Shown: positions 1-64,000 of the stretch, one piece after another
Position numbering within the stretch: position 1 is the stretch's first letter
Layout of the letters: each line of letters begins with the position of its first letter
Source of the DNA: Aestuariivirga litoralis
Lineage (GTDB): Bacteria > Pseudomonadota > Alphaproteobacteria > Rhizobiales > Aestuariivirgaceae
Assembly (NCBI RefSeq): GCF_003234965.1
Contig: NZ_QKVK01000001.1
Span: 434,001-498,000, forward strand
Direction: 5' to 3'
DNA length: 64,000 nucleotides
Notes under the pieces: generated by a model
What the model was told of the DNA's origin: nothing
Seen by the model: only the letters and a program-made list of their open reading frames with translations
Databases searched by the model: none
Position numbers and translations under genes: made by a program

Positions 1-258
1 GATCTGCTTCGCCGTGAGGGCGGGGATGATGCCGTCCCAGGCGGTGGCGACGACCTCGCACTTCTCCTTCACCTCGGCGCAGATCGCCTCGGCGAAATCG
101 ATCTCCCACCCGACCCACTTGCCGGTCGCGTCCTGCGAGGCGAAGGGCGGATAGGGCTCGGCGGCGATGCCGACCTTCAGGTCGGCCATGGCAGGAGCTG
201 AGGTTGCAAGGAGGGCCGCGACTGCGGCTCCAATGGCAAGGCGGCTGGTCCACATCAT
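1..258 (-). CDS. Amino-acid ABC transporter substrate-binding protein, N-terminal part
   Basis: The 5' end of a gene that runs out of the window on the left; 86 codons are visible. The product starts MMWTSRLAIG, has a signal peptide of about 25 residues ending near APAMA, then the opening strand of a periplasmic solute-binding fold (DLKVGIAAEPYPPF, later GWEIDFAEAIC and AWDGIIPAL). This order is typical of family 3 binding proteins (SBP_bac_3), which deliver polar amino acids or opines to an ABC importer. A GGGAGA ribosome site lies just upstream of the double ATG; the first ATG is taken as start. The rest of the protein and the permease genes lie outside the window, so the ligand cannot be named. 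Confidence 0.85.
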   Translation of the reverse strand, partial: MMWTSRLAIGAAVAALLATSAPAMADLKVGIAAEPYPPFASQDATGKWVGWEIDFAEAICAEVKEKCEVVATAWDGIIPALTAKQI

Positions 259-519
259 GGTCGTTCTCCCGGTGCTGCTGCTGATGTTCCCGTCACGTCG
301 GAAGAAAGCTCCTGAGGGGAAACTTTCTTTCATGAGGGAAACTGCATGAAACCAAGTCTCTCGGCAAGATGGTAAGTTGCTTTCAAGCCAGTCATTCATG
401 CCGTCACGGCAATCGCCGCGCGCAGCGGCGCTTGACCCTGCCACCGCAGCGGCAATAGGTTGGCCTGCGGCAGCGGCGTCGATGGTCTTCGCCCGCGCCC
501 ACAGGCGGCCAGACCCGAC

Positions 520-894
520 GTGACGGACTTCGCCCTTCTGCTTCTTCTCGCCGGCTTCCAGGTGAAGCACGTGCTGGGCGACTATGTGTTCCAGAACGCC
601 TATATCCTCGAGCATCGCCGCATCTGGGGCCATCCCGGCGGCCTGCTGCACGTGGCCATCCACGCCGCGCTGACGCTGCCCCTGCTGGTCGCGGCGGGGG
701 TGCAGGGCGCGCTGTTCCTCGCCATCCTGCTCGGCGAGGCGGTGTTCCACTATCACGTCGACTGGGTGAAGGACGGCTGGATCTACCGCGAGGGCTGGAC
801 CACGCAGGACAAGCAATACTGGTGGCTCACCGGGGCAGACCAGATGCTGCACCAGCTGTCCTATCTCGTCATCGCTGGCGTGATCGCGGCCTAG
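520..894 (+). CDS. DUF3307 family membrane protein
   Basis: A 124-residue hydrophobic protein if the GTG at 520 is used (VTDFALLLLLAGFQVKH). An upstream TTG at 460 in the same frame would add 20 low-complexity residues and is less likely. Conserved-looking features are the opening helix with a short KHVLGDYVFQ segment, GHPGGLLHVAIHAAL, and VFHYHVDWVKDGW followed by a last helix. His/Asp-rich loops between three or four membrane helices match the DUF3307 family, whose function is unknown. The stop codon shares the palindrome CTAG with the stop of the convergent permease gene. A poor sigma-70-like pair (TTGACC at 432-437) lies upstream. Confidence 0.75.
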   Translation: MTDFALLLLLAGFQVKHVLGDYVFQNAYILEHRRIWGHPGGLLHVAIHAALTLPLLVAAGVQGALFLAILLGEAVFHYHVDWVKDGWIYREGWTTQDKQYWWLTGADQMLHQLSYLVIAGVIAA

Positions 895-2636
895 GCGCTG
901 CTGTCGACGCGGAACTGCAGGTAGTCGCCCTGGGTATACTGCAGGTGCTTCAGCTCCTTCGTCACCCCCGCCAGCAGGCGGATCGCCAGGTTCCCGCCAT
1001 CCTCCGCCGGCGGAGCAACTGACGCGGCGGCAACCAGCTCCTCGAGGTTGCGCTCGGAAGGCCCCGTCACCATCTCGACCTCGGCCTCGCCCTTCGTCTC
1101 CTTCAGCCGCACGATCAGCCTGCCCTTGCCCCTGGCGCCCGTCGCCTCGCGCTCCTCGCACAGGAAGATCACCGCCTCCTCGATCGCCAGCATCAGCCGG
1201 TTCTCGGCCGGCCCGTCCCAGCCCACGCGGCGGGCGAAGCGCGCCACGGTCTCGTTGAGGGCGATCACGGCGCGCGGGCTCAGGGGGACGCTCACCCGGT
1301 CCTGCGGCCCCCTGCGCCAGGTGATGATCAGCATCATGATCATGGCGGTGACGCCGCCCACCGTGGTGCCGTTGGAGAAGATGGTCTGCAGCCAGGACGG
1401 CATGATCTCGTTCATCAGCCCGCCCGACTGCGCCGAAAGCCCGATCCAGAAGCTGAGGCACACCGCGAGTCCCACCTCGAAGCCCAGCCCCTCCTCGTTC
1501 ACCAGCCTGATGCCATGGCCGAAGATGATGACGATGAGGATCAGGATATAGGCCCCCACCACCTGGCTCGGGATCGCTGCGACGCCCGCCCCGATCTTGG
1601 GCGAGAAGGCCAGCAGGATGAGGAACAGCCCGCCCCACAGCCCCACCCGGCGCGAGGCGACGCCGGTGATCTCCGACACGGCGAGCGAGGTCGAGAACAC
1701 GGTGTTGGGCACCGTGCCGAGGAGCGCGGCGAAGATCGAGCCCGTGCCATCGGCGTTGATCGCCCCCTGCACCGAGCGGAAGTCGATCGGCCGCTCCTTG
1801 CGGTGCGACATGCGCTGCGCCGAGATGCCGTCGGCATAGGTCTCCATGCAGCCGACGAGGCTCAGCAGCGCGAAGGCCGGAACGAGGCTCCAGAAGCGTG
1901 CATCGAAGCTGAGGTCGAGGCCGGGCCAGCCCTCGCCGGGAATGCCCAGCCACGGTGCCGCCACGACCTTGGAGACATCGAGATGCCCGAACCACGTGGC
2001 AACCAGCGTGCCGAGAGCCACACCGACCAGCGGCGCCCACAGCCGCAGCATGCCCTTGCCGAACAGCAGGATCAGCGTGATCACGGCAAGCGTGACGAGA
2101 AAGACGAGGCCATGCGGCGCGCCGAGCTCCGCCCCCGGCAGCGGCTTCGACAGCATCTTCCACACGACAGGCCCCACGCTCAAGGCCATCAGCATCAGCA
2201 CCGTGCCGCCCACGGCAGGCGTCAGCACTGCGCGCAGCATGGGCAGCCAGCGGGTGAAGGCGAAGGTGGCGAGTGCGCCGACGGCACCCAGCGTCGCCAG
2301 CAGCGGAATGCCGCCCGCCTTGTAGGCCGCCACGGAGACGCCGACGAAAGCCACGTTGGAGCCCACGAACAGCACGTAGCCGCTGCCGATCGGCCCCTTG
2401 CGGAGCAGCTGCAGCCAGGTCGAAACCCCCGCCGCGACGAGTGCGGCGAAAACCATCCAGGACGTATCGGCATCCGACGCCCCGGCCCCGCGCGCGATCA
2501 CCAGCGGCGTCAGCATGATGCCCGCAATGATCAGCAGCACCGTCTGCGCCGCCATGGCAGCGGCCAGTCCCTGCGGCGCCTTCTCGTCCGGCTCATACCG
2601 AATGTGATGCGCCGCCGCGCTGTCTTCGCCTGCCAT
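891..2636 (-). CDS. NCS2 (xanthine/uracil-type) permease with C-terminal ATPase-like domain
   Basis: Start chosen at the ATG giving MAGEDSAAAHHIRYEPDEKA (581 residues), preceded by a GGGGGG run; a longer reading frame upstream has no family signal. Residues about 25-450 are a nucleobase:cation symporter-2 transporter with many membrane helices, for example QTVLLIIAGIMLTPLVIARG, GSGYVLFVGSN and the VGCMETYADGISA / GTVPNTVFSTS region that forms the substrate and helix-reentrant segments in NCS2 proteins. It should import purines or uracil with protons or sodium. After the last helix (IMMLIITWRRGP) comes a soluble domain of about 120 residues with NRLMLAIEEAVIFL and GGNLAIRLLAGVTKELKH, which resembles the N-box and G-box areas of RsbW-type HATPase folds but lacks the usual asparagine. 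The substrate is not determined. Confidence 0.88.
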   Translation of the reverse strand: MAGEDSAAAHHIRYEPDEKAPQGLAAAMAAQTVLLIIAGIMLTPLVIARGAGASDADTSWMVFAALVAAGVSTWLQLLRKGPIGSGYVLFVGSNVAFVGVSVAAYKAGGIPLLATLGAVGALATFAFTRWLPMLRAVLTPAVGGTVLMLMALSVGPVVWKMLSKPLPGAELGAPHGLVFLVTLAVITLILLFGKGMLRLWAPLVGVALGTLVATWFGHLDVSKVVAAPWLGIPGEGWPGLDLSFDARFWSLVPAFALLSLVGCMETYADGISAQRMSHRKERPIDFRSVQGAINADGTGSIFAALLGTVPNTVFSTSLAVSEITGVASRRVGLWGGLFLILLAFSPKIGAGVAAIPSQVVGAYILILIVIIFGHGIRLVNEEGLGFEVGLAVCLSFWIGLSAQSGGLMNEIMPSWLQTIFSNGTTVGGVTAMIMMLIITWRRGPQDRVSVPLSPRAVIALNETVARFARRVGWDGPAENRLMLAIEEAVIFLCEEREATGARGKGRLIVRLKETKGEAEVEMVTGPSERNLEELVAAASVAPPAEDGGNLAIRLLAGVTKELKHLQYTQGDYLQFRVDSSA

Positions 2637-2801
2637 CGTGCCCCCCGGTAAATGCCCCGCGCCCCTTATGGCAAGCCGCCGCGGCTCTTTCAATCCGCCA
2701 TGGCATTGCAATCCCATCACAGAGCTCGGCACTTGTTTTCACCTCCCCCGGGCTCAGGGGCCTAACTGCCTTTGCCGAGACTCCGCACGCCACCCTCAAT
2801 T

Positions 2802-2888
2802 CCGTCATCCCGGCGCAGGCCGGGATCCCGCTTCCTGTCAGCGCGGGAACCGTCCAAAGCGGGACCCCGGCCTGCGCCGGGGTGACGG
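2802..2888. repeat. Palindromic intergenic element (copy 1)
   Basis: Two 32-nt arms, 2802-2833 and 2857-2888, are inverted copies with 30 of 32 positions complementary by my count. Each arm itself contains CCGGCGCAGGCCGG. It lies between the permease and putA, both on the minus strand. The same style of element (GGCCGGG/CCCGGCC cores closed by TCA..TGA ends) recurs at 23467, 39589 and 54275, always between genes, so this is a dispersed repeat family rather than a single terminator. Confidence 0.85.
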
Positions 2889-2923
2889 GACTGGGGGAGT
2901 AAGGTAGGCGAGAAACGTCACCC

Positions 2924-5900
2924 TCACCCGATGGTCATCAAGCTCGCATTGCCGCCCGCCGCGGCGGTGTTGATCGAGGTGCTCACCTCTTCCACCAGCC
3001 AGTTGAGGCAATAGGCGCCCGCATCGGCTGCGAGTGCCTCGGTGCTTGCCGCCTGCACCAGCACCAGCGGGCCGTGGAGCTTCGCGATCCGCGCCGTCAC
3101 TGCGCGCACGCGTGCCGCATCGCCCTCGACCAGCGCGCCGGCGTAGGGGCCGTCCTTCTCCCAGTCGCTGCTCCACGACACGCGCGCCGCGACGCTTGCC
3201 GGCAGGGACGCGAGTGACAGCCCGCTCGCCTGGTCCACCACCACCGCGTTGCCCGTGGCCAGCGCCGCCGCCATCTGGCGGTTGAGGCCCTTCGCCGTCT
3301 GCGGCACCAGCAACACGCGCCCGCGCGGGTGCAGCGAATAGACGTTGCGCTCGCCCACCGGCCCCGGCAGTTCCTTCACCAGTCCGAGGGCGGAGAGTGC
3401 GCCCAGCTCGCGCGCCGCGTCGGCATCGTCATTGTGCCCGCGCTGGCCCAGCCACGTCGCGAAGTCGCGGAGCGCCGGGTCCGTCGTCGCCGAACTCACC
3501 TGCGGCGGCACCGGCGGCTTCTGCACCAGCCGCCCGATATAGAGCGGGCCTCCTGCCTTGGGGCCCGTCCCCGAAAGCCCGCGCCCGCCGAAGGGCTGCA
3601 CGCCGACGACGGCGCCGATGATGTTGCGGTTCACATAGAGGTTCCCCGCCTTCACCCGCTCGGTGACGCTCAGGATCGTCTCGTCGAGCCTGGTGTGCAG
3701 CCCGAAGGTCAGGCCATAGCCCGTGGCGTTGATCTGGTCGATCAGCTGGTCCATGTCCTCGCGCTTCCAGCGCAGCACATGCAAAACCGGCCCGAACACC
3801 TCGCGCGTCAGCTGCCCGATGTCATCGATCTCGATGATGGTGGGCGGCACGAAGGTGCCGTGTTCCGCCTCGCGCGGCAGCGCCAGCTGCTCCACCTTGT
3901 GCCCGCCCGCGCGCATCGCCGCGATGTGGCGCTCGATGGTGGCCTTGGCCTCGGCCGTGATCACCGGGCCGATGTCGACCGACAGCTTGTCCGTGCGCCC
4001 CAGCGACAGTTCGGCGAGTGCCCCCTTCAACATGGCCAGCGTGCGTTCGGCGATGTCTTCCTGCAGGCACAGCACGCGCAGCGCCGAGCAGCGCTGGCCC
4101 GCACTGTCGAAGGCCGATGCGATCACATCCGCCACCACCTGCTCGGCCAGAGCGGAGGAGTCGACGATCATCGCATTCTGCCCGCCCGTCTCGGCCACCA
4201 GCGGAATGGGCCGTCCGTGGGCGGACAGCCGCTCCGCCAGCTGCGCCTGGATCAGCCGCGCCACTTCGGTGGAGCCGGTGAACATCACCCCCGCCGTCTG
4301 CGGTGCCGCCACCAGCGCCGCGCCCAGCCGCCCGTCACCCGGCGTGAACTGCAGCGCGCCGCGAGGCACGCCCGCCTCGTGCAGAATCCTGACGCTCTCC
4401 TGCGCGATCAGCGGCGTCTCCTCCGCCGGCTTGGCGATCACTGCATTGCCCGCCACCAGCGCCGCCGCCACCTGGCCCGTGAAGATCGCCAGCGGGAAGT
4501 TCCACGGGCTGATGCAGACGACGGCCCCCAGCGCCTTGTGCGACGGCCCCAGCGTCTTCTTCGCCTGCTCGGCATAATAGCGCAGGAAGTCGACTGCCTC
4601 GCGCACCTCGCCCACCGCATTGGCCGCGGTCTTGCCCGCCTCGCGCATGGCAATGCCCATCAGCACGTCCATGCGCGCCTCCATGAGGTCCGCCGCGCGC
4701 TCGAGGCAGGCCGCGCGCTCCGCGGGGGCCATGCCGCCCCACTGTCCTGCTGCCTCATGCGCCATGTGAACGACGCGCGCTGCATCCTGCGCCGAAAGCT
4801 CCGTCACGCGCCCCACGCGGTCGCCATGGTCCGCCGGGTTCAGCACATCGCGCGTCTCACCCTGTTCCGCACCGTCACCGAGCAGCGGCTTCGCATGCCA
4901 GAAGGTCGCGGCCGTCTCCTTCAGCACCTTGCCCAGTTCGGCCAGCACCGTCTCGCTGGCGAGGTCCAGCCCGCGCGAATTCACGCGGTCCTTGCCGAAC
5001 AGGTCTGCCGGAAGGTCGATCTGGTCATGCGGCGTTCCCACCACCGGCATGGCGCTCACCACGTCGACGGGATCGGCGATCAGGTCATCGACCGATACGT
5101 TTGGGTCCGAGATGCGGTTGACGAAGGACGAGTTGGCGCCATTCTCGAGAAGCCGCCGCACCAGATAGGCCAGCAGCGTCTCATGCGTGCCGACGGGCGC
5201 ATAGATGCGGCAGGGCCGGTCCAGCTTGTCGGGCCCCACCACCTCGTCATAGAGCGGCTCGCCCATGCCGTGGAGGCACTGGAACTCATATTCGCCGACA
5301 CTGAAGCGCGGGCCGGCAAGCGTATAGATCGCGGCCAGTGTCTGCGCATTGTGCGTGGCAAATTGCGGGAACACATGCGCCCGCGCGTCGAGCAGCTTCC
5401 GCGCACAGGCAAGGTAGCTCACATCCGTGTGCACCTTGCGGGTGAAGACGGGGAAGCCGTCGAGCCCGTCCAGCTGTGCGCGCTTGATCTCCGCATCCCA
5501 ATAGGCGCCCTTCACCAGCCGCACCATGATGCGCCGATTGGAACGCTTCGCGAGATCGATGACGAAGTCGATCACATAGGGGCAGCGCTTGCCATAGGCC
5601 TGGATCACGAAGCCGAGCCCGTTCCACGCTGCCAGCTCCGCATCGTGGCTCAGCGACTCCAGCAGGTCGAGCGACAGTTCGAGGCGGTCCGCCTCCTCGG
5701 CATCGATGTTGAGGCCGATGTCGTAATGCCTGGCGAGCTTCGCCAGCTGCTTCACCTTGGGCAGCAGCTCCTGCATCACCCGCGCGGCCTTCTGCCGCGA
5801 ATAGCGCGGATGCAGCGCCGAGAGCTTGATCGAGATGCCGGGGCCCTCATAGACGCCCCTGCCCGCCGCCGCCTCGCCGATCGCATGGATCGCGTTCTCG

Positions 5901-6589
5901 TAGTCACGGTAATAGCGCGCCGCATCGGCAGACGTCGTCGCCGCCTCGCCCAGCATGTCGTAGCTGTAGCGGAAGCCGCGCGCCTCCAGCGGCTTCGCGC
6001 GCTTCAGCGCCTCGCCGATGGTCTCGCCGGTCACGAACTGCTCGCCCATCATGCGCATCGCCATGTCGACGCCGCGGCGGATCACCGGCTCGCCGGCGCG
6101 CGCGATGAGGCGCGAGAGTGCGGCACCGAGGCTGCCGTCGCTCACCGTCGAGGTCAGCTTACCGGTGACCACCAGCCCCCAGGTCGCGGCATTGACGAAC
6201 AGCGACTTCGTTCCGCCCAGGTGGCTCTTCCAGTCGCCCTCCGCGATCTTGTCGCGGATCAGCGCATCGCGGGTCTCGGCATCGGGAATGCGCAGCAGCG
6301 CTTCCGCGAGGCACATCAGCGCGATGCCCTCCTGGCTCGACAGCGAATATTCGTGGACGAGGCCCTGAACGCCCGTGCCCTTGTGCTTGGCCCTCAGCGC
6401 CTCGATCAGCTGGCGCGCGGTGGCCGCCGTCTCCCGCTTCTGTTCCGGGCTCATCCGCGCCATCGCCACCAGCGGCGGCAGGCATTGCGGCTCGGGCGTA
6501 CGGCAATGCGCGGTGATCATCCGGCGCAGCGCATCCTGCGGGCGGATGGGCGGGGCGAAGTCGGCGAACAGCGGTTGCGCGTGCGTCAT
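2924..6589 (-). CDS. putA: Bifunctional proline dehydrogenase / pyrroline-5-carboxylate dehydrogenase
   Basis: A 1221-residue PutA that oxidises proline to glutamate in two steps at the membrane. Residues about 75-480 form the FAD proline dehydrogenase barrel (GISIKLSALHPRY, GYRYS-like helices, MVRLVKGAYWDAEIKRAQ). Residues about 510-1010 form the NAD aldehyde dehydrogenase, with catalytic glutamate 800 (ETGGQNA) and cysteine 834 (GQRCSAL). The last 200 residues are the extra aldehyde-dehydrogenase-like domain of long PutA proteins. There is no N-terminal ribbon-helix-helix DNA-binding domain as in E. coli, so the enzyme does not repress itself; the divergent Lrp-type gene is the likely regulator. 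Start ATG 6587-6589 (MTHAQPLFAD) is preferred over an upstream in-frame ATG because GGAG lies at suitable distance. Confidence 0.97.
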   Translation of the reverse strand: MTHAQPLFADFAPPIRPQDALRRMITAHCRTPEPQCLPPLVAMARMSPEQKRETAATARQLIEALRAKHKGTGVQGLVHEYSLSSQEGIALMCLAEALLRIPDAETRDALIRDKIAEGDWKSHLGGTKSLFVNAATWGLVVTGKLTSTVSDGSLGAALSRLIARAGEPVIRRGVDMAMRMMGEQFVTGETIGEALKRAKPLEARGFRYSYDMLGEAATTSADAARYYRDYENAIHAIGEAAAGRGVYEGPGISIKLSALHPRYSRQKAARVMQELLPKVKQLAKLARHYDIGLNIDAEEADRLELSLDLLESLSHDAELAAWNGLGFVIQAYGKRCPYVIDFVIDLAKRSNRRIMVRLVKGAYWDAEIKRAQLDGLDGFPVFTRKVHTDVSYLACARKLLDARAHVFPQFATHNAQTLAAIYTLAGPRFSVGEYEFQCLHGMGEPLYDEVVGPDKLDRPCRIYAPVGTHETLLAYLVRRLLENGANSSFVNRISDPNVSVDDLIADPVDVVSAMPVVGTPHDQIDLPADLFGKDRVNSRGLDLASETVLAELGKVLKETAATFWHAKPLLGDGAEQGETRDVLNPADHGDRVGRVTELSAQDAARVVHMAHEAAGQWGGMAPAERAACLERAADLMEARMDVLMGIAMREAGKTAANAVGEVREAVDFLRYYAEQAKKTLGPSHKALGAVVCISPWNFPLAIFTGQVAAALVAGNAVIAKPAEETPLIAQESVRILHEAGVPRGALQFTPGDGRLGAALVAAPQTAGVMFTGSTEVARLIQAQLAERLSAHGRPIPLVAETGGQNAMIVDSSALAEQVVADVIASAFDSAGQRCSALRVLCLQEDIAERTLAMLKGALAELSLGRTDKLSVDIGPVITAEAKATIERHIAAMRAGGHKVEQLALPREAEHGTFVPPTIIEIDDIGQLTREVFGPVLHVLRWKREDMDQLIDQINATGYGLTFGLHTRLDETILSVTERVKAGNLYVNRNIIGAVVGVQPFGGRGLSGTGPKAGGPLYIGRLVQKPPVPPQVSSATTDPALRDFATWLGQRGHNDDADAARELGALSALGLVKELPGPVGERNVYSLHPRGRVLLVPQTAKGLNRQMAAALATGNAVVVDQASGLSLASLPASVAARVSWSSDWEKDGPYAGALVEGDAARVRAVTARIAKLHGPLVLVQAASTEALAADAGAYCLNWLVEEVSTSINTAAAGGNASLMTIG

Positions 6590-6609
6590 CGGTCGGGCTC
6601 TCCGGAGGG

Positions 6610-6675
6610 GGTGAACGCACCATATCACCGGCTTGCAAACCGGATTCACCTATTTCAAACTGGATACTTGGTGAA
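6610..6675. promoter_or_regulatory. Candidate operator region between putA and its Lrp-type regulator
   Basis: The 117-bp divergent gap holds three copies of one hexamer in alternating orientation: GGTGAA at 6610-6615, TTCACC at 6645-6650 and GGTGAA at 6670-6675. The last two form an inverted repeat with a 19-nt spacer ending about 30 nt before the regulator's start codon. A smaller dyad, CCGGCTTGCAAACCGG, lies between the first two. Lrp/AsnC proteins bind as dimers to degenerate dyads in such gaps; assignment of these hexamers as the site is inference. Confidence 0.45.
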
Positions 6676-6706
6676 ATTCCCGATTTTGGACGCCTCTGGA
6701 GGCAAA

Positions 6707-7204
6707 ATGCCCACTGAACAGCATATCGGCAGCGATCTTGACCAGTTCGACCGCCGCATCCTCGAGGCGCTGGCCGAGGACGGCCGCATGTCCATCACCG
6801 ACCTCGCCAAACGGGTCGGCCTCTCCAACACCCCCTGCCAGCTCCGCCTCAGGCGCCTCCTCGCCGAGGGCTACATCGAGGGCTTCAAGGCGGTGCTGAA
6901 CCCGGTGCGCATGGGGCTCGACCATGTGGCCTTCGCCGAGGTCAAGCTCACCAACACCCATGAGGATGCCCTCAGGGCCTTCAACGAGGCGGTGAAGAAG
7001 ATCCCCGAGGTGGAGGAGTGCCACATGATCGCCGGCCGCTTCGACTATCTGCTCAAGATCCGGACGCGCGACATCCGGCGCTATCGCCACGTCCTCGGCG
7101 AACGCATCTCGGAGCTGCCCTTCGTGGCGAGCACCTCCACCAACGTCGCCATGGAGACGGTCAAGGACACCTGGAGTGCATCGTCCCGCAACACGAGTCG
7201 GTAG
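6707..7204 (+). CDS. Lrp/AsnC family transcriptional regulator (PutR-like)
   Basis: A 165-residue regulator starting MPTEQHIGSDLDQFDRRILE, with ribosome site CTGGAGG just upstream of ATG 6707. Residues about 12-60 are the AsnC-type winged helix (EDGRMSITDLAKRVGLSN, then CQLRLRRLLAEGYI), and residues about 70-150 are the RAM ligand-binding domain (VEECHMIAGRFDYLLKI). It faces putA across a 117-bp gap. In alphaproteobacteria the putA activator PutR is an Lrp relative divergently transcribed from putA and responds to proline, and position and family both fit here. The much longer open frame running into it from inside putA is a shadow of putA codon usage. Confidence 0.92.
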   Translation: MPTEQHIGSDLDQFDRRILEALAEDGRMSITDLAKRVGLSNTPCQLRLRRLLAEGYIEGFKAVLNPVRMGLDHVAFAEVKLTNTHEDALRAFNEAVKKIPEVEECHMIAGRFDYLLKIRTRDIRRYRHVLGERISELPFVASTSTNVAMETVKDTWSASSRNTSR

Positions 7205-7275
7205 CATCCCTTGCGCAACCGCCGTGCAACGGCGGCAACGCAAAATGCAACAGACAGCAACGTTGTGAGCGACGA

Positions 7276-9276
7276 TCAGGGCGCCTTGGGCAGGCCGATT
7301 CCAGGTGCCACCGGGGCCGCCATGCCGACGAAGATCACCATGCCGTCGCCACCCGGGTTGAGCAGCAGGTCATTGGCGCCGGACGGCTTCCAGTTGTTGG
7401 TCACCCACACGTTGCCGGCCATGTCGACCTGCGTTGCGGTGGCCCGCATCAGCGGCTTGTAGCTCTTCACTTTTAGCGGTGAATACAAGGGCTTGCCGCT
7501 CGCCAGCAACACCTGGTCACCGCCCGAGGGCAGGGTCCAGCCGGTGTTGTCGGGCGAGATGTTGTCGCCCGTCGTCTTGCCCTCCGGGCAATGGGCCGTG
7601 TTGGTGCCGCACAGCTGCGTCAGCCGGTATTTGAGCGGCAACTGCTGCTCCAGCCCGAAATTCGCCACCCAGACATTGTCCCGCGCGTCGACCGACAGCC
7701 CCCACGGCCCGTTGATCGACCCGCCACCATCGAAGGATCCCTTGGGATTGAGTTCTGAATCAAAGAGATAGACAAGGGACTGAGCGCCTGCCGTGGCCCA
7801 CACGTGTCCCGTCGTGTCCAGCCCGATGCCCTTCGGGTTGGCATCGGACCCGATCGGCGCCGTCGCCACCTTGGTGATGCCATCCGCGGCGTAGGTGAAC
7901 TTGGAGAGATAGGACGTCCCGGTGTAGCTGACGTAAGCTGCTCCATCGTCATCGACGAGAATGTGAAAAGGCTCGGTGTTACTATCTGAAAAGGCTGGGT
8001 AATCCGTGAACGGATTGCCGCCCGGGAAGACCTGGACGCGGTTGTTGCCATAGCTCGCCATCCAGATGTTGCCATCCTGGTCGGATGTCGTTCCCTGCAC
8101 CTTGTAGAGGGTCGACACATAGCCGTTGGGAGCTGGCGACAAGGCCTTGCCATCGCTGGAGAATTTCGAAACGGACCCAACGGGGTTCACGCCGCCCCAG
8201 CCGAAGTTGCCAGCCCAGATATTGCCCGAGGGATCGCGCGTGATGCCGAAGCCCTGCCCCAGCACGCCGCCGCCTGACAGCGGCGACTTCGGCGTCCCGC
8301 CCTTGCCGTCTGCCGGTGAGCCGTCAGGCTTCAGCACGGCAAAGCACTGGGCCGAAATGGTCGTCCCCGCTACCACATTGTTGGTGATCCAGGCATAGCC
8401 GCGGTCGTCGAACACCAGGTTGCCGGTGCCGGCAAAGGGGCAGCTTTCCTTGCCTTTTCCAGCACTTGTACGGTTTACCTTCACTGCCACCGTAAACGCG
8501 TCGAGCCGCATCAGCTCGTCTGGCGCATCCGGACCCTGGCTTGCCATGAGGGCAGGCTTGAACGGCTGCACATTGTTCCCGAGGGCAAAGATCTCATGCA
8601 CCCTGTTGGACGGGTTGCGAGCGATCGCAATCGCCGCCTCGAGCGTGGTGGTGCCCCCCGCCGCTGCGAACAGCGGCGCGCAATTGTTTGCACTGCGAAC
8701 ACAGCCCGCCAGCACGTTGGACAGCGTAGCCATCAGCCGCCGGGCATTGGTTTCATCGGCATTGGGCGAGCGGCGCAGCACGTCGGAAACCTCGCCGCGG
8801 TCCGGGGCGGCAAGATTGCGGAACATGCCCCCCGCCACCTGCAGCGGCAGCGGCTTTCCGGATATTTCTTTGTTTTCAATGAATTGCGCCAGGGCATAGG
8901 CCGCGGCCACCGTTGTCATCTCATTGACGCGCACATGCGGCCGGTCGCCCGCCGCCATCACCGTCATCAATTCCGTGCTGCCCGTGGAAGCAACGGCATA
9001 GCGGATTTCGGCGGCGCCCTGCTTTGGCAGCCGGGCCGAAAACTGGCCGCGGGCATCGCTCACCGTTTCCGCCAGCAGCTGCGGCGCGCCGACCTCGGCG
9101 CGGTAGATGAAGACCTTTGCACCCCGCACCGGCTTGGCACCTCTTGCCGGCCCGGACGTGACCACGCCCATCAGGCGCGTGGAACAGGCATTCTCGTTGC
9201 AGACGCCGGCCGGGACGGGTCCTGCCATAATGGTGGTCAGGACAGCCGCCGCGGCGACGGGCATAAACATTTTCAT
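7276..9276 (-). CDS. Secreted NHL/SMP-30-type beta-propeller protein
   Basis: A 666-residue protein with signal peptide (MKMFMPVAAAAVL to about residue 24) and GGAGG ribosome site. Residues about 25-120 resemble a carboxypeptidase-regulatory-like beta sandwich (AKVFIYRAE, SDARGQFSARLP). From about residue 290 there are six or seven repeats with an Asp-x-x-Gly-x-hydrophobic-Trp pattern (DPSGNIWAGNFG, DQDGNIWMASYGNN, DTTGHVWATAG, DARDNVWVANFG, DMAGNVWVTNN), which is how NHL and Vgb/SMP-30 propellers look. Four cysteines in the first 40 residues and in CVRSANNC and CGTNTAHC suggest disulfides in the periplasm. Whether it is a lactonase, a binding protein or structural cannot be told. It sits downstream of a small orphan gene on the same strand. 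Confidence 0.75.
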   Translation of the reverse strand: MKMFMPVAAAAVLTTIMAGPVPAGVCNENACSTRLMGVVTSGPARGAKPVRGAKVFIYRAEVGAPQLLAETVSDARGQFSARLPKQGAAEIRYAVASTGSTELMTVMAAGDRPHVRVNEMTTVAAAYALAQFIENKEISGKPLPLQVAGGMFRNLAAPDRGEVSDVLRRSPNADETNARRLMATLSNVLAGCVRSANNCAPLFAAAGGTTTLEAAIAIARNPSNRVHEIFALGNNVQPFKPALMASQGPDAPDELMRLDAFTVAVKVNRTSAGKGKESCPFAGTGNLVFDDRGYAWITNNVVAGTTISAQCFAVLKPDGSPADGKGGTPKSPLSGGGVLGQGFGITRDPSGNIWAGNFGWGGVNPVGSVSKFSSDGKALSPAPNGYVSTLYKVQGTTSDQDGNIWMASYGNNRVQVFPGGNPFTDYPAFSDSNTEPFHILVDDDGAAYVSYTGTSYLSKFTYAADGITKVATAPIGSDANPKGIGLDTTGHVWATAGAQSLVYLFDSELNPKGSFDGGGSINGPWGLSVDARDNVWVANFGLEQQLPLKYRLTQLCGTNTAHCPEGKTTGDNISPDNTGWTLPSGGDQVLLASGKPLYSPLKVKSYKPLMRATATQVDMAGNVWVTNNWKPSGANDLLLNPGGDGMVIFVGMAAPVAPGIGLPKAP

Positions 9277-9352
9277 CGTGAAACCTCCGGCAGAACCTCG
9301 GCGTGGTTTACGCCCCGGGGAACGCGCTTTCCATTGTCAGAAACAGCAATTT

Positions 9353-9556
9353 CTAAACGATTTCACTGCTCGCTGGCGGCGTCAGCTTGATGGTGTCCGG
9401 ATCATCCGGCGCTGCGTCGAGGCCCGTGCCGCGCCGATAGGCGGCATAGCGTTCCGCCAGCACCGCACAATCGACCCCACGGAAGGTCGCAGGTTCGATG
9501 CGGGTCAAACTTCCGGCCCGTGGGGTGGTCGCGTCACCTTCGATGTCCAAGCTCAT
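9353..9556 (-). CDS. Small protein of unknown function (67 aa)
   Basis: Start ATG 9554-9556 gives MSLDIEGDATTPRAGS and is preceded by GAGGAGG at about nine bases; a longer frame upstream has no ribosome site. The product is 67 residues, acidic, without membrane helix or signal peptide, with one cysteine (FRGVDCAVLAERYAAYRRG) and a C-terminal tail ending SSEIV. I do not recognise the family. It lies 76 bp upstream of the beta-propeller gene on the same strand and may be co-transcribed. Confidence 0.5.
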   Translation of the reverse strand: MSLDIEGDATTPRAGSLTRIEPATFRGVDCAVLAERYAAYRRGTGLDAAPDDPDTIKLTPPASSEIV

Positions 9557-9715
9557 GGGCGTTGCCTCCTCATCCTCCGCCGATGCTGCGCCCCGGGCGG
9601 TTAAGGAAGTGCTGAAGGGCATGATGCGAAAGGCTTATTCCAACCTGCCGGGGTGTTGGTTGAAGCCCCGGTGGCGATTGGCTAAGGTCCGGCCCGCAAA
9701 AGAGGATTATCCGCC

Positions 9716-10606
9716 ATGAACACCGCACAAGCGCAGAAGATCGCATCCGGCAAGGGCTTCATCGCCGCTCTCGACCAGTCCGGGGGGTCCACCCCCAAGG
9801 CGCTCGAAGGCTATGGCATCGGCAAGGATGCCTGGAAGACGGATGAGGACATGTTCGCGCTGATGCATGCCATGCGCGCCCGGATCATCAAGTCGCCCGC
9901 CTTCAATGGCGAACGGGTGATCGGCGCCATCCTCTTCGAGCGCACCATGGACGGCGACATCGACGGCAAGCCAGTTCCGGATTTCCTCTGGCAGAACAAG
10001 GGCGTAGTGCCGTTCCTCAAGATCGACAAGGGGCTGGCGGACGCCGCCGACGGCGTGCGCCTGATGAAGCCGATGCCCGACCTCGACAAGCTGCTCGACC
10101 GTGCCGTGGCCAAGGGCATTTTCGGCACCAAGATGCGCTCGGTGATCGACGCCGCCTCGCCCTCGGGCATTGCCGCCAATGTCGCCCAGCAGTTCGACTA
10201 TGGCCGCCAGATCCTCGCCAAGGGCCTGATGCCCATCATCGAGCCGGAGGTGACGATCTCCATCGCCGACAAGGCCGAGGCCGAAAAGATCCTGCGCGAC
10301 GAGATCCTCAAGAACCTCGACAAGCTGCCCGCCGGCCAGCAGGTCATGCTGAAGCTGACCATCCCGAGCGAGGTCAACTTCTTCAAGCCCTTGATCGATC
10401 ACCCGAAAGTCATGCGGGTGGTGGCGCTCTCCGGTGGTTACAGCCGCGAGGACGCCAATGCCATGCTGGCGAAGAACACGGGCCTCATCGCCAGTTTCTC
10501 GCGCGCCCTCAGCGAGGGCCTGTCCGCCCAGCAGTCGGACGCCCAGTTCAACGCCGAACTGGAGAAGACGATCAACGCCATCTACGACGCGTCCGTCGCG
10601 GGCTGA
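9716..10606 (+). CDS. fda: Class I fructose-bisphosphate aldolase
   Basis: A 296-residue single-domain aldolase of the bacterial class I type. It cleaves fructose 1,6-bisphosphate to glyceraldehyde 3-phosphate and dihydroxyacetone phosphate in glycolysis and gluconeogenesis, through a lysine Schiff base. Diagnostic segments are FIAALDQSGGSTPKAL near the N-terminus, FGTKMRSVI and PIIEPEV in the middle, and MLKLTIPSE followed by VVALSGGYS near the C-terminus. The ribosome site is AGAGGA. It is transcribed alone, and its 3' end faces betA, with a perfect 24-bp palindrome between them. Confidence 0.93.
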   Translation: MNTAQAQKIASGKGFIAALDQSGGSTPKALEGYGIGKDAWKTDEDMFALMHAMRARIIKSPAFNGERVIGAILFERTMDGDIDGKPVPDFLWQNKGVVPFLKIDKGLADAADGVRLMKPMPDLDKLLDRAVAKGIFGTKMRSVIDAASPSGIAANVAQQFDYGRQILAKGLMPIIEPEVTISIADKAEAEKILRDEILKNLDKLPAGQQVMLKLTIPSEVNFFKPLIDHPKVMRVVALSGGYSREDANAMLAKNTGLIASFSRALSEGLSAQQSDAQFNAELEKTINAIYDASVAG

Positions 10607-10619
10607 CGCCACCACCCTC

Positions 10620-10643
10620 GGCCGGGGCTCCGGAGCCCCGGCC
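10620..10643. terminator. Palindromic terminator between convergent fda and betA
   Basis: A perfect 24-bp palindrome, GGCCGGGGCTCC followed by its reverse complement, lies 13 bp after the fda stop and 11 bp before the end of betA. It can fold on both strands. No U-run follows on the plus strand, so the call rests on position and stem strength. Confidence 0.6.
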
Positions 10644-10654
10644 CGTTCTCGTGG

Positions 10655-12415
10655 TCAGAATGTGAGCAGTCCGTCGTCCGGCACGCGCTCGCCCCTGGCA
10701 TTGGCCAGCAGGGCCGCCTTCAGCGTGGCGCGGTCATGCGCGTAGTTCCGGGTGATCGCGGCGCCGCGCTGGCGCGTGGCCCAATGCGGATCGGCCAGCA
10801 GTGAGGCCCCCTCGGCTTCCGCCAGATGGCGCCCGCGGATCAGGTCCGCCATGCGCTCCGCCAGCACCAGCGTCGGCGCATTGAGGTCGCCCGCCGTCGC
10901 CTGGGGCATCAGCGAGGAATCAACCACGCGCAGGCCGTCAACACCGCGAACCCGCCCGTCGGGCGTGGTGACGGCGGCATCGTCGTTTCCCATCCGGCAG
11001 GTGCCACAGGGGTGATAGGCGCTCTCCACCTTGCGCTTCAGGAAGGCGTCGAGTGCCGCGTCATCCTGTGCCTCCGTACCGGGCGCCAGTTCCCTGCCCC
11101 GATAGGGCGCAAAGGCCGGCTGCGCGAAGATCTCGCGCGTCAGCCTGATGCAGGCGCGGAATTCCAGCCAGTCATCCGGGTGTGACATGTAGTTGAAGCG
11201 CACGCGCGGCAGGCTGTCCGGCCGGGCGTCCCGCAGGCGCACCCAGCCGCGGCTCTTCGAGCGCTTGGTGCCGACATGCACCTGGAACCCGTGGCCGGAC
11301 GCGAGGCTCTTGCCGTCATAGGAAATGGCCAGCGGCAGGAAATGATACTGGATGTCCGGATAGACGATGCCCGCCCGGCTGCGAATGTGCCCGCCGCTCT
11401 CGAAATGGTTGGTCGCACCCAGCCCCTTGCGCGTCGCCAGCCACTCCATGCCGATCTTCGCCTTGCCCCACAGGCTCTGCGTGGGAAACAGCGTCACGGG
11501 CCTTGTGCATTCCATCTGGATATAGAGTTCGAGGTGATCCATCAGGTTCTCGCCCACGCCGGCCAGATCCTGGATGACGGGGATGCCGTGCGACCTCAGT
11601 TCGGCAGCAGGCCCGATGCCGGAGCGCTTGAGGATCATCGGCGACATGATGGAACCCGCCGAAACGATCACCTCGCGCCTGGCCCGCGCCTGACGCGTCT
11701 CGCCGTTGACCAGATAGGAAATCCCCGTGGCGCGGCGCCCGTCGAACAGCACCCGGTCCACCATGGCCCCGGTCACCACATGCACGTTTCCGCGCGCCAT
11801 GGCGGGGCGCAGATAGGCACGTGCAGCACTCATCCGCCGCCCGTCGCCAATGTTCATTTCCATCGGGCCGAAGCCCTCGTGCTGGACCTCGTTCATGTTC
11901 CGGCTGCGGGCGTACCCCGCCTCGACGCCCGCCTCCACAAAGACGTCGTAGAGCGGATTGCGCTGAAGGCCGCGATTGACATGCACCGGCCCGGACGTGC
12001 CGCGCAGCGCTCCGCCACCTTCGACATTCTCGAGCCGCTGGAAATAGGGCAGCACATTGGACCAGCGCCAGCCATCCGCGCCAAGCGCCTCCCACAACTC
12101 GTAGTCCATCGGGTTGCCGCGCACCCAGCACATGCCATTGATCGAGGACGATCCCCCAAGGCCCTTGCCGCGCGGCAGGTTCACCTCGCGGCCATCAAGC
12201 CCCGGTTCCGGTTCGGTGCGCATGCCCCAGTTGAAGCGCCGCGTGTTCATCGGGATCGACAGCGCCGCCGGCATGTCGACGATCACCGCCCGCTCGGACC
12301 CGCCCGCCTCCAGCACGAGAATGCGAAGGGATGGGTCCTCGCCCAGCCGGTTTGCCAGCACGCAGCCGGCCGAACCCGCTCCGGCGATGACGTAGTCGTA
12401 GGTCTCCGGTGTCAT
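10655..12415 (-). CDS. betA: Choline dehydrogenase-type GMC oxidoreductase
   Basis: A 586-residue GMC flavoprotein. Residues 5-35 hold the FAD dinucleotide fold (DYVIAGAGSAGCVLANRL, VLEAGG). GKGLGGSSSINGMCWVRG is the GMC signature 1, and SAGSIMSPMILKRSGIG is signature 2. The C-terminal catalytic part has SAYHPCGTCRMG with the active-site histidine. Similarity along its length is to choline dehydrogenase, which makes betaine aldehyde for osmoprotection or catabolism, but related alcohol dehydrogenases look similar. The ATG overlaps the TGA of the upstream cupin gene as ATGA, so translation is coupled. No betaine-aldehyde dehydrogenase or BetI is adjacent, which weakens the choline assignment. 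Confidence 0.82.
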   Translation of the reverse strand: MTPETYDYVIAGAGSAGCVLANRLGEDPSLRILVLEAGGSERAVIVDMPAALSIPMNTRRFNWGMRTEPEPGLDGREVNLPRGKGLGGSSSINGMCWVRGNPMDYELWEALGADGWRWSNVLPYFQRLENVEGGGALRGTSGPVHVNRGLQRNPLYDVFVEAGVEAGYARSRNMNEVQHEGFGPMEMNIGDGRRMSAARAYLRPAMARGNVHVVTGAMVDRVLFDGRRATGISYLVNGETRQARARREVIVSAGSIMSPMILKRSGIGPAAELRSHGIPVIQDLAGVGENLMDHLELYIQMECTRPVTLFPTQSLWGKAKIGMEWLATRKGLGATNHFESGGHIRSRAGIVYPDIQYHFLPLAISYDGKSLASGHGFQVHVGTKRSKSRGWVRLRDARPDSLPRVRFNYMSHPDDWLEFRACIRLTREIFAQPAFAPYRGRELAPGTEAQDDAALDAFLKRKVESAYHPCGTCRMGNDDAAVTTPDGRVRGVDGLRVVDSSLMPQATAGDLNAPTLVLAERMADLIRGRHLAEAEGASLLADPHWATRQRGAAITRNYAHDRATLKAALLANARGERVPDDGLLTF

Positions 12416-12768
12416 CCGACGATCACATAGTACTTCAGCATCGGTCCGGGCTGGTGCCATATGCCCTTGAAGCCCCTGGGCAGCAGGAAGGCGTCACCCT
12501 TGCGATAGGTGTCGCTGAAGCCGCCATCGCTCGTCAGCGTCACCTCACCCTCCAGCACGACCATGAATTCATCGACCGGATAATCGTCATAGCGTTCGGT
12601 ATAGGCACCGCAGCGCCAGATGCCGGCGCGCAGGCCGGGCTTGGCGAAATAGGCGTGGTCGAGGCCGATGGGCGTGCCCTTCAGCAACTCGGCATGCTCG
12701 AGCGGCTGGTCGGGAAGGCTGCTCCAGCCATCGGGGCCGGACGACGAAAAGCGGATCGGATCAGGCAA
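12412..12768 (-). CDS. Cupin domain protein (DUF861 type)
   Basis: A 118-residue single cupin. The core motifs are GAYTERYDDYPVDEFMVVLEGEV and YRKGDAFLLPRGFKGIWHQ; the glutamate and the C-terminal histidine sit where cupins bind metal. DUF861 (Cupin_3) members are often ureidoglycine-type or sugar-linked enzymes, or accessory proteins of small-molecule pathways. It is the first gene of a coupled pair with the GMC dehydrogenase (ATGA overlap), so it probably acts on a substrate or product of that enzyme. Its role is unknown. Confidence 0.75.
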   Translation of the reverse strand: MPDPIRFSSSGPDGWSSLPDQPLEHAELLKGTPIGLDHAYFAKPGLRAGIWRCGAYTERYDDYPVDEFMVVLEGEVTLTSDGGFSDTYRKGDAFLLPRGFKGIWHQPGPMLKYYVIVG

Positions 12769-12797
12769 GGGGAAAACTCCTGTGCGGGCTGGCGGGG

Positions 12798-13514
12798 TTA
12801 GTTCTTGCGGGCGATCAGCACATAGCCACGCGACTTGTCGTCATTGTCGGAATCCTTGGTGTTCATCGCCGCGAAAAGCTCGTCGGCCTTCACCCAGACC
12901 GGAGGATATTTGTAGCGCGCGACGTCGAGGATGAGGAAACGGTCCGACTCCTTGTCATAGGCAGCGAGCGGCGAGAAATGCCCGCCCGTCTGCTGGCCGA
13001 TGGTCTTGCGGAGATAATTGACCAGAACGTGGTGAGCAGGCTGCGCGAGAAAGGCTGCAACTTCGCTTCGGAACGTGTCGAGATCGGTATCGGATGCGTG
13101 GCGAACCACCACCTCCACCGGCTGCACCTGCAGGAGCTGGCCGATCTGGTCGAGCGTGATCCCCTGTTTCAGGATCGTGGCCTGCGGCAGAATTGCCTCG
13201 GTCCGGTCGTTGAAGATGTTGTCCTGCGTGAAGGTGCGGAAGGGCGCATATTCGGGCACCTCGGGTGCCGGCAGCTGCATGGCATTGAACACCATCACCA
13301 TGCTGGCGACGCCACAGAAGCTCTGGGTCTTCTGGGTCAGGTAATTGCTGGCCAGCGTGAAGTAGGCTTCTCGCGCATCTGCCCCGATCAGCAGGGATTC
13401 GCCTGCAGGCGACATCGACGAGATGAGGTTGTCGGGGAGCGGCAGGCTGTCGGCCCTCGCGGCGGGTGCCAGGAGAAGCAACAACAGGCTGAGCCGAAAA
13501 AGTCTTGCCAGCAT
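12798..13514 (-). CDS. Secreted phytochelatin-synthase-like cysteine protease
   Basis: The ATG at 13512-13514 gives 238 residues with a clear signal peptide (MLARLFRLSLLLLLLAPAARA), preceded by AGAGAGGG; longer in-frame starts would bury the signal. The papain-like phytochelatin synthase fold is recognised from TQKTQSFCGVASMVMVFNAM with catalytic Cys66, GGHFSPLAAYD with His178, and FLILDVARYKYPPVWV with Asp196. Spacing is the same as in the Nostoc enzyme (Cys70, His183, Asp201). Bacterial members are short, lack the plant C-terminal domain, and mainly remove glycine from glutathione rather than polymerising it. Export to the periplasm is predicted here. It is transcribed in the same direction as the cupin/GMC pair, 29 bp upstream. 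Confidence 0.88.
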   Translation of the reverse strand: MLARLFRLSLLLLLLAPAARADSLPLPDNLISSMSPAGESLLIGADAREAYFTLASNYLTQKTQSFCGVASMVMVFNAMQLPAPEVPEYAPFRTFTQDNIFNDRTEAILPQATILKQGITLDQIGQLLQVQPVEVVVRHASDTDLDTFRSEVAAFLAQPAHHVLVNYLRKTIGQQTGGHFSPLAAYDKESDRFLILDVARYKYPPVWVKADELFAAMNTKDSDNDDKSRGYVLIARKN

Positions 13515-13642
13515 CGAAACCCTCTCTTCCTCACCCATCGGAGCAGGCACCCTGCGCCGGTGGAATCTGCGCCAGCAAACGCCCCGCGGCAACGGCCAAT
13601 TTCCACTTACGGGCGCAGCTTCCCGCCGCGGTGACGAACGCG

Positions 13643-15547
13643 CTACTTCGGCGCCTTGGACTTGCCCTTGAACTTGCCCGTGCCCTTGGCAGCATAAGGC
13701 TTCCTGTCCTTGAAGGCCGGTTTGCCGGGCTTTTCGCCGAAGGCCTTCTTCTTGGCGAATTCGCCCTTGGGCCAGGCCTTCTTGCCCGGCTTCGCAGGTG
13801 CTTGCGCGGGCCCGCCGTCCGGCGTGCCCTCCATTTCAGGACGTGGCGTCTGCCACGCCTTGCGCGGGGCTGGCCCATCCTGCCGCGCCTCGCGCGGCTT
13901 TCCATCCGCCGGCGTGATGGTGACGCCCTTCTCGCCGCTGCCGATGCGCGCCACGCGTTCGGCGAACTCGGCCGCCTTGTCGGCGGAGATCTCGAATCGT
14001 GTTTCGTCGTCGAAGATCTTGATCGAGCCCACGTCGTCGCGGGTGATGCCGCCGGCCTTGCAGATCAGCGGCAGGAGCCAGCGCGGCTCAGCCCGGCGGC
14101 TGCGGCCAACGGAGGCGGAGAACCACTGCGCGCCGGTCATGTCGCGGCGCTCCGGCCGGGGCCGTCCGGCGGCCTCGTCGCGGGGCCCCTTGCCCTCACC
14201 CGGCAGCGGAGCGGCGGAAATGTCCTCGGGCGCGGGCCTCGTGGCGAGTTGCTGGCGCAGATAGGCCGCCGCCAGCTGTTCCGGCGTCACGCGTTCGAGA
14301 AGCTCGGCCACGAATGAGGCCTCGGCCTCTTCCGGCATGGTGGCGGTGGTGGCGGCAGCAAGGATCTGCTCGCGATAGCGCATTTCGATGTCCGCCGCCG
14401 TCGGCGCATTGCGCACCGTGCCCTGGGCATTGGCAAAGCCAAGGACGCGCCGTGCGGCGGGATAGCGCCGCACCGGAACGATCAGCACGCACACGCCCTT
14501 GCGGCCGGCCCGGCCGGTGCGCCCGGAGCGATGCAGAAGCGTATCAGGATTGGACGGCAGGTCGGCATGGATAACGAGGTCGAGGTTGGGAAGGTCGATG
14601 CCGCGTGCCGCGACGTCGGTCGCCACGCACACGCGCGAACGCCCGTCGCGCATCGACTGCAGTGCATTGGTGCGCTCCGACTGCGAGAGCTCTCCCGACA
14701 GCGACACCACATGGAAGCCGCGGTCGCCGAGCTGTGCCGCGAGGTGCTTCACCGCCTCGCGCGTGTGGCAGAACACGATGGCGCTGCCGCTGTCATAGTA
14801 GAGCAGCGTGTTGATGATGGCATTCTCGCGTTCATGCGGCTGCACCAGCACCAGCTGGTAGTCGATGTCGGCATGGCGCTCGCGGGCACCGGTGGCCACG
14901 ATGCGCAATGCGTCGCGCTGATAGGTCTGGGCCAGCTGGGCGATCTGCTTCGGCACGGTGGCCGAGAACATCAGCGTGCGGCGCTCTTCCGGTGCGGCGG
15001 CGAGAATGAATTCGAGATCGTCACGGAAGCCCATGTCGAGCATCTCGTCGGCCTCATCGAGCACCACGGCGCGCAGCGCCGAGAGATCGAGGGAACCCTT
15101 GGTGATGTGGTCGCGCAGGCGCCCGGGCGTTCCCACCACGATATGTGCGCCCCGGTCCAGCTGGCGGATCTCCTTGCGCATGTCCATGCCACCCACGCAG
15201 CTTGCGGTGACGGCGCCCGCGTCGGCATAAAGCCAGCGCAACTCGCGCTCCACCTGCAGCGCCAGTTCACGCGTGGGGGCGATGATCAGGCCGAGCGGCC
15301 TGTCGGCAGGGCCGGCAATTCCCGTCTCGCCAAGCAGGGTGGGGGCGATGGCCAAGCCGAAGGCAACGGTCTTGCCGGACCCAGTCTGGGCCGACACCAG
15401 GAGGTCGCTGCCGTTTGCCTTGTCCTCCAGAACGGCGGCCTGCACCGGCGTCAGCGCAGTGTAGCCCTGCCGCGCCAAGGCCGGGGCCAGCGCCGGGTGG
15501 ACGGGAACCTCCGTGGAGGCGGCGGCGGTTTGCTCGGCGGTTGTCAT
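13643..15547 (-). CDS. DEAD-box RNA helicase (DeaD/CsdA-like)
   Basis: A 634-residue helicase. Core motifs are in order: AQTGSGKT (Walker A), PTRELALQV, TPGR, DEAD, SAT, then in the second RecA domain ATDVAARGIDLP and HRSGRTGRAG. Residues about 480-560 form a DbpA/CsdA-type RNA-binding domain (RWLLPLICKAGGITRDDVGSIKI). The last 70 residues are Lys/Pro/Gly-rich (KPGKKAWPKGEFAKKKAFG) and likely bind RNA without fixed structure. It should unwind structured RNA during ribosome assembly, mRNA decay or cold adaptation. It stands alone on its strand. Confidence 0.93.
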   Translation of the reverse strand: MTTAEQTAAASTEVPVHPALAPALARQGYTALTPVQAAVLEDKANGSDLLVSAQTGSGKTVAFGLAIAPTLLGETGIAGPADRPLGLIIAPTRELALQVERELRWLYADAGAVTASCVGGMDMRKEIRQLDRGAHIVVGTPGRLRDHITKGSLDLSALRAVVLDEADEMLDMGFRDDLEFILAAAPEERRTLMFSATVPKQIAQLAQTYQRDALRIVATGARERHADIDYQLVLVQPHERENAIINTLLYYDSGSAIVFCHTREAVKHLAAQLGDRGFHVVSLSGELSQSERTNALQSMRDGRSRVCVATDVAARGIDLPNLDLVIHADLPSNPDTLLHRSGRTGRAGRKGVCVLIVPVRRYPAARRVLGFANAQGTVRNAPTAADIEMRYREQILAAATTATMPEEAEASFVAELLERVTPEQLAAAYLRQQLATRPAPEDISAAPLPGEGKGPRDEAAGRPRPERRDMTGAQWFSASVGRSRRAEPRWLLPLICKAGGITRDDVGSIKIFDDETRFEISADKAAEFAERVARIGSGEKGVTITPADGKPREARQDGPAPRKAWQTPRPEMEGTPDGGPAQAPAKPGKKAWPKGEFAKKKAFGEKPGKPAFKDRKPYAAKGTGKFKGKSKAPK

Positions 15548-15627
15548 GAGGGGAGCTTTCGGGAAATTCGCGGTTGGCGCTCTTTGTCACAAAAGCACCC
15601 GCCGGGATACCCCTCAGCAAACCTGCA

Positions 15628-15711
15628 TCACGGCGCCCTGCTGTAGAGATATGATATCCCCACGAGTACAATTGCTCCGGCAGCCACCATCATCAGCACA
15701 ACTTCAAGCAC
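15628..15711 (-). CDS. Possible 27-aa single-span membrane protein
   Basis: A GTG-initiated frame of 27 residues in the 255-bp gap between the helicase and sulfotransferase genes: LEVVLMMVAAGAIVLVG forms one hydrophobic helix, and the tail ends SYLYSRAP. A stop codon lies nine codons upstream with no other start between. A GGGG run precedes the GTG by about six bases. Length and composition fit a bacterial membrane microprotein, but nothing else supports expression. Confidence 0.25.
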   Translation of the reverse strand: MLEVVLMMVAAGAIVLVGISYLYSRAP

Positions 15712-15802
15712 GGATACGCCCCATCGATGAGGCCTCTACGCGGGTAGGCAGGTTTTGGACTAGCGCCTGGGCAAGGACTTTCGGCAATTCGGCTTGCGGT
15801 CC

Positions 15803-16630
15803 TTACGCCGCGCCGCTCCTGTTCGGCGTGCGGCGCGCCTTGCGCATGCGAAGCCAGATGAAGGGACCGATCAGGGGCCTGAGGGCAGCATGCCGGAAAA
15901 TCCCCAGGCCGAGGGCAGTCGCAAGATAGTTCGCCTCCACCTGTCGGCTGCCGAGGCGCGGATTCTGCCGGGTTGCAGTGATCACGGCCAGGCGCTCGAA
16001 CTGGAGATGGGCGTCTTCGGTGAGGAGGTCCTTCAGCAGGACCCTGCCCGGATATCCGGCGACAAACGCGTCGAGGCCAAACTCCGCCACGTCACCGGTG
16101 AGGTTGCGCCGGAACCGCGCCGCAAAGCGTGGAAAGTCGAGAATGAAGACGTGATTGAAACGGGCCGTCGTCACGTGAAAGCAGCCCCGCTCCTCAGCGG
16201 CGCGTTGAATGGTCTGCCGATCCAGCACAACGCCATGCTTGCTCAATTCCGCATAGAGTGAGCCAAGCGACTCGTGAAGAGGCCTCGTCACCACGGCCCA
16301 TGTCACTGAGCTGAATCCGGCACCAAGTGCGAGGGTTTCGACGTCGCACGCCAGCGCAACATCAGCGATGCAGTTCTCGAAATCCTCCCCGCTGATGAGC
16401 ACCGTGCTGCACTCCGCACCTGCTTCGGCGCGGGCACGGGCAAAATAGGATCCCAGCACTGCCATGCCGTCCCGCTGCGCTTCGTGAAGGATCAGGCTGT
16501 GCTGGTTCTCGGCCCCGAAAGCCGGGTAGTGAATTCCCAGCCCGCGCAACAGCGCCCGGTTCTCGGCACAGAGCCTCTGGAAGCTCGTGGTAGCCGTCTT
16601 GTGCAGGCCACAGTGGATGACGAGTTTCAA
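15803..16630 (-). CDS. Sulfotransferase-like P-loop protein
   Basis: The TTG at 16628-16630 is taken as start because GGGGGAG lies six bases before it; a GTG at 16652-16654 would add eight residues. The 275-residue product opens LKLVIHCGLHKTATTSFQ, which is the PAPS-binding loop of sulfotransferases (a modified P-loop with HKTATTSF). Other segments are GIHYPAF, VLISGEDF and VVTRPLHESLGSLYAE, the last matching the 3'-phosphate-binding region. It could sulfate a surface glycan or lipid. No glycan genes are adjacent, so the acceptor is unknown. It lies about 100 bp downstream of the tRNA-Val gene on the same strand. Confidence 0.65.
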   Translation of the reverse strand: MKLVIHCGLHKTATTSFQRLCAENRALLRGLGIHYPAFGAENQHSLILHEAQRDGMAVLGSYFARARAEAGAECSTVLISGEDFENCIADVALACDVETLALGAGFSSVTWAVVTRPLHESLGSLYAELSKHGVVLDRQTIQRAAEERGCFHVTTARFNHVFILDFPRFAARFRRNLTGDVAEFGLDAFVAGYPGRVLLKDLLTEDAHLQFERLAVITATRQNPRLGSRQVEANYLATALGLGIFRHAALRPLIGPFIWLRMRKARRTPNRSGAA

Positions 16631-16726
16631 GACTTGCTCCCCCGTGCAGGCCACAGCGGAAACTCGGGTTTCGCGGCATGTCTGGGAACCGGCAGGACGG
16701 AAACCATGATGATGTTCTGGAGAAAG

Positions 16727-16801
16727 TGGTGGGTGGTACAGGGATCGAACCTGTGACCCCTACCATGTCAAGGTAGTGCTCTACCGCTGAGCTAACCACC
16801 C
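16727..16801 (-). tRNA. tRNA-Val (anticodon GAC)
   Basis: On the minus strand the gene reads GGGTGGTTAGCTCAGCGG at the 5' end. The acceptor stem GGGTGGT pairs with ACCACCC, the D-arm is AGCTCAGCGGTAGAGC, and the anticodon stem CTACC/GGTAG encloses the loop TTGACAT with anticodon GAC. The T-arm contains GGTTCGATCC. The 3' ACCA is encoded in the DNA. Total 75 nt. Confidence 0.97.
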
Positions 16802-16821
16802 ACGTCCGACGCGGTGGCGAC

Positions 16822-16850
16822 CCTATAGCGGGGGCCGCCGGGGCGCGCAA
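16822..16850 (-). promoter_or_regulatory. Sigma-70 promoter of tRNA-Val
   Basis: On the minus strand, TTGCGC (16845-16850) and TATAGG (16822-16827) are separated by exactly 17 nt. The start of transcription would fall about 14 nt before the mature tRNA 5' end. It lies between cpdR and the tRNA. Confidence 0.6.
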
Positions 16851-16859
16851 CCCCTAAAC

Positions 16860-17219
16860 TCAGGCCGCCATCAGGCGCTCGACCTCGTTGACGAGGTCGC
16901 GCAGGTGGAAGGGCTTGGAGAGCACCTTGGCGTCCTTCGGGGCCTTGGAATCCGGGTGCAGGGCCACGGCGGCGAAGCCGGTGATGAACATGATCTTCAT
17001 GGAAGGGTCGAGTTCCGAGGCCCGGCGGGCCAGTTCGATGCCGTCCATCTCCGGCATCACGATGTCGGTGAGCAGCAGGTCGAAGCTCGCGTGCTTGATT
17101 TCCTCGAAGGCGCTCATGCCCTCCCCGAAGCTGGTCACCTCGTGGCCGGCCTTCTGCAGGGCCTTCACCAGGAAGTTCCGCATGTCGTCGTCATCTTCGG
17201 CGAGGAGAATTTTGGCCAT
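16860..17219 (-). CDS. cpdR: Single-domain response regulator CpdR
   Basis: With start ATG 17217-17219 the product is 119 residues, a lone receiver domain: MAKILLAEDDDDMRNFL with the acidic pair, LLLTDIVMPEMDG with phospho-acceptor Asp52, IMFITGFAA, and LSKPF with the conserved lysine. An in-frame ATG three codons upstream (MKTMAKILL) is also possible. The sequence matches CpdR of Caulobacter and rhizobia, which in its unphosphorylated form goes to the cell pole and primes ClpXP to degrade CtrA and other cell-cycle proteins. Phosphate normally comes from CckA through the phosphotransferase ChpT. It is divergent from the formylglutamate amidohydrolase gene. Confidence 0.9.
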   Translation of the reverse strand: MAKILLAEDDDDMRNFLVKALQKAGHEVTSFGEGMSAFEEIKHASFDLLLTDIVMPEMDGIELARRASELDPSMKIMFITGFAAVALHPDSKAPKDAKVLSKPFHLRDLVNEVERLMAA

Positions 17220-17382
17220 GGTCTTCATCGTCATCGTCAGAAATCGTCCTGAAACGGGGGCGACACCACCGGATCGCCTTCTTGGTCTTCTAGTCTTGTG
17301 CCAGTAAACGGTGAATGAAGCCTTGCCGCCTTCCGCCCTCTGGGCAATGATCGGCGGCAACCGCCACGGAACACGAGACGGC

Positions 17383-18267
17383 ATGCCGGACCCCCACCCG
17401 CCCTTCGAGATCCTGTCGCCAGAGGAATGGACGGCACCCGCCGTGTTCAATTCGCCCCACAGCGGGCGGGAGTTCCCGGAGGCTTTTCTGCGGCAATCCC
17501 GTCTGCCCCGCCAGACACTCCGGAAATCCGAGGACTGCTATGTGGACGAACTCTTCCTTTCCTGCGTCGGCCATGGCGCGCCCATGCTGAGGGCACGCGT
17601 GCCACGCAGCTACATCGACCTGAACCGCGAGCCCTATGAACTGGATCCGCGAATGTTCTCGGGCGAGTTGCCGGGCTATGCCAATACAAGCTCGCCGCGC
17701 GTGGCAGGGGGCCTCGGCACCATTCCCCGCATCGTCTCCGAGGGCGAGGAAATCTACCGCGGCCGCATCGACTTCGCGGAGGCCCGCCAGCGCATCGAGC
17801 AGGTCTACCTGCCATATCACCGCACCCTCTCCGCCCTGACCCAGGCCGTGCACGCCAAGGTGGGCGACGTGCTGCTGGTCGATTGCCATTCGATGCCCGC
17901 AAGTGCCAGCGCCCACGTCGCCCCGCAGGTGTCCGGCGGCGTCGACATCGTGCTGGGGGACCGCTTCGGCGCCTCCTGCGCGGAGGACATTGCGAGCTTC
18001 GTCGAACACGAGTTGCGCAGCCACGGCCTGCGTGTGCTGCGCAACAAGCCCTATGCCGGCGGTTTCATCACTCAGAATCACGGCTCGCCGCACCGCGGCC
18101 AGCACGCGCTGCAGGTCGAGATCAACCGCAGCCTGTACATGAACGAAGCCACGCTGGAGAAGACCGCCGGCTTCCAGGAGATGCGCGGCATCCTCGACAG
18201 GTTCATCGCTGCCCTGCTGACCTATCTGGAACAGCGTTTCGCGCCGCGGCAGCTCGCGGCCGAATAG
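17383..18267 (+). CDS. N-formylglutamate amidohydrolase family protein
   Basis: A 294-residue protein from ATG 17383 (MPDPHPPFEILSPEEWTAP); earlier in-frame starts have no better ribosome site. Family features are VFNSPHSGREFPEAFL near the N-terminus, RSYIDLNREPYELDPRMF, VLLVDCHSMPAS, and NKPYAGGFITQNHG with QVEINRSLYMNE. These place metal ligands and substrate contacts of HutG-type enzymes that hydrolyse N-formylglutamate, the last step of one histidine-degradation route. No hut genes are nearby, so the substrate may be another N-formyl or N-acyl amino acid. Confidence 0.88.
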   Translation: MPDPHPPFEILSPEEWTAPAVFNSPHSGREFPEAFLRQSRLPRQTLRKSEDCYVDELFLSCVGHGAPMLRARVPRSYIDLNREPYELDPRMFSGELPGYANTSSPRVAGGLGTIPRIVSEGEEIYRGRIDFAEARQRIEQVYLPYHRTLSALTQAVHAKVGDVLLVDCHSMPASASAHVAPQVSGGVDIVLGDRFGASCAEDIASFVEHELRSHGLRVLRNKPYAGGFITQNHGSPHRGQHALQVEINRSLYMNEATLEKTAGFQEMRGILDRFIAALLTYLEQRFAPRQLAAE

Positions 18268-18492
18268 GGCCGGCCGACGTGCCGCCCGGCACGCGACAAG
18301 CCATGGACGGATAGACGGGAACAAGCGCGCACCGCGCCCGAGCTGCGCCATCGCCACCCATAACCATGCCTGTGCGGCGCCTGCCCGTCACAGTTGACCA
18401 AAGGGCAAGATCGGCGAGTTTCCATAAAGTTTTTGGGTACCAAATTTTTAATATTTCGCAGCGTTAATCTGCCCAAGCGTCAACAGGATTTC

Positions 18493-19068
18493 TTGTGCTT
18501 GCCAACCACCCGTTCCCCGCTGCGGCGGCTCGGCTTTGTCGTCGTCGTCATCCTGCTCAGCAGTCTTGTGTGGATCGCGTCCTGGGAAATCTCCCAGTCC
18601 GTGCTGTCCTTCACGGTGATGAAGGACAGCGTGACCCTCATCTACATCCCGGCCGGCGTGCGGCTGGTCATCCTGCTGGTGTCGGGGATCTGGGGGGCAA
18701 TCGGCATCATGCTGGCCTTTCCCGTGGAGCTCATCCAGGTGTTTCCGGATCCGTCCTGGCGGGAAATCATCGTCTATTCCGTGATTGCCGGCGTCATTCC
18801 CTATGCAACCGTGCTGGCGGTGTGCCGCTGGGCAAATGTCTCGCGCGACCTCCGGTCGCTGCGTGCCATCCACCTGCCGCTTATCGCTGCTGCCGTGTCG
18901 ATCACCGGTGCGGCAAGCTATGCTGCTGCACTCGTAAGGTTCGGCCGCTTCGACGCAGCGAGTTTCCTGCCCGACGTGACGGCCATGATGGCGGGAGATT
19001 TCCTCGGCTGCTTCGCGGTCGTATTGCTCGTCAGGCTGGTGATTGCCATTCGCCGCCCGCCCCGCTGA
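18493..19068 (+). CDS. MASE1-like integral membrane protein without output domain
   Basis: About 191 residues with five or six membrane helices (RLGFVVVVILLSSLVWIASW, RLVILLVSGIWGAIGIMLAF, ITGAASYAAALVRF, FLGCFAVVLLVRLVIAI). The start is unsure: TTG codons at 18493 and 18499 follow AGGA closely and an AT-rich stretch, while the frame is open back to a TTG at 18394. The IPAGVRLVILLVSGIWGA segment recalls the MASE1 sensory membrane domain, but no kinase or diguanylate cyclase domain follows. It converges with the MarR-type gene with only 6 bp between stop codons. Function unknown. Confidence 0.55.
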   Translation: MCLPTTRSPLRRLGFVVVVILLSSLVWIASWEISQSVLSFTVMKDSVTLIYIPAGVRLVILLVSGIWGAIGIMLAFPVELIQVFPDPSWREIIVYSVIAGVIPYATVLAVCRWANVSRDLRSLRAIHLPLIAAAVSITGAASYAAALVRFGRFDAASFLPDVTAMMAGDFLGCFAVVLLVRLVIAIRRPPR

Positions 19069-19074
19069 ACTGCT

Positions 19075-19422
19075 TCACTTGCCGCGCAGCGTTCGCGCAG
19101 CCTGTGAAGACATGCGGCCAAACACCTTCCGGGCGCGGTCGGTCAGGCACAGGCGGCGTGTTCTTGCGTCCTTCACATCCTGGCGGCGCTCGATCCAGCC
19201 TTCGCTCTCCAGTGCGTTGAGAGCACTGTAGACCGTGGGCGCCGTTCCCATCTCGCCATTGCGTGTCAGGTCTCCAACGCTCAGCGCCGAACCTTCGAAG
19301 TCACCATCGGCAATGAGCAGCAGCAGGGCCTTGGCTCGCGCGTCGAGCCCATCGAGGCCAGCTTCCTTCTCCACGATGCGAAGGATGCGATAGACGGCGA
19401 AGATGAACGACGAAGTCCTCAT
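19075..19422 (-). CDS. MarR-type winged-helix regulator
   Basis: The ATG at 19420-19422 gives 115 residues (MRTSSFIFAVYRILRIVEKE). The winged-helix core runs LDARAKALLLLIADGD, SVGDLTRNGEMGTAPTVYSA as recognition region, LESEGWIERRQDVKDARTRR as the wing, then LTDRARKVF. This is MarR-like in order and length. The gene is convergent with the MASE1-like membrane gene, so the two are not in one operon, but the gap of 6 bp suggests stable pairing. No ligand can be inferred. Confidence 0.7.
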   Translation of the reverse strand: MRTSSFIFAVYRILRIVEKEAGLDGLDARAKALLLLIADGDFEGSALSVGDLTRNGEMGTAPTVYSALNALESEGWIERRQDVKDARTRRLCLTDRARKVFGRMSSQAARTLRGK

Positions 19423-19562
19423 GCAGAATTCCACAACGCGCACCCGCGGCGCCACGCGCATGACAAGACAACATGCGCCATCAAAACGCAACTTCAGTAT
19501 CGGCGACGCGGGTGAAGCGAATGCCGATGATCGTCCACGCGCGGGCCCGCGGCCCCATCGCG

Positions 19563-19778
19563 TCACGCGCCCGGCGGCGTTCCGGCCCCGTCCTGTTCCG
19601 CCACGTCCTGTTCGCCAGCACGGGGATCAGCGGGCCGCGTAGCCCGGAAGTGCCAGACCGACCGCAGGAAGCCCGCGAGCAGAAGCGTGCGGTCCGGGGC
19701 AACACCCAGTCCTTGTGCGGGCGGCTTGCTGGCCGGCCCGGAACACAGAATGTGGATGACGGCACCTGAACTTGGCAT
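19563..19778 (-). CDS. Possible small protein (71 aa), unknown
   Basis: An ATG frame of 71 residues in the 450-bp gap upstream of the MarR-type gene, preceded by GGGAA at about four bases. The product opens MPSSGAVIHILCSGPASK, has GLGVAPDRTLLLAGFLRSV in the middle and a charged C-terminal part. Many but not all codons end in G or C, as in neighbouring genes. No family is recognised, so coding is only possible. Confidence 0.3.
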   Translation of the reverse strand: MPSSGAVIHILCSGPASKPPAQGLGVAPDRTLLLAGFLRSVWHFRATRPADPRAGEQDVAEQDGAGTPPGA

Positions 19779-19883
19779 GGTTTCCCGCAAATCGCTGAGT
19801 GAAGATTGTGCATCGCAATAGCGCCATGGCGTAGCGAAGAACGACTGCCAGAAGGACGCGGGCGGACAATGGCCTCGCCAAAG

Positions 19884-19969
19884 AAAAAAGGGCCGATGCA
19901 CCAAGGTGACCGGCCCAAGTCTAGGGAGGAAACGCCCAGGAAGGGCTGCAAGACATCGCTGCCTTGCGA
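19884..19969 (-). ncRNA. mmgR: Small RNA resembling the rhizobial mmgR/suhB family
   Basis: Read on the minus strand, about 86 nt follow a good promoter. They contain a first stem GCAAG..CTTGC, a short hairpin GCCC-TTCCT-GGGC with a pyrimidine loop, an unpaired GTTTCCTCCCT, and a strong terminator whose stem GGGCCG/CGGCCC plus CACC/GGTG is followed by six T. Exposed CUUCCU and CCUCCC motifs complementary to ribosome sites are the hallmark of the mmgR (Rfam name suhB) RNA of Rhizobiales, which in Sinorhizobium limits polyhydroxybutyrate accumulation under nitrogen limitation. The family was first named for sitting beside suhB-type inositol phosphatase genes, and here hisN of that superfamily starts 250 bp away. 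Family identity is from memory of its motif. Confidence 0.7.
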
Positions 19970-19975
19970 GCGGGG

Positions 19976-20004
19976 ATATGGCAGTGCGGCATGGCATAAT
20001 CAAG
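19976..20004 (-). promoter_or_regulatory. Promoter of the small RNA
   Basis: Minus-strand CTTGAT (19999-20004) and CCATAT (19976-19981) are 17 nt apart, close to the rhizobial housekeeping consensus CTTGAC-N17-CTATAT. Transcription would start near 19969. Confidence 0.65.
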
Positions 20005-20219
20005 GGGCCGGGCGGCAGATTTTTGCACAAACGGTCAAAAATTGCACAGGAGGTGCTGAAGCAGCAGGCAAAAGACATTGAAATCATTTCGATTTCCATC
20101 ATACTGAGCGAGCCATGCAACATGTGCATGAGCCAGGGATTTTGTTGCAATGCAACATAAGCCTGTGCCTTGAGGCGTGTCGGTCGCTCCAATAGGAAGG
20201 GCTGACGGGGAGATGGACA
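20005..20219. other. Gap before hisN with small dyads
   Basis: No gene is seen in these 215 bp. Three short inverted repeats occur: GAAATC (20080-20085) with GATTTC (20091-20096), CATGCA (20114-20119) with TGCATG (20125-20130), and GTTGCAATGCAAC (20144-20156). The stretch is less GC-rich than its surroundings and should hold the hisN promoter. Confidence 0.4.
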
Positions 20220-21011
20220 ATGAAAACGCCTGACTGGGCTGAACTCACGCGCTTTGCCATCGCGCTGGCAGAGGCCTCGGCAGATGCCATCCTCCCCTAT
20301 TTCAGGCGCAACACCGCGGTCGACGTGAAGGATGGCCCCGTCTGGGATCCGGTGACGGAGGGCGACCGCGCCGGGGAGCGCGCCATTCGCGCCCTCATCG
20401 AGCGCCACTATCCCGATCATGGCATTCTTGGCGAGGAATACGGGGTGAAGCATGGCCGCTCGCCCTTCACCTGGGTGCTGGACCCGGTCGATGGTACGCG
20501 CGCCTTCGTCAGCGGCATGCCCACCTGGGCGACACTGATCGGCCTCACCTTCGAGGGCAGCCCGGTTCTCGGCCTGATGAACCAGCCGGTCGTCGGGGAC
20601 ATGTTCCATGGCAACCCGGAGGGTGCCTGGCACAGCTACCGCGGTGATGTGTCCCCGATCCGCGTGCGGCGCGGGGTGCCGCTGGCACGGGCGACGGTCG
20701 GGACCACGGCCCCCGAACTCTATCGCAGCGCGGAGGACCAGCGGCGGTTCCAGGACTTGCGCGCGCGCGCCCAGCTCACGCGGTATGGCGGGGATTCCTA
20801 CTTCTTCTGCCTCATGGCGGCTGGCCACATCGACATTGCCATGGACTGCGGGCTGCAGCCCTATGACATAGCGCCCCTGCTGCCGATCGTGACCGGTGCG
20901 GGGGGCGTGGCGGCCGAGTGGACCGGCGGCGATGTTGCAAAGGGTGGCAACGTCATCACCGCGGGTTCCCAGCCCCTGCTGGAAGAAGCCCTGGCAATCA
21001 TGGCGCACTGA
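20220..21011 (+). CDS. hisN: Histidinol-phosphatase, inositol-monophosphatase family
   Basis: A 263-residue Mg-dependent phosphatase. Motifs are WDPVTEGDRAGERAIR near residue 42, GEEYG at 71-75, LDPVDGTRAFVSG at 87-99 (metal-binding aspartates), and GLQPYDIAPLLPIVTGAGG near the C-terminus. These match the HisN branch, which makes histidinol from histidinol phosphate in histidine synthesis, rather than SuhB itself. GGGGAG precedes the ATG. The stop codon lies inside a perfect hairpin (21001-21021). The mmgR-like RNA is divergently transcribed upstream. Confidence 0.88.
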   Translation: MKTPDWAELTRFAIALAEASADAILPYFRRNTAVDVKDGPVWDPVTEGDRAGERAIRALIERHYPDHGILGEEYGVKHGRSPFTWVLDPVDGTRAFVSGMPTWATLIGLTFEGSPVLGLMNQPVVGDMFHGNPEGAWHSYRGDVSPIRVRRGVPLARATVGTTAPELYRSAEDQRRFQDLRARAQLTRYGGDSYFFCLMAAGHIDIAMDCGLQPYDIAPLLPIVTGAGGVAAEWTGGDVAKGGNVITAGSQPLLEEALAIMAH

Positions 21012-21021
21012 CAGTGCGCCA
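21001..21021 (+). terminator. Hairpin over the hisN stop codon
   Basis: TGGCGCACTG, a single A, then CAGTGCGCCA: ten perfect base pairs that include the TGA of hisN. It is followed by AAAACGAAAA on the plus strand, so it is not a classical U-tailed terminator for hisN, but it may block 3' exonucleases. Confidence 0.4.
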
Positions 21022-21053
21022 AAACGAAAATGCGCGGGCCGTGCCCGCGCATT
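21021..21053 (-). terminator. Rho-independent terminator of the small periplasmic protein gene
   Basis: On the minus strand the stem AATGCGCGGG/CCCGCGCATT (10 bp, 5-nt loop) is followed by TTTTCGTTTT. It lies 25 bp beyond the stop codon of the minus-strand gene ending at 21079. Confidence 0.75.
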
Positions 21054-21078
21054 CGAGAACCTGACCTGGTTGGCGGCC

Positions 21079-21351
21079 TTACTGCATGGCCAGCTTCAGG
21101 CACTGGCCGGCGGCCATCGCCGCCGGGCGGGCGGCCGACATCGGCACCTGGCCGGAGGACACCAGCGACTTGGTGGTGGTGGTGACAACCGCCTTGAGGT
21201 CTGCCCCCGGGGCGACCTGCGGCAGCGCCGCGTTGAAGATGGTCTGGCCGTTGGCGTCGAGGCTGGCGGCGCAGCTCTTGGCTTCGGCGGCACCGGCAAG
21301 GGCCGGGGCCGTGCTGAGGGCCAGAAGGGCAAGAGCGGTGATGATGCGCAT
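21079..21351 (-). CDS. Small secreted protein, unknown function
   Basis: Start ATG 21349-21351 gives 90 residues with an AAGGATAT ribosome site. A signal peptide (MRIITALALLALSTAPALAG) is followed by a mature domain of about 70 residues with two cysteines (KSCAASL and AGQCLKL) that could form a disulfide in the periplasm. It contains PQVAPGADLKAVVTTTTKSLV. I do not recognise the family. It is transcribed alone, with a promoter region toward dksA and its own terminator. Confidence 0.7.
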   Translation of the reverse strand: MRIITALALLALSTAPALAGAAEAKSCAASLDANGQTIFNAALPQVAPGADLKAVVTTTTKSLVSSGQVPMSAARPAAMAAGQCLKLAMQ

Positions 21352-21444
21352 GGCGATATCCTTTTCAGTGTACTGCGGGGAAACTCCTAGCGGTGCACGC
21401 GAAAATGTGAATCCGTAATTCCCACGCGTGCGGCCGAAAGCGAA

Positions 21445-21466
21445 GAGGCCGCCCGGAGGCGGCCTC
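21445..21466 (-). terminator. Terminator-like hairpin downstream of dksA
   Basis: GAGGCCGCC and GGCGGCCTC (9 bp, CGGA loop) lie 7 bp past the dksA stop. On the minus strand the stem is followed by TTCGCTTTCG, a weak T-rich tail. Confidence 0.5.
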
Positions 21467-21472
21467 GTTCGG

Positions 21473-21889
21473 TCAATCGTCCCGGTAGACGCGCTCGCGC
21501 CGTTCGTGGCGTTCCTGTGCCTCGATCGACAGCGTGGCGATCGGGCGGGCATCGAGGCGCTTGAGGCTGATGGGTTCGCCCGTCTCCTCGCAATAGCCGT
21601 AGGAACCGTCCTCGATGCGCTTCAGCGCGGCGTCGATCTTGGAGATCAGCTTGCGCTGCCGGTCACGCGTGCGCAGTTCGAGCGACCTGTCGGTCTCGGA
21701 GGAGGCACGGTCGGCCAGGTCCGGCAGCACGTGGTTCTCGTCCTGCAGGTGGGCGATGGTTTCCTTGCTTTCCTTCAGGATCTCTTCCTTCCAGGAAAGC
21801 AGCTTGGCCCGGAAATACTCGCGCTGCCGCTCATTCATGAACGGCTCGTCGTCACTGGGTTTGTAGGCTTCGTCGACTTCTGCAGCCAT
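21473..21889 (-). CDS. dksA: RNA polymerase-binding factor DksA
   Basis: Start ATG 21887-21889 (MAAEVDEAYKPSDDEPFMN) gives 138 residues. The coiled coil runs about residues 20-95 with the tip DLADRASSETDRS carrying the acidic residues that enter the polymerase secondary channel. The C-terminal globular part has GSYGYCEETGEPISLKRLDA and ATLSIEAQERHERRE. Only one of the four zinc-finger cysteines is present, as in other rhizobial DksA proteins, so it folds without zinc. It should act with ppGpp in stringent control of rRNA and amino-acid promoters. The 197-bp gap to the divergent MoxR gene holds its promoter. Confidence 0.92.
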   Translation of the reverse strand: MAAEVDEAYKPSDDEPFMNERQREYFRAKLLSWKEEILKESKETIAHLQDENHVLPDLADRASSETDRSLELRTRDRQRKLISKIDAALKRIEDGSYGYCEETGEPISLKRLDARPIATLSIEAQERHERRERVYRDD

Positions 21890-22086
21890 TTCGAACTCTC
21901 TGTGAACCCCTGCTTGGCGGCGGCTTATAGCGGCAGCACCGGCCTTCCACAATAGCCCGATTGCGGCTTTTACCGACCGTCCACAGCCCAGCTATCGCCA
22001 TGATTTTGCAACGCTTTCATGACATTTGCCAGAAGGGTCCAGGAATGCAACAAAGGCCCCGGCGGGAACGGGAAGGATTTTGACCC

Positions 22087-22932
22087 ATGCGTTTTGAAGG
22101 AACGGCGGACTACGTCGCGACCGACGATCTCAAGACGGCCGTCAACGCGGCCATCGTGCTGGAGCGCCCGCTCCTGGTGAAGGGCGAACCCGGCACCGGC
22201 AAGACGGTGCTGGCGCGCGAGATCGCCTCTGCCATCGGCGCGCCCATCATCGAGTGGCACATCAAGTCGACCACCAAGGCGCAGCAGGGCCTCTATGAGT
22301 ATGACGCGGTGGCCCGCCTGCGCGACTCGCAGCTTGGCGACAAGCGCGTTCATGACATTGCCAACTACATCCGCCGCGGCAAGCTGTGGGAGGCCTTCAC
22401 GGCACCTCAGCGCCCGGTGCTGCTCATCGACGAGATCGACAAGGCCGACATCGAATTCCCCAATGACCTCCTGCAGGAGTTGGACCGCATGGAATTCTTC
22501 GTCTACGAGACGGGCGAGACGGTGAAGGCGCAGCGCCGCCCCATCGTCATCATCACGTCCAACAACGAGAAGGAACTGCCGGATGCCTTCCTGCGCCGCT
22601 GCTTCTTCCATTACATCAAGTTCCCCGATGCCGAGACGATGCAGGCCATCGTCGATGTCCACTTCCCCGGCATCAAGAAGCGCCTGGTATCGGAAGCACT
22701 CACCATCTTCTTCGAGTTGCGCGACGTGCCTGGCCTCAAGAAGAAGCCCTCCACCTCCGAGCTCCTCGACTGGCTGAAGCTGCTCCTCAACGAGGACATC
22801 GACGAGGCGACGCTCCGCGAGCGTGATCCGCGCAAGGTGATCCCGCCGCTCCACGGCGCACTCCTCAAGAACGAGCAGGACGTGATGCTGTTCGAGCGCC
22901 TCGCCTTCATGGCCAGGCGGGAGGGGCGCTGA
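22087..22932 (+). CDS. MoxR-family AAA+ ATPase (CoxD-like)
   Basis: A 281-residue AAA+ protein. Walker A is GEPGTGKT at residues 33-40, Walker B is VLLIDEIDKAD at about 113, sensor 1 is IITSNNEKELPDAF, and the arginine finger region is LRRCFFHYIKFPD. MoxR ATPases act as chaperones with a von Willebrand A partner to mature metalloenzymes or protein complexes. The usual partner (CoxE-like VWA) is not adjacent here; one is found at 31566-32741. The next gene, an ankyrin protein, starts 1 bp after the stop and is surely co-transcribed. Confidence 0.9.
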   Translation: MRFEGTADYVATDDLKTAVNAAIVLERPLLVKGEPGTGKTVLAREIASAIGAPIIEWHIKSTTKAQQGLYEYDAVARLRDSQLGDKRVHDIANYIRRGKLWEAFTAPQRPVLLIDEIDKADIEFPNDLLQELDRMEFFVYETGETVKAQRRPIVIITSNNEKELPDAFLRRCFFHYIKFPDAETMQAIVDVHFPGIKKRLVSEALTIFFELRDVPGLKKKPSTSELLDWLKLLLNEDIDEATLRERDPRKVIPPLHGALLKNEQDVMLFERLAFMARREGR

Positions 22933-22933
22933 A

Positions 22934-23452
22934 ATGGACGCGCTCCGCGACAAGGACGGCCGCACCGAACTGCTGCTCGCCACACGCGCCAATGACGTCA
23001 CCGCCGCCGCTGCCCTCATCGCGGCGGGGGCCGACGTCAACGCCAAGGACATGATCGCCGACACGCCCTTCCTCTTTGCCGCCGCCGAAGGCCGGCTCGA
23101 CATCCTGCGCCTCATCCTGGCGACGGGCCGCGCCAATCTCGCCGACACCAACCGCTATGGCGGCAACGCCTTGATCCCCGCCGCCCATCATGGCCACCCG
23201 GAGGTGGTGCGCGAACTGCTGAAGACCAGGATCGACGTCAACCACGTCAACCGCCTCGGCTGGACCGCACTGCTGGAGACCATCATCCTTTCCGATGGCG
23301 GTCCGACGCATCAGGATATCATGGCCCAACTGATCGCCGCCGGGGCCGACGTGAACCTCAGGGACGGTGAGGGCGTGTCGCCCCTCACCCATGCAAGACA
23401 GCGCGGCTACACCGAAATGGTGAAGATGCTGGAGGCGGCGGGCGCACGCTAG
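22934..23452 (+). CDS. Ankyrin-repeat protein
   Basis: A 172-residue protein made of about four ankyrin repeats: TELLLATRANDVTAAAALIA, DTPFLFAAAEGRLDILRLIL, GNALIPAAHHGHPEVVRELL, GWTALLETIILSDG and a last GVSPLTHARQRGYTEMVKML. It has no signal peptide, so it is probably a cytoplasmic protein-interaction module. It starts 1 bp after moxR and may link the ATPase to a client. Confidence 0.88.
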   Translation: MDALRDKDGRTELLLATRANDVTAAAALIAAGADVNAKDMIADTPFLFAAAEGRLDILRLILATGRANLADTNRYGGNALIPAAHHGHPEVVRELLKTRIDVNHVNRLGWTALLETIILSDGGPTHQDIMAQLIAAGADVNLRDGEGVSPLTHARQRGYTEMVKMLEAAGAR

Positions 23453-23466
23453 CCAGCTGAGTTCAT

Positions 23467-23545
23467 TCACCTTCGCCGGGCTTGACCCGGCGATCCTTTT
23501 TGCGAACGCCGAAAAGGATGCGCGGATCAAGTCCGCGCAAGGTGA
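23467..23545. repeat. Palindromic intergenic element (copy 2)
   Basis: Outer ends TCACCTT and AAGGTGA pair. Inside are hairpins CGCCGGG-cttga-CCCGGCG and GCGCGGA-tcaag-TCCGCGC, joined by ATCCTTTT/AAAAGGAT. The cruciform plan is the same as at 39589 and 54275. It sits between the convergent ankyrin and FAD-oxidase genes and could serve as terminator for both. Confidence 0.85.
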
Positions 23546-23557
23546 CGATCGGAGAGC

Positions 23558-24853
23558 CTAGCGGTCGTTGCGGCTCATCCACTTGAGGGCATGGGGCACG
23601 AACCAGGCATTGCCACGATACCAGAACTTCGCTGGTGGCTCGGTGTCGAACACGCTCTCCCAACCCTCTTGTCCCAATATGCGCCGCGCGATCTTCTGCC
23701 CGAACAGCGTGCCCATCGGCACGCCGGCAAAGCAGTAGCCGCCGCCGTAATGCACTCCGTCATGCCGCCCGATGCGCGGCGTGATGTCGAAGGTGCCGCC
23801 GCACTTTCCCGTCCACACGTGGTCGAACTGGATGCCCTCCATGTCGGGGAAGATGCGCACCAGGCGCTGCTGCAGCCGCTCCGCCATGATGCGCAAGTCC
23901 GCATCCACCTCGCCGGTCAGGCCGCCGAAGGTCATGCGCGTGTTGTCGCCGGGCGCGATGCGCATCCAGTCGACGTTGAAGTTCCAGTCGATGAAGGTGC
24001 GGTCACCGGGCAGCAATGCGCGGATGCGGTTCTCGCTCATCGGTGCCGTCACCGCCTGATAGGCATGAAAGGGCATGATGCGCCGCTGCAGCCAGGGGAA
24101 TTCCCGCCCGCCATAGCCATTGGTGGCGAAGACGAGATCGCGCGCCTCCACCTTCGCGCCCCTAACGAACACGGTGAAGCCCTGCTCTTGCCTGCGAAAG
24201 CCATGGACCGGCATGAAGCCGCAGATGGTGACGCCTGCCGCCCGCGCTGCATCCAGCAGGCCCTGGTGATAAAGTCCTGGATGCAGCCCCGCATGGTCCG
24301 GAATGCGCACGCCGCCGAAATAATGATCGGTGGCGATCTCGTCGCGCTGCTCCGCCCGGCTCACCGTCTGGAACGGCTCGCCCAGGTGCTGCTCGCGCAG
24401 GGCGAACTCGCGCGCCATGTCGTCATACATCTGCGGCGACGTCGCCAGCAGCAGCCGCCCCTGCTGCTTGTAGTGGCACTGGATGTTCTCGCGTTCGACG
24501 ACGTCCTTCACCGCGAGGAAGGCTTCCATCAGCTCGCCATAGGTGGCCTTCGCCTTGTCGAGGCCCTCGGTCTCCATGATCTCGCCGAAGGAATGCTTCA
24601 GCGTGCGCCCCACATAGCCGGCATTGCGCGTCGACGCGCCATGGCCCGGCTCCTTCGCCTCGAACACCGTCACCTGCCGCCCGCCGCGCGCCAGGTCGAT
24701 TGCTGCCGTGAGGCCGGTGATGCCGGAGCCGACAATGGCCACGTCGGTGCGCTTGGGCGGAATGTTGCGGGAACCGTCCTCATGCGGCGCTGCCCGCCAC
24801 CAGTAGGGATTGAAGGAGGCCTCGTTGCTCAGGGCTGCGCTGCCGAAGGCCAT
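23558..24853 (-). CDS. FAD-dependent amine oxidoreductase (DAO family), second of pair
   Basis: A 431-residue DAO-family flavoprotein. The dinucleotide fold is DVAIVGSGITGLTAAIDLAR with VFEAKEPGHGASTRNAGYVG, the GASTRNAG segment being typical of glycine-oxidase and gamma-glutamylputrescine-oxidase relatives. The C-terminal FAD contact is GGGYCFAGVPMGTLFGQKIA. It starts 1 bp after the stop of another DAO-family gene with related layout, so the two form one operon and may be ancient duplicates. The substrate is probably a secondary amine or amino acid. Confidence 0.85.
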   Translation of the reverse strand: MAFGSAALSNEASFNPYWWRAAPHEDGSRNIPPKRTDVAIVGSGITGLTAAIDLARGGRQVTVFEAKEPGHGASTRNAGYVGRTLKHSFGEIMETEGLDKAKATYGELMEAFLAVKDVVERENIQCHYKQQGRLLLATSPQMYDDMAREFALREQHLGEPFQTVSRAEQRDEIATDHYFGGVRIPDHAGLHPGLYHQGLLDAARAAGVTICGFMPVHGFRRQEQGFTVFVRGAKVEARDLVFATNGYGGREFPWLQRRIMPFHAYQAVTAPMSENRIRALLPGDRTFIDWNFNVDWMRIAPGDNTRMTFGGLTGEVDADLRIMAERLQQRLVRIFPDMEGIQFDHVWTGKCGGTFDITPRIGRHDGVHYGGGYCFAGVPMGTLFGQKIARRILGQEGWESVFDTEPPAKFWYRGNAWFVPHALKWMSRNDR

Positions 24854-24854
24854 G

Positions 24855-26144
24855 TCAGGCTGCCTTGCCGTATCGCCGCTCGTCGATCCGGTCCTTCAGC
24901 TGCATGTACCAGTAGCCCGCCTGCACGCCCACGCGGCCGAAGGGTCCGCCCGCCCAGTCCGGCGCGTAAGGCGCGAAGCGGCGATACTCGTCGTCCTTCG
25001 CACCAATCGCCCGCGCCATCAGGATTCCGCCCATGGCGGTCGTGTTCATGCCATGCCCGCCGAAGGCCGTGGCCCACCACTGCCCCTGCCCGTCGGAGCC
25101 GATCAGCGGCATGAAGTGCCGCGCATAGCCCATCAGCCCCGCCCAGGCATAATCGATCCGCGGATTGCCGAGTTCGGGGAACACCGACACCATGTCGCCC
25201 TTCATCCGCTCCGCCAGGCGTGCGGGCTCCGAGACGCGCGTGGTAATGGCCCCACCCCACAGCAAGCGGCCCTCGTCCACCAGCCGGTAGTAATTCCCCG
25301 CGCGCCTTGTGTCCGAAATGGCGCTCCGTGTACGGATCACATCCTGCTGCAGTGGCTCCGTCACCGCCACATAGGTCGCCACGGGCAGCACCGCCCGCCC
25401 TGTCGGCTGGTGCAGCGTCCGGTCGAGCGATGAGACACAGTAGACGACGTTCGGCGCCCGCACCTCGCCTGTCGCGGTCCGAACCGACCACAGCGCTCCC
25501 TGCCTCTCGACCGACACCGCCGGCGACATCTCGTAAATGCGGGCCCCCGCGGCCTCGGCCTTCTTGGCGATCATCAGCGCATAGCGCAGCGGGTGCATGT
25601 GGAAGGCGGTGGGATCATAGGACGACTGGAAATACCGCTTCGTGTTCACCCGCGCCCGCGTCTCGGCCACGTCGAAGAACTCCATCGGCTGGTCATAGTC
25701 GCGCGTCATCTCCGCCACCGCCGCCCGTTTCTCGGCGGCGTTCGAATAGCGGATGCAGCCCTGCCAGCCGTCGCCCATCCTGATCGAGGGGTCGGTCTCG
25801 GCGATCTCGCGCCGCACGAACTCGGTACCGTGGCGGGACAGCTGGTAGAGCGCCTGTGCGGCCGGCAATCCCACGCGCTTCGCCACATTCCCCATGCCCT
25901 CGGCGAAGCCGTTGGACACGAATCCACCATTGCGCCCCGAGGCCCCCCAGGCGACGCGCCTGCCCTCCAGCAGCACGACCGACTTGCCCCGGCGGGCCAG
26001 CTCCAGCGCCGTGGTCAGCCCCGCGAGCCCCGCCCCGATCACGCAGGCTTCGGCCTCGACCCGCCCCGTCAGGGCGGGCCTCAAGCCCCCCCGGTCCACG
26101 GTGGCCTCGTACCAGGTGTTGTCGGAAAGCTTCGCGTCGATCAT
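24855..26144 (-). CDS. FAD-dependent amine oxidoreductase (PuuB-like), first of pair
   Basis: A 429-residue DAO-family protein. CVIGAGLAGLTTALELARRG is the FAD fold, WGASGRNGGFVSNGFAEG is the signature shared with gamma-glutamylputrescine oxidase PuuB, and WATAFGGHGMNTTAMGGILM is the C-terminal FAD site. PuuB oxidises gamma-glutamyl-putrescine during putrescine catabolism; related enzymes use other N-substituted amino acids. No other puu genes are in the window. It heads the two-gene operon and is divergent from the P-loop/metAA operon across 63 bp. Confidence 0.85.
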   Translation of the reverse strand: MIDAKLSDNTWYEATVDRGGLRPALTGRVEAEACVIGAGLAGLTTALELARRGKSVVLLEGRRVAWGASGRNGGFVSNGFAEGMGNVAKRVGLPAAQALYQLSRHGTEFVRREIAETDPSIRMGDGWQGCIRYSNAAEKRAAVAEMTRDYDQPMEFFDVAETRARVNTKRYFQSSYDPTAFHMHPLRYALMIAKKAEAAGARIYEMSPAVSVERQGALWSVRTATGEVRAPNVVYCVSSLDRTLHQPTGRAVLPVATYVAVTEPLQQDVIRTRSAISDTRRAGNYYRLVDEGRLLWGGAITTRVSEPARLAERMKGDMVSVFPELGNPRIDYAWAGLMGYARHFMPLIGSDGQGQWWATAFGGHGMNTTAMGGILMARAIGAKDDEYRRFAPYAPDWAGGPFGRVGVQAGYWYMQLKDRIDERRYGKAA

Positions 26145-26207
26145 TCTTCAAGCCTCGGGAAACGCGCCGGTTGCCCCCGCCCCACGCCTTCCGCTATGGA
26201 ACGCCCC

Positions 26208-27065
26208 ATGCGCTTCACTTCAGGCAAAGACTTCGCAAACCAGCCAAACAAGGCCGTCACCATATTCGGCATGTCCGGCGTGGGCAAGACGACGCTCTCG
26301 AACCTCCTGCAGGATTCGGGCTGGTACCACTATTCCGTCGATTACCGCATCGGCACCCGCTACATGGGCGAGCACATCGTCGACAATTTCAAGCGCGAGG
26401 CGATGCGGGTTCCCTTCCTGCGTGACCTGCTGCTGTCGGACTCGATCCACATCCAGTCCAACATCACCTTCGATCACCTGAAGCCGCTCTCGACCTATCT
26501 CGGCAAGCCCGGCAACCCGGACAAGGGCGGCATCTCATTCGCCGAGTACAAGAAGCGCCAGGCCCAGCACAGGAACGCCGAGATCTCCGCCCTGCTCGAC
26601 GTGCCCACCTTCGTCGGCAAGGCCCGCGACATCTACCAGTACCGCAACTTCGTCTGCGACTCCGGGGGATCCCTCTGCGAGGTGGTGAACCCGACGAACC
26701 CGCTGGACCCCGTGCTCACCTGCCTCGCGGAGAACACGCTGCTCCTCTATGTCGAGGGCACGCCCGAGCACACCAAGATGCTGGTGGAGCGCTTCCGCAA
26801 GTCGCCGAAGCCCATGTATTACCAGCCGCAGTTCCTCGAAACGAAGTGGGCCGAGTACAAGGCCATCAATGGCATCGCGAAGGACGATGACGTCGACCCG
26901 GACGGTTTCGCCGTCTGGGGCTTCGAGCAGCTGCTCCACCACCGCATCCCGCTCTACAAGGCGATTGCCGACAATTTTGGCTACACGGTCCGAATGCGTG
27001 ACGTGCCTTCCGTCCAGTCCGAGGAGGACTTCACCGCACTCGTCGCCAACGCCATCGAAAAGTAA
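26208..27065 (+). CDS. P-loop ATPase-like protein upstream of metAA
   Basis: A 285-residue protein from ATG 26208 ([13 protein letters not shown]); an ATG at 26196 would add four residues. The P-loop GMSGVGKT lies at residues 21-28, followed by [19 protein letters not shown], which recalls kinases of the shikimate/adenylate type. Other segments are [31 protein letters not shown] and [17 protein letters not shown]. The function is unknown. It ends 5 bp before metAA, so a link to methionine synthesis is inferred from position only. Confidence 0.75.
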
Positions 27066-27070
27066 CCACC

Positions 27071-27988
27071 ATGCCCATCCGCATTCCGAATGATCTTCCT
27101 GCCCGCCGCACGCTCGAATCCGAGGGCGTGATGGTGATGACCGAGGCCTCGGCCGCCCGCCAGGACATCCGCCCCCTGCGCATCGGCCTCCTCAACCTCA
27201 TGCCCAACAAGGTCAAGACCGAGACGCAGTTCGCGCGCCTCATCGGCGCCACGCCGCTGCAGGTGGAGCTGAGCCTCGTCAAGATCACCAGCCACACGCC
27301 GAAGAACGCCGATCCCGATCACATGCTCGCCTTCTACGCCAACTGGGAGGACGTGAAGCACGAGAAATTCGACGGCTTCATCGTCACCGGCGCGCCCGTC
27401 GAGCAGCTTGAATTCAGCGACGTCAACTACTGGGACGAGCTGTCGCGCATCTATGACTGGACGCAGACGCATGTGCACTCCACCTTCAACGTCTGCTGGG
27501 GTGCGCAGGCGGCGCTGTGGCACTTCCACAAGGTGCCGAAGCACGGCCTGCCGAAGAAGCGCTTCGGCGTCTACACCCACCACAACCTGAAGCCCAACTC
27601 GCCCTATCTCCGTGGCTTCTCGGATGACTTCTCGATTCCCGTCTCGCGCTGGACCGAGAACCACCGCGCCGACCTCCCCACCGACCGGGGCCTCGAGTTG
27701 CTGATGGAATCGGATGAAGCCGGCCTCTGCCTCATCAACGACCCTGCGAAGCGTGCGCTCTACATGTTCAACCACATCGAGTACGACACCACCTCGCTGT
27801 CGGACGAATACTGGCGTGACCGCAACGCCGGCAAGGCCATCGACCTGCCGGTGAACTACTTCCCCAAGAACGATCCCGAACAGCCGCCGGAGAACCGCTG
27901 GCGCAGCCACGCGCATCTGCTCTTCGGCAACTGGATCAACGAAGTCTACCAGACGACCCCCTTCGACCTCGGCAAGATCGGGAGCTGA
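27071..27988 (+). CDS. metAA: Homoserine O-acetyltransferase (MetA family)
   Basis: A 305-residue MetA enzyme that acylates homoserine in the first dedicated step to methionine. The catalytic triad falls at the canonical numbers: Cys142 (FNVCWGAQ), His235 and Glu237 (FNHIEYD). Residue 111 is glutamate ([10 protein letters not shown]). Published work on MetA shows that glutamate at this position selects acetyl-CoA, whereas E. coli has glycine and uses succinyl-CoA, so acetylation is predicted. The start follows the P-loop gene by 5 bp. No SAM-II riboswitch is recognisable in the short gap before the operon. Confidence 0.95.
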
Positions 27989-28017
27989 GGCAAGGGCCCT
28001 CGTCCGGCCTCCTGTCA

Positions 28018-28056
28018 CCTTCTCCCCTTGGCTGCGCCAACGGGGGGAAGGGGAAG
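28018..28056. repeat. Imperfect palindrome downstream of metAA
   Basis: CCTTCTCCCC, then TTGGCTGCGCCAA with its own GG/CC dyad, then CGGGGGGAAGG form an imperfect hairpin just after metAA. It resembles the C-rich/G-rich intergenic repeats common in rhizobial genomes and may terminate metAA transcription. The remaining 140 bp up to the next gene hold no gene that I can see. Confidence 0.5.
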
Positions 28057-28198
28057 CCGCACCGGCGAGCCATTGTGCCGTTTGCGAAGCGATGGGGAGG
28101 TGCCCGACCAGGCGTATGAGGGCTTGCGCCCGCGAGTTTGCTTTCATTCCGTCAAGAACCCGGTCTAACCTGCCCCGGCTTCAACCGCGGGAGCCCCC

Positions 28199-28714
28199 AT
28201 GCCGGACCGCCAGCTGTTTCTCCTTCGCCATGCCAAGGCCGTGATCGGCGAAGGCATGGAGGACTTCGACCGCCCGCTCGCCGTGCGCGGCGAGCAGGCC
28301 GCACAGGCCATGGGCCGCTACATGGCGTTGCACGGCCTCGTTCCCGACCTCGTCCTCTGCTCGCCCGCCCGCCGCACCAGCCAGACCTGGGAGATCGCAG
28401 CGCGCGAATTGCCGGCCACCGAGGTTCACCTCGTCGAGGCGCTCTACGACTTCGGCGACGGCGAGGCCCTGCTGCAGGTGATCCGCGAACAGGGCGGATC
28501 GGAAAGGCGCCTGCTGCTCGTCACCCACAATCCGGCCACCCAGCACCTCGCCTTGGCACTTGCCGGCTCCGGCAACCCGGTGCAACGCCGCCAGATGCTG
28601 GAGAAATACCCCACGGCCGGTCTCGCGGCGCTCACCCACTCGGGCACCTGGCCGGACCTCGCCGCAGCCACCTGCCGCCTCGACGCCTTCATCCGCCCCC
28701 GGGACCTCGCCTGA
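28199..28714 (+). CDS. SixA-like histidine phosphatase
   Basis: A 171-residue branch-1 histidine phosphatase. The catalytic motif is FLLRHAKAV at residues 6-14, with DFDRPLAVRGEQAA, the second arginine in CSPARRTSQTW, and LLVTHNPATQHLALALAG giving the second histidine. Such proteins are SixA relatives; E. coli SixA dephosphorylates histidine phosphotransfer proteins. GGGAG precedes the ATG. It lies 37 bp before the YcjX gene and likely starts that operon. Confidence 0.85.
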   Translation: MPDRQLFLLRHAKAVIGEGMEDFDRPLAVRGEQAAQAMGRYMALHGLVPDLVLCSPARRTSQTWEIAARELPATEVHLVEALYDFGDGEALLQVIREQGGSERRLLLVTHNPATQHLALALAGSGNPVQRRQMLEKYPTAGLAALTHSGTWPDLAAATCRLDAFIRPRDLA

Positions 28715-28751
28715 CGTTTCCCTTGCGTTGCGGGCGGAACCGCACCACTTA

Positions 28752-30212
28752 TTGCGCCTGAAAGGGGTTTCAGAGATCGTCACCTTCACGGATATCGTCG
28801 ACGGCACCCGCGTTGCCGCGGGGGGCCTGTCGGATTTCGCCACCGGACTGGTCAACCCCTCGGTGCGCCTCGGCGTCACCGGCCTGTCGCGCGCCGGCAA
28901 GACGGTGTTCATCACCGCCCTCGTCAATGCGCTCCTGAAGGGCGGCCGCTTTCCCGCCTTCGAGGCGATGAGCGGCGGCCGCATCACGCGCTGCTACCTC
29001 GAGCCCCAGCCCGATGACACGCTGCCCCGCTTCGCCTTCGAATCCCACACCAGGGCCTTGACCGGCGAGCACCGCCACTGGCCGGAGGGCACCAGCCGCA
29101 TCAGCCAACTCCGCATCACGGCGGAGTACAATCCGGTGGGCCTCCTCGCCCGCAACCTCGGCAGCGGCAAGCTGCACATCGACATCGTGGACTATCCCGG
29201 CGAATGGCTCCTCGACCTGCCGCTGATGCGCATGAGCTATGCCCAGTGGTCCGCTGCCACCGTGGCGGCGAGCCGCATCGCGCCCCGCCTCGCCTATGCT
29301 GGCGAGTGGCACGCCCTGCTCTCCACCCTCGATGCCGCGAGGCCCGCCGACGAACAGGATGCCATCACTGCCGCGGAAGTTTTCACCGCCTATCTCGCGC
29401 GCTGCCGCAAGGATGACGTGTCGCTCTCCACCCTGCCGCCGGGCCGCTTCCTGATGCCGGGCGACTACAAGGGCTCGCCGCTCCTCGCCTTCGCGCCCTT
29501 GGACATTGCTCCCGATACGGAGCTTCCGAAGGGATCGCTGGGCGCGCTGATGGAACGCCGCTACCAGGCCTATGTCTCGACCATCGTGAAGCCCTTCTTC
29601 TATGGCCACTTCGCAAGGCTCGACCGGCAGATCGTTCTGGTCGATGCATTGACCGCGCTGAACGCGGGCGCCTCCGCCGTGAAGGACCTGCAGCATGCGC
29701 TGGCCGATATCCTCGCCTGCTTCCGGCAGGGGCAGAACTCGATCCTGTCCAACCTCTTCGGCCGCCGCATCGACCGCGTGCTCTTCGCCGCCACCAAGGC
29801 GGACCTGCTGCATCACACCAGCCACGACCGGCTGGAGAACATCCTCAAGCTCATCGTCGACCAGGCCATGACGCGTGCGGAATATTCCGGCGCAAAGATA
29901 GAGGTCGCCGCACTGGCTGCCATCCGCGCCACGCGCGAGGCGAGCGTGCGCCAGAAGGGCGAAACGCTGGAATGCATCGTCGGCACGCCGCTCGCCGGCG
30001 AGACGGTGGGCGACACGACTTTCGACGGCACCACGGAAGCCGCGATCTTCCCCGGCGATCTTCCGAAGGACGCGCAGAAGGCCCTCGACGGTTCGCTCGA
30101 GGGCAGCCTCAAATTCGTGCGCTTCCGCCCGCCTCTGCCGAAGGACGGCACATGGCCGGCGATCCGCCTCGACCGCGCCATGGAATTCCTGCTGGGAGAC
30201 CGCTTCCAATGA
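28752..30212 (+). CDS. ycjX: YcjX-family P-loop GTPase-like protein
   Basis: About 486 residues with VRLGVTGLSRAGKTVFITAL as P-loop region and HIDIVDYPGEWLLDLPL as the switch-like motif; FGRRIDRVLFAATKADLLHH provides the base-recognition-like segment. YcjX proteins are stress-linked (phage-shock associated in enterobacteria). The start is unclear: no ATG or GTG lies in frame near the expected N-terminus. TTG 28752 gives the expected length before the P-loop but lacks a good ribosome site, while AAGGGG is placed eight bases before an ATC codon at 28776. The stop overlaps ycjF as ATGA. Confidence 0.85.
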   Translation: MRLKGVSEIVTFTDIVDGTRVAAGGLSDFATGLVNPSVRLGVTGLSRAGKTVFITALVNALLKGGRFPAFEAMSGGRITRCYLEPQPDDTLPRFAFESHTRALTGEHRHWPEGTSRISQLRITAEYNPVGLLARNLGSGKLHIDIVDYPGEWLLDLPLMRMSYAQWSAATVAASRIAPRLAYAGEWHALLSTLDAARPADEQDAITAAEVFTAYLARCRKDDVSLSTLPPGRFLMPGDYKGSPLLAFAPLDIAPDTELPKGSLGALMERRYQAYVSTIVKPFFYGHFARLDRQIVLVDALTALNAGASAVKDLQHALADILACFRQGQNSILSNLFGRRIDRVLFAATKADLLHHTSHDRLENILKLIVDQAMTRAEYSGAKIEVAALAAIRATREASVRQKGETLECIVGTPLAGETVGDTTFDGTTEAAIFPGDLPKDAQKALDGSLEGSLKFVRFRPPLPKDGTWPAIRLDRAMEFLLGDRFQ

Positions 30213-31225
30213 GCGAGCGCCGAAACCCGCAGGCCTTCGTCTTCGACAGGCCGGAGCCGGAGGAAGAACCGCAGCGCAAGCCCCGCGCCATCACCGGCAT
30301 CACCTTCGAGCCGGAGGTGGACGAGGGCGAACTCATCGTCATGCCGCCCGCCGTATCGCGCCCACGGCGCTTCCGCTGGGGCGCGCTGCTGGCCTCCGCA
30401 CTCTTCACCCTGGTCACCATGTGGGCCGGCCTATCGATCTCGAAGCTGGTCGAGGATTTCTTCGCGCGGTCACCGATCCTCGGGTGGGCCGCTCTGGGCG
30501 TGGCCGGTGTCGCGGCGCTGGCGGCGCTGGTCATCATCCTGCGCGAGATCTGGGCCCTCGCCCGGCTGCGCCGCATCGAACACATCCAGGTCGATGCCGC
30601 CCACGCCATCAACACCGATGATTCCGCCGCCGCGAAGCGCGCGGTCGACAATCTGAAGTCCCTCTATTCCGGCCGCGCCGATGCCCAGCTGGGCCTGCGC
30701 GAGATGAGGCAGTATGAGGGCGATATCCTCGACGGGCGCGACCGCATCCGACTCGCCGAGCGCCACCTCGTCGACTGGCGCGATGCCGAGGCCCACCGCA
30801 TCATCGCCCATGCCGCCCGCCGCATCACGCTGCTGACGACGGTCGCCCCCACCGCAGCGCTCGACATCCTGCTCGTCACCGCGCAGAACCTGCGCATGAT
30901 GCGCGAGCTCGCCACGCTCTATGGCGGCCGCCCCTCCACCCTGTCCACACTGCGCCTCGCCCGCATGGTGATCAGCCATCTCGCCCTCACCGGCGGCATC
31001 GCGCTCTCCGACAATCTGATCCAGCACGTGGTCGGCCGCGGCCTTCTCGGCAAGCTTTCCGCCCGCTTCGGCGAAGGCACGGTCAATGGCATCCTCACCG
31101 CCCGCGTCGGGCTTGCCGCGCGCGATGTCTGCCGCCCCATCCCCCAGGAAACATCGGCGAAGGACACGCTCGGCAGCCTGATGAAGGAACTCGTTTCCTC
31201 CGCCCCTCAGGAGAAAGCGGAATGA
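30209..31225 (+). CDS. ycjF: YcjF-family inner membrane protein (UPF0283)
   Basis: A 338-residue protein: a charged N-terminus of about 70 residues, two membrane helices (WGALLASALFTLVTMWAGLS and LGWAALGVAGVAALAALVII), then a soluble helical domain with YEGDILDGRDRIRLAERHLV and a C-terminal hydrophobic region (TTVAPTAALDILLVTAQNL). This order matches the YcjF/TIGR01620 family, always paired with YcjX. The start ATG overlaps the ycjX stop, and its own stop overlaps the next start, so all are translationally coupled. It probably anchors YcjX at the membrane during envelope stress. Confidence 0.88.
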   Translation: MSERRNPQAFVFDRPEPEEEPQRKPRAITGITFEPEVDEGELIVMPPAVSRPRRFRWGALLASALFTLVTMWAGLSISKLVEDFFARSPILGWAALGVAGVAALAALVIILREIWALARLRRIEHIQVDAAHAINTDDSAAAKRAVDNLKSLYSGRADAQLGLREMRQYEGDILDGRDRIRLAERHLVDWRDAEAHRIIAHAARRITLLTTVAPTAALDILLVTAQNLRMMRELATLYGGRPSTLSTLRLARMVISHLALTGGIALSDNLIQHVVGRGLLGKLSARFGEGTVNGILTARVGLAARDVCRPIPQETSAKDTLGSLMKELVSSAPQEKAE

Positions 31226-31566
31226 GGCCGCTCGCCGCCCTTCTCGTTGTCGCGGCTCTGGCCTCGCCTGCCGCGGCCAGCGAGAATCGCGGCACGCGTA
31301 TCGCCATGGCCGTGGCGCTTCTCGATGTCGCGGATGACTATTGCGAGGGCAGGCTGAAGGTCGACGAGAAGGTGAAGGCCACGCTGTTCGCGCACTTCCA
31401 CGAATATGACATTGCCGGACTCGCCTCGCTGCTTTCCCGGCCCTTGAACAGCTTCTACGAGGACTTCTCCTACCAGGCCAAGCAGGGTCGCGATGCCTTC
31501 TGCCGCAAGGCCCCGCAGGAGGCCGCGCGCACCGGCTACCCCGTTCTGCTGGCGGAGGGTGGCTGA
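31222..31566 (+). CDS. Secreted small protein of the ycjXF operon
   Basis: A 114-residue protein with a signal peptide (MRPLAALLVVAALASPAAAS). The mature part has two cysteines (DDYCEGRLKVDEKVK and RDAFCRKAP) and a helical central region (AHFHEYDIAGLASLLSRPL). It overlaps ycjF upstream (ATGA) and the VWA gene downstream (TGATG). I do not recognise the family. Coupled translation implies a role with the neighbours, perhaps on the periplasmic side. Confidence 0.75.
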   Translation: MRPLAALLVVAALASPAAASENRGTRIAMAVALLDVADDYCEGRLKVDEKVKATLFAHFHEYDIAGLASLLSRPLNSFYEDFSYQAKQGRDAFCRKAPQEAARTGYPVLLAEGG

Positions 31567-32741
31567 TGTTCCTCACCTTCTTCACCGAACTCAAGGCGTC
31601 GGGCGTTCCGGTCTCGCTCAAGGAATATCTCACCCTCATCGAGGCGCTGGACAGGGACCTCGCGCAATGCTCGACGGAGGAGTTCTACTATCTCTCCCGC
31701 GCCGCGCTGGTGAAGGATGAGCGCAACCTAGACCGTTTCGACCGGGTCTTCGGCCATGTCTTCAAGGGCCTCGGCAACACTGGTGATGCGCTCAGGGCCG
31801 AGATCCCCGAGGAATGGTTGAGGAAGCTCGCCGAGAAGCACCTCACCGAGGACGAGAAGAAACTGGTGAAGGCGCTCGGCGGCCTCGACAAGATTCTCGA
31901 GGAACTGAAGAAGCGGCTCGAGGAACAGAAGGGCCGCCACCAGGGCGGCTCCAAATGGGTGGGCACCGCCGGCACCTCGCCCTTCGGCGCCTATGGCTAC
32001 AATCCCGCCGGCGTGCGGATCGGGCAGGACAAGAACCGCAACAACTCCGCCGTGAAGGTCTGGGACAAGCGCGAGTTCAGGGACCTCGACGACACGGTGG
32101 AACTGGGCACGCGCAACATCAAGGTGGCGCTGCGCCGCCTGCGCCGGTTCGCGCGCGAAGGTGCCGCGGAGGAGCTCGACCTCCCCGATACGATCCGCTC
32201 CACCGCGCGCCAGGGCTGGCTCGACGTGAAGCTGGTGCCGGAGCGCCGCAATACCGTGAAGGTACTGATCTTCTTCGACGTCGGCGGCTCCATGGACCCG
32301 CACATCCGCGTCTGCGAGGAGCTGTTTTCCGCCGCGCGCGCCGAGTTCAAGCACCTCGAATATTTCTACTTCCACAACTGCGTCTATGAGGGCGTGTGGA
32401 AGAACAACCGCCGCCGCAACGCCGAACGCATCGACACCTGGAAGCTGCTCCACACCTATCCGCACGACTACAAGGTGATCTTCGTCGGCGATGCCTCGAT
32501 GAGCCCCTTCGAGCTCACCCATGAGGGCGGCTCGGTCGAGCACTGGAACGAGGAGCCCGGCCTCACCTGGCTCACCCGCATCGCGGCCACCTATCCCAAG
32601 GCCGTGTGGCTCAACCCCAGTGCCGAGAAATACTGGGGCTACTCCCCCTCGATCAGCCTCGTCGCCCGCACCTTCGAGGGCCGCATGTTCCCCCTGACGC
32701 TGGACGGCATCGACCGCGCCATGCGCGAACTGGTGCGCTGA
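31566..32741 (+). CDS. CoxE-like von Willebrand factor A protein
   Basis: A 391-residue protein. The N-terminal half is helical with FFTELKASGVPVSLKEYLTL, LSRAALVKDERNLDRFDRVF and a KKR-rich coiled stretch; the C-terminal half is a VWA domain with VLIFFDVGGSMDPHIRVCEE in place of the usual DxSxS metal site (DVGGS). CoxE-type VWA proteins work with MoxR ATPases, and the likely partner is the MoxR gene at 22087. The serine of the first MIDAS position is changed to glycine, so metal binding may be altered. The start overlaps the preceding stop (TGATG). Confidence 0.88.
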   Translation: MFLTFFTELKASGVPVSLKEYLTLIEALDRDLAQCSTEEFYYLSRAALVKDERNLDRFDRVFGHVFKGLGNTGDALRAEIPEEWLRKLAEKHLTEDEKKLVKALGGLDKILEELKKRLEEQKGRHQGGSKWVGTAGTSPFGAYGYNPAGVRIGQDKNRNNSAVKVWDKREFRDLDDTVELGTRNIKVALRRLRRFAREGAAEELDLPDTIRSTARQGWLDVKLVPERRNTVKVLIFFDVGGSMDPHIRVCEELFSAARAEFKHLEYFYFHNCVYEGVWKNNRRRNAERIDTWKLLHTYPHDYKVIFVGDASMSPFELTHEGGSVEHWNEEPGLTWLTRIAATYPKAVWLNPSAEKYWGYSPSISLVARTFEGRMFPLTLDGIDRAMRELVR

Positions 32742-32825
32742 ACCACCTGACGTAGAGCGCGGCTTTCCGCGACGGATTTTCCGCCGTCACGCGTCTTCTC
32801 ATCATCGGACAACAGTGGAGTATCG

Positions 32826-33485
32826 ATGATGAAGAACCGGACCAAGCTTCTCCTCGCCGGCGGCGCTGCCGTCATGCTGGCCTTGGGCGGCGTCGCGGGC
32901 CTCGCCCGCGCCGACATGGAGGGCGGCGGCCAGTGCGGCATGGGCATGGGCCACGGCGAAGGCCGCGGCCACGGCATGATGGGCCGCCAGATGATGGAGC
33001 GCTACGACGCCGACAAGGACGGAAAGGTAACCCAGGCCGAGATCGACAAGAACCGCCAGCAATGGCTTGCCGAGGCCGATACGGACAAGAACGGCACGCT
33101 GTCGCTCGATGAGTTCAAGGTTCTGTGGCTCAAGGGCCGCAACGAGATGATGGTGCGCGAATTCCAGTACTTCGACCGCGACGGCAATGGCCAGGTGACG
33201 ATCGAGGAATACCAGGGCCCCATGGCCGACCTCGTGGCGCGGCGTGACCGCAACGCCGACGGCTCGCTCGGCGCCGATGACCGGCCCGGCCAGGGCGAAG
33301 GTCGCGGCCAGCGCCACGGCCGCATGAAGGGCCACGGCATGGGCCAGGGAATGGGCCAGGGAATGGGCCAAGGCATGGGCCGCGGCATGATGAACGGCAA
33401 CGGCCCCTGCGTGGGCGGCGGTGATGCCGGTGAACCCGACGATGCGCCCGATGCGGCACCGGGTGATGAACCCGCCACGCCCTGA
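32826..33485 (+). CDS. Secreted EF-hand protein with Met/Gly/His-rich tracts
   Basis: A 219-residue exported protein (signal MMKNRTKLLLAGGAAVMLAL up to about residue 29). Four EF-hand loops are visible: DADKDGKVTQAE, DTDKNGTLSLDE, DRDGNGQVTIEE and DRNADGSLGADD. Between the signal and first loop, and again after the last, lie Met/Gly/His-rich tracts (CGMGMGHGEGRGHGMMG and four GMGQ-type repeats). These may bind copper or silver. The acidic C-terminus ends GDEPATP. Calcium binding is predicted; the role is unknown. A strong terminator follows. Confidence 0.82.
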   Translation: MMKNRTKLLLAGGAAVMLALGGVAGLARADMEGGGQCGMGMGHGEGRGHGMMGRQMMERYDADKDGKVTQAEIDKNRQQWLAEADTDKNGTLSLDEFKVLWLKGRNEMMVREFQYFDRDGNGQVTIEEYQGPMADLVARRDRNADGSLGADDRPGQGEGRGQRHGRMKGHGMGQGMGQGMGQGMGRGMMNGNGPCVGGGDAGEPDDAPDAAPGDEPATP

Positions 33486-33495
33486 CGGCATGGCA

Positions 33496-33527
33496 GACCC
33501 GGAGCCCCGCTCCGGGTCTTTTCTTTT
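33496..33527 (+). terminator. Rho-independent terminator after the EF-hand gene
   Basis: GACCCGGAGC and GCTCCGGGTC form a perfect 10-bp stem with a CCC loop, followed by TTTTCTTTT. Confidence 0.92.
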
Positions 33528-33580
33528 GACCCCTTTCCCGCCATCAAGGACGCAGCGACGCGATTGATGGACAGCGCACC

Positions 33581-34009
33581 GTGACGGATTTCACGCCCCT
33601 CGCCGGCCTCACCGGCGGCATTCTCATCGGCCTTTCAGCCGTGCTGCTGATGGGCGGCCTCGGCCGCATCGCCGGCATTTCCGGCATTTTCGGCTCCCTG
33701 CTGGGGCGCTGGCTGCCGGACAATGGCTGGCGCCTCACCTTCATCCTCGGCCTGCTCGCCGGCACGGTGCTCGTGTCGCTGCTGGGCGGCTTTGATTCGG
33801 ACAGCATGGCCTTCCCCGGCAATCCGCTCTCCACCCTGCTGGGCGGGCTGCTGGTCGGCATAGGAACGGTCCTGGGGGCGGGCTGCACCTCGGGCCATGG
33901 CATCTGCGGCCTGGCGCGCCTGTCGGTGCGCAGCATGGTCTCGACCGCCGTCTTCATGTTCTTCGCGGTCGCCACCGTCTACATGATGCGCCACGTGATC
34001 GGGGCCTGA
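33581..34009 (+). CDS. YeeE/YedE family protein, first half-transporter
   Basis: A 142-residue membrane protein with four helices, starting at GTG 33581. It carries GAGCTSGHGICGLARLS, the cysteine motif that in YeeE (TsuA) passes thiosulfate through the channel. It is the short form, in which two separate proteins together make the transporter; the partner starts 3 bp after this stop. Import of thiosulfate or another sulfur species is expected. Confidence 0.88.
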   Translation: MTDFTPLAGLTGGILIGLSAVLLMGGLGRIAGISGIFGSLLGRWLPDNGWRLTFILGLLAGTVLVSLLGGFDSDSMAFPGNPLSTLLGGLLVGIGTVLGAGCTSGHGICGLARLSVRSMVSTAVFMFFAVATVYMMRHVIGA

Positions 34010-34012
34010 GGC

Positions 34013-34450
34013 ATGGACAAGCTCACCGCACTGCTGTCAGGCCTGCTGTTCGGCGCGGGCCTTGCCATCTCCGGCATGGTCAACCCGATGAAGGTGCAGA
34101 ACTTCCTCGACGTCTTCGGCCGCTGGGACCCGACGCTGATCTTCGTCATGGGTAGCGCGCTGGCCGTCACCTATGCCGGTTATCGGCTGGTGCTGAATGC
34201 GCCGCGCCCGCGCCTTGCCCCGGCCTTCGTCCTGCCCGCGCTACAGGGCATCGACGAACGGCTGATCGGCGGCGCCGTGGTCTTCGGCCTTGGCTGGGGC
34301 CTCACCGGCTTCTGCCCCGGCCCCGCCATTGCCTCGCTGGTCTTCGGCTACTGGCCCTCGGTGCTGTTCGTCGCCGCCATGGCGGTGGGCATGGTGCTGG
34401 CCCGCCACCTGTTCCTCGGCAGCGACGAGACGCTGTCGGCCGATGGCTAG
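34013..34450 (+). CDS. YeeE/YedE family protein, second half-transporter
   Basis: A 145-residue partner of the preceding protein, with SGLLFGAGLAISGMVNP, and GLGWGLTGFCPGPAIASL carrying the second conserved cysteine. The paired short proteins are known as PmpA/PmpB in some proteobacteria. The stop codon shares CTAG with the stop of the convergent DUF2892 gene. Confidence 0.88.
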   Translation: MDKLTALLSGLLFGAGLAISGMVNPMKVQNFLDVFGRWDPTLIFVMGSALAVTYAGYRLVLNAPRPRLAPAFVLPALQGIDERLIGGAVVFGLGWGLTGFCPGPAIASLVFGYWPSVLFVAAMAVGMVLARHLFLGSDETLSADG

Positions 34451-34650
34451 GCCTTCTTCACCGGGCAGGTGCTGACGCCGATGATCGAATAGAGCGGGCA
34501 ATTGCCGATCAGCGCGGTCAGCAGCGGCACGACGCCGATCCAGCCGATCCAGTTATAGCCCGTGGCGGGCGCCAGCAGCGCATACCACAGCAGCGCCAGC
34601 CCGATGACGATGCGCAGCACCCGGTCGATGCCGCCGACATTCCTGCTCAT
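34447..34650 (-). CDS. DUF2892 (YgaP-like) membrane protein
   Basis: A 67-residue protein with AGAGGAGA ribosome site: MSRNVGGIDRVLRIVIGLAL, a second hydrophobic segment (GWIGVVPLLTALIGNC) and the terminal NCPLYSIIGVSTCPVKKA with two cysteines. This is the DUF2892 domain, often fused to rhodanese and found near sulfide-handling genes. It is convergent with the YeeE pair and lies between it and the Crp/Fnr gene. Confidence 0.88.
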   Translation of the reverse strand: MSRNVGGIDRVLRIVIGLALLWYALLAPATGYNWIGWIGVVPLLTALIGNCPLYSIIGVSTCPVKKA

Positions 34651-34713
34651 GTGAGTCTCCTCTGGTTGATGCCGCCACCATGCCCCATTCCGCCACCGGT
34701 GTCTGTGACTTGA

Positions 34714-35352
34714 TCACACGCCCTCGGCGATGCGGGCCAGCCGCTCCGGCGCGGCGACGATGATGTTCCGGCGCTCGATCTCGACGAGACCCTCGCTGGC
34801 GAACTGCTTGAGGAGCCGGCTCACCACCTCCCGCGCCGTGCCCAGTTCGGCGGCGATTTCCTGGTGGGTCAGTTCGACGGGACCGGCCGCCCGCTCGGCG
34901 AGGAAGCGCGCCAGCCGCCGGTCCACCTGGCGCTGCGACACCTCCTGCACCAGCCCGATCAGCTCGCGCAGCCTGACGCCATAGGAAGAGAACACGAAGC
35001 GCCGGAAGGCGGGCGACAGCGCCATCAGTTCCTCGAACAGCGGCTTCGGAATGGCCAGCGCCGTGACGTCGGTCTCGGTCACGCCCTCGGCGTCATAATC
35101 GGCCTCGGCCAGCAGGCAGGCGGTGGTGAGGACGCAGGTCTCCCCCGCCCCCACGCGGTAGAGCAGCAGCTCGCGCCCCGAGCTGGTGACGGTGGAGACC
35201 TTCACCGTGCCCGCCGTGACGACGAGGAAGGCGGCGCAGGCCTGGCCGGGCTGGAACACGCCCTGCCCGCGCCTCAGCGCCACCTGCCGCGCCGCCGCCA
35301 TGCGGGCGAGCGCCGCAGGTTCGAGGCCAGGGATGGCACAGCTCTCCGCCAT
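34714..35352 (-). CDS. Crp/Fnr family transcriptional regulator
   Basis: A 212-residue regulator starting MAESCAIPGLEPAAL. The cyclic-nucleotide-binding fold spans about residues 15-125 (FLVVTAGTVKVSTVTSSG, GETCVLTTACLLAEADYDAE) and the winged helix is ELTHQEIAAELGTAREVVSR. It lacks the cAMP-binding RxS motif and the Fnr iron-sulfur cysteine set, but has cysteines at about 5, 38 and within GETCVLTTACLL. Its placement beside YeeE and DUF2892 genes suggests control of sulfur uptake in response to a reactive sulfur or redox signal. The start overlaps the stop of the P1 peptidase gene (TGATG). Confidence 0.85.
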   Translation of the reverse strand: MAESCAIPGLEPAALARMAAARQVALRRGQGVFQPGQACAAFLVVTAGTVKVSTVTSSGRELLLYRVGAGETCVLTTACLLAEADYDAEGVTETDVTALAIPKPLFEELMALSPAFRRFVFSSYGVRLRELIGLVQEVSQRQVDRRLARFLAERAAGPVELTHQEIAAELGTAREVVSRLLKQFASEGLVEIERRNIIVAAPERLARIAEGV

Positions 35353-36437
35353 CACATGCGTCCGTATTGCGTCATCAGCGCCAGCAGCGCATCGGCGGGA
35401 AGGCCCACGGCAGTGTTGCCATCCCGCCCCGTCATGGTCTCCGCCATCAGCATGGCGTCGATCACCGCCTCCTCGGTCGCCTCCACCGTGGCCATGAACA
35501 GCCTGTCGATGTCGGCATTGCCCAGCGCCTTCATCTCGGCAATGCCGCTGCGCTGCGCGAAGGCCTGTTCGTTGGCGGTGGAGAAGGCGAGGAAGATGTC
35601 GCCCGAGGAATTGTTGCCCACCGTGCCGGTGCGCGCCAGGCCCAGCGGCACCCGCCTTGCGATGCGCTTCAGCTGGTGCGCCATCAGGGGCGCGTCGGTC
35701 GCCACGATGGCGATCACCGATCCCTGCTCCTTGCCGCGCAGCTTGCCCTCGAGGAGATGCCGCCCGACGGGAACGCCCAGCACGGTAAAATCCTCCCGCC
35801 GCCCGAAATTCGACTGCACGAAGACACCGAGCGTGAAGCGCTGCCCCGCGATCTCGACGATGCGCGAGGCCGAGCCATTGCCGGCCTTGAAGTCATAGGT
35901 CAGCATGCCGGTGCCACCGCCCACGCTGCCCATCGCCACCGGGCCGGAACCCGCCTTGTCCAGCGCCGCGATCGTGTGCTCCGCCGTCACGTGGAATCCG
36001 TTGATGTCATTGAGGTCGCCATCATAGGTCTCGGCCGCCACGGGAAGGCCCCAGTCCTGGCCCGTGCCCACCCCGCGCCCGACGAGCCAGCGGATCGTCG
36101 CGTCGCGCGTCACGCCGCAGGAATGCGTGTTGGTGATGGTGATCGGCGTCTGCAGCTCGCCCGATTCCTCGATCCACACCACGCCCGTCATCTCGCCATT
36201 GCCGTTGAGCGAATAGTAGCCCGCCGCGCAGGGCACATGCGCCTTCGCCTTGCCGCGCGGCAGGATGGCGGTGACACCGGTGCGCACCGGGCCGTGGCCC
36301 ACCCTCAGCGCACCCGCGCCGGAGATCAGCGTCACCTGCCCCACCTCCACGCCCGGCACGTCGGTGATGGCGTTCCACTCTCCGGGTTGTCCGGGAAACG
36401 GCAAACCCAGCTCCCGGCCCCGCTTGCGATCACTCAC
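35352..36437 (-). CDS. P1 family peptidase (DmpA-like aminopeptidase)
   Basis: A 361-residue protein of the DmpA/L-aminopeptidase-D-esterase family. Motifs are GEWNAITDVPGVEVGQVTL, NTHSCGVTRDATIRW, and GTVGNNSSGDIFLAF, where the second part begins at the nucleophilic serine after self-cleavage of the precursor. The product would be two chains forming an N-terminal nucleophile hydrolase acting on small peptides or D-esters. It is the first gene of a coupled pair with the Crp/Fnr regulator, which is unusual. Confidence 0.9.
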   Translation of the reverse strand: MSDRKRGRELGLPFPGQPGEWNAITDVPGVEVGQVTLISGAGALRVGHGPVRTGVTAILPRGKAKAHVPCAAGYYSLNGNGEMTGVVWIEESGELQTPITITNTHSCGVTRDATIRWLVGRGVGTGQDWGLPVAAETYDGDLNDINGFHVTAEHTIAALDKAGSGPVAMGSVGGGTGMLTYDFKAGNGSASRIVEIAGQRFTLGVFVQSNFGRREDFTVLGVPVGRHLLEGKLRGKEQGSVIAIVATDAPLMAHQLKRIARRVPLGLARTGTVGNNSSGDIFLAFSTANEQAFAQRSGIAEMKALGNADIDRLFMATVEATEEAVIDAMLMAETMTGRDGNTAVGLPADALLALMTQYGRM

Positions 36438-36540
36438 CGCGACTCTCCATCCTTGGTCAAAATCCTGTCAAACCTAGCAAATTAGCTTGCCGCGTCGAGG
36501 CCCAGCCTCTTTAACTTGAAACGACCCGAAGGAGAGACGC

Positions 36541-37638
36541 TTGGCCGGACCGACGCATGCCCATAACCCGTGGTGGACAATGGCCTTCCCGCTGCTCGCG
36601 GCGGTGCTGGTCATCGCCTATTTTGCGGGCCTGGTGCCGAAGGACCAGCCCCTGTTCTTCGCGCTTGAGGCCGCCGTGCTGCTGGGGGCGGTGTTTGCCG
36701 CCGTGCACCATGCCGAAGTCGTCGGCAACCGCGTGGGCGAGCCTTTCGGCTCGATCATCCTCGCGGTCTCCGTCACCATCATCGAGGTCGGACTCATCGT
36801 GGCGCTGATGCTGGCGGCCGATGACGGCGGCCCCACCATCGCGCGGGACACGGTCTATTCCGCCGTCATGCTGGTGCTCACCGGCCTCATCGGCCTCTGC
36901 CTCGTGGTCGGCGGCCACAAGCACTACGAGCAGACCATCAAGGTCAGCGGAACCTCCTCCTATCTGGCGGTGCTCGGCACGCTCACCGTCTCGGCGCTGA
37001 TCCTGCCCAACTTCACCACCTCCACCGCCGGCCCGACCTACAGCACCGCACAGCTCGCCGCCGTGGCCTTCGTCTCCATCATGCTCTACGCCGCCTTCAT
37101 GTTCGTCCAGACGGTGCGCCACCGCGACTACTTCCTCGCCGCGGCGGATGACGCCCATGCCGATGACTACGAGGCGCCCACCAACCGCCAGGCCGGCGTC
37201 AGCCTGGTCTTCCTGCTCGTCTCGCTCGCCGGCGTCGTGCTGCTGGCCAAGATGCTGGCGCCGGCGCTTGACGAGCTGATCGAGCTCGCGGGCCTGCCGC
37301 AGGAATTCACCGGCGTTGTCATCGCCGCCCTGGTGCTGGCGCCGGAAAGCATCGCCGCGGTGCGCGCCTCGCTCGCCAACCGGCCGCAGACCGCCATCAA
37401 CCTGGCGCTCGGCTCGGCGCTGGCCTCGATCGCCCTCACCATCCCGGTCATCACGCTGCTCGGCGCCTTCGACAATGTGCAACTGGCGCTCGGCGTGCCG
37501 CCCGCCAAGATTGTGCTGCTGTCGCTCGCCCTCTTCGTCAGCGCCATCACCCTGCTCCCCGGCCGCACCAGCATGCTGCAGGGCTTCGTGCATCTGGGCC
37601 TGTTCATCATGTTCGTGGTGGTGGCCGCCGTTCCATAA
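36541..37638 (+). CDS. Calcium/proton antiporter, CaCA superfamily (ChaA/y4hA-like)
   Basis: A 365-residue transporter of about eleven helices, beginning at TTG 36541 with AAGGAGAG four bases before. The two alpha-repeats are GNRVGEPFGSIILAVSVTII with EVGLIVALM, and LVLAPESIAAVRASL with ALGSALASIALTIPVI; each holds the acidic residue needed for cation exchange. An acidic loop (ADDAHADDYEAP) separates the halves. It should expel calcium or sodium in exchange for protons. It precedes the Kef-type gene by 62 bp on the same strand. Confidence 0.88.
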   Translation: MAGPTHAHNPWWTMAFPLLAAVLVIAYFAGLVPKDQPLFFALEAAVLLGAVFAAVHHAEVVGNRVGEPFGSIILAVSVTIIEVGLIVALMLAADDGGPTIARDTVYSAVMLVLTGLIGLCLVVGGHKHYEQTIKVSGTSSYLAVLGTLTVSALILPNFTTSTAGPTYSTAQLAAVAFVSIMLYAAFMFVQTVRHRDYFLAAADDAHADDYEAPTNRQAGVSLVFLLVSLAGVVLLAKMLAPALDELIELAGLPQEFTGVVIAALVLAPESIAAVRASLANRPQTAINLALGSALASIALTIPVITLLGAFDNVQLALGVPPAKIVLLSLALFVSAITLLPGRTSMLQGFVHLGLFIMFVVVAAVP

Positions 37639-37700
37639 GGCGATTTGCGCTTCCCAAGCCGCCACCGCTGCCTCACACTGCAACGCGGGGGTAAGGCCTG

Positions 37701-39494
37701 ATGCCGTCTGAAACCGCGTTCTACTACAAGGAATTCCTGATCGTCCTGGGGGTTGCCGGGCTGGTCGTTCCGCTGTTCCTCCGGATCGGCGTCAACTCCG
37801 TTCTGGCCTTCCTCATCATGGGCGTGCTGCTGTCGCCCGACATTCTGGGCCACGCCGCCGCCTATGTGCCGGGCATCGACGAACTGGGCTTCTCCAACCC
37901 CGAGAGCCTCGCCCACATGGCGGACCTGGGCGTCGTCTTCCTGCTGTTCCTCATCGGCATCGAACTGTCCTTCGAGCGCCTCAACACCATGCGCCGGCTG
38001 GTCTTCGGGCTGGGCGGGCTGCAGGTGGTGCTCAGCCTTGCCGCCCTGGCCGCGGTGGCGCTGGTCATGGGCTTCGACATGCGCGTGGCGCTGGTGGCGG
38101 GTGCGGCCCTGTCGCTCTCCTCCACCGCCATCGTGGTGCAGTTGATCTCCGACTCGAGGCGCCTGGGCTCGCAGACCGGCCGGCTCAGCTTCGCCATCCT
38201 GCTGATGCAGGATCTCGCCGTCATCCCCTTCCTCCTGCTGCTGCCCATCCTCGGCCAGCGGGTGGAGGGCAGCGTGGCCGTCAGCGTGCTGCTGGCGCTG
38301 CTGCAGGCGGCAGCGGCGGTGGCCGTCATCATCATCGTCGGGCGCTACCTGCTGCGCCCGCTGCTCCGGCTGGTGGCGCGCACCGGCAGCTCCGACCTGT
38401 TCATGGCCGCCACCCTGCTCATTGCCGTGGGGGCCGCGGCTGCCGCCAGCCTCGCTGGCATCTCGATGACGCTCGGCGCCTTCATCGCCGGGCTGATGCT
38501 GGCCGAAACCGAATACCGCCGCGCCATCGAGGCGGTGATCGAGCCGTTCAAGGGCCTGCTGCTCGGCACCTTCTTCCTCGTCATCGGCCTCAAGCTCGAT
38601 CTCGACACGCTGTTCGCCAACCCGGTCTACACGCTGAGCATGGCGGCGGGGCTCATCCTGCTGAAGGGCATCATCGTCTATGCCCTGGCGCGGCTGTTCC
38701 GGGTGAACCGCGGCGCCTCGATCGAATCCGCCCTGCTGCTCGGGCCCTGCGGCGAATTCGGCTTCGTCATCGCCGGCACCGCGCTGGCCTATGGCCTCAT
38801 CAACGATGCCACCAGCCGCAACGTCATGCTGCTGGTCACCATCACCATGATTGCCCTTCCGCTGCTGGCCCGCTTCGGCAACTGGTTCACCCGCTCGCTG
38901 CGCCAGCGCGCCGCCGCCGCCGCTGTGCACACGGTGCTGCCGGAGGACAACGAGGCCCGCGTCATCATTGCCGGCTTCGGGCGGGTGGGTCACCTCGTCG
39001 CCTCGATGCTGGAGGAGCACAAGATCCCCTGCCTCGCGGTCGATGCCGACGCCGACCTCGTGGCGCGCGAGAACAAGGCTGGCGCCAGGGTCTATTTCGG
39101 CGACGCCACCAACGCCGAGTTCCTCAAGCGCTGCGGCCTGATGGAGGCGCGCGCGCTCGCCGTCACCATGGACAACCAGACACGCGTTGACGAGGTGGTG
39201 CGCGTTGCCCGCACGCTGCGTCAGGATCTCAAGATCATCGCCCGCGCGCGTGACGAGCGCCACGCCCAGAGGCTCTACGCCGCGGGCGTCACCGAGGCGG
39301 TGCCCGAAACCATCGAATCCAGCCTGCAGCTGGGCGAGGCGCTGCTCGTCGAGACCGGCGTTCCCATGGGGCTTGCCATCGCCTCGGTGCACGAACGCCG
39401 CGACGGCTTCCGCAAGCTTCTGGGCCGGCCGAACCGCCGCGAGGAGCTGGAGCTGGCGAAGAAGCGCCTCAGGCGCGAAAAATCGGCAGGATAG
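37701..39494 (+). CDS. Monovalent cation:proton antiporter (KefB/KefC-like, CPA2)
   Basis: A 597-residue protein. Residues about 1-400 form 12 or 13 helices of a CPA2 antiporter (LAFLIMGVLLSPDILG, FLLFLIGIELSFERL, LLMQDLAVIPFLLL). Residues about 415-540 are the RCK/TrkA-N nucleotide domain (RVIIAGFGRVGHLVASML, VDADADLVARENKAG, FGDATNAEFLKRCG). Kef proteins release potassium and are gated by glutathione adducts or NAD(H). No KefF/KefG-type ancillary protein is adjacent. Confidence 0.92.
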   Translation: MPSETAFYYKEFLIVLGVAGLVVPLFLRIGVNSVLAFLIMGVLLSPDILGHAAAYVPGIDELGFSNPESLAHMADLGVVFLLFLIGIELSFERLNTMRRLVFGLGGLQVVLSLAALAAVALVMGFDMRVALVAGAALSLSSTAIVVQLISDSRRLGSQTGRLSFAILLMQDLAVIPFLLLLPILGQRVEGSVAVSVLLALLQAAAAVAVIIIVGRYLLRPLLRLVARTGSSDLFMAATLLIAVGAAAAASLAGISMTLGAFIAGLMLAETEYRRAIEAVIEPFKGLLLGTFFLVIGLKLDLDTLFANPVYTLSMAAGLILLKGIIVYALARLFRVNRGASIESALLLGPCGEFGFVIAGTALAYGLINDATSRNVMLLVTITMIALPLLARFGNWFTRSLRQRAAAAAVHTVLPEDNEARVIIAGFGRVGHLVASMLEEHKIPCLAVDADADLVARENKAGARVYFGDATNAEFLKRCGLMEARALAVTMDNQTRVDEVVRVARTLRQDLKIIARARDERHAQRLYAAGVTEAVPETIESSLQLGEALLVETGVPMGLAIASVHERRDGFRKLLGRPNRREELELAKKRLRREKSAG

Positions 39495-39588
39495 GATCCC
39501 GCCGAGGACAACAGCCAAATTGTGCAGCATGCCTTTCCATAGCACATCGAGCGCGCGCTGTCAAGGACAAAAATCATAAACTAGGAAC

Positions 39589-39666
39589 TCATCATGCGCG
39601 GGCTTGTCCCGCGTATCCTTTTCGGGCGCCGCAAAAAGATGGCCGGGACAAGCCCGGCCATGATGA
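39589..39666. repeat. Palindromic intergenic element (copy 3)
   Basis: TCATCATG at the left end pairs with CATGATGA at the right. Within are CGCGGG-cttgt-CCCGCG and GGCCGGG-acaag-CCCGGCC, with ATCCTTTT and AAAAAGAT between. It lies between the convergent Kef and ferredoxin-reductase genes, so it may end both transcripts. Confidence 0.88.
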
Positions 39667-39690
39667 CGTCGAAAACTGCAGGCCGCGTCC

Positions 39691-41053
<1,363 letters not shown>

Positions 41054-41137
41054 GATGTATCCGCGCGAAAGCCGTTCGTTTTTTCGAACGGGTTTCTAGG
41101 GGATCAGGCGGCGAAACACAACTGCGGGGGTGGCAGG

Positions 41138-41503
41138 TCAGCCCGCCGGATAGGCGCCGCGCGCCGCCGCCGCGAATTCCGCCGCCGCCACCTTCAGGCC
41201 TTGCAGGCGCAGTTGGCGAAGCCCGGCCTCGCCCGGAAAGGCCAGGGTTTCGAGGCAGGCGGCAAGATTGTGCAACTTCTGCGCACCCACGGCAGCACAT
41301 GACCCCTTCAGCGTGTGGGCCGCGAACTTCCATTCCGCCGCCGTGCCGGCCTCATCCAGAAGCTGCAGCGTGGCTGGCAGCTGGGCCAGGAAAAGCCCCA
41401 GCACTTCGGCGGCAAGCCTTTGATCATGCATGGTATTATGCTCAAGGCCGAGGCGGTCGAACACCGCGCTGTCGGCTTCCGGCTTCAGCTTGGCACTGGC
41501 CAT
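41138..41503 (-). CDS. Hpt (histidine phosphotransfer) domain protein
   Basis: ATG 41501-41503, preceded by GGGAGGA, gives 121 residues. An Hpt four-helix bundle fills most of the protein: DQRLAAEVLGLFLAQLPATL, then FAAHTLKGSCAAVGAQKLHN with the phosphorylated histidine in HTLKGSCAAVGA, then LAACLETLAF. It has no kinase of its own nearby and should relay phosphate between a hybrid kinase and a response regulator. It faces the GPR-like gene across 329 bp that contain a CtrA-type box. Confidence 0.88.
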   Translation of the reverse strand: MASAKLKPEADSAVFDRLGLEHNTMHDQRLAAEVLGLFLAQLPATLQLLDEAGTAAEWKFAAHTLKGSCAAVGAQKLHNLAACLETLAFPGEAGLRQLRLQGLKVAAAEFAAAARGAYPAG

Positions 41504-41832
41504 CGACTGGTCCTCCCACACACCCCTTCCGAAGCCTACGCCGCAAGCCTGAGCAGATCGTAAAGGGCCGCCCCGCGGCGCGGGTTTTCGGCAAATTTTT
41601 CAATGCCTCCCCGGCCTTTAACCAATTTTTAAATAATCGTGCCCGGCAGCCCGAAGGCGGGTTCAACCGGCCCTCCCGATGGGCTATGGTAAAGATTGCG
41701 AAGCCGCGTCCCGATGGCGCCGGTCCGCGCTCCGGACATAAAAAAGCCGGGCGGGGGCACCATCGGGTGTGGCCGGGGCAGCGCGGCATCCCAAAGGGAG
41801 CCGCTTGTTTGTAATTGTGCGGGATATGACAC
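41504..41832. other. Divergent control region of the Hpt and GPR-like genes
   Basis: No gene is seen. The left half has a long low-GC stretch with the CtrA-type box (41618-41632). The right half has a GC-rich hairpin region (GTCCGCGCTCCGGAC, then AAAAAAGCCGGGCGGGGG) and a weak ribosome site GCGGGAT before the GPR start. Confidence 0.6.
41618..41632. promoter_or_regulatory. CtrA-type binding box
   Basis: TTAACCAATTTTTAA is an exact match to the CtrA consensus TTAA-N7-TTAA. It lies 201 bp before the GPR-like start and 115 bp before the Hpt start. CtrA is the master cell-cycle regulator of alphaproteobacteria. Confidence 0.6.
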
Positions 41833-44800
41833 ATGGCCAACACCACCGACACGCGCCGTTCTGACCGTCGCCAGGCCGATACGGACGCCACGAGGCGCGA
41901 CGTGCCACGGCTGTCGGGTGAACCGGCACCGGTCAAGGGCCGCCCCGCCAATGAAAACGACCCCGGCACCGCCATGCTGCTGGCCAAGATGCGCCGCCGC
42001 CCGTCCTTCACGCCCTATGCGCTGGTCTCCGTCATCCTCACCGCGCTGTGGTCCTTCGGCTGGTTCTATGTCAGCTCCGGCACGCTGGGCGGGGCCGCCC
42101 CCGCCGCCGTCGTCATGCAGGCGCTGGCGCTGCTACTGGTGCCCGTCGCGGTGATCTGGATCGGCGCCTTCACCCTGTGGCGCGCGGCCGACATGCGCCA
42201 GGTGTCGGAAGCCCTGTTCCAGTCCGCCATGCGCCTCGTCCGCCCGCAGGACATCGCCACCGAGGGCCTCACCACCATCGCCCAGGCGGTGCGCTCCGAG
42301 GTCGACCTGCTCGTCGGCGGCGTCGAGCACGCGGTGCAGCGCGCCGCGGTGCTGGAGGAAATCGTCCACAAGGAAATCGCCGCCATCGAGCGCGCCTTCG
42401 GCGGCAACGAGGAGCGGATCCGCAACCTCGTGGCCGGCATCGAGAACCAGCGCTCCGCCCTGCACCAGGCGGCGCTCCTCATCTCGAACGACACCAACCC
42501 GCTGATCACCCGGCTCGAGAACAACACCAAGAACCTCGATGGCATCATGATGGCCGCCCAGGACACGCTGGGCCGCCTCGAAGGCGGCCTGCGCGAGATC
42601 TCGGGCTCCGTCGTCAACGCCATGGAGGACATGGCCGACCGCGCCAATGCCGCGGGCTCCGAGGTCTCGATGCAGACCGCCCACATGGAGGACGTCTCGA
42701 CCCAGATGCTGGGCCAGCTGCGCGAATTCTCCCACCAGGTCGGCTCGCACATCGAGCAGATGAAGATGGCCTACTCGGCGCTGAACTCCGAGACGGTCGA
42801 CTTCAGCCGCACCGTGCAGGACATGGAATCGAACATGACCGGCCTGGTCCGCAACGCGGTCGATTCGCTTGCCGCCGTGCACGAGGACATTTCGCGCGTC
42901 ATCGAGCGCTCCTCCGTCGCCTCGGCCGACCAGATCCGCCAGCAGGTGGCCGACCTGGCCGAAGTGGTGCAGACCACCGGCGCCAATCTCGGCTTCCACA
43001 TGAAGTCGATCGCCGAGGACGTGACCGGCAATCTCGAGCGCGTCAGCGTCGACACCGCGCAGCTCCTCGAGCAGAGCCGCACCATGGTCACCCAGGGCAT
43101 GCAGACCCTGTCGTCCGACTATATCGAGCGCGTCGCCCAGTCGCGCGCCGAGCTCATCACCTATCTCGACCAGTCGGCGGCAGGCGTTGCCGCCGCGGTC
43201 GACGAGGCCACCGACACCGTGGCGGGCCGCCTCAACGCGGCCGGCACGCAGTTCCTCACCGGCCTCGACCAGACCTCCTCCGCACTCCTCGAGGAGCTGG
43301 GCTCGATGAGCACCGGCGTCTCCGGCCGCATCGAGCAGACGACGGGCCGCCTCATCGACGAGATCGGCAACCGCGCCGACACCATCATCACCAGGCTCGA
43401 CGATTCGGCGGGCGGCGTCTTCGCCCGCCTCGACGAGCAGGCCGGCCTCATTTCCACCCGCGTCGAGGAAACCGCCACCCGCCTCCTCTATACGATCGAG
43501 GACCGCACCGCCGCGGCGGCCGCGCGCGTCGGCGAGGCGTCCAGCCAGGTGCTCGCCGCACTCGACCAGCAGAACCTCGATTCGGCCGAACGCGTCACCG
43601 AGTCGGCGGCGCGCGTCGAGATGGCCATTGCCCGCGCCACCGACGAGTTCACCGCCAGGATCAGCGCCTCGCAGGGCGACATCGTGGCCCGCGTCGATGA
43701 GTCCGTCGCCGCCGCCCTCGCCCGCCTCGAGGACACCTCGACGGAACTCCGTGCGCTGATGAACCAGACCAGCGGCGACGTGCTGGGCCAGCTGGACGGC
43801 CGCACCCGCGACATGCTGGACCAGCTCGACGCCGTTCTCGGCACCGCCAACACCCGCCTCACCGATGCGGCCACCACCTTCCACGCGGTCATCAGCCAGA
43901 CCAGCGACAAGCTGGAAGACCGCATCGGCGTTTCGGGCGAGGCGCTCAACGCCCTCATGGCCACCGCCGTCGAAACCGCGCGCTCGCGCATCGACGAGGC
44001 CTCCGGCCTGTTCCATTCGATCGTCGAGCAGGTCACCGGCAGCATGGAATCCCGCCTCGGCACCTCAACCACGCTGATCGAGGACCAGGTGTCGCGCGCC
44101 ATTGCCGCCGCCTCGGGCCGCCTCGACGACACCACCCGCATGTTCCAGGAGCTGATCGGCGGCGCCTCGGAGGAAATCGAACGCCGTGTCGACGGCGCGG
44201 CCGAGCGCTTCTATGGCCAGATCGAAACCTCGGTCAGTGCCGCGACCGGCTCGCTCGACCAGGCCAACAAGACCTTCCAGGACGTCATCACCGGCACCGC
44301 CGGCGCCGTGGTGGGCCAGATCGGCACCGCCACGCGCGAGATCATCGGCTCCGTCGAAACCACGGTGACCGAGGCCTTCGGCCGCTTCGAGAACTCCGCC
44401 ACCTCGTTCCAGGCGCTGATCTCCGGCTCGGCGGACGACCTCGAACAGAAGGTCGACGGCGCTGCCGAGCGCCTCTTCGTGCGCATCGCCGAAACCGCCG
44501 AACAGGTGACGAGCCAGATCGACGACGTCAACGAGCGCGTCAGCACGCGCCTCGGCGAGACCTCTGCAAGCGCCACCACGCGGATCGAGAGCGTGGCGCG
44601 CAGCATCAACGAACTGATGGCGCAGACCAGCACCACGGTCGCCGCCCACCTCAAGGACACCGCCGACATCGTCAACCGCGAGATGGCGGAATCGGGCGTG
44701 GCACTCGCCGAGCGCATCGAGAATTCCGGCGGCCAGGTGACCGACAAGCTGATCACCGTCTCCGACAGCTTCACCCACAACCTGGCGCGGGCCCGCGAGG

Positions 44801-46947
44801 ACCTGCTGACCATGATCACCACCTCGTCGGAGGACGTGACCAAGCGCCTCGCCGACACCACCATGCAGCTCTACGCCAAGCTCGACGGCACCACCTCCTC
44901 GATGACCGGCCAGCTCGAGACCACCGCGACCAAGCTCTACACCAGGCTCGACCAGGTTTCGGCCCACATGTCGGGCGAGCTGGAGAACACCGCCCAGCGC
45001 ATCACCGATTATATCTCGACCTCGGCCGGCGACGCGGTGACCAAGGTCGCCTCGGTCACCGACCGCCTCACCACGCAGCTCGACAATTCCTCCCAGCAGC
45101 TGGGCCAGCTCATCGACCACACGTCCGAGCGCCTCGGCAGCCAGCTCGACCAGGCAGCCAACGACCTCTCCGCGCTGTTCGGCAATTCGACCGAGACGCT
45201 GACAAGGCGGCTTGACGAGACCTCCTCGCACCTCTCGGAGATCTTCACCACCAACACCGAGATGCTGAACGGCCAGCTCGAGGACACCTCGGTCAAGCTC
45301 TCCGAGCTCTTCACCACCAACACCGGCATGATCAACGGCCAGCTGGAGGAGACCTCGGCCAAGCTCTCCGAGCTCTTCACCACCAACACCGAGATGATCA
45401 ACAGCCAGCTCGAGGACACCTCGGCCAAGCTGCAGGACCTGTTCACCAGCAACACCGGCAAGATCTCGGAGGAGCTGGGCGACACCTCGAACCGCCTCTC
45501 CAACCTGTTCTCGGTCAATGCCGAGCGCCTGAGCGAGACGCTGGACAATACCTGGAACAGCTTCTCCAGCCTGTTCAACGACAAGACCGAAGCGCTCACC
45601 GAGCAGCTCGACCGCACCTCGGCCGACCTCAACGAACTGTTCATCGCCAACACCCGCATGATGGCGCAGCAGATCGACAAGACGGCCACCGAGATGACCG
45701 ACAGCTTCTCGGAAACCGCGGTGCGCGTCACCCAGCAGGTGAGCGACGTCAACCGCGTCATGGCCCAGCGTCTCAGCGACGCCTCCTCCGAGGTCACCTC
45801 GCAGCTCGACACCGCAGGAACCTCGATGCTCGCCCGCATCGAGAAGACGGCGGAGGTGCTGCGCCAGCGCTTCGACAACTCGACCGGCATGCTGGAGCGC
45901 GTCACCGACGAGCTCAACACCAAGCTCGATGGCACCGGCCTGCGCTTCGCCGACATTCTCGACCAGGCCTCGGGCGCCATCCTTGCCGACCTCGGCAAGG
46001 CGAGCCAGGCGCTGACCCAGGAACTCGGCACCACCACGGACGAGATCACCAGCCGCATCGCGCAGGATTCGAGCCAGCTCACCGCGCGCGTCGAGCAGGC
46101 GGCACGCGAACTCGAGCAGATCTCGGCCTCGACCTCGGTCAAACTCGAGGATGCCAACCGCAAGTTCGCCAAGCATGTGGAAACCGCCACGAGCTTCCTC
46201 GCCGAGCAGCTTGCAAGTGCTGCCAGCACCATGGACGAGCGCCTCGAAACCGTGGCGGGCGACCTCACCGGCCGGCTCGAAGGCACCTCCACCCGCGTGT
46301 CCGAACGCCTCGACGATGCCACCACGCTGGTGCAGCGCTCGATCGAGCGCTTCAACGGCGAGATGGAACGCGTGCTGGCCGACCGCCGCCAGGCGCTCGA
46401 AAGCCTGGTGGCCGACGCCGCCACGCAGGCCGGCGAGATCGACAAGGTCATGGGCAGCTACATGAACCTGATCGAGGATTCGCTCGCCGCCTCCGAGGCC
46501 AAGGCGCGCGAGATCAGCCGCATCGTGGCCGAGCAGTCGGCGCTTGCCACCCGCAACCTCGAAAAGGAGATCGCGCGGCTGGAGGAAACCTCGGGCGGCC
46601 AGATCACCCAGGCGGTGCGCGTGCTGCGCGACCAGCACGAGCGCGCCATGGCGGCGATGAACGAGATGCTGTCCTCCACCGCCACCGACTTCCAGCAGAC
46701 CGCGCAGGACATGCGCCTCACCGCCCAGCAGGTGGTGAAGGACATCGACGCGGCGCGGGGCGACCTGCTCCGTGCACTGACGGATCTTCCGGAGGAGACC
46801 CGCTCCAACGCCGATGCCATGCGCCGCGTGGTGGCCGACCAGATCGGCGCGCTGGCGGCACTGGCCGACGTGGTGAAGCGCCAGGCGGGGGCGCTGGACG
46901 TCTCTGGCCCCGGCGCCGGCCGCGGCAAGGCCCCGACCAAGAACTGA
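41833..46947 (+). CDS. Giant polar-growth coiled protein (GPR/RgsE-like)
   Basis: A 1704-residue protein. After a charged, disordered N-terminus (about 55 residues) come two membrane helices (FTPYALVSVILTALWSFGWF and AVVMQALALLLVPVAVIWIG); the rest, about 1590 residues, is almost entirely amphipathic helix with short repeating segments such as RLDDSAGGVFARLDEQAG and LSELFTTNTEMINGQLED. This is the architecture of the growth pole ring protein GPR of Agrobacterium and its Sinorhizobium homolog RgsE, which look like apolipoproteins and form a ring at the growing pole. Length is somewhat below the roughly 2100 residues of Agrobacterium GPR. A local 66-nt repeat lies near the C-terminal third. Identity rests on architecture, not alignment. 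Confidence 0.75.
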   Translation: MANTTDTRRSDRRQADTDATRRDVPRLSGEPAPVKGRPANENDPGTAMLLAKMRRRPSFTPYALVSVILTALWSFGWFYVSSGTLGGAAPAAVVMQALALLLVPVAVIWIGAFTLWRAADMRQVSEALFQSAMRLVRPQDIATEGLTTIAQAVRSEVDLLVGGVEHAVQRAAVLEEIVHKEIAAIERAFGGNEERIRNLVAGIENQRSALHQAALLISNDTNPLITRLENNTKNLDGIMMAAQDTLGRLEGGLREISGSVVNAMEDMADRANAAGSEVSMQTAHMEDVSTQMLGQLREFSHQVGSHIEQMKMAYSALNSETVDFSRTVQDMESNMTGLVRNAVDSLAAVHEDISRVIERSSVASADQIRQQVADLAEVVQTTGANLGFHMKSIAEDVTGNLERVSVDTAQLLEQSRTMVTQGMQTLSSDYIERVAQSRAELITYLDQSAAGVAAAVDEATDTVAGRLNAAGTQFLTGLDQTSSALLEELGSMSTGVSGRIEQTTGRLIDEIGNRADTIITRLDDSAGGVFARLDEQAGLISTRVEETATRLLYTIEDRTAAAAARVGEASSQVLAALDQQNLDSAERVTESAARVEMAIARATDEFTARISASQGDIVARVDESVAAALARLEDTSTELRALMNQTSGDVLGQLDGRTRDMLDQLDAVLGTANTRLTDAATTFHAVISQTSDKLEDRIGVSGEALNALMATAVETARSRIDEASGLFHSIVEQVTGSMESRLGTSTTLIEDQVSRAIAAASGRLDDTTRMFQELIGGASEEIERRVDGAAERFYGQIETSVSAATGSLDQANKTFQDVITGTAGAVVGQIGTATREIIGSVETTVTEAFGRFENSATSFQALISGSADDLEQKVDGAAERLFVRIAETAEQVTSQIDDVNERVSTRLGETSASATTRIESVARSINELMAQTSTTVAAHLKDTADIVNREMAESGVALAERIENSGGQVTDKLITVSDSFTHNLARAREDLLTMITTSSEDVTKRLADTTMQLYAKLDGTTSSMTGQLETTATKLYTRLDQVSAHMSGELENTAQRITDYISTSAGDAVTKVASVTDRLTTQLDNSSQQLGQLIDHTSERLGSQLDQAANDLSALFGNSTETLTRRLDETSSHLSEIFTTNTEMLNGQLEDTSVKLSELFTTNTGMINGQLEETSAKLSELFTTNTEMINSQLEDTSAKLQDLFTSNTGKISEELGDTSNRLSNLFSVNAERLSETLDNTWNSFSSLFNDKTEALTEQLDRTSADLNELFIANTRMMAQQIDKTATEMTDSFSETAVRVTQQVSDVNRVMAQRLSDASSEVTSQLDTAGTSMLARIEKTAEVLRQRFDNSTGMLERVTDELNTKLDGTGLRFADILDQASGAILADLGKASQALTQELGTTTDEITSRIAQDSSQLTARVEQAARELEQISASTSVKLEDANRKFAKHVETATSFLAEQLASAASTMDERLETVAGDLTGRLEGTSTRVSERLDDATTLVQRSIERFNGEMERVLADRRQALESLVADAATQAGEIDKVMGSYMNLIEDSLAASEAKAREISRIVAEQSALATRNLEKEIARLEETSGGQITQAVRVLRDQHERAMAAMNEMLSSTATDFQQTAQDMRLTAQQVVKDIDAARGDLLRALTDLPEETRSNADAMRRVVADQIGALAALADVVKRQAGALDVSGPGAGRGKAPTKN
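45232..45429 (+). repeat. Three tandem 66-nt coding repeats in the GPR-like gene
   Basis: Units start at 45232, 45298 and 45364, and a decayed fourth begins at 45430. Each encodes 22 residues of the type LSELFTTNTEMINGQLED plus TSAK. Near identity at DNA level points to recent duplication inside an otherwise diverged repeat protein. Confidence 0.85.
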
Positions 46948-46966
46948 CGCGCCGCCGGGCCACCGC

Positions 46967-47944
46967 ATGCGCCTCCTGATCGCCGAAGAACGCTGGCCGA
47001 TTGCCGGCAGCTTCACCATTTCGCGCGGCAGCAAGACCGAGGCCCATGTGGTGACGGTGACGCTGGAAGACGCTGGCCACACCGGCCGCGGCGAATGCGT
47101 GCCCTACCCGCGCTACGCCGAGACCGTGCCGCAGGTCGTGGCGGCGCTCGAGGCGGCGCGCGGAGCCATCGAGGCCGGCATCACGCGCGACGAGATCGCC
47201 TCGGTCCTCGAGCCCCATGCCGCACGCAACGCGCTGGACTGCGCCTTGTGGGACCTTGAAGCCAAGAAGGCCGGAAAGCCGGTCTGGCAGCTCGCGGGCC
47301 TTGCCCAGCCGAAACCCGCCATCACCGCCTATACGCTGAGCCTCGACACGCCGGAGGCCATGGCCGCCGCCGCCGCGCAGGCGGCGGACCGCCCGCTGCT
47401 CAAGCTGAAGCTCGGCCGAGACGGCGATGCCGAGCGGCTGAAGCTGGTCCGCAAAAACGCCCCCAACAGCCGCCTCATCATCGATGCCAATGAAGGCTGG
47501 ACGGCGGAGAACCTCGCCGCAATGCTGGCGGCCTGTGCCGATGTCGGCGTCGAGCTGGTCGAGCAGCCGCTGCCAGCGGGCAATGACGATGCGCTGCTGG
47601 GCCTCTCCCGGGCCGTCACCGTCTGCGCCGATGAATCGGCCCATGGGCTGGACTCGCTCGACCAGCTCATCGGCAAGTATGACGCCATCAACGTCAAGCT
47701 CGACAAGACCGGCGGCCTCACCCCTGCCATCGCGCTGGCCAGGGCGGCGCGCGAACGCGATCTCGGCATCATGGTGGGCTGCATGCTGGCCACCTCGCTC
47801 GCCATGGCGCCCGCCTTCCTGCTCAGCCCGCTCGCCGAGGTGATCGACCTCGACGGGCCGCTGCTGCTGAAGCAGGACCGCCAGCCCGCCGTCCGCTTCG
47901 ATGGCAGCCTCATGCAGCCGCCGCCGCCGACCCTTTGGGGCTGA
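46967..47944 (+). CDS. Dipeptide epimerase (enolase superfamily)
   Basis: A 325-residue member of the mandelate racemase/muconate lactonizing enzyme group. Catalytic residues are in LLKLKLGRDGD (lysine pair), LIIDANEGW, LVEQPLP, CADES (metal ligands) and NVKLDKTGG (second lysine). The set matches L-Ala-D/L-Glu epimerase, which recycles peptidoglycan tripeptide-derived dipeptide. It starts 19 bp after the GPR-like gene, so the two probably share a transcript. The 3' end overlaps the convergent MFS gene by 35 bp. Confidence 0.9.
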   Translation: MRLLIAEERWPIAGSFTISRGSKTEAHVVTVTLEDAGHTGRGECVPYPRYAETVPQVVAALEAARGAIEAGITRDEIASVLEPHAARNALDCALWDLEAKKAGKPVWQLAGLAQPKPAITAYTLSLDTPEAMAAAAAQAADRPLLKLKLGRDGDAERLKLVRKNAPNSRLIIDANEGWTAENLAAMLAACADVGVELVEQPLPAGNDDALLGLSRAVTVCADESAHGLDSLDQLIGKYDAINVKLDKTGGLTPAIALARAARERDLGIMVGCMLATSLAMAPAFLLSPLAEVIDLDGPLLLKQDRQPAVRFDGSLMQPPPPTLWG

Positions 47945-49088
47945 TCAGCCACAGCAGCGCGGCAAGCCCGAAGGCCAGCGCTGCCAGTCCTGCCATCACG
48001 TAGAAGGCGCCGCCGCCCAGCCCGGCATAGAGCGCGCCCGAAGCCCACATGCTGCCCGACAGCAGGATGCCGCTCGACACCACCGAGTAGAGCCCCTGCG
48101 CGGTATTGCGCATCGAGGCCGGCACGCGCTCGCGGATGAAATGCATGGTGCCGAGATGGGTGAGGCCGAAGGACCCCGCATGCAGCGTCTGCACCAGGAA
48201 CAGGATGCCGAGCGGCGGGGCGAGAGCGGTCGCCAGCCAGCGCAGCGTGGCAAGGCCCGTTCCCAGCATGATCAGCCGCACCGAGCCGAAGGTTCTGTAG
48301 AAGCGGTTGGAAAAAGCGAACATGGTGACTTCCGCCAGCACGCTCGCCGCCCACAGCATGCCGATCACGAATTTCGAGAGCCCGAGCGATTCGAAATAGA
48401 CCGAGCCGAAGGCATAGAGGAAACCGTGGCTGGCCTGGCCGAGGCCCGCCGCCAGCGTGAAGGTGATGAAGCTCGCGCCACTCACCAAGGCCAGCACCCC
48501 GGCGAGCCGGATGGGCTGCGCCTTGCCGGTGGCGCGCATTGCCTTGTCGGCGGGCAGCAACAGGCTCACCAGCGCGCCCATCGCCTGCGAGCCGGCAATC
48601 AGCAGGATGACGAAGCCGAGCGGGACGACCTCCAGCAGCGCGCCGGCGCCGAGGCTTCCCGCCAGGAAGCTGAGCGAGGCCCACAGCCTGATGCGGCCAT
48701 AGTCGAGCCCGTAATGGGCACTCCCTTCCACCGCCAGCGCCTCGGTCAGCGGCACGATGGGGGCGAGCAGCGCGGCCGCCAGCATGCCGGCGGCGAGGAT
48801 CGGCCAGAAGCCGCTCATCTGGCTGAGGACGAGATAGGCCGCGGTGGCGCCGAAGGCGCAGGTGATGATCACGGCGCGGCGGCGCTGGGTGAGGTCGGCA
48901 ATGAAGGTGCCGAGCGGAATGCCGAGGATCCGCACCGCCATCATCAGCGCCACCACGAGGGCCACCTCGGAATCGGGCAGCCCCCGGTCCTTCAGCCACA
49001 GGGGCAGGAAGGGCAACTGGATGCCGCTGCCGAGGAACAGCACGGCATTGAACAGCGACAGGCGGAAGCTGAAATTGCGGGAGGGCAT
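47910..49088 (-). CDS. MFS transporter (PPP/HcaT-like)
   Basis: A 392-residue, 12-helix transporter: FRLSLFNAVLFLGSGIQLPF, then LWLKDRGLPDSEVALVVALM, the loop ADLTQRRRAVIITCAFG, and in the second half SFITFTLAAGLGQASHGFLY. Relation is to the phenylpropionate permease/LacY-like branch (HcaT) by the loop motifs and by GLDYGRIRLWASLSFLAGS. The substrate is unknown. Its stop lies 35 bp inside the epimerase gene. Confidence 0.82.
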   Translation of the reverse strand: MPSRNFSFRLSLFNAVLFLGSGIQLPFLPLWLKDRGLPDSEVALVVALMMAVRILGIPLGTFIADLTQRRRAVIITCAFGATAAYLVLSQMSGFWPILAAGMLAAALLAPIVPLTEALAVEGSAHYGLDYGRIRLWASLSFLAGSLGAGALLEVVPLGFVILLIAGSQAMGALVSLLLPADKAMRATGKAQPIRLAGVLALVSGASFITFTLAAGLGQASHGFLYAFGSVYFESLGLSKFVIGMLWAASVLAEVTMFAFSNRFYRTFGSVRLIMLGTGLATLRWLATALAPPLGILFLVQTLHAGSFGLTHLGTMHFIRERVPASMRNTAQGLYSVVSSGILLSGSMWASGALYAGLGGGAFYVMAGLAALAFGLAALLWLISPKGSAAAAA

Positions 49089-49106
49089 GGAGGGCGCGGT
49101 CTCGGA

Positions 49107-49121
49107 TTAACCGCGTCTAAA
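49107..49121. promoter_or_regulatory. CtrA-like box with one mismatch
   Basis: TTAACCGCGTCTAAA fits TTAA-N7-TTAA except that the second half reads TAAA. It lies between the divergent MFS and hypothetical genes. Confidence 0.25.
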
Positions 49122-49229
49122 CCAAAGATTCACCACTCGCCATGATTATGGCGGGCAGTGGTGCCCTGCGGCTGGCGCAGGGGAAGGGGCCCGTCCGCCC
49201 CGTGTCGAGTCAGGTGAGTGGAGTTGCGT

Positions 49230-49730
49230 ATGCCGCCCAGAGAAGTGCCGCCGCGCGTCAGGCCGGCCCAGCTTGAGCCCGAGGATTTCGACGCGATCCG
49301 CGAGGCGGTCATGGAAACCCCGCGCGGCCGGTGGTTCCTCGACGAGTTTTCGACCAGGCTCCGCCGGGCGGAGCATTCCAGCCTGCAGGACAGCATGCGG
49401 CGGCTCGAGACCGCCATCGCCAGCAACCATGACGAGGTCATGTCCCGCCTCGCCAGCGTGCTGCGGAGTGAGGCCGAAGAGGCGGCCGAGCCCGTCCGCC
49501 CTGCGGCCGAAACGCGGCTCGCGCCGCGCCACATGCGGTATTATCGCGCCGACGAGGACATTTTCGAGCCCGCTCCCGAGGCCACCCTCGCCGCCGTGCC
49601 GCGCCTCCTCGACATGCTGCCGCCGGAGGAGCCCGCCCCGGCCCCGCGCCGCCGCATCATCATCACCCGCCACAAGCCCGGCGAGCCTTTCGACGTGCCG
49701 CTGGCGGAAGAGCTTCCCCGGGCCTCCTGA
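49230..49730 (+). CDS. Conserved alphaproteobacterial protein, unknown function
   Basis: ATG 49230 is preceded by GGAG at six bases; a GTG at 49218 is an alternative. The 166-residue product has a helical core (EPEDFDAIREAVMETPRGRW and LDEFSTRLRRAEHSSL), then a coiled stretch with LQDSMRRLETAIASNHDEV, a proline/acidic linker, and a basic C-terminal segment (APRRRIIITRHKPGEPFDV). The ETPRGRWFLDEF motif recurs in uncharacterised rhizobial proteins as I recall. It is divergent from the MFS gene, with a CtrA-like sequence between. Confidence 0.65.
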   Translation: MPPREVPPRVRPAQLEPEDFDAIREAVMETPRGRWFLDEFSTRLRRAEHSSLQDSMRRLETAIASNHDEVMSRLASVLRSEAEEAAEPVRPAAETRLAPRHMRYYRADEDIFEPAPEATLAAVPRLLDMLPPEEPAPAPRRRIIITRHKPGEPFDVPLAEELPRAS

Positions 49731-49733
49731 ACC

Positions 49734-50711
49734 TCAGATCTCGCGGTTCAGGATCCGCGCATAGAGCCCCGGGTCGCAGTTGCCGCCCGAGGCGATGACG
49801 CCGATGGCCTTGCCCCGGGTCTCCACCTTGCCCGAAAGCACCGCGGCGAGCGCCACCGCGCCACCCGGCTCCAACACGATCTTCAGCACTTCGAAGGCGA
49901 AGCGCACGGCCTCCGCGGCCTCGGCATCGGTTACCGTCAGCCCCGCGCCGAGCAGCCGGCTGTTGATGGCAAAGGTCATCTCGCCCGGCGAGACCGACAT
50001 CAGCGCATCGCAGATCGAGCCAGAGGGCTTCGCGTTCTTCTCGATCTTCCCGCTCTTCAGCGAGCGGGCGTAGTCATCGAAGCCTGCCGGCTCAACCGAG
50101 TGGACTTCTGCCGAGGGCTGCAGCTCCGCCATGGCCAGCGCCACGCCGGCCGTGAGCCCGCCGCCCGAGCAGCACACCAGCACGTCATCGAGGCGGATGC
50201 CGCGGTCCCTCGCCTCCTCCGCCAGTTCAAGCCCCGCCGTGCCTTGCCCGACGATGATGTCGGCATGTTCGAAGGGCGGCACCATCACCGCCTTGCGCGC
50301 CTTCATGTAGCGCTCGGCGATCGCCTCGCGGGACTCGGTTGCGCGGTCATAGGTGACGACCTCGGCGCCATAGGACCTTGTGTTCTCCTGCTTGATCATC
50401 GGCGTGTCGGCCGGCATCACGATCAGCGCCGGCAGGCCCTTGATCTGTGCCGCGGCAGCCACCCCCTGCGCATGGTTGCCGGAGGAATAGGCGACCACGC
50501 CGCCCCTGGCCTTCTTCGCGTCGAGCTTCGAGATCATGTTCCACGCCCCGCGGAACTTGAAGGAGCCGGTGCGCTGCAGGCACTCGGCCTTGATCAGGAT
50601 TCGTCCGCCGGTGAGCGCATTGAGCTTCGGGTTCTCGATCACCGGTGTCCTGACGGCAAATCCCTCGATCCGCCGTGCCGCCTTCTCGATATCCTTGAAT
50701 TCCGGCAGCAT
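49734..50711 (-). CDS. Threonine/serine dehydratase family (PLP)
   Basis: ATG 50709-50711 gives 325 residues. It is a fold type II PLP enzyme: GSFKFRGAWNMISKL contains the Schiff-base lysine, YSSGNHAQGVAAAAQ holds the substrate loop, CCSGGGLTAG is the phosphate cup, and VIASGGNCDPGLYA closes the active site. This short form without an ACT domain fits catabolic threonine dehydratase or serine racemase. The gene is convergent with the preceding hypothetical gene (3-bp gap). Confidence 0.88.
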   Translation of the reverse strand: MLPEFKDIEKAARRIEGFAVRTPVIENPKLNALTGGRILIKAECLQRTGSFKFRGAWNMISKLDAKKARGGVVAYSSGNHAQGVAAAAQIKGLPALIVMPADTPMIKQENTRSYGAEVVTYDRATESREAIAERYMKARKAVMVPPFEHADIIVGQGTAGLELAEEARDRGIRLDDVLVCCSGGGLTAGVALAMAELQPSAEVHSVEPAGFDDYARSLKSGKIEKNAKPSGSICDALMSVSPGEMTFAINSRLLGAGLTVTDAEAAEAVRFAFEVLKIVLEPGGAVALAAVLSGKVETRGKAIGVIASGGNCDPGLYARILNREI

Positions 50712-50798
50712 GTGACCCCGCATATGTCCCTGTCGGGGTGAGCATAGCCGAGGCCGGGGCGGATTTGCTAGAAGCGCCTGTCAACCCTGGGAGATGAC

Positions 50799-52847
50799 AT
50801 GACCCGCGACCCCCGCTACGACATCCTCTTCGAGCCCGTCCGCATCGGCCCGGTGGTGGCGAGGAACCGCTTCTACCAGGTGCCGCACTGCAATGGCATG
50901 GGCTATCGCGATGCCTCGGCACTCGCTGCCATGCGCGGCATGAAGGCGGAAGGCGGCTGGGCCGTGGTCTGCACCGAGATGGTGGAAATCCACCACACGG
51001 CCGACGTCTCTCCTTACGTCGAGCTGCGCCTGTGGTCCGACCACGACATTCCCATGCTCGCCCGCATCGCCGAGAAGGTGCACGAGCACGGCTCGCTGGC
51101 GGGGATCGAGCTCTGCCATTCGGGCTATACCGCCAACAATCTCTGGACCCGCGAGGTGCCCATGGCGGCGAGCCCCATGCCCACGGCCAGCTATTTCAAC
51201 GATCCCATCCAGGCCCGCGGCATGGACAAGGAAGACATCCGCAACCTCCGCCGCGCCCACCGCAAGGCGGCGCTGCGCTCGAAGCAGGCGGGCTTCGACC
51301 TCGTCTATGTCTATGCCGGCCACGGGCTCGGCATCTTCCAGCACTTCCTGTCGCGGGCCACCAACTTCCGCACCGACGAATATGGCGGCTCGCTGGAAAA
51401 CCGTGCGCGCCTCCTGCGCGAAGTGATCGAGGATACCAAGGACGCGGTGGGCGACACCTGTGCGGTTCCCGTGCGCATCGCCATGAGCGAGTTCATCGGA
51501 TCGGCCGGTCTTGAGCCAGCCGAGGTCGAGGATGCGATCGCGATGATGGCCGAACTCCCGGACCTGTGGGACCTCTCGCTCTCCGACTGGTCGAAGGACT
51601 CACAGACCTCGCGCTTCTCCGAGGAGGGCTTCCAGGAGCCCTACATCAAGGGCGTGAAGAAGCTGACGACGAAGCCCGTCGTCGGCGTCGGCCGCTACAC
51701 CTCGCCCGACACCATGGTGCGCGTGATCAAGCAAGGCATCATGGACATGATCGGCGCGGCCCGGCCCTCGATCGCCGACCCTTATCTGCCCAACAAGATC
51801 CGCGACGGAAGGCTCGAGGACATCCGGGAATGCATCGGCTGCAATGTCTGCGTCACGCATGACTACACCATGACGCCGCTCCGCTGCACCCAGAACCCCT
51901 CGATGGGCGAGGAGTGGCGGCGTGGCTGGCACCCGGAATTGATCCGCCCGAAGGAGGAGGACCGGCACATCCTCGTCGTCGGAGCGGGGCCTTCGGGCCT
52001 CGAGGCGGCGCGCGCGCTGGGCCAGCGCGGCTACCAGGTGACGCTCGCCGACAAGGCCTCGCAACCCGGCGGCCGGGTGACGCGCGAGAGCCGGCTGCCG
52101 GGCCTTGCCGCCTGGGCCCGCGTGCGCGACTGGCGCCTCCTGCAGCTCGACAAGCTCCCCAACGTCTCGCTCTATCTCGAGAGCGAGATGACGCCGGAGA
52201 CGGTGGCCGAGCTTGGTGCCGATCAGGTTCTCGTCACCACCGGCGCCAAATGGCTGCGTGACCTGACGGGCCGCCACGTGGTGGTCCCCTTCCACCACCC
52301 CGAAGCCTGTGACGTGCTGACCCCTGACGACCTGATGGCAGGCCGCCGCCCGAAGGCGAAGGACGTGGTGCTGTTCGATGACGACCACTACTACATGGGC
52401 GGTGTCTGCGCCGAGTTGCTGGCGAAGGACGGCCACCAGGTGACGCTCGTCACCCCCGCCGCCGTCGCCTCGTCCTTCACCAAGGCCTCGCTGGAGCAGA
52501 AGGCGATCCAGGCGCGGCTCCTCAAGGCGGGCGTGAAGATCCTCGCCAACCACGCGGTGGTGGCCATCGCGGAAGGCCATGTCACGCTCGAATGCGCCTA
52601 TACGGGCGAGGCATCGCCACTCGCCGCGGGCTCGGTGGTGCTGGTCACCGCCCGCCGCCCGGTCGACGGGCTGTGGCAGGCGCTGGCGGCGGCGGGCCTT
52701 CCCGCCACGCGCGCCGGCGATTGCCTGGCCCCCGGAACGATTGCCGCGGCGGTCCATGCGGGGCGCCGCTTTGCCGAGGAATTCGGCAGGCCGGCACTGG
52801 ATTTCCTCGAGATTCCCTTCAAGCGCGAGGTCACCGCACTGAGTTGA
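50799..52847 (+). CDS. TMADH-like iron-sulfur flavoprotein (NADH:flavin oxidoreductase family)
   Basis: A 682-residue protein with GGGAGA ribosome site. Residues 1-335 are the FMN barrel; Cys31 in QVPHCNGMG matches Cys30 that binds FMN covalently in trimethylamine dehydrogenase. The 4Fe-4S ligands are Cys345, Cys348, Cys351 and Cys363 (CIGCNVC and RC). Residues about 390-640 are a dinucleotide-binding domain (HILVVGAGPSGLEAARALGQ). The aromatic bowl tyrosine 60 of trimethylamine dehydrogenase is methionine 61 here (CTEM), so trimethylamine is not a safe substrate; dimethylamine, histamine, N-methylproline and related methylated amines are candidates. The divergent partner is the dehydratase gene. 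Confidence 0.88.
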   Translation: MTRDPRYDILFEPVRIGPVVARNRFYQVPHCNGMGYRDASALAAMRGMKAEGGWAVVCTEMVEIHHTADVSPYVELRLWSDHDIPMLARIAEKVHEHGSLAGIELCHSGYTANNLWTREVPMAASPMPTASYFNDPIQARGMDKEDIRNLRRAHRKAALRSKQAGFDLVYVYAGHGLGIFQHFLSRATNFRTDEYGGSLENRARLLREVIEDTKDAVGDTCAVPVRIAMSEFIGSAGLEPAEVEDAIAMMAELPDLWDLSLSDWSKDSQTSRFSEEGFQEPYIKGVKKLTTKPVVGVGRYTSPDTMVRVIKQGIMDMIGAARPSIADPYLPNKIRDGRLEDIRECIGCNVCVTHDYTMTPLRCTQNPSMGEEWRRGWHPELIRPKEEDRHILVVGAGPSGLEAARALGQRGYQVTLADKASQPGGRVTRESRLPGLAAWARVRDWRLLQLDKLPNVSLYLESEMTPETVAELGADQVLVTTGAKWLRDLTGRHVVVPFHHPEACDVLTPDDLMAGRRPKAKDVVLFDDDHYYMGGVCAELLAKDGHQVTLVTPAAVASSFTKASLEQKAIQARLLKAGVKILANHAVVAIAEGHVTLECAYTGEASPLAAGSVVLVTARRPVDGLWQALAAAGLPATRAGDCLAPGTIAAAVHAGRRFAEEFGRPALDFLEIPFKREVTALS

Positions 52848-52896
52848 CCCGAAGCTGCCGCAATCCTGCCGAACAAGGGCTCTAGACATTCCAGAC

Positions 52897-52911
52897 TTAA
52901 GCCGCCATTTA
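52897..52911. promoter_or_regulatory. CtrA-like box with one mismatch, before L,D-transpeptidase
   Basis: TTAAGCCGCCATTTA fits TTAA-N7-TTAA except for TTTA in the second half. It lies 46 bp before the L,D-transpeptidase start. Confidence 0.3.
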
Positions 52912-52956
52912 CCCGGCGGTCTCACAATAAGCGCTTGGATCAAGGGGATTTCATCA

Positions 52957-54255
52957 GTGCTGTCGCGTCGCGTCTTCAATCGCAGCCTTTTTGCCATGGG
53001 CAGCCTTCTGGCCATGGGGGCAACAGCCCTTGCGCAGGAGCCGACCTTCACCAGCTCGCTGACCTCGCCCGAGCCCGGCCAGCAGGCCCCGGCCAAGAAG
53101 GCCAAGGCCGGCGGGCTTGCCACCCAGACGGAAATCGTCGCGGGCCAGGACCAGCAGCCGATGCTGAGCCTCAACTCCGCCGCCGCGATGGAAGGCGCCA
53201 TCGCCATGTACGAGGAGATCGTGGCGGGTGGTGGCTGGGAAGAGCTTGCCTCCCGCACCCTCAAGAAGGGTGCCAAGGGCGAGGCCGTCATCGCGCTGCG
53301 CCAGCGCCTGATCCGCGAGAACTACCTGCCCTTCGATTCACTCTCCTCGGAGACGGCCTCGGTCTATGACGCGGAGCTGATGGAGGCGGTGCGCGCCTTC
53401 CAGGTGAACCATGGCATCCTGCCCTCGGGCATCGTCGCAGAGAAGACGCTGGCCGAGCTCAACGTGCCGGCCGAAACGCGCCTCGGCATGCTGCGCGAGA
53501 ACCTCACCCGCGTTCAGGCCTATTCCCAGGACCTCACGGGCGACTTCGCCATCCTCGTCAACATTCCGGGCGCCCAGCTCGAGACGGTGGAATATGGCCA
53601 CGTCTATTCGCGCCACAACATCGTGGTCGGCAAGCAGGAACGGCCCTCGCCCACGCTTGCCTCCAAGGTGAGCGACATCAACTTCAATCCCTACTGGAAG
53701 ATCCCGGCCTCCATCGTCGAGCGCGACATCGTGCCGAAATACATGGAAGACCCGAGCTATCTTGCCCAGATGCACATCCGCATCTTCGACGGTGTGGAGG
53801 GCCCCGAGGTCGACCCGGCGCTGATCGACTGGACCACCACGCCGCCCGACCGCTATTTCTTCCGCCAGGAACCCGGCTCGCACAATTCGCTGGGCGCCGT
53901 GAAGATCAACTTCCCCAACAAGTTCATGGTCTACATGCACGACACGCCGCACCGCGAGCTGTTCGGCCGCAACGTGCGCTTCGAAAGCTCGGGCTGCGTG
54001 CGCATCGACCAGGTGCAGACCGTGGTGAAGTGGATCCTCGACCGTACCCAGACCCCGCTGGACGAAGCGACCTACGAGGCGCTCGTCAATTCCACCGAGC
54101 AATACGAGCAACCGGTGGAGAACGGCCCGGACGTGCGCTGGATGTATCTCACCGCCTGGGCCACCGATGATGGCCGCGTCAACTTCCGCCCCGACGTCTA
54201 TGGCCTCGACGGCACCGACTTCGTCTTCGGCCAGCCGCAGCCCAAGACTTATTGA
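52957..54255 (+). CDS. L,D-transpeptidase (YcbB/LdtD-like)
   Basis: A 432-residue secreted enzyme starting at GTG 52957 with AAGGGGA nine bases before. Residues 1-26 are a Tat-like/Sec signal (RRVFNRSLFAMGSLLAMG); residues about 100-175 a peptidoglycan-binding segment (KGAKGEAVIALRQRL, VRAFQVNHGILPSG); and residues about 195-380 the YkuD catalytic domain with His328 (MHDTPHRELF) and Cys347 (SSGCVRID). It should make 3-3 crosslinks in peptidoglycan, the main type in polar-growing Rhizobiales. RRVFNR is twin-arginine-like but not a full consensus. Confidence 0.92.
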   Translation: MLSRRVFNRSLFAMGSLLAMGATALAQEPTFTSSLTSPEPGQQAPAKKAKAGGLATQTEIVAGQDQQPMLSLNSAAAMEGAIAMYEEIVAGGGWEELASRTLKKGAKGEAVIALRQRLIRENYLPFDSLSSETASVYDAELMEAVRAFQVNHGILPSGIVAEKTLAELNVPAETRLGMLRENLTRVQAYSQDLTGDFAILVNIPGAQLETVEYGHVYSRHNIVVGKQERPSPTLASKVSDINFNPYWKIPASIVERDIVPKYMEDPSYLAQMHIRIFDGVEGPEVDPALIDWTTTPPDRYFFRQEPGSHNSLGAVKINFPNKFMVYMHDTPHRELFGRNVRFESSGCVRIDQVQTVVKWILDRTQTPLDEATYEALVNSTEQYEQPVENGPDVRWMYLTAWATDDGRVNFRPDVYGLDGTDFVFGQPQPKTY

Positions 54256-54274
54256 GCCCGGCGCTTTTGAATTT

Positions 54275-54352
54275 CCATCATCGCCGGGCTTGTCCCGGCG
54301 ATCTTTTTTGCAGCCGCGCAAAGGATGCCCGGGCCACTCCCGGGCATGATGG
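54275..54352. repeat. Palindromic intergenic element (copy 4)
   Basis: CCATCAT and ATGATGG are the outer ends; hairpins CGCCGGG-cttgt-CCCGGCG and TGCCCGGG-ccact-CCCGGGCA lie inside, with ATCTTTTTTGC and GCAAAGGAT between. It follows the L,D-transpeptidase gene by 20 bp and precedes a plus-strand gene. Confidence 0.88.
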
Positions 54353-54424
54353 CATTGGGGGTTCTCCCAGCTTGCAGGCCGCCCCCGGCCGCCCTACCCT
54401 GCGCGAAACCACACGGACACCCAC

Positions 54425-55258
54425 ATGACCCGCAGCTACTACGCGCCCCATGGCGGCCACCCGCCACAGACCGAGCTTCTCACCGGGCGCGCTGTCTTCA
54501 CCGAGGCCTATGCGGTGATCCCCAAGGGCGTGATGCGCGACATCGTGACCAGCGTGCTGCCCTTCTGGGACGACACGCGCGCCTGGGTGATTGCGCGCCC
54601 GCTCTCGGGCTTCGCCGAGACCTTCTCGCAATACATCATGGAGGTCGCCCCCGGCGGCGGCAGCGACAAGCCGGAACCGGCCAAGGACGCCGAGGGCGTG
54701 CTGTTCGTGGTCGAAGGCGAGGCGGTGCTCACGCTGGATGGCTGGCGCCATGACCTGAAGCCCGGCGGCTATGCCTACATGCCGCCCGGCGTTCACTGGG
54801 CGCTGCGCAACGAGTCCAAGGCGCCGGTACGCTTCCACTGGGTGCGCAAGGCCTATGAACCGGTCGACGGCATCCACGCGCCCGAGGCCTTCGTGACCTC
54901 CGACCAGGAGGTGAAGCCCGTCGCCATGCCCGGCACCGACGGAAAATGGTCGACCACCCGCTTCGTCGACCCCAGCGACGTGCGCCACGACATGCATGTG
55001 AACATCGTCACCTTCGAGCCGGGTGCGGTCATTCCCTTTGCCGAGACCCATGTGATGGAACACGGCCTCTATGTGCTCGAGGGCAAGGCCGTCTACCGCC
55101 TCAACAATGACTGGGTGGAGGTCGAGGCCGGCGACTTCATGTGGCTCAGGGCCTTCTGCCCCCAGGCCTGCTATGCCGGGGGCCCGGGCCGTTTCCGCTA
55201 CCTGCTCTACAAGGACGTGAACCGCCACATGAAGCTGAAGGGTTACCTCGGGAAGTAA
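54425..55258 (+). CDS. allE: (S)-ureidoglycine aminohydrolase
   Basis: A 277-residue bicupin. The first cupin has MEVAPGGGSDKPEP, EGVLFVVEGEAVLTLDGW and MPPGVHWALRN; the second has TFEPGAVIPFAETHVMEHGL, YVLEGKAVYRLN and EAGDFMWLRAFCPQACYAGG, with manganese ligands His/Glu in the second repeat. This is the pattern of AllE/YlbA, which releases ammonia from ureidoglycine after allantoate hydrolysis in purine degradation. No other allantoin genes are adjacent in this window. The ribosome site is weak. Confidence 0.88.
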   Translation: MTRSYYAPHGGHPPQTELLTGRAVFTEAYAVIPKGVMRDIVTSVLPFWDDTRAWVIARPLSGFAETFSQYIMEVAPGGGSDKPEPAKDAEGVLFVVEGEAVLTLDGWRHDLKPGGYAYMPPGVHWALRNESKAPVRFHWVRKAYEPVDGIHAPEAFVTSDQEVKPVAMPGTDGKWSTTRFVDPSDVRHDMHVNIVTFEPGAVIPFAETHVMEHGLYVLEGKAVYRLNNDWVEVEAGDFMWLRAFCPQACYAGGPGRFRYLLYKDVNRHMKLKGYLGK

Positions 55259-55264
55259 CCCGAT

Positions 55265-55328
55265 GTGATGTTTTAAACATCACTCTTGACGCTTTGAACG
55301 TGGATATCTATGTTCCACCCACGTTCAA
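55265..55328. promoter_or_regulatory. Double palindromic operator and promoter of the XRE gene
   Basis: Two inverted repeats lie in the 87-bp gap. One is the 19-bp GTGATGTTT-T-AAACATCAC (55265-55283). The other is TTGAACGTGG (55294-55303) with CCACGTTCAA (55319-55328). A promoter, TTGACG (55286-55291) with TATGTT (55309-55314), sits so that the second repeat encloses the -10 region. This arrangement is typical of autorepression by a helix-turn-helix protein. The first palindrome may also end allE transcription. Confidence 0.6.
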
Positions 55329-55345
55329 TCCAGTTATTGTCCGCC

Positions 55346-55612
55346 ATGATCACATCCGCCCAGATCCGCGCCGCCCGTGCCATGCTCGGCATGGACCAGC
55401 GCATGCTGGCGGAAAAGTCTGGCCTGTCCCTTCCCACCATCCAGCGCATGGAAGCCAGTGACGGCCAGGTGCGCGGCGTGGTCGACAGCCTGGTGAAGGT
55501 CGTCCAGGCGCTCGAGGCGGCTGGCATCGAACTCATTGGCGAGAATGCGCCGAGCAGCGGAGGCGGGCGCGGCGTGCGCTTCCGCGAGCCTAAGGCGCCG
55601 CCCAACCCATAA
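55346..55612 (+). CDS. XRE-family helix-turn-helix regulator
   Basis: ATG 55346 gives 88 residues (MITSAQIRAARAMLGMDQRM). The helix-turn-helix is LAEKSGLSLPTIQRMEASDG, and a coiled extension follows (VDSLVKVVQALEAAGIELIG). The IELIGENA ending with a basic tail is common in small XRE proteins of rhizobia. The palindromes upstream suggest it represses itself; it may also affect the SulP gene that starts 22 bp later. Confidence 0.85.
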   Translation: MITSAQIRAARAMLGMDQRMLAEKSGLSLPTIQRMEASDGQVRGVVDSLVKVVQALEAAGIELIGENAPSSGGGRGVRFREPKAPPNP

Positions 55613-55634
55613 GACAGCAACGGGGCCATCACCG

Positions 55635-57359
55635 ATGTCCGTTCAGACCGCTTCACCCGCCTCGACCCGCAAGCCGCGTGGCGCCAGCTTCGCCGAACTC
55701 TTCACTCCCAAGCTGGTGACGGTGCTGCGCGAGGGCTACACGCTGAAGAACCTCAGGGCCGATGCGCTGGCCGGGCTCACCGTGGCCATCGTGGCGCTGC
55801 CCCTGTCCATGGCCATTGCCATCGCCTCCGGCGCATCTCCCGCCCAGGGGCTCTACACCGCCGCCGTTGGCGGCTTCCTCGTGTCGCTGCTCGGCGGTTC
55901 GCGCTTCCAGATCGGCGGACCCGCCGGCGCCTTCATCGTGCTGGTGTCGGCCACCGTGGCGCAGCACGGCATGGACGGGCTGATCCTCGCCACCTTCCTG
56001 TCCGGCCTGCTGCTGGCGCTTGTCGGCTTCCTGCGCCTCGGCACCTTCATCAAGTTCATTCCCTTTCCGGTCACCGTGGGCTTCACCGCCGGCATTGCCG
56101 TCATCATCTTCGCCAGCCAGATCAAGGATCTCCTCGGCCTCACCCTCAGCGTGCCGGAACCCGGGCCGCTTCTGGAAAAAATTCCCGTGCTGTGGCAGGC
56201 TTTGCCCACACTGTCGCCCTGGGCGCTGGGGCTTTCGGCCGGCACCGCGGGGATCATCGTGGGCCTCAAGCGGCTGCGCCCGCACTGGCCCGGCATGCTG
56301 ATCGCGGTGACGCTCGCCGCCGTCATCACCTGGAAGCTGGGCCTCGACGTCACCACCATCGGCTCCAAGTTCGGCGGCATTCCCTCGACGCTGCCGGCAC
56401 CGGCCCTGCCTGCCTTCTCCATGGCGAAGGTGATCGACGTGCTGCCCGCCGCGCTCTCCTTCACGCTGCTGGGCGCCATCGAGTCGCTGCTCTCCGCCGT
56501 GGTGGCCGACGGCATGACGGGCCGCCGCCATCGCTCCAACTGCGAACTCGTGGCGCAGGGGGCTGCCAATGTCGGCTCGGCGCTGTTCGGCGGCTTCTGC
56601 GTCACCGGCACCATCGCGCGCACTGCCACCAACGTGCGCTCCGGCGCGCACAGCCCGGTGTCGGGCATGCTGCATGCGGTGTTCATCCTGATCTTCATGG
56701 CGGTCGCGGCGCCGCTTGCCGCCTATATCCCGCTCGCCGCACTGGCGGGCGTGCTGGCGGTCGTGTCATGGAACATGATCGAGAAGCCGGCGATCGCGGT
56801 GCTGGTCCGCTCCGGCTGGGGCGAGGTGGCGGTGCTAGCGGCCACCTTCTTCCTCACCATCTTCCGCGACCTGACGGAGGCCATCATCGTCGGCTTCGCA
56901 CTGGGCTCCGTGCTGTTCATCCACCGCATGTCGAAGGCCACCGCGGTCGAGACCCACACGCCCTTCGTCGGCGAGGACCAGGCGGATTCGGCCCAGCCGC
57001 GCGGCGACTACGACGAGGCGCTGGCGGCCAACCCGGAACTCGTCGTCTATCGCATCACCGGCGCCTTCTTCTTCGGGGCCGCGGCCTCGATCGCCTCGGT
57101 GCTGGACCGCATCCAGGACACCCACAAGGCGCTGGTCGTCGACTTCGCCGCCGTGCCCTTCCTCGATTCGACAGGGGCCAATGTCATGGAGGGCCTGGCC
57201 CACAAGGCCACAAAGCGCGGCGTGAAGCTGTTCGTGAGCGGTGCCAACCCCGATGTGCGGCGAAGCCTGCTCACCCACGGCGTACGGCCGCCCGCCGTGC
57301 ACTTCGCTGCCACCATCGACGATGCCCTGACGCAGTACCGCGAGCCCGCTGCGGCCTGA
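55635..57359 (+). CDS. SulP family anion transporter with STAS domain
   Basis: A 574-residue transporter. Ten to twelve helices span residues about 30-440 (DALAGLTVAIVALPLSMAIA, GLYTAAVGGFLVSLLGGSRF, QIGGPAGAFIVLVSATVAQH, and GGFCVTGTIARTATNVRSGA). The C-terminal STAS domain (residues about 470-570) has FDSTGANVMEG-like VPFLDSTGANVMEGLAHK. Substrate may be sulfate, bicarbonate or a dicarboxylate. Its last 89 bp overlap the convergent glycosyltransferase gene. Confidence 0.9.
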   Translation: MSVQTASPASTRKPRGASFAELFTPKLVTVLREGYTLKNLRADALAGLTVAIVALPLSMAIAIASGASPAQGLYTAAVGGFLVSLLGGSRFQIGGPAGAFIVLVSATVAQHGMDGLILATFLSGLLLALVGFLRLGTFIKFIPFPVTVGFTAGIAVIIFASQIKDLLGLTLSVPEPGPLLEKIPVLWQALPTLSPWALGLSAGTAGIIVGLKRLRPHWPGMLIAVTLAAVITWKLGLDVTTIGSKFGGIPSTLPAPALPAFSMAKVIDVLPAALSFTLLGAIESLLSAVVADGMTGRRHRSNCELVAQGAANVGSALFGGFCVTGTIARTATNVRSGAHSPVSGMLHAVFILIFMAVAAPLAAYIPLAALAGVLAVVSWNMIEKPAIAVLVRSGWGEVAVLAATFFLTIFRDLTEAIIVGFALGSVLFIHRMSKATAVETHTPFVGEDQADSAQPRGDYDEALAANPELVVYRITGAFFFGAAASIASVLDRIQDTHKALVVDFAAVPFLDSTGANVMEGLAHKATKRGVKLFVSGANPDVRRSLLTHGVRPPAVHFAATIDDALTQYREPAAA

Positions 57360-59070
57360 CCTGCTGGTAGGCCGCGAAGCCGTGCTCGGTCTTGTTCCAG
57401 TGGAACGGCCGGGTGAAGAGTTGCCAGATCGCCATCCACGCCGCGCCCGACATGAGCACCCAGTAGAACGGCATGGTGGCCAGCGTGCCGTACCAGCCTC
57501 GGATGCCGCGCCGCAGCAGCGCCCGCCGGGTGAGGATGATGGAGGCGGCATAGCCTGCCACGAAAACGGCGAGGTTCAGCCCGGCGAGGATGATGAGGGA
57601 GGTGCCGCGCGGCTCGGCGCGGACGGCCCCCTGCACGTAGAGCAGAACCGTCGCCACCATGCAGATCGGATGCAGCAGCACCGAGACGACCACGGCCAGC
57701 GTCAGCACCTGCGCCACCCAGAAGCCGGCCGGGCCCACGTCACGCATGAACACCAGCGGTTCGCGCATGTGGACGAGCCAGGTGACGAGCGAGCCCTTCA
57801 GCCAGCGCGCGCGCTGGCGCATCCAGTTGCCCAGCCGCATGTTGGCTTCCTCGAAGGTCAGGCTGTCGAGCACCGCGATGTCATAGCCGAGCCGGGCCAG
57901 CCGGAGGCCGAGGTCGGCATCCTCGGTGACATTGTGCGGGTCCCAGGCGCCGACCCGGCGGAGCACCTCCATCCGGAAGTGATTGGAGGTTCCGCCCAGC
58001 GTCAGCGGCAGGTTGTGGTTCGCCAGCATCCGCAGCAGTTCGCCGAACCACGTGGCATACTCGGCCGTGAACTGGCGGGTGAGCCAGTTGTCGTTGGGAT
58101 TGTAGTAGGTGAGCTGCGCCTGCAGGCAGGCCAGGTCGGGCGGTGCCGCGGCAAAGCGCCGGGCCGCCTTTTCCAGCTGGTCCTTCTGCGGAATGTCCTC
58201 CGCGTCATAGATGGTGAGCAGCTCGCCCCGGCAGAACTGGAGGGCATAGTTGAGTGCCCGCGGCTTGGTCTGCGGCAGGCCGCGCGGCACGATGATCACT
58301 TCGAAATGCGGTTCCAGCGCCAGCCCCGCCACGGCGCGCTGCATCGCGCTGTCTTCCTCCTCGAGCACCAGCTTGATGTCGAGCCTGTCCTGCGGATAGC
58401 GCAGCTGGCGCAGCGCCCCGATCAGCTGGTCGAGCACCGACACCTCGCGGAACAGCGGCACCATGACCGAATAGACCGGCCATGCGTCGTCGGCGATCGC
58501 CTGCAGCGGTGGCCGCGGCCGGGTCACCGGCGGCAGGAAGCACAGCAGGCGCAGCGCCACCACGCCGAGGAAGAAGGCCCCGCTTGCCGCCGAAGCAAGG
58601 GTGATGAACAGCGGCCCGGGCAGGTGGATGGCGGCGATGATCACCCCCGCCACGAGCGACAGCAGCACCATGGCCTGCGCCGGCGTGATCAGCCGGCTGG
58701 CGGTGAAGCGCGGCCAGCGCCGCGCCAGGCCCCAGGTTGCCTCGCGCAGCAGCGTGGCGCCATGCACACATCGCACCGCCTCGCCGAAAGCCTCGGGCTC
58801 GGCATAGGCGACGACGCCGAGCCCCTGTTCGCGGGCAGCGCGCAGCGCGGGCTGCCCGCTCACCGCATGCAGCACCAAGCCGGGCAGGCTCACTGCCCGC
58901 ATGACCTTGGTCTTCAGCGCCTCGTGCAGTTCATCCTTGGGCAGCCGCCGCACCAGGTCACAGAGCGCATCCTGGTCCAGACGGGGCAAGACTTCGCCCG
59001 TGGCCCCGTCTATGCTGAGCCCGGTTGCCGGAGACTCGCCGAAGCCTTGGTGATCATGATCCGACAACAC
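57271..59070 (-). CDS. Membrane glycosyltransferase, GT2 family
   Basis: A 599-residue protein with a GTG start (59068-59070). Cytosolic domain about residues 1-125; helices around 135-180; then the GT2 domain with YSVMVPLFREVSVLDQLIGA, YDAEDIPQKDQLEKAARRF, TEDADLGLRLARLGYD (catalytic aspartate) and RQRARWLKGSL; three or four C-terminal helices follow. This is the layout of cellulose/beta-glucan synthase relatives that make a surface polysaccharide. The final 30 residues (VRPQRARGTASGHRRWW onward) run antisense through the end of SulP and look like a run-on tail created by loss of the old stop. Confidence 0.85.
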   Translation of the reverse strand: MLSDHDHQGFGESPATGLSIDGATGEVLPRLDQDALCDLVRRLPKDELHEALKTKVMRAVSLPGLVLHAVSGQPALRAAREQGLGVVAYAEPEAFGEAVRCVHGATLLREATWGLARRWPRFTASRLITPAQAMVLLSLVAGVIIAAIHLPGPLFITLASAASGAFFLGVVALRLLCFLPPVTRPRPPLQAIADDAWPVYSVMVPLFREVSVLDQLIGALRQLRYPQDRLDIKLVLEEEDSAMQRAVAGLALEPHFEVIIVPRGLPQTKPRALNYALQFCRGELLTIYDAEDIPQKDQLEKAARRFAAAPPDLACLQAQLTYYNPNDNWLTRQFTAEYATWFGELLRMLANHNLPLTLGGTSNHFRMEVLRRVGAWDPHNVTEDADLGLRLARLGYDIAVLDSLTFEEANMRLGNWMRQRARWLKGSLVTWLVHMREPLVFMRDVGPAGFWVAQVLTLAVVVSVLLHPICMVATVLLYVQGAVRAEPRGTSLIILAGLNLAVFVAGYAASIILTRRALLRRGIRGWYGTLATMPFYWVLMSGAAWMAIWQLFTRPFHWNKTEHGFAAYQQVRPQRARGTASGHRRWWQRSARRAAVRRG

Positions 59071-59093
59071 TGCCTGCCCCTGCCAATGGCCCG

Positions 59094-59954
59094 ATGATGC
59101 GACGTAACGTAAAGTTTTCTACAGCCTCCCGGATGTTTTTCGCGCTGCTTCTTCTATCAGGAGTTGCAGAGGCCCAGGACACGCCACCTGTCGCCTACCA
59201 GCCGCCCCTGTTCCGGGCGGCGGAGGAGCAGGCCCGCCCCAAGCTTCCCGAGAACCTCTCGGTCAAGCTCATCGCCGATGAGGATTTCGCCCCCTACAGC
59301 TTCCTGTCGCGCACCGGTTCGCCCGCCGGCATTTCGGTGGAGATTGCCATTGCCGCCTGCGAACAGGCACGGCTGGCCTGCACGGTGGAGGTGCGGCCCT
59401 TCGCCGAGATCCTGCCCGCGCTGGCGCGCGGCGAGGCGGATGTCGCCGTGACCGGCCCCCGCCTCGACGAGAAGAGCCTCGCCGCAGCACGCATGACGAG
59501 GCCCTATTTCCGCATCATGGGCCGCTTTGCCGTGGCCAATACCAGCACCCTCGACAGCGCCACGGCGCGCAGCCTTGCCGGGCGGCGCATCGGGGTGGTG
59601 AAGGACACGGTGCACGCCCGCTGGCTTGCCACCTATTATTCCACCGCCCGCATCACCCCCTATGACGACCTCGCCAAGGCGGGCGCGGCCCTCAAGGCGG
59701 GCGAGGTCGACGTGCTCTTCGGCGACAATCTGCAGGTCATCTACTGGGTTGCCGGCGAAGCGGCGGCAGCCTGCTGCCGCCTGCTCGACGGCGCCTATTC
59801 GGACTTCGACTATTTCAGCCGCAACTTGGCCTTCCTGGTCCGGCGTGACCGGGCCGAACTGGCGCAGGCCTTCGACTATGGCCTCGACAAGGCGCAGGCC
59901 ACGGGGTCGACCGCGAAGATCCTGCGGACCTACGTGCCGCTCGACCCGTGGTGA
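59094..59954 (+). CDS. Periplasmic solute-binding protein, family 3
   Basis: A 286-residue protein with a signal peptide ([14 protein letters not shown]) and a family 3 binding fold: [40 protein letters not shown], then [15 protein letters not shown] and [13 protein letters not shown]. An ATG pair at 59094/59097 serves as start. No permease gene is adjacent, so it may be an orphan amino-acid-binding or signalling protein. Its 3' end overlaps pyrD by 25 bp. It is divergent from the glycosyltransferase gene (23 bp). Confidence 0.82.
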
Positions 59955-61009
59955 GCCAGCGCTGCCGCATCGCTTCCGCGCTGGCTGGCAAGGGGCAGCC
60001 GCGCCGCCTCGGCCGACAGGTGGCGGAGGATCGCGGTCACCAGGGCCGGCCCCTGGTAAACCAGCGCCGAATAGAGCTGCACGAGGCTGGCACCGGCGCG
60101 GATCTTCATCAGCGCCGAGGGACCGTCATGCACGCCGCCCACGCCGACCAGCGGGATGCGGCCGCCGGTGAGCAGGAACATGCGCGCCAGCTGCCGGGTG
60201 GACAGCGCCAGCAGCGGTGCCCCCGACAGGCCGCCCTGCTCGCCTGCACCGGGGCTGCGCAGCCCGCCGCGTGACAGCGTGGTGTTGGACACGATGATGC
60301 CGTCGACCGCACCTCCGCCGCAGGCCGCCGCGATGTCCTCCAACTCGTCCTCGCGCAGGTCCGGCGCGATCTTCAGCAGCATGGGCGGCTTGTGCGCATG
60401 GCGGGCGCGCTCGTCATTGAGCCGCGCCAGAAGCTGCTCCAGTTCGGCGCGCGACTGCAGCCCGCGCAGGCCCGGCGTGTTGGGCGACGAGATGTTCACG
60501 GTGAAATAGGACGCGAGATGCGCGAAGGCGGCGATGCCCTCGACATAATCGCCGATGCGGTCTGCCGACTCCTTGTTGGCGCCGATGTTCACGCCGACAA
60601 TGCCGCCGCGGTCCCGCCGCGCCGCGAGCCGCCGCAACGCCGCCGCGTGGCCCGCGTTGTTGAAGCCCATGCGGTTGATCACCGCGCGGTCCTCGGCCAG
60701 GCGGAACAGCCGGGGCCGGGGGTTGCCCGCCTGCGGCCGGGGCGTCACCGTGCCGATCTCGGTGAAGCCGAAGCCCAGCGCCAGCATGGCGTCCGGCACC
60801 TCGGCATTCTTGTCGAAGCCCGCGGCAAGCCCCAGCGGATTGGGAAAGCGCAGGCCGAGGGCCTCGACCGCAAGACCCGGCGCCGCGGCGGTGGGCCCTG
60901 CCAGAGGAAGGGCCTGGAGGGCCCGTATCGTCAGGCCATGGGCGGTCTCGGCGTCGAGTGCATGGAGCACGGGCCGGGCCAGCGGAAAGGCGAGTGCGGC
61001 GAGGCTCAT
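59930..61009 (-). CDS. pyrD: Dihydroorotate dehydrogenase (class 2)
   Basis: A 359-residue membrane-associated flavoenzyme that oxidises dihydroorotate to orotate in pyrimidine synthesis with quinone as acceptor. FMN and substrate motifs are [42 protein letters not shown] (catalytic serine), [14 protein letters not shown] and [19 protein letters not shown]. The N-terminal helices ([17 protein letters not shown]) form the quinone tunnel of class 2 enzymes. The start overlaps the DUF952 stop by ATGA, so translation is coupled. Confidence 0.95.
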
Positions 61010-61344
61010 GCCGCACCCCGGGGAAAGCGGTGCGCGCCACCTTCGAGCGGCAGCGGATCGACCGAGACGGCCAGCGCCGTGTCGATCGCGCCATAGACAT
61101 GGGGAAACAGGTCGCCGCCGCGCGAGGGCTCCCACCTCAGGTTGGGAAGGTCCTCCTCGCGGAAACCCACCAAGACCAGGCCATCCTGCCCGGCGAAGTG
61201 CCGGGCCGCCGTCTCCCGCATCTGGCCGGCGGTGGACAAATGGATGAAGCCGTCCGCCACGTCCACGGCGGAGCCGGTGAACAGGCCCACGGCCTGGGCC
61301 GCGTCCCACTGGTCGGCGGCAAGGATCTTGTAGAGGATTCGCAT
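61006..61344 (-). CDS. DUF952 family protein
   Basis: ATG 61342-61344 gives 112 residues ([17 protein letters not shown]). Family marks are [20 protein letters not shown] and [20 protein letters not shown], with conserved histidine and tryptophan, which match DUF952, a family linked to glutathione-S-transferase-like or ADP-ribosyl-type folds but without known reaction. Commonly found before pyrD in alphaproteobacteria; here the two are coupled by ATGA. Confidence 0.88.
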
Positions 61345-61440
61345 GGGCGCGGACCATAGGCCCCGCTTTGCGTCTGGACAATCGCCGCCACACAAGGTAT
61401 AGCTTCCTACAACTATGAACTTTTACTCCCACCGGAGGGC

Positions 61441-62079
61441 ATGATGCTCACTCACAAGCAGGTCTGGAACGCCATCGACACCATCGCCGAACGTTACGGC
61501 TTCTCGGCCTCGGGGCTCGCCAAGAAGTCGGGTCTCGACCCGACGTCCTTCAACCCCTCGAAGCGCAACGGCCCCGACGGCCGCCCGCGCTGGCCCACCA
61601 TGGAGTCGATCTCGCGCCTGCTGCAGGCGTCGGGCGCCTCGATGGAGGAATTCTCCGAACTGCTGATCGGCCGCCGCGGCCAGCCGCCCAAGCTGCGCCA
61701 GATCCCGCTTCTGGGCCTCGCCAAGGCGGGCAAGGGCGGCTTCTTCGATGATTCGGGCTTCCCCTCCGGCAATGGCTGGGACGAGATCGATGTACCGGGC
61801 GTCACCGACCCCAATTCCTACGCGCTCGAGATCACCGGCGACTCGATGCTGCCCGTCTACCGCGAGGGTGACATCATCATCCTCTCGCCCTCGGCCGCCG
61901 TCAGGAAGGGCGACCGCGTGGTGGTCCGCCTCAATGACGGCCAGGTCATGGCCAAGGTCATGCAGCGCCAGACCTCGAAGACCCTCGAACTCGCGTCGTT
62001 CAATCCGAACCACGCCACCAAGAACCTCGACATGAAGGACGTGGACTGGATCGCCCGCATCATGTGGGCGAGCCAGTAA
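61441..62079 (+). CDS. LexA-like S24 family transcriptional regulator
   Basis: A 212-residue protein; the tandem ATGs follow GGAGGG so closely that the second, at 61444, is probably used. The N-terminal DNA-binding domain covers residues about 5-75 ([20 protein letters not shown]). After a linker, the S24 peptidase domain (from about residue 88) has Ser135 in [16 protein letters not shown] and Lys172 in [10 protein letters not shown], the catalytic dyad of LexA and CI. A candidate self-cleavage site lies in GLAKAGKGG. Such factors are cleaved on stress; the target here is unknown. The next genes follow after a structured leader. Confidence 0.88.
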
Positions 62080-62094
62080 GCGGATTGCCAGCCC

Positions 62095-62200
62095 CCGCAC
62101 GACTTGTGCGGAGCGGGGGCAAGAAGCGGCAAGGACCGGCGATGGCAGGTTGGGCCTGATCCGTCCACATGGTGATCTCCGATCGAAATCGAGGATCACC
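62095..62200 (+). promoter_or_regulatory. Structured 5' leader of the DUF4173 gene (leader A)
   Basis: The 51 nt at 62095-62145 match the leader at 63689-63739 at 37 positions by my count. Downstream, ATGGTGATC (62169-62177) pairs with GATCACCAT (62194-62202), and CGAT/ATCG closes a CGAA loop inside. The paired region covers the GAGGA ribosome site and the first two bases of the start codon. The element fills nearly all of the 121-bp gap. Confidence 0.6.
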
Positions 62201-63679
62201 ATGACTGATGTTCCCGCCGCGGAGGTCTTGCCCCGCTCCCATTCTGTCGCCCTTCGTTTCGCCATGCCGGCCGCTCTGGCCGGCCTCACCGGTATCGCAT
62301 GGCAAGCCGGCCTGCCCGGCAGCGTCATTGCCGCCGTGCCGGCGGGCCTCTTGTTGCTCATCTGCACTCCGCTGGACTGGCCGCGGCGCAGCGCCTCGTT
62401 CAAGCTCATGCTGCTGCTGGCGGTGGGCGCCGTGCTGGCCATCGCCCTCGAGCCGGGGCCGCTGAACCTCGCCATCGGCTGGTGCTGCCTTGCCCTGCTC
62501 ATGCTTATGGCGCGCGGCGACTCGCTGGCCAATCCGCTGCAGGCCGTGCTGTCGATGGCCGGGCGCGCGGTCCTGTCACCCATCTCCGGCACTGAGGCCG
62601 CGCGCCAAGCCTGCCGCACCGCCAGGGCCGGGCTTCCCACCCGCTTCGACAGCCGCACGGCCATCGTGCCCCTGCTTTCCGTCATGGCCTTCACGCTACT
62701 CTTCATGTCGGCGAACCAGGCCTTCAGCGACATCATGGTACAGCTGTTCGACATCAGGTTCGATCCGCTGTGGCTGTGGACGCTCTTGGTGTCGCTTCTG
62801 GCGCTGCTGAGCTTCCATGCCATCCTGGCGATGCAGGCATTGCGGAGCTTCGACACCACGAGGATCGAGGCCAATGCGCCCTCCTGGCACGACACCCTGT
62901 TCGCGCCCGGCGCCGTGATCGCAACACTCGCCGCACTCAATGGCGTGTTCCTGCTCCAGAACGTCCTCGATGCGCAGTATCTCTGGTCCGGCATGCTGGG
63001 CACGCCCGGCAATGGCTATGCTGCATATGCCCAGCAGGGTGCCTTCACGCTGATCGCCACCGTGCTGCTCGCCGCGGGGCTGATCATCATTTCGCTGTGG
63101 CCCGGCTCGCGCAGCGAGGCCTCGCCCGCCGTGCGCCTGCTGGTCCTGCTGTGGATCCTGCAGAACGGCTTCCTGCTCGCCTCCAGCGCGGCCAGGCTCT
63201 CTTTCTACATCGATGCCTATGGCCTCACCCTGTGGCGGCTCGCGAGCCTGATCTGGATGGGCCTTGTCGCCTGCGGCCTCGTGCTGGTGGCCCTGCGCAT
63301 CTTCCTCGGCCGCAGCAATCTGTGGCTGGTCAATGCCAATCTGGCCGCGGGTTTTCTCCTGCTCTGGGCCTCGGGCTTCGTCGACTTCGCAGGCGTGGTG
63401 GCAAACCACAATGCAGCCTGGGGCATGAGAACAAACCACTATGATACCTCCTATATGGCATCGCTCGGGCCGAGCGCGCTGCCGGCGCTCCGCAAGCTCA
63501 CGGCCATGCGTACCGTCGTCCTGCCGGAAAACCTCGATATCATCGACATTCGGATTTCGCATCTCGAGTACCAGGAGAGACGCCGGCAGGCTGACTGGCG
63601 GAGCTGGACGCTGCGTGGAGAACTGATCAGGCGCGCGCTGGCAACAGACACCACCGCTCAACCCTTGTCCGCGAGATAA
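62201..63679 (+). CDS. DUF4173 family membrane protein
   Basis: A 492-residue protein with about twelve hydrophobic helices (LRFAMPAALAGLTGIAWQAG, LWLWTLLVSLLALLSFHAIL, AFTLIATVLLAAGLIIISLW, LASLIWMGLVACGLVLVALR). The central APSWHDTLFAPGAVIATLAAL and the NHNAAWGMRTNHYDTSYM loop near the C-terminus are features of DUF4173/DUF4153 proteins, whose function is unknown. The start codon sits in a strong hairpin of leader A. It lies between the S24 regulator and the B12/radical-SAM gene, all on one strand. Confidence 0.75.
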   Translation: MTDVPAAEVLPRSHSVALRFAMPAALAGLTGIAWQAGLPGSVIAAVPAGLLLLICTPLDWPRRSASFKLMLLLAVGAVLAIALEPGPLNLAIGWCCLALLMLMARGDSLANPLQAVLSMAGRAVLSPISGTEAARQACRTARAGLPTRFDSRTAIVPLLSVMAFTLLFMSANQAFSDIMVQLFDIRFDPLWLWTLLVSLLALLSFHAILAMQALRSFDTTRIEANAPSWHDTLFAPGAVIATLAALNGVFLLQNVLDAQYLWSGMLGTPGNGYAAYAQQGAFTLIATVLLAAGLIIISLWPGSRSEASPAVRLLVLLWILQNGFLLASSAARLSFYIDAYGLTLWRLASLIWMGLVACGLVLVALRIFLGRSNLWLVNANLAAGFLLLWASGFVDFAGVVANHNAAWGMRTNHYDTSYMASLGPSALPALRKLTAMRTVVLPENLDIIDIRISHLEYQERRRQADWRSWTLRGELIRRALATDTTAQPLSAR

Positions 63680-63688
63680 GCTCTCCCT

Positions 63689-63795
63689 CCGCACAGCCTG
63701 TGCAAAGGCCCGGCAAACACCGGCAAGCTCCGGCGATGGTGGTGGGGTGCCGGGCATCACCACCTCCAAGTCTTCGATCACCACACGAGGACCCC
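63689..63795 (+). promoter_or_regulatory. Structured 5' leader of the radical-SAM gene (leader B)
   Basis: This is the paralogous copy of leader A. CCGCAC and CCGGCGATGG ends are shared, and the distance from element end to start codon is 56 nt against 55 nt in leader A. GGTGGTG (63738-63744) can pair with CACCACC (63758-63764). Ribosome site CGAGGA is near the ATG. No B12 box was recognised. Confidence 0.55.
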
Positions 63796-64000
63796 ATGCG
63801 CAACCCGACATCCCAACCGAGCCCTGCCCTCAGGATCGTCCTGCTGAACTCGCCGCACCGCGCCATCGGCAGCCGCGTGCCGGGCGAGCTGCTGCCGCCG
63901 CTGGGCCTGCTGATGGTGGGCGGGCCGCTGATCGATGCGGGCCACCAGGTGCGGCTGATCAATGCTGACATCGCGCCCATGACCATCCCGCAAATCCTGG
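63796..64000 (+). CDS. B12-binding radical-SAM protein (BchE-like), N-terminal part
   Basis: The first 68 codons of a gene that leaves the window on the right. After MRNPTSQPSPALRIVLLNSP comes RAIGSRVPGELLPPLGLLMV and GGPLIDAGHQVRLINADIAP, closely similar to the start of BchE (Mg-protoporphyrin monomethyl ester cyclase) and other cobalamin-dependent radical-SAM enzymes. The B12-binding domain occupies the N-terminus; the Fe-S cluster motif would be further on and is not visible. Whether it is a true BchE or a methyltransferase cannot be decided. Confidence 0.7.
   Translation, partial: MRNPTSQPSPALRIVLLNSPHRAIGSRVPGELLPPLGLLMVGGPLIDAGHQVRLINADIAPMTIPQIL

Follow-up and report, generated by a model that had tools for sequence, protein, structure and literature searches.

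The question raised by this locus is whether a match to the CtrA consensus, located between a histidine phosphotransfer gene (hpt) and the gene of a giant GPR/RgsE-like protein (gpr), is a genuine regulatory site and which of the two divergent genes it would serve. The preliminary description of this DNA had proposed that CtrA times the growth-pole ring directly through this box. Our analysis covered a window of 64,000 nucleotides from Aestuariivirga litoralis together with related genomes, and suggests a different arrangement, to which we give a probability of about 60%: a CtrA site in a shared hpt-gpr promoter region, from which hpt would be activated and gpr would be held down. Such a site would provide a single mutable element for testing how polar growth is switched on and off by the cell-cycle circuit of alphaproteobacteria.

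The box and its flanking genes

The gap between the two genes (41504-41832) is the interval separating their ATG starts. On the minus strand, hpt (41138-41503 from the ATG, with a GTG at 41521 as a possible alternative start) encodes a one-domain histidine phosphotransfer protein (Pfam PF01627, E 3.2e-10). The protein has a His-Thr-Leu-Lys-Gly (HTLKG) motif, the His of which is invariant in 19 aligned sequences and presumably represents the phospho-acceptor. It was also considered as a candidate for ChpT and rejected, since the sole genomic match to PF10090 (HPTransfase) is found elsewhere, beside ctrA (C1:272964-273314). A role in phosphotransfer, inferred for the window protein, would be common to it and to the ChpT of the CckA-ChpT-CtrA relay; however, the two belong to different protein families, ChpT to PF10090 and the window protein to the classical Hpt domain.

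On the plus strand, gpr (41833-46947) encodes a giant coiled protein of 1704 aa with seven stretches matching the Apolipoprotein domain (3.4e-61) and with N-terminal hydrophobic stretches visible by eye. The Agrobacterium tumefaciens protein GPR (PMC8262873) and its S. meliloti counterpart RgsE (PMC7327166) are likewise giant, carry apolipoprotein-like repeats and are widespread in the order; at 2,115 and 2,089 aa they are of different length, and the window protein is likened to them by its size and repeats. Scores below the cut-offs were also obtained for the GPR-like protein with ZorA anti-phage models, which likely reflects a resemblance between coiled coils. A second, weak match to the GPR N-terminus (29 bits) lies in a 725-aa frame (C26:167525-167959; L304), a possible GPR paralogue.

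The regulators of the cell-cycle circuit are encoded in the genome. CtrA was identified by NF045991 (424 bits, cut-off 350), its best solved relative being CtrA 4qpj (228.6 bits over residues 1-118), and ctrA and the ChpT gene are neighbours on the contig of the window, at another place. CpdR is encoded in the window itself (about 16860-17216, minus strand; NF046022, 204.9 bits, cut-off 180). The domain and family matches bear out all three genes named in the preliminary description, namely an Hpt gene on one side of the box, a GPR/RgsE-like gene on the other and cpdR in the same window. A RAMA-domain protein is also present in the genome and is taken to be CcrM.

The box itself, likewise claimed beforehand as a full consensus match at 41618, is exact: TTAACCAATTTTTAA at 41618-41632 on the plus strand reads TTAACCA-ATTT-TTAA, that is, TTAA-N7-TTAA. 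This pattern occurs once in the whole window (0.01 in shuffles), and within the gap TTAA words are found solely at 41618 and 41629. With up to one mismatch, TTAACC-N5-TTAA gives two matches in the window, compared with 0.04 in shuffles. The other match, at 49107, differs at one position and lies within the last 40 nt of an ORF (47901-49145) that matched no Pfam family, and it was rejected as a second window box. The half-site TTAACCA, present once in the window and expected 0.59 times from shuffles, does not exceed chance. In the entire genome (4.23 Mb) the full pattern occurs at 21 sites, compared with 11 for the reversed control, and TTAACC-N5-TTAA with one mismatch allowed occurs 50 times on both strands, compared with 41 for the control, and is hardly enriched. 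By sequence alone the match is therefore only moderately convincing, and about half of the full sites in the genome could be due to chance. Since these differences are too weak to decide, conservation was used to judge the box.

Conservation of the gene pair and of the half-site

The arrangement of the two genes is widespread in the order. The N-terminal region of GPR was matched in 281 and Hpt in 251 of 297 genomes, and in 83 of the 87 genomes for which both places were listed the genes are divergent and within 5 kb of each other; the places came from the best 150 of 297 genomes per search, listed best-first, so this sample leans to strong matches. Outside the family of the window, 114 regions were compared (74 from the divergent set and 40 with an Hpt not previously listed), and Hpt was found on the opposite strand upstream of gpr in 99 of them, on the same strand in none, and not detected in 15. 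Longer gaps were counted whole, irrespective of intervening genes; one region with a gap of 3668 (G351) and seven of the remaining regions were left out. Of 12 further regions, the 10 with both genes were used and two without Hpt (L238, L239) were dropped. Even outside the order, Hpt lies on the opposite strand upstream in 7 of 15 GPR-bearing genomes, with TTAACC upstream of GPR in 3 of these 7, so that the hpt-gpr pair may predate the order. In three of the regions with undetected Hpt (L190, L198 and L222; families f40 and f4), ferredoxin and/or reductase genes, recognized by eye, are divergent to gpr; in the window, ferredoxin/reductase genes are located beyond Hpt at 39691-41053, and Hpt seems to have been lost or changed in these three.

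Within the family, 69 genomes were searched, 63 gave an Hpt match, 62 regions were examined and 59 were used, after removal of two regions at contig ends in which no GPR was seen (L032, L278) and one without Hpt (L284). The preliminary description had named conservation of the box upstream of GPR homologs as a check and its absence there as a refutation. That refutation did not come about, and the half-site is indeed conserved: TTAACCA is present in 58 of the 59 gaps, always in the orientation of gpr (3.1 in shuffles, which ignore kinship), compared with 13 for the reversed control word and 29 for the next 7-mer that does not overlap it. In the single exception (L271) even TTAACC is missing from the gap. 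In the other families TTAACC occurs in 80 of 99 gaps, distributed over 22 of the 26 families (22.1 in shuffles, kinship again ignored; reversed control 19 of 99), and its orientation varies between families. It is absent in this set from f2 (0/2), f28 (0/6), f30 (0/1) and f49 (0/1); among the ten further regions it is present in 8, including one of three from f28. When a single gap was taken per family (27 families), TTAACC was the most over-represented 6-mer, with 39 occurrences compared with 6.8 expected from base composition. Six regions of f28 (L187, L195, L201, L207, L214 and L219) keep the Hpt-GPR pair around a gap without TTAACC.

That the box is merely a chance match could be argued from the expected frequency of the half-site in the window and from the one-mismatch matches that barely rise above the control genome-wide, but with 58 of 59 and 80 of 99 gaps against 3.1 and 22.1 in shuffles this explanation is very hard to credit. 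More thought has to be given to the identity of the protein that binds. The full TTAA-N7-TTAA pattern survives in just 14 of the 59 same-family gaps, strict conservation is limited to the TTAACCA half, and the conserved block extends beyond the width of a CtrA site; MucR and CtrA have common targets, and a different regulator such as a MucR-type protein might occupy this element in place of CtrA. On the other hand, TTAACC together with a TT-A conserved at +11 to +14 (58 same-family gaps) fits CtrA, and several GTTAAC/TTAACC words were seen by eye in the region upstream of ctrA in this genome. We consider binding by another regulator improbable. The box is of the CtrA type, and its conservation suggests a real site that would mainly serve hpt.

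Which of the two genes the box would serve

In the other families the position of the box tracks Hpt and not GPR. Measured from where the Hpt domain model begins, TTAACC is located at a distance of 80-230 nt in 55 of the 99 gaps, and the control word in 6. When TTAACC reads toward Hpt, 49 of 82 occurrences fall at 90-209 nt from this start, compared with 16 of 55 when it reads toward GPR. The distances between TTAACC and GPR are scattered, from under 100 to over 1000.

Candidate promoters can be proposed on both sides. In the same-family gaps conserved blocks flank the box, with TCA at -18 to -16, a putative hpt -10, and GGTTCAA at +42, in which the gpr -35 would be contained. From the conserved blocks of 58 same-family gaps and their spacing, an hpt promoter is predicted on the minus strand at 41597-41625, with TTGGTT (41625-41620) and TGAAAA (41602-41597) separated by 17 bp, the -35 element of which would lie inside the CtrA box. 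For gpr, a promoter is predicted on the plus strand at 41662-41690 (TTCAAC/17 bp/TATGGT), and in 30 of the 58 gaps GGTTCA follows the start of the box at a distance of 38-46 bp. The predicted gpr -35 begins 44 bp past the box start and is not overlapped by the box, which would precede the predicted start of gpr transcription by about 65-79 bp. A strict scan for sigma-70 promoters and terminators returned nothing, and both predicted promoters were missed by it.

Further half-sites are found on the gpr side. GGTTAA is located 15-125 bp from the box in 32 of 58 same-family gaps (control 7), at exactly +64 in 14 of them, over the predicted gpr -10, and at +32 in 5. The gap of the window has no exact half-site at the -10; it carries GGTAAA (41688-41693, plus strand), one base off the GGTTAA found at the same offset (+70) in its relative L023. 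On the hpt side, GANTC occurs 9-35 bp from the box in 45 of 58 gaps (control CTNAG 0); no GANTC is present in the gap of the window.

These positions bear on the claim that CtrA would activate gpr directly from the box and so time the growth-pole ring. The box is conserved beside gpr, the predicted gpr -35 element stands 41-43 bp from the box start in 30 of the 58 gaps, and in 8 of the 15 regions without a detected Hpt the roughly 1300 bp preceding gpr still contain TTAACC. However, the box covers the predicted hpt -35 and not that of gpr, its spacing in other families is clustered relative to Hpt but scattered relative to GPR, and the half-sites at the predicted gpr -10 of relatives suggest repression. 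Direct activation of gpr thus appears unlikely, and the timing proposed in the preliminary description was not upheld. It is also conceivable that the box serves hpt only, gpr being independent of CtrA and its neighbour by ancient synteny. The clustering of distances with Hpt and the conserved blocks on the hpt side would agree with this. Two features of the same family speak against it, a gpr-side element at an almost fixed distance from the box and an enrichment of half-sites on the gpr side, and we regard this reading as a possibility, if not a probable one. The reading should therefore shift from CtrA timing GPR to CtrA controlling the shared hpt-gpr region, with hpt first.

Proposed mechanism and relation to known systems

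In Caulobacter, the box is located at the -35 in most CtrA-activated promoters, and half-sites over the -10 accompany repression at ctrA P1 and hemE (PMC11264516). By analogy with these promoters, we propose for joint control of hpt and gpr that phosphorylated CtrA would bind the box between the divergent genes. From its position over the predicted hpt -35, CtrA~P would most likely activate hpt. The same box, upstream of the predicted gpr start and accompanied in relatives by a half-site near the predicted -10, would most likely delay or repress gpr, holding it down while CtrA~P is high, and the cell-cycle phases of hpt and gpr would be opposite or staggered.

The parallels and differences can be stated more precisely. 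TTAA-N7-TTAA is common to the box and to CtrA-bound promoters of Caulobacter and Sinorhizobium, with the -35 position being predicted for hpt (PMC4433202, PMC11264516). Half-sites over the -10 likewise recall Caulobacter ctrA P1 and hemE, but they occur in the relatives of the window. In contrast to those known promoters, the target here would be a divergent Hpt/GPR pair, and the orientation of TTAACC depends on the family. Moreover, as in GcrA/CcrM-controlled promoters (PMC3667746), GANTC accompanies the box, beside the predicted hpt -10, in the same-family gaps, but not in that of the window.

In the open literature, as far as accessible to our search and with subscription journals mostly outside it, no report was found of the Hpt-GPR pair or of a link between CtrA and GPR/RgsE. 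A study of CtrA in S. meliloti (PMC4433202), with 198 CtrA peaks, names neither 'SMc00190' (rgsE) nor 'Hpt' nor 'polar growth' in its main text; 'CtrA' was not found in the available part of the RgsE paper (PMC7327166); the corresponding part of PMC9022086 mentions CtrA and GPR, unlinked; PMC6107284 has CtrA in its reference list only; and for the locus tags guessed as neighbours of SMc00190 and Atu1348 no open paper was found. The Hpt encoded beside gpr would be an overlooked candidate in polar growth control. A wider and doubtful extension would be an ancient polar-growth unit, in which CtrA and CcrM methylation might set hpt and gpr opposite to each other and an Hpt phosphorelay might feed back on the growth-pole machinery.

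Among the 21 full boxes of the genome, 14 were read as preceding a gene start, whereas 5 are placed where two genes converge and 2 fall within ORFs; in this count short overlapping ORFs at L006, L008 and L009 were disregarded on inspection by eye. The boxes at convergent ends and within ORFs may not be regulatory. Two full boxes with starts 21 bp apart are located between hemE and a PpsR-type gene (C20:333867-333902; L013, L014, L252). In Caulobacter hemE adjoins the CtrA-controlled origin, and this double-box locus is possibly the chromosomal origin region. Other full boxes were found upstream of ftsE (C20:294680; L012) and upstream of a gene for a MepK-like peptidoglycan endopeptidase (C1:404664; L005), which scores below its family cut-off.
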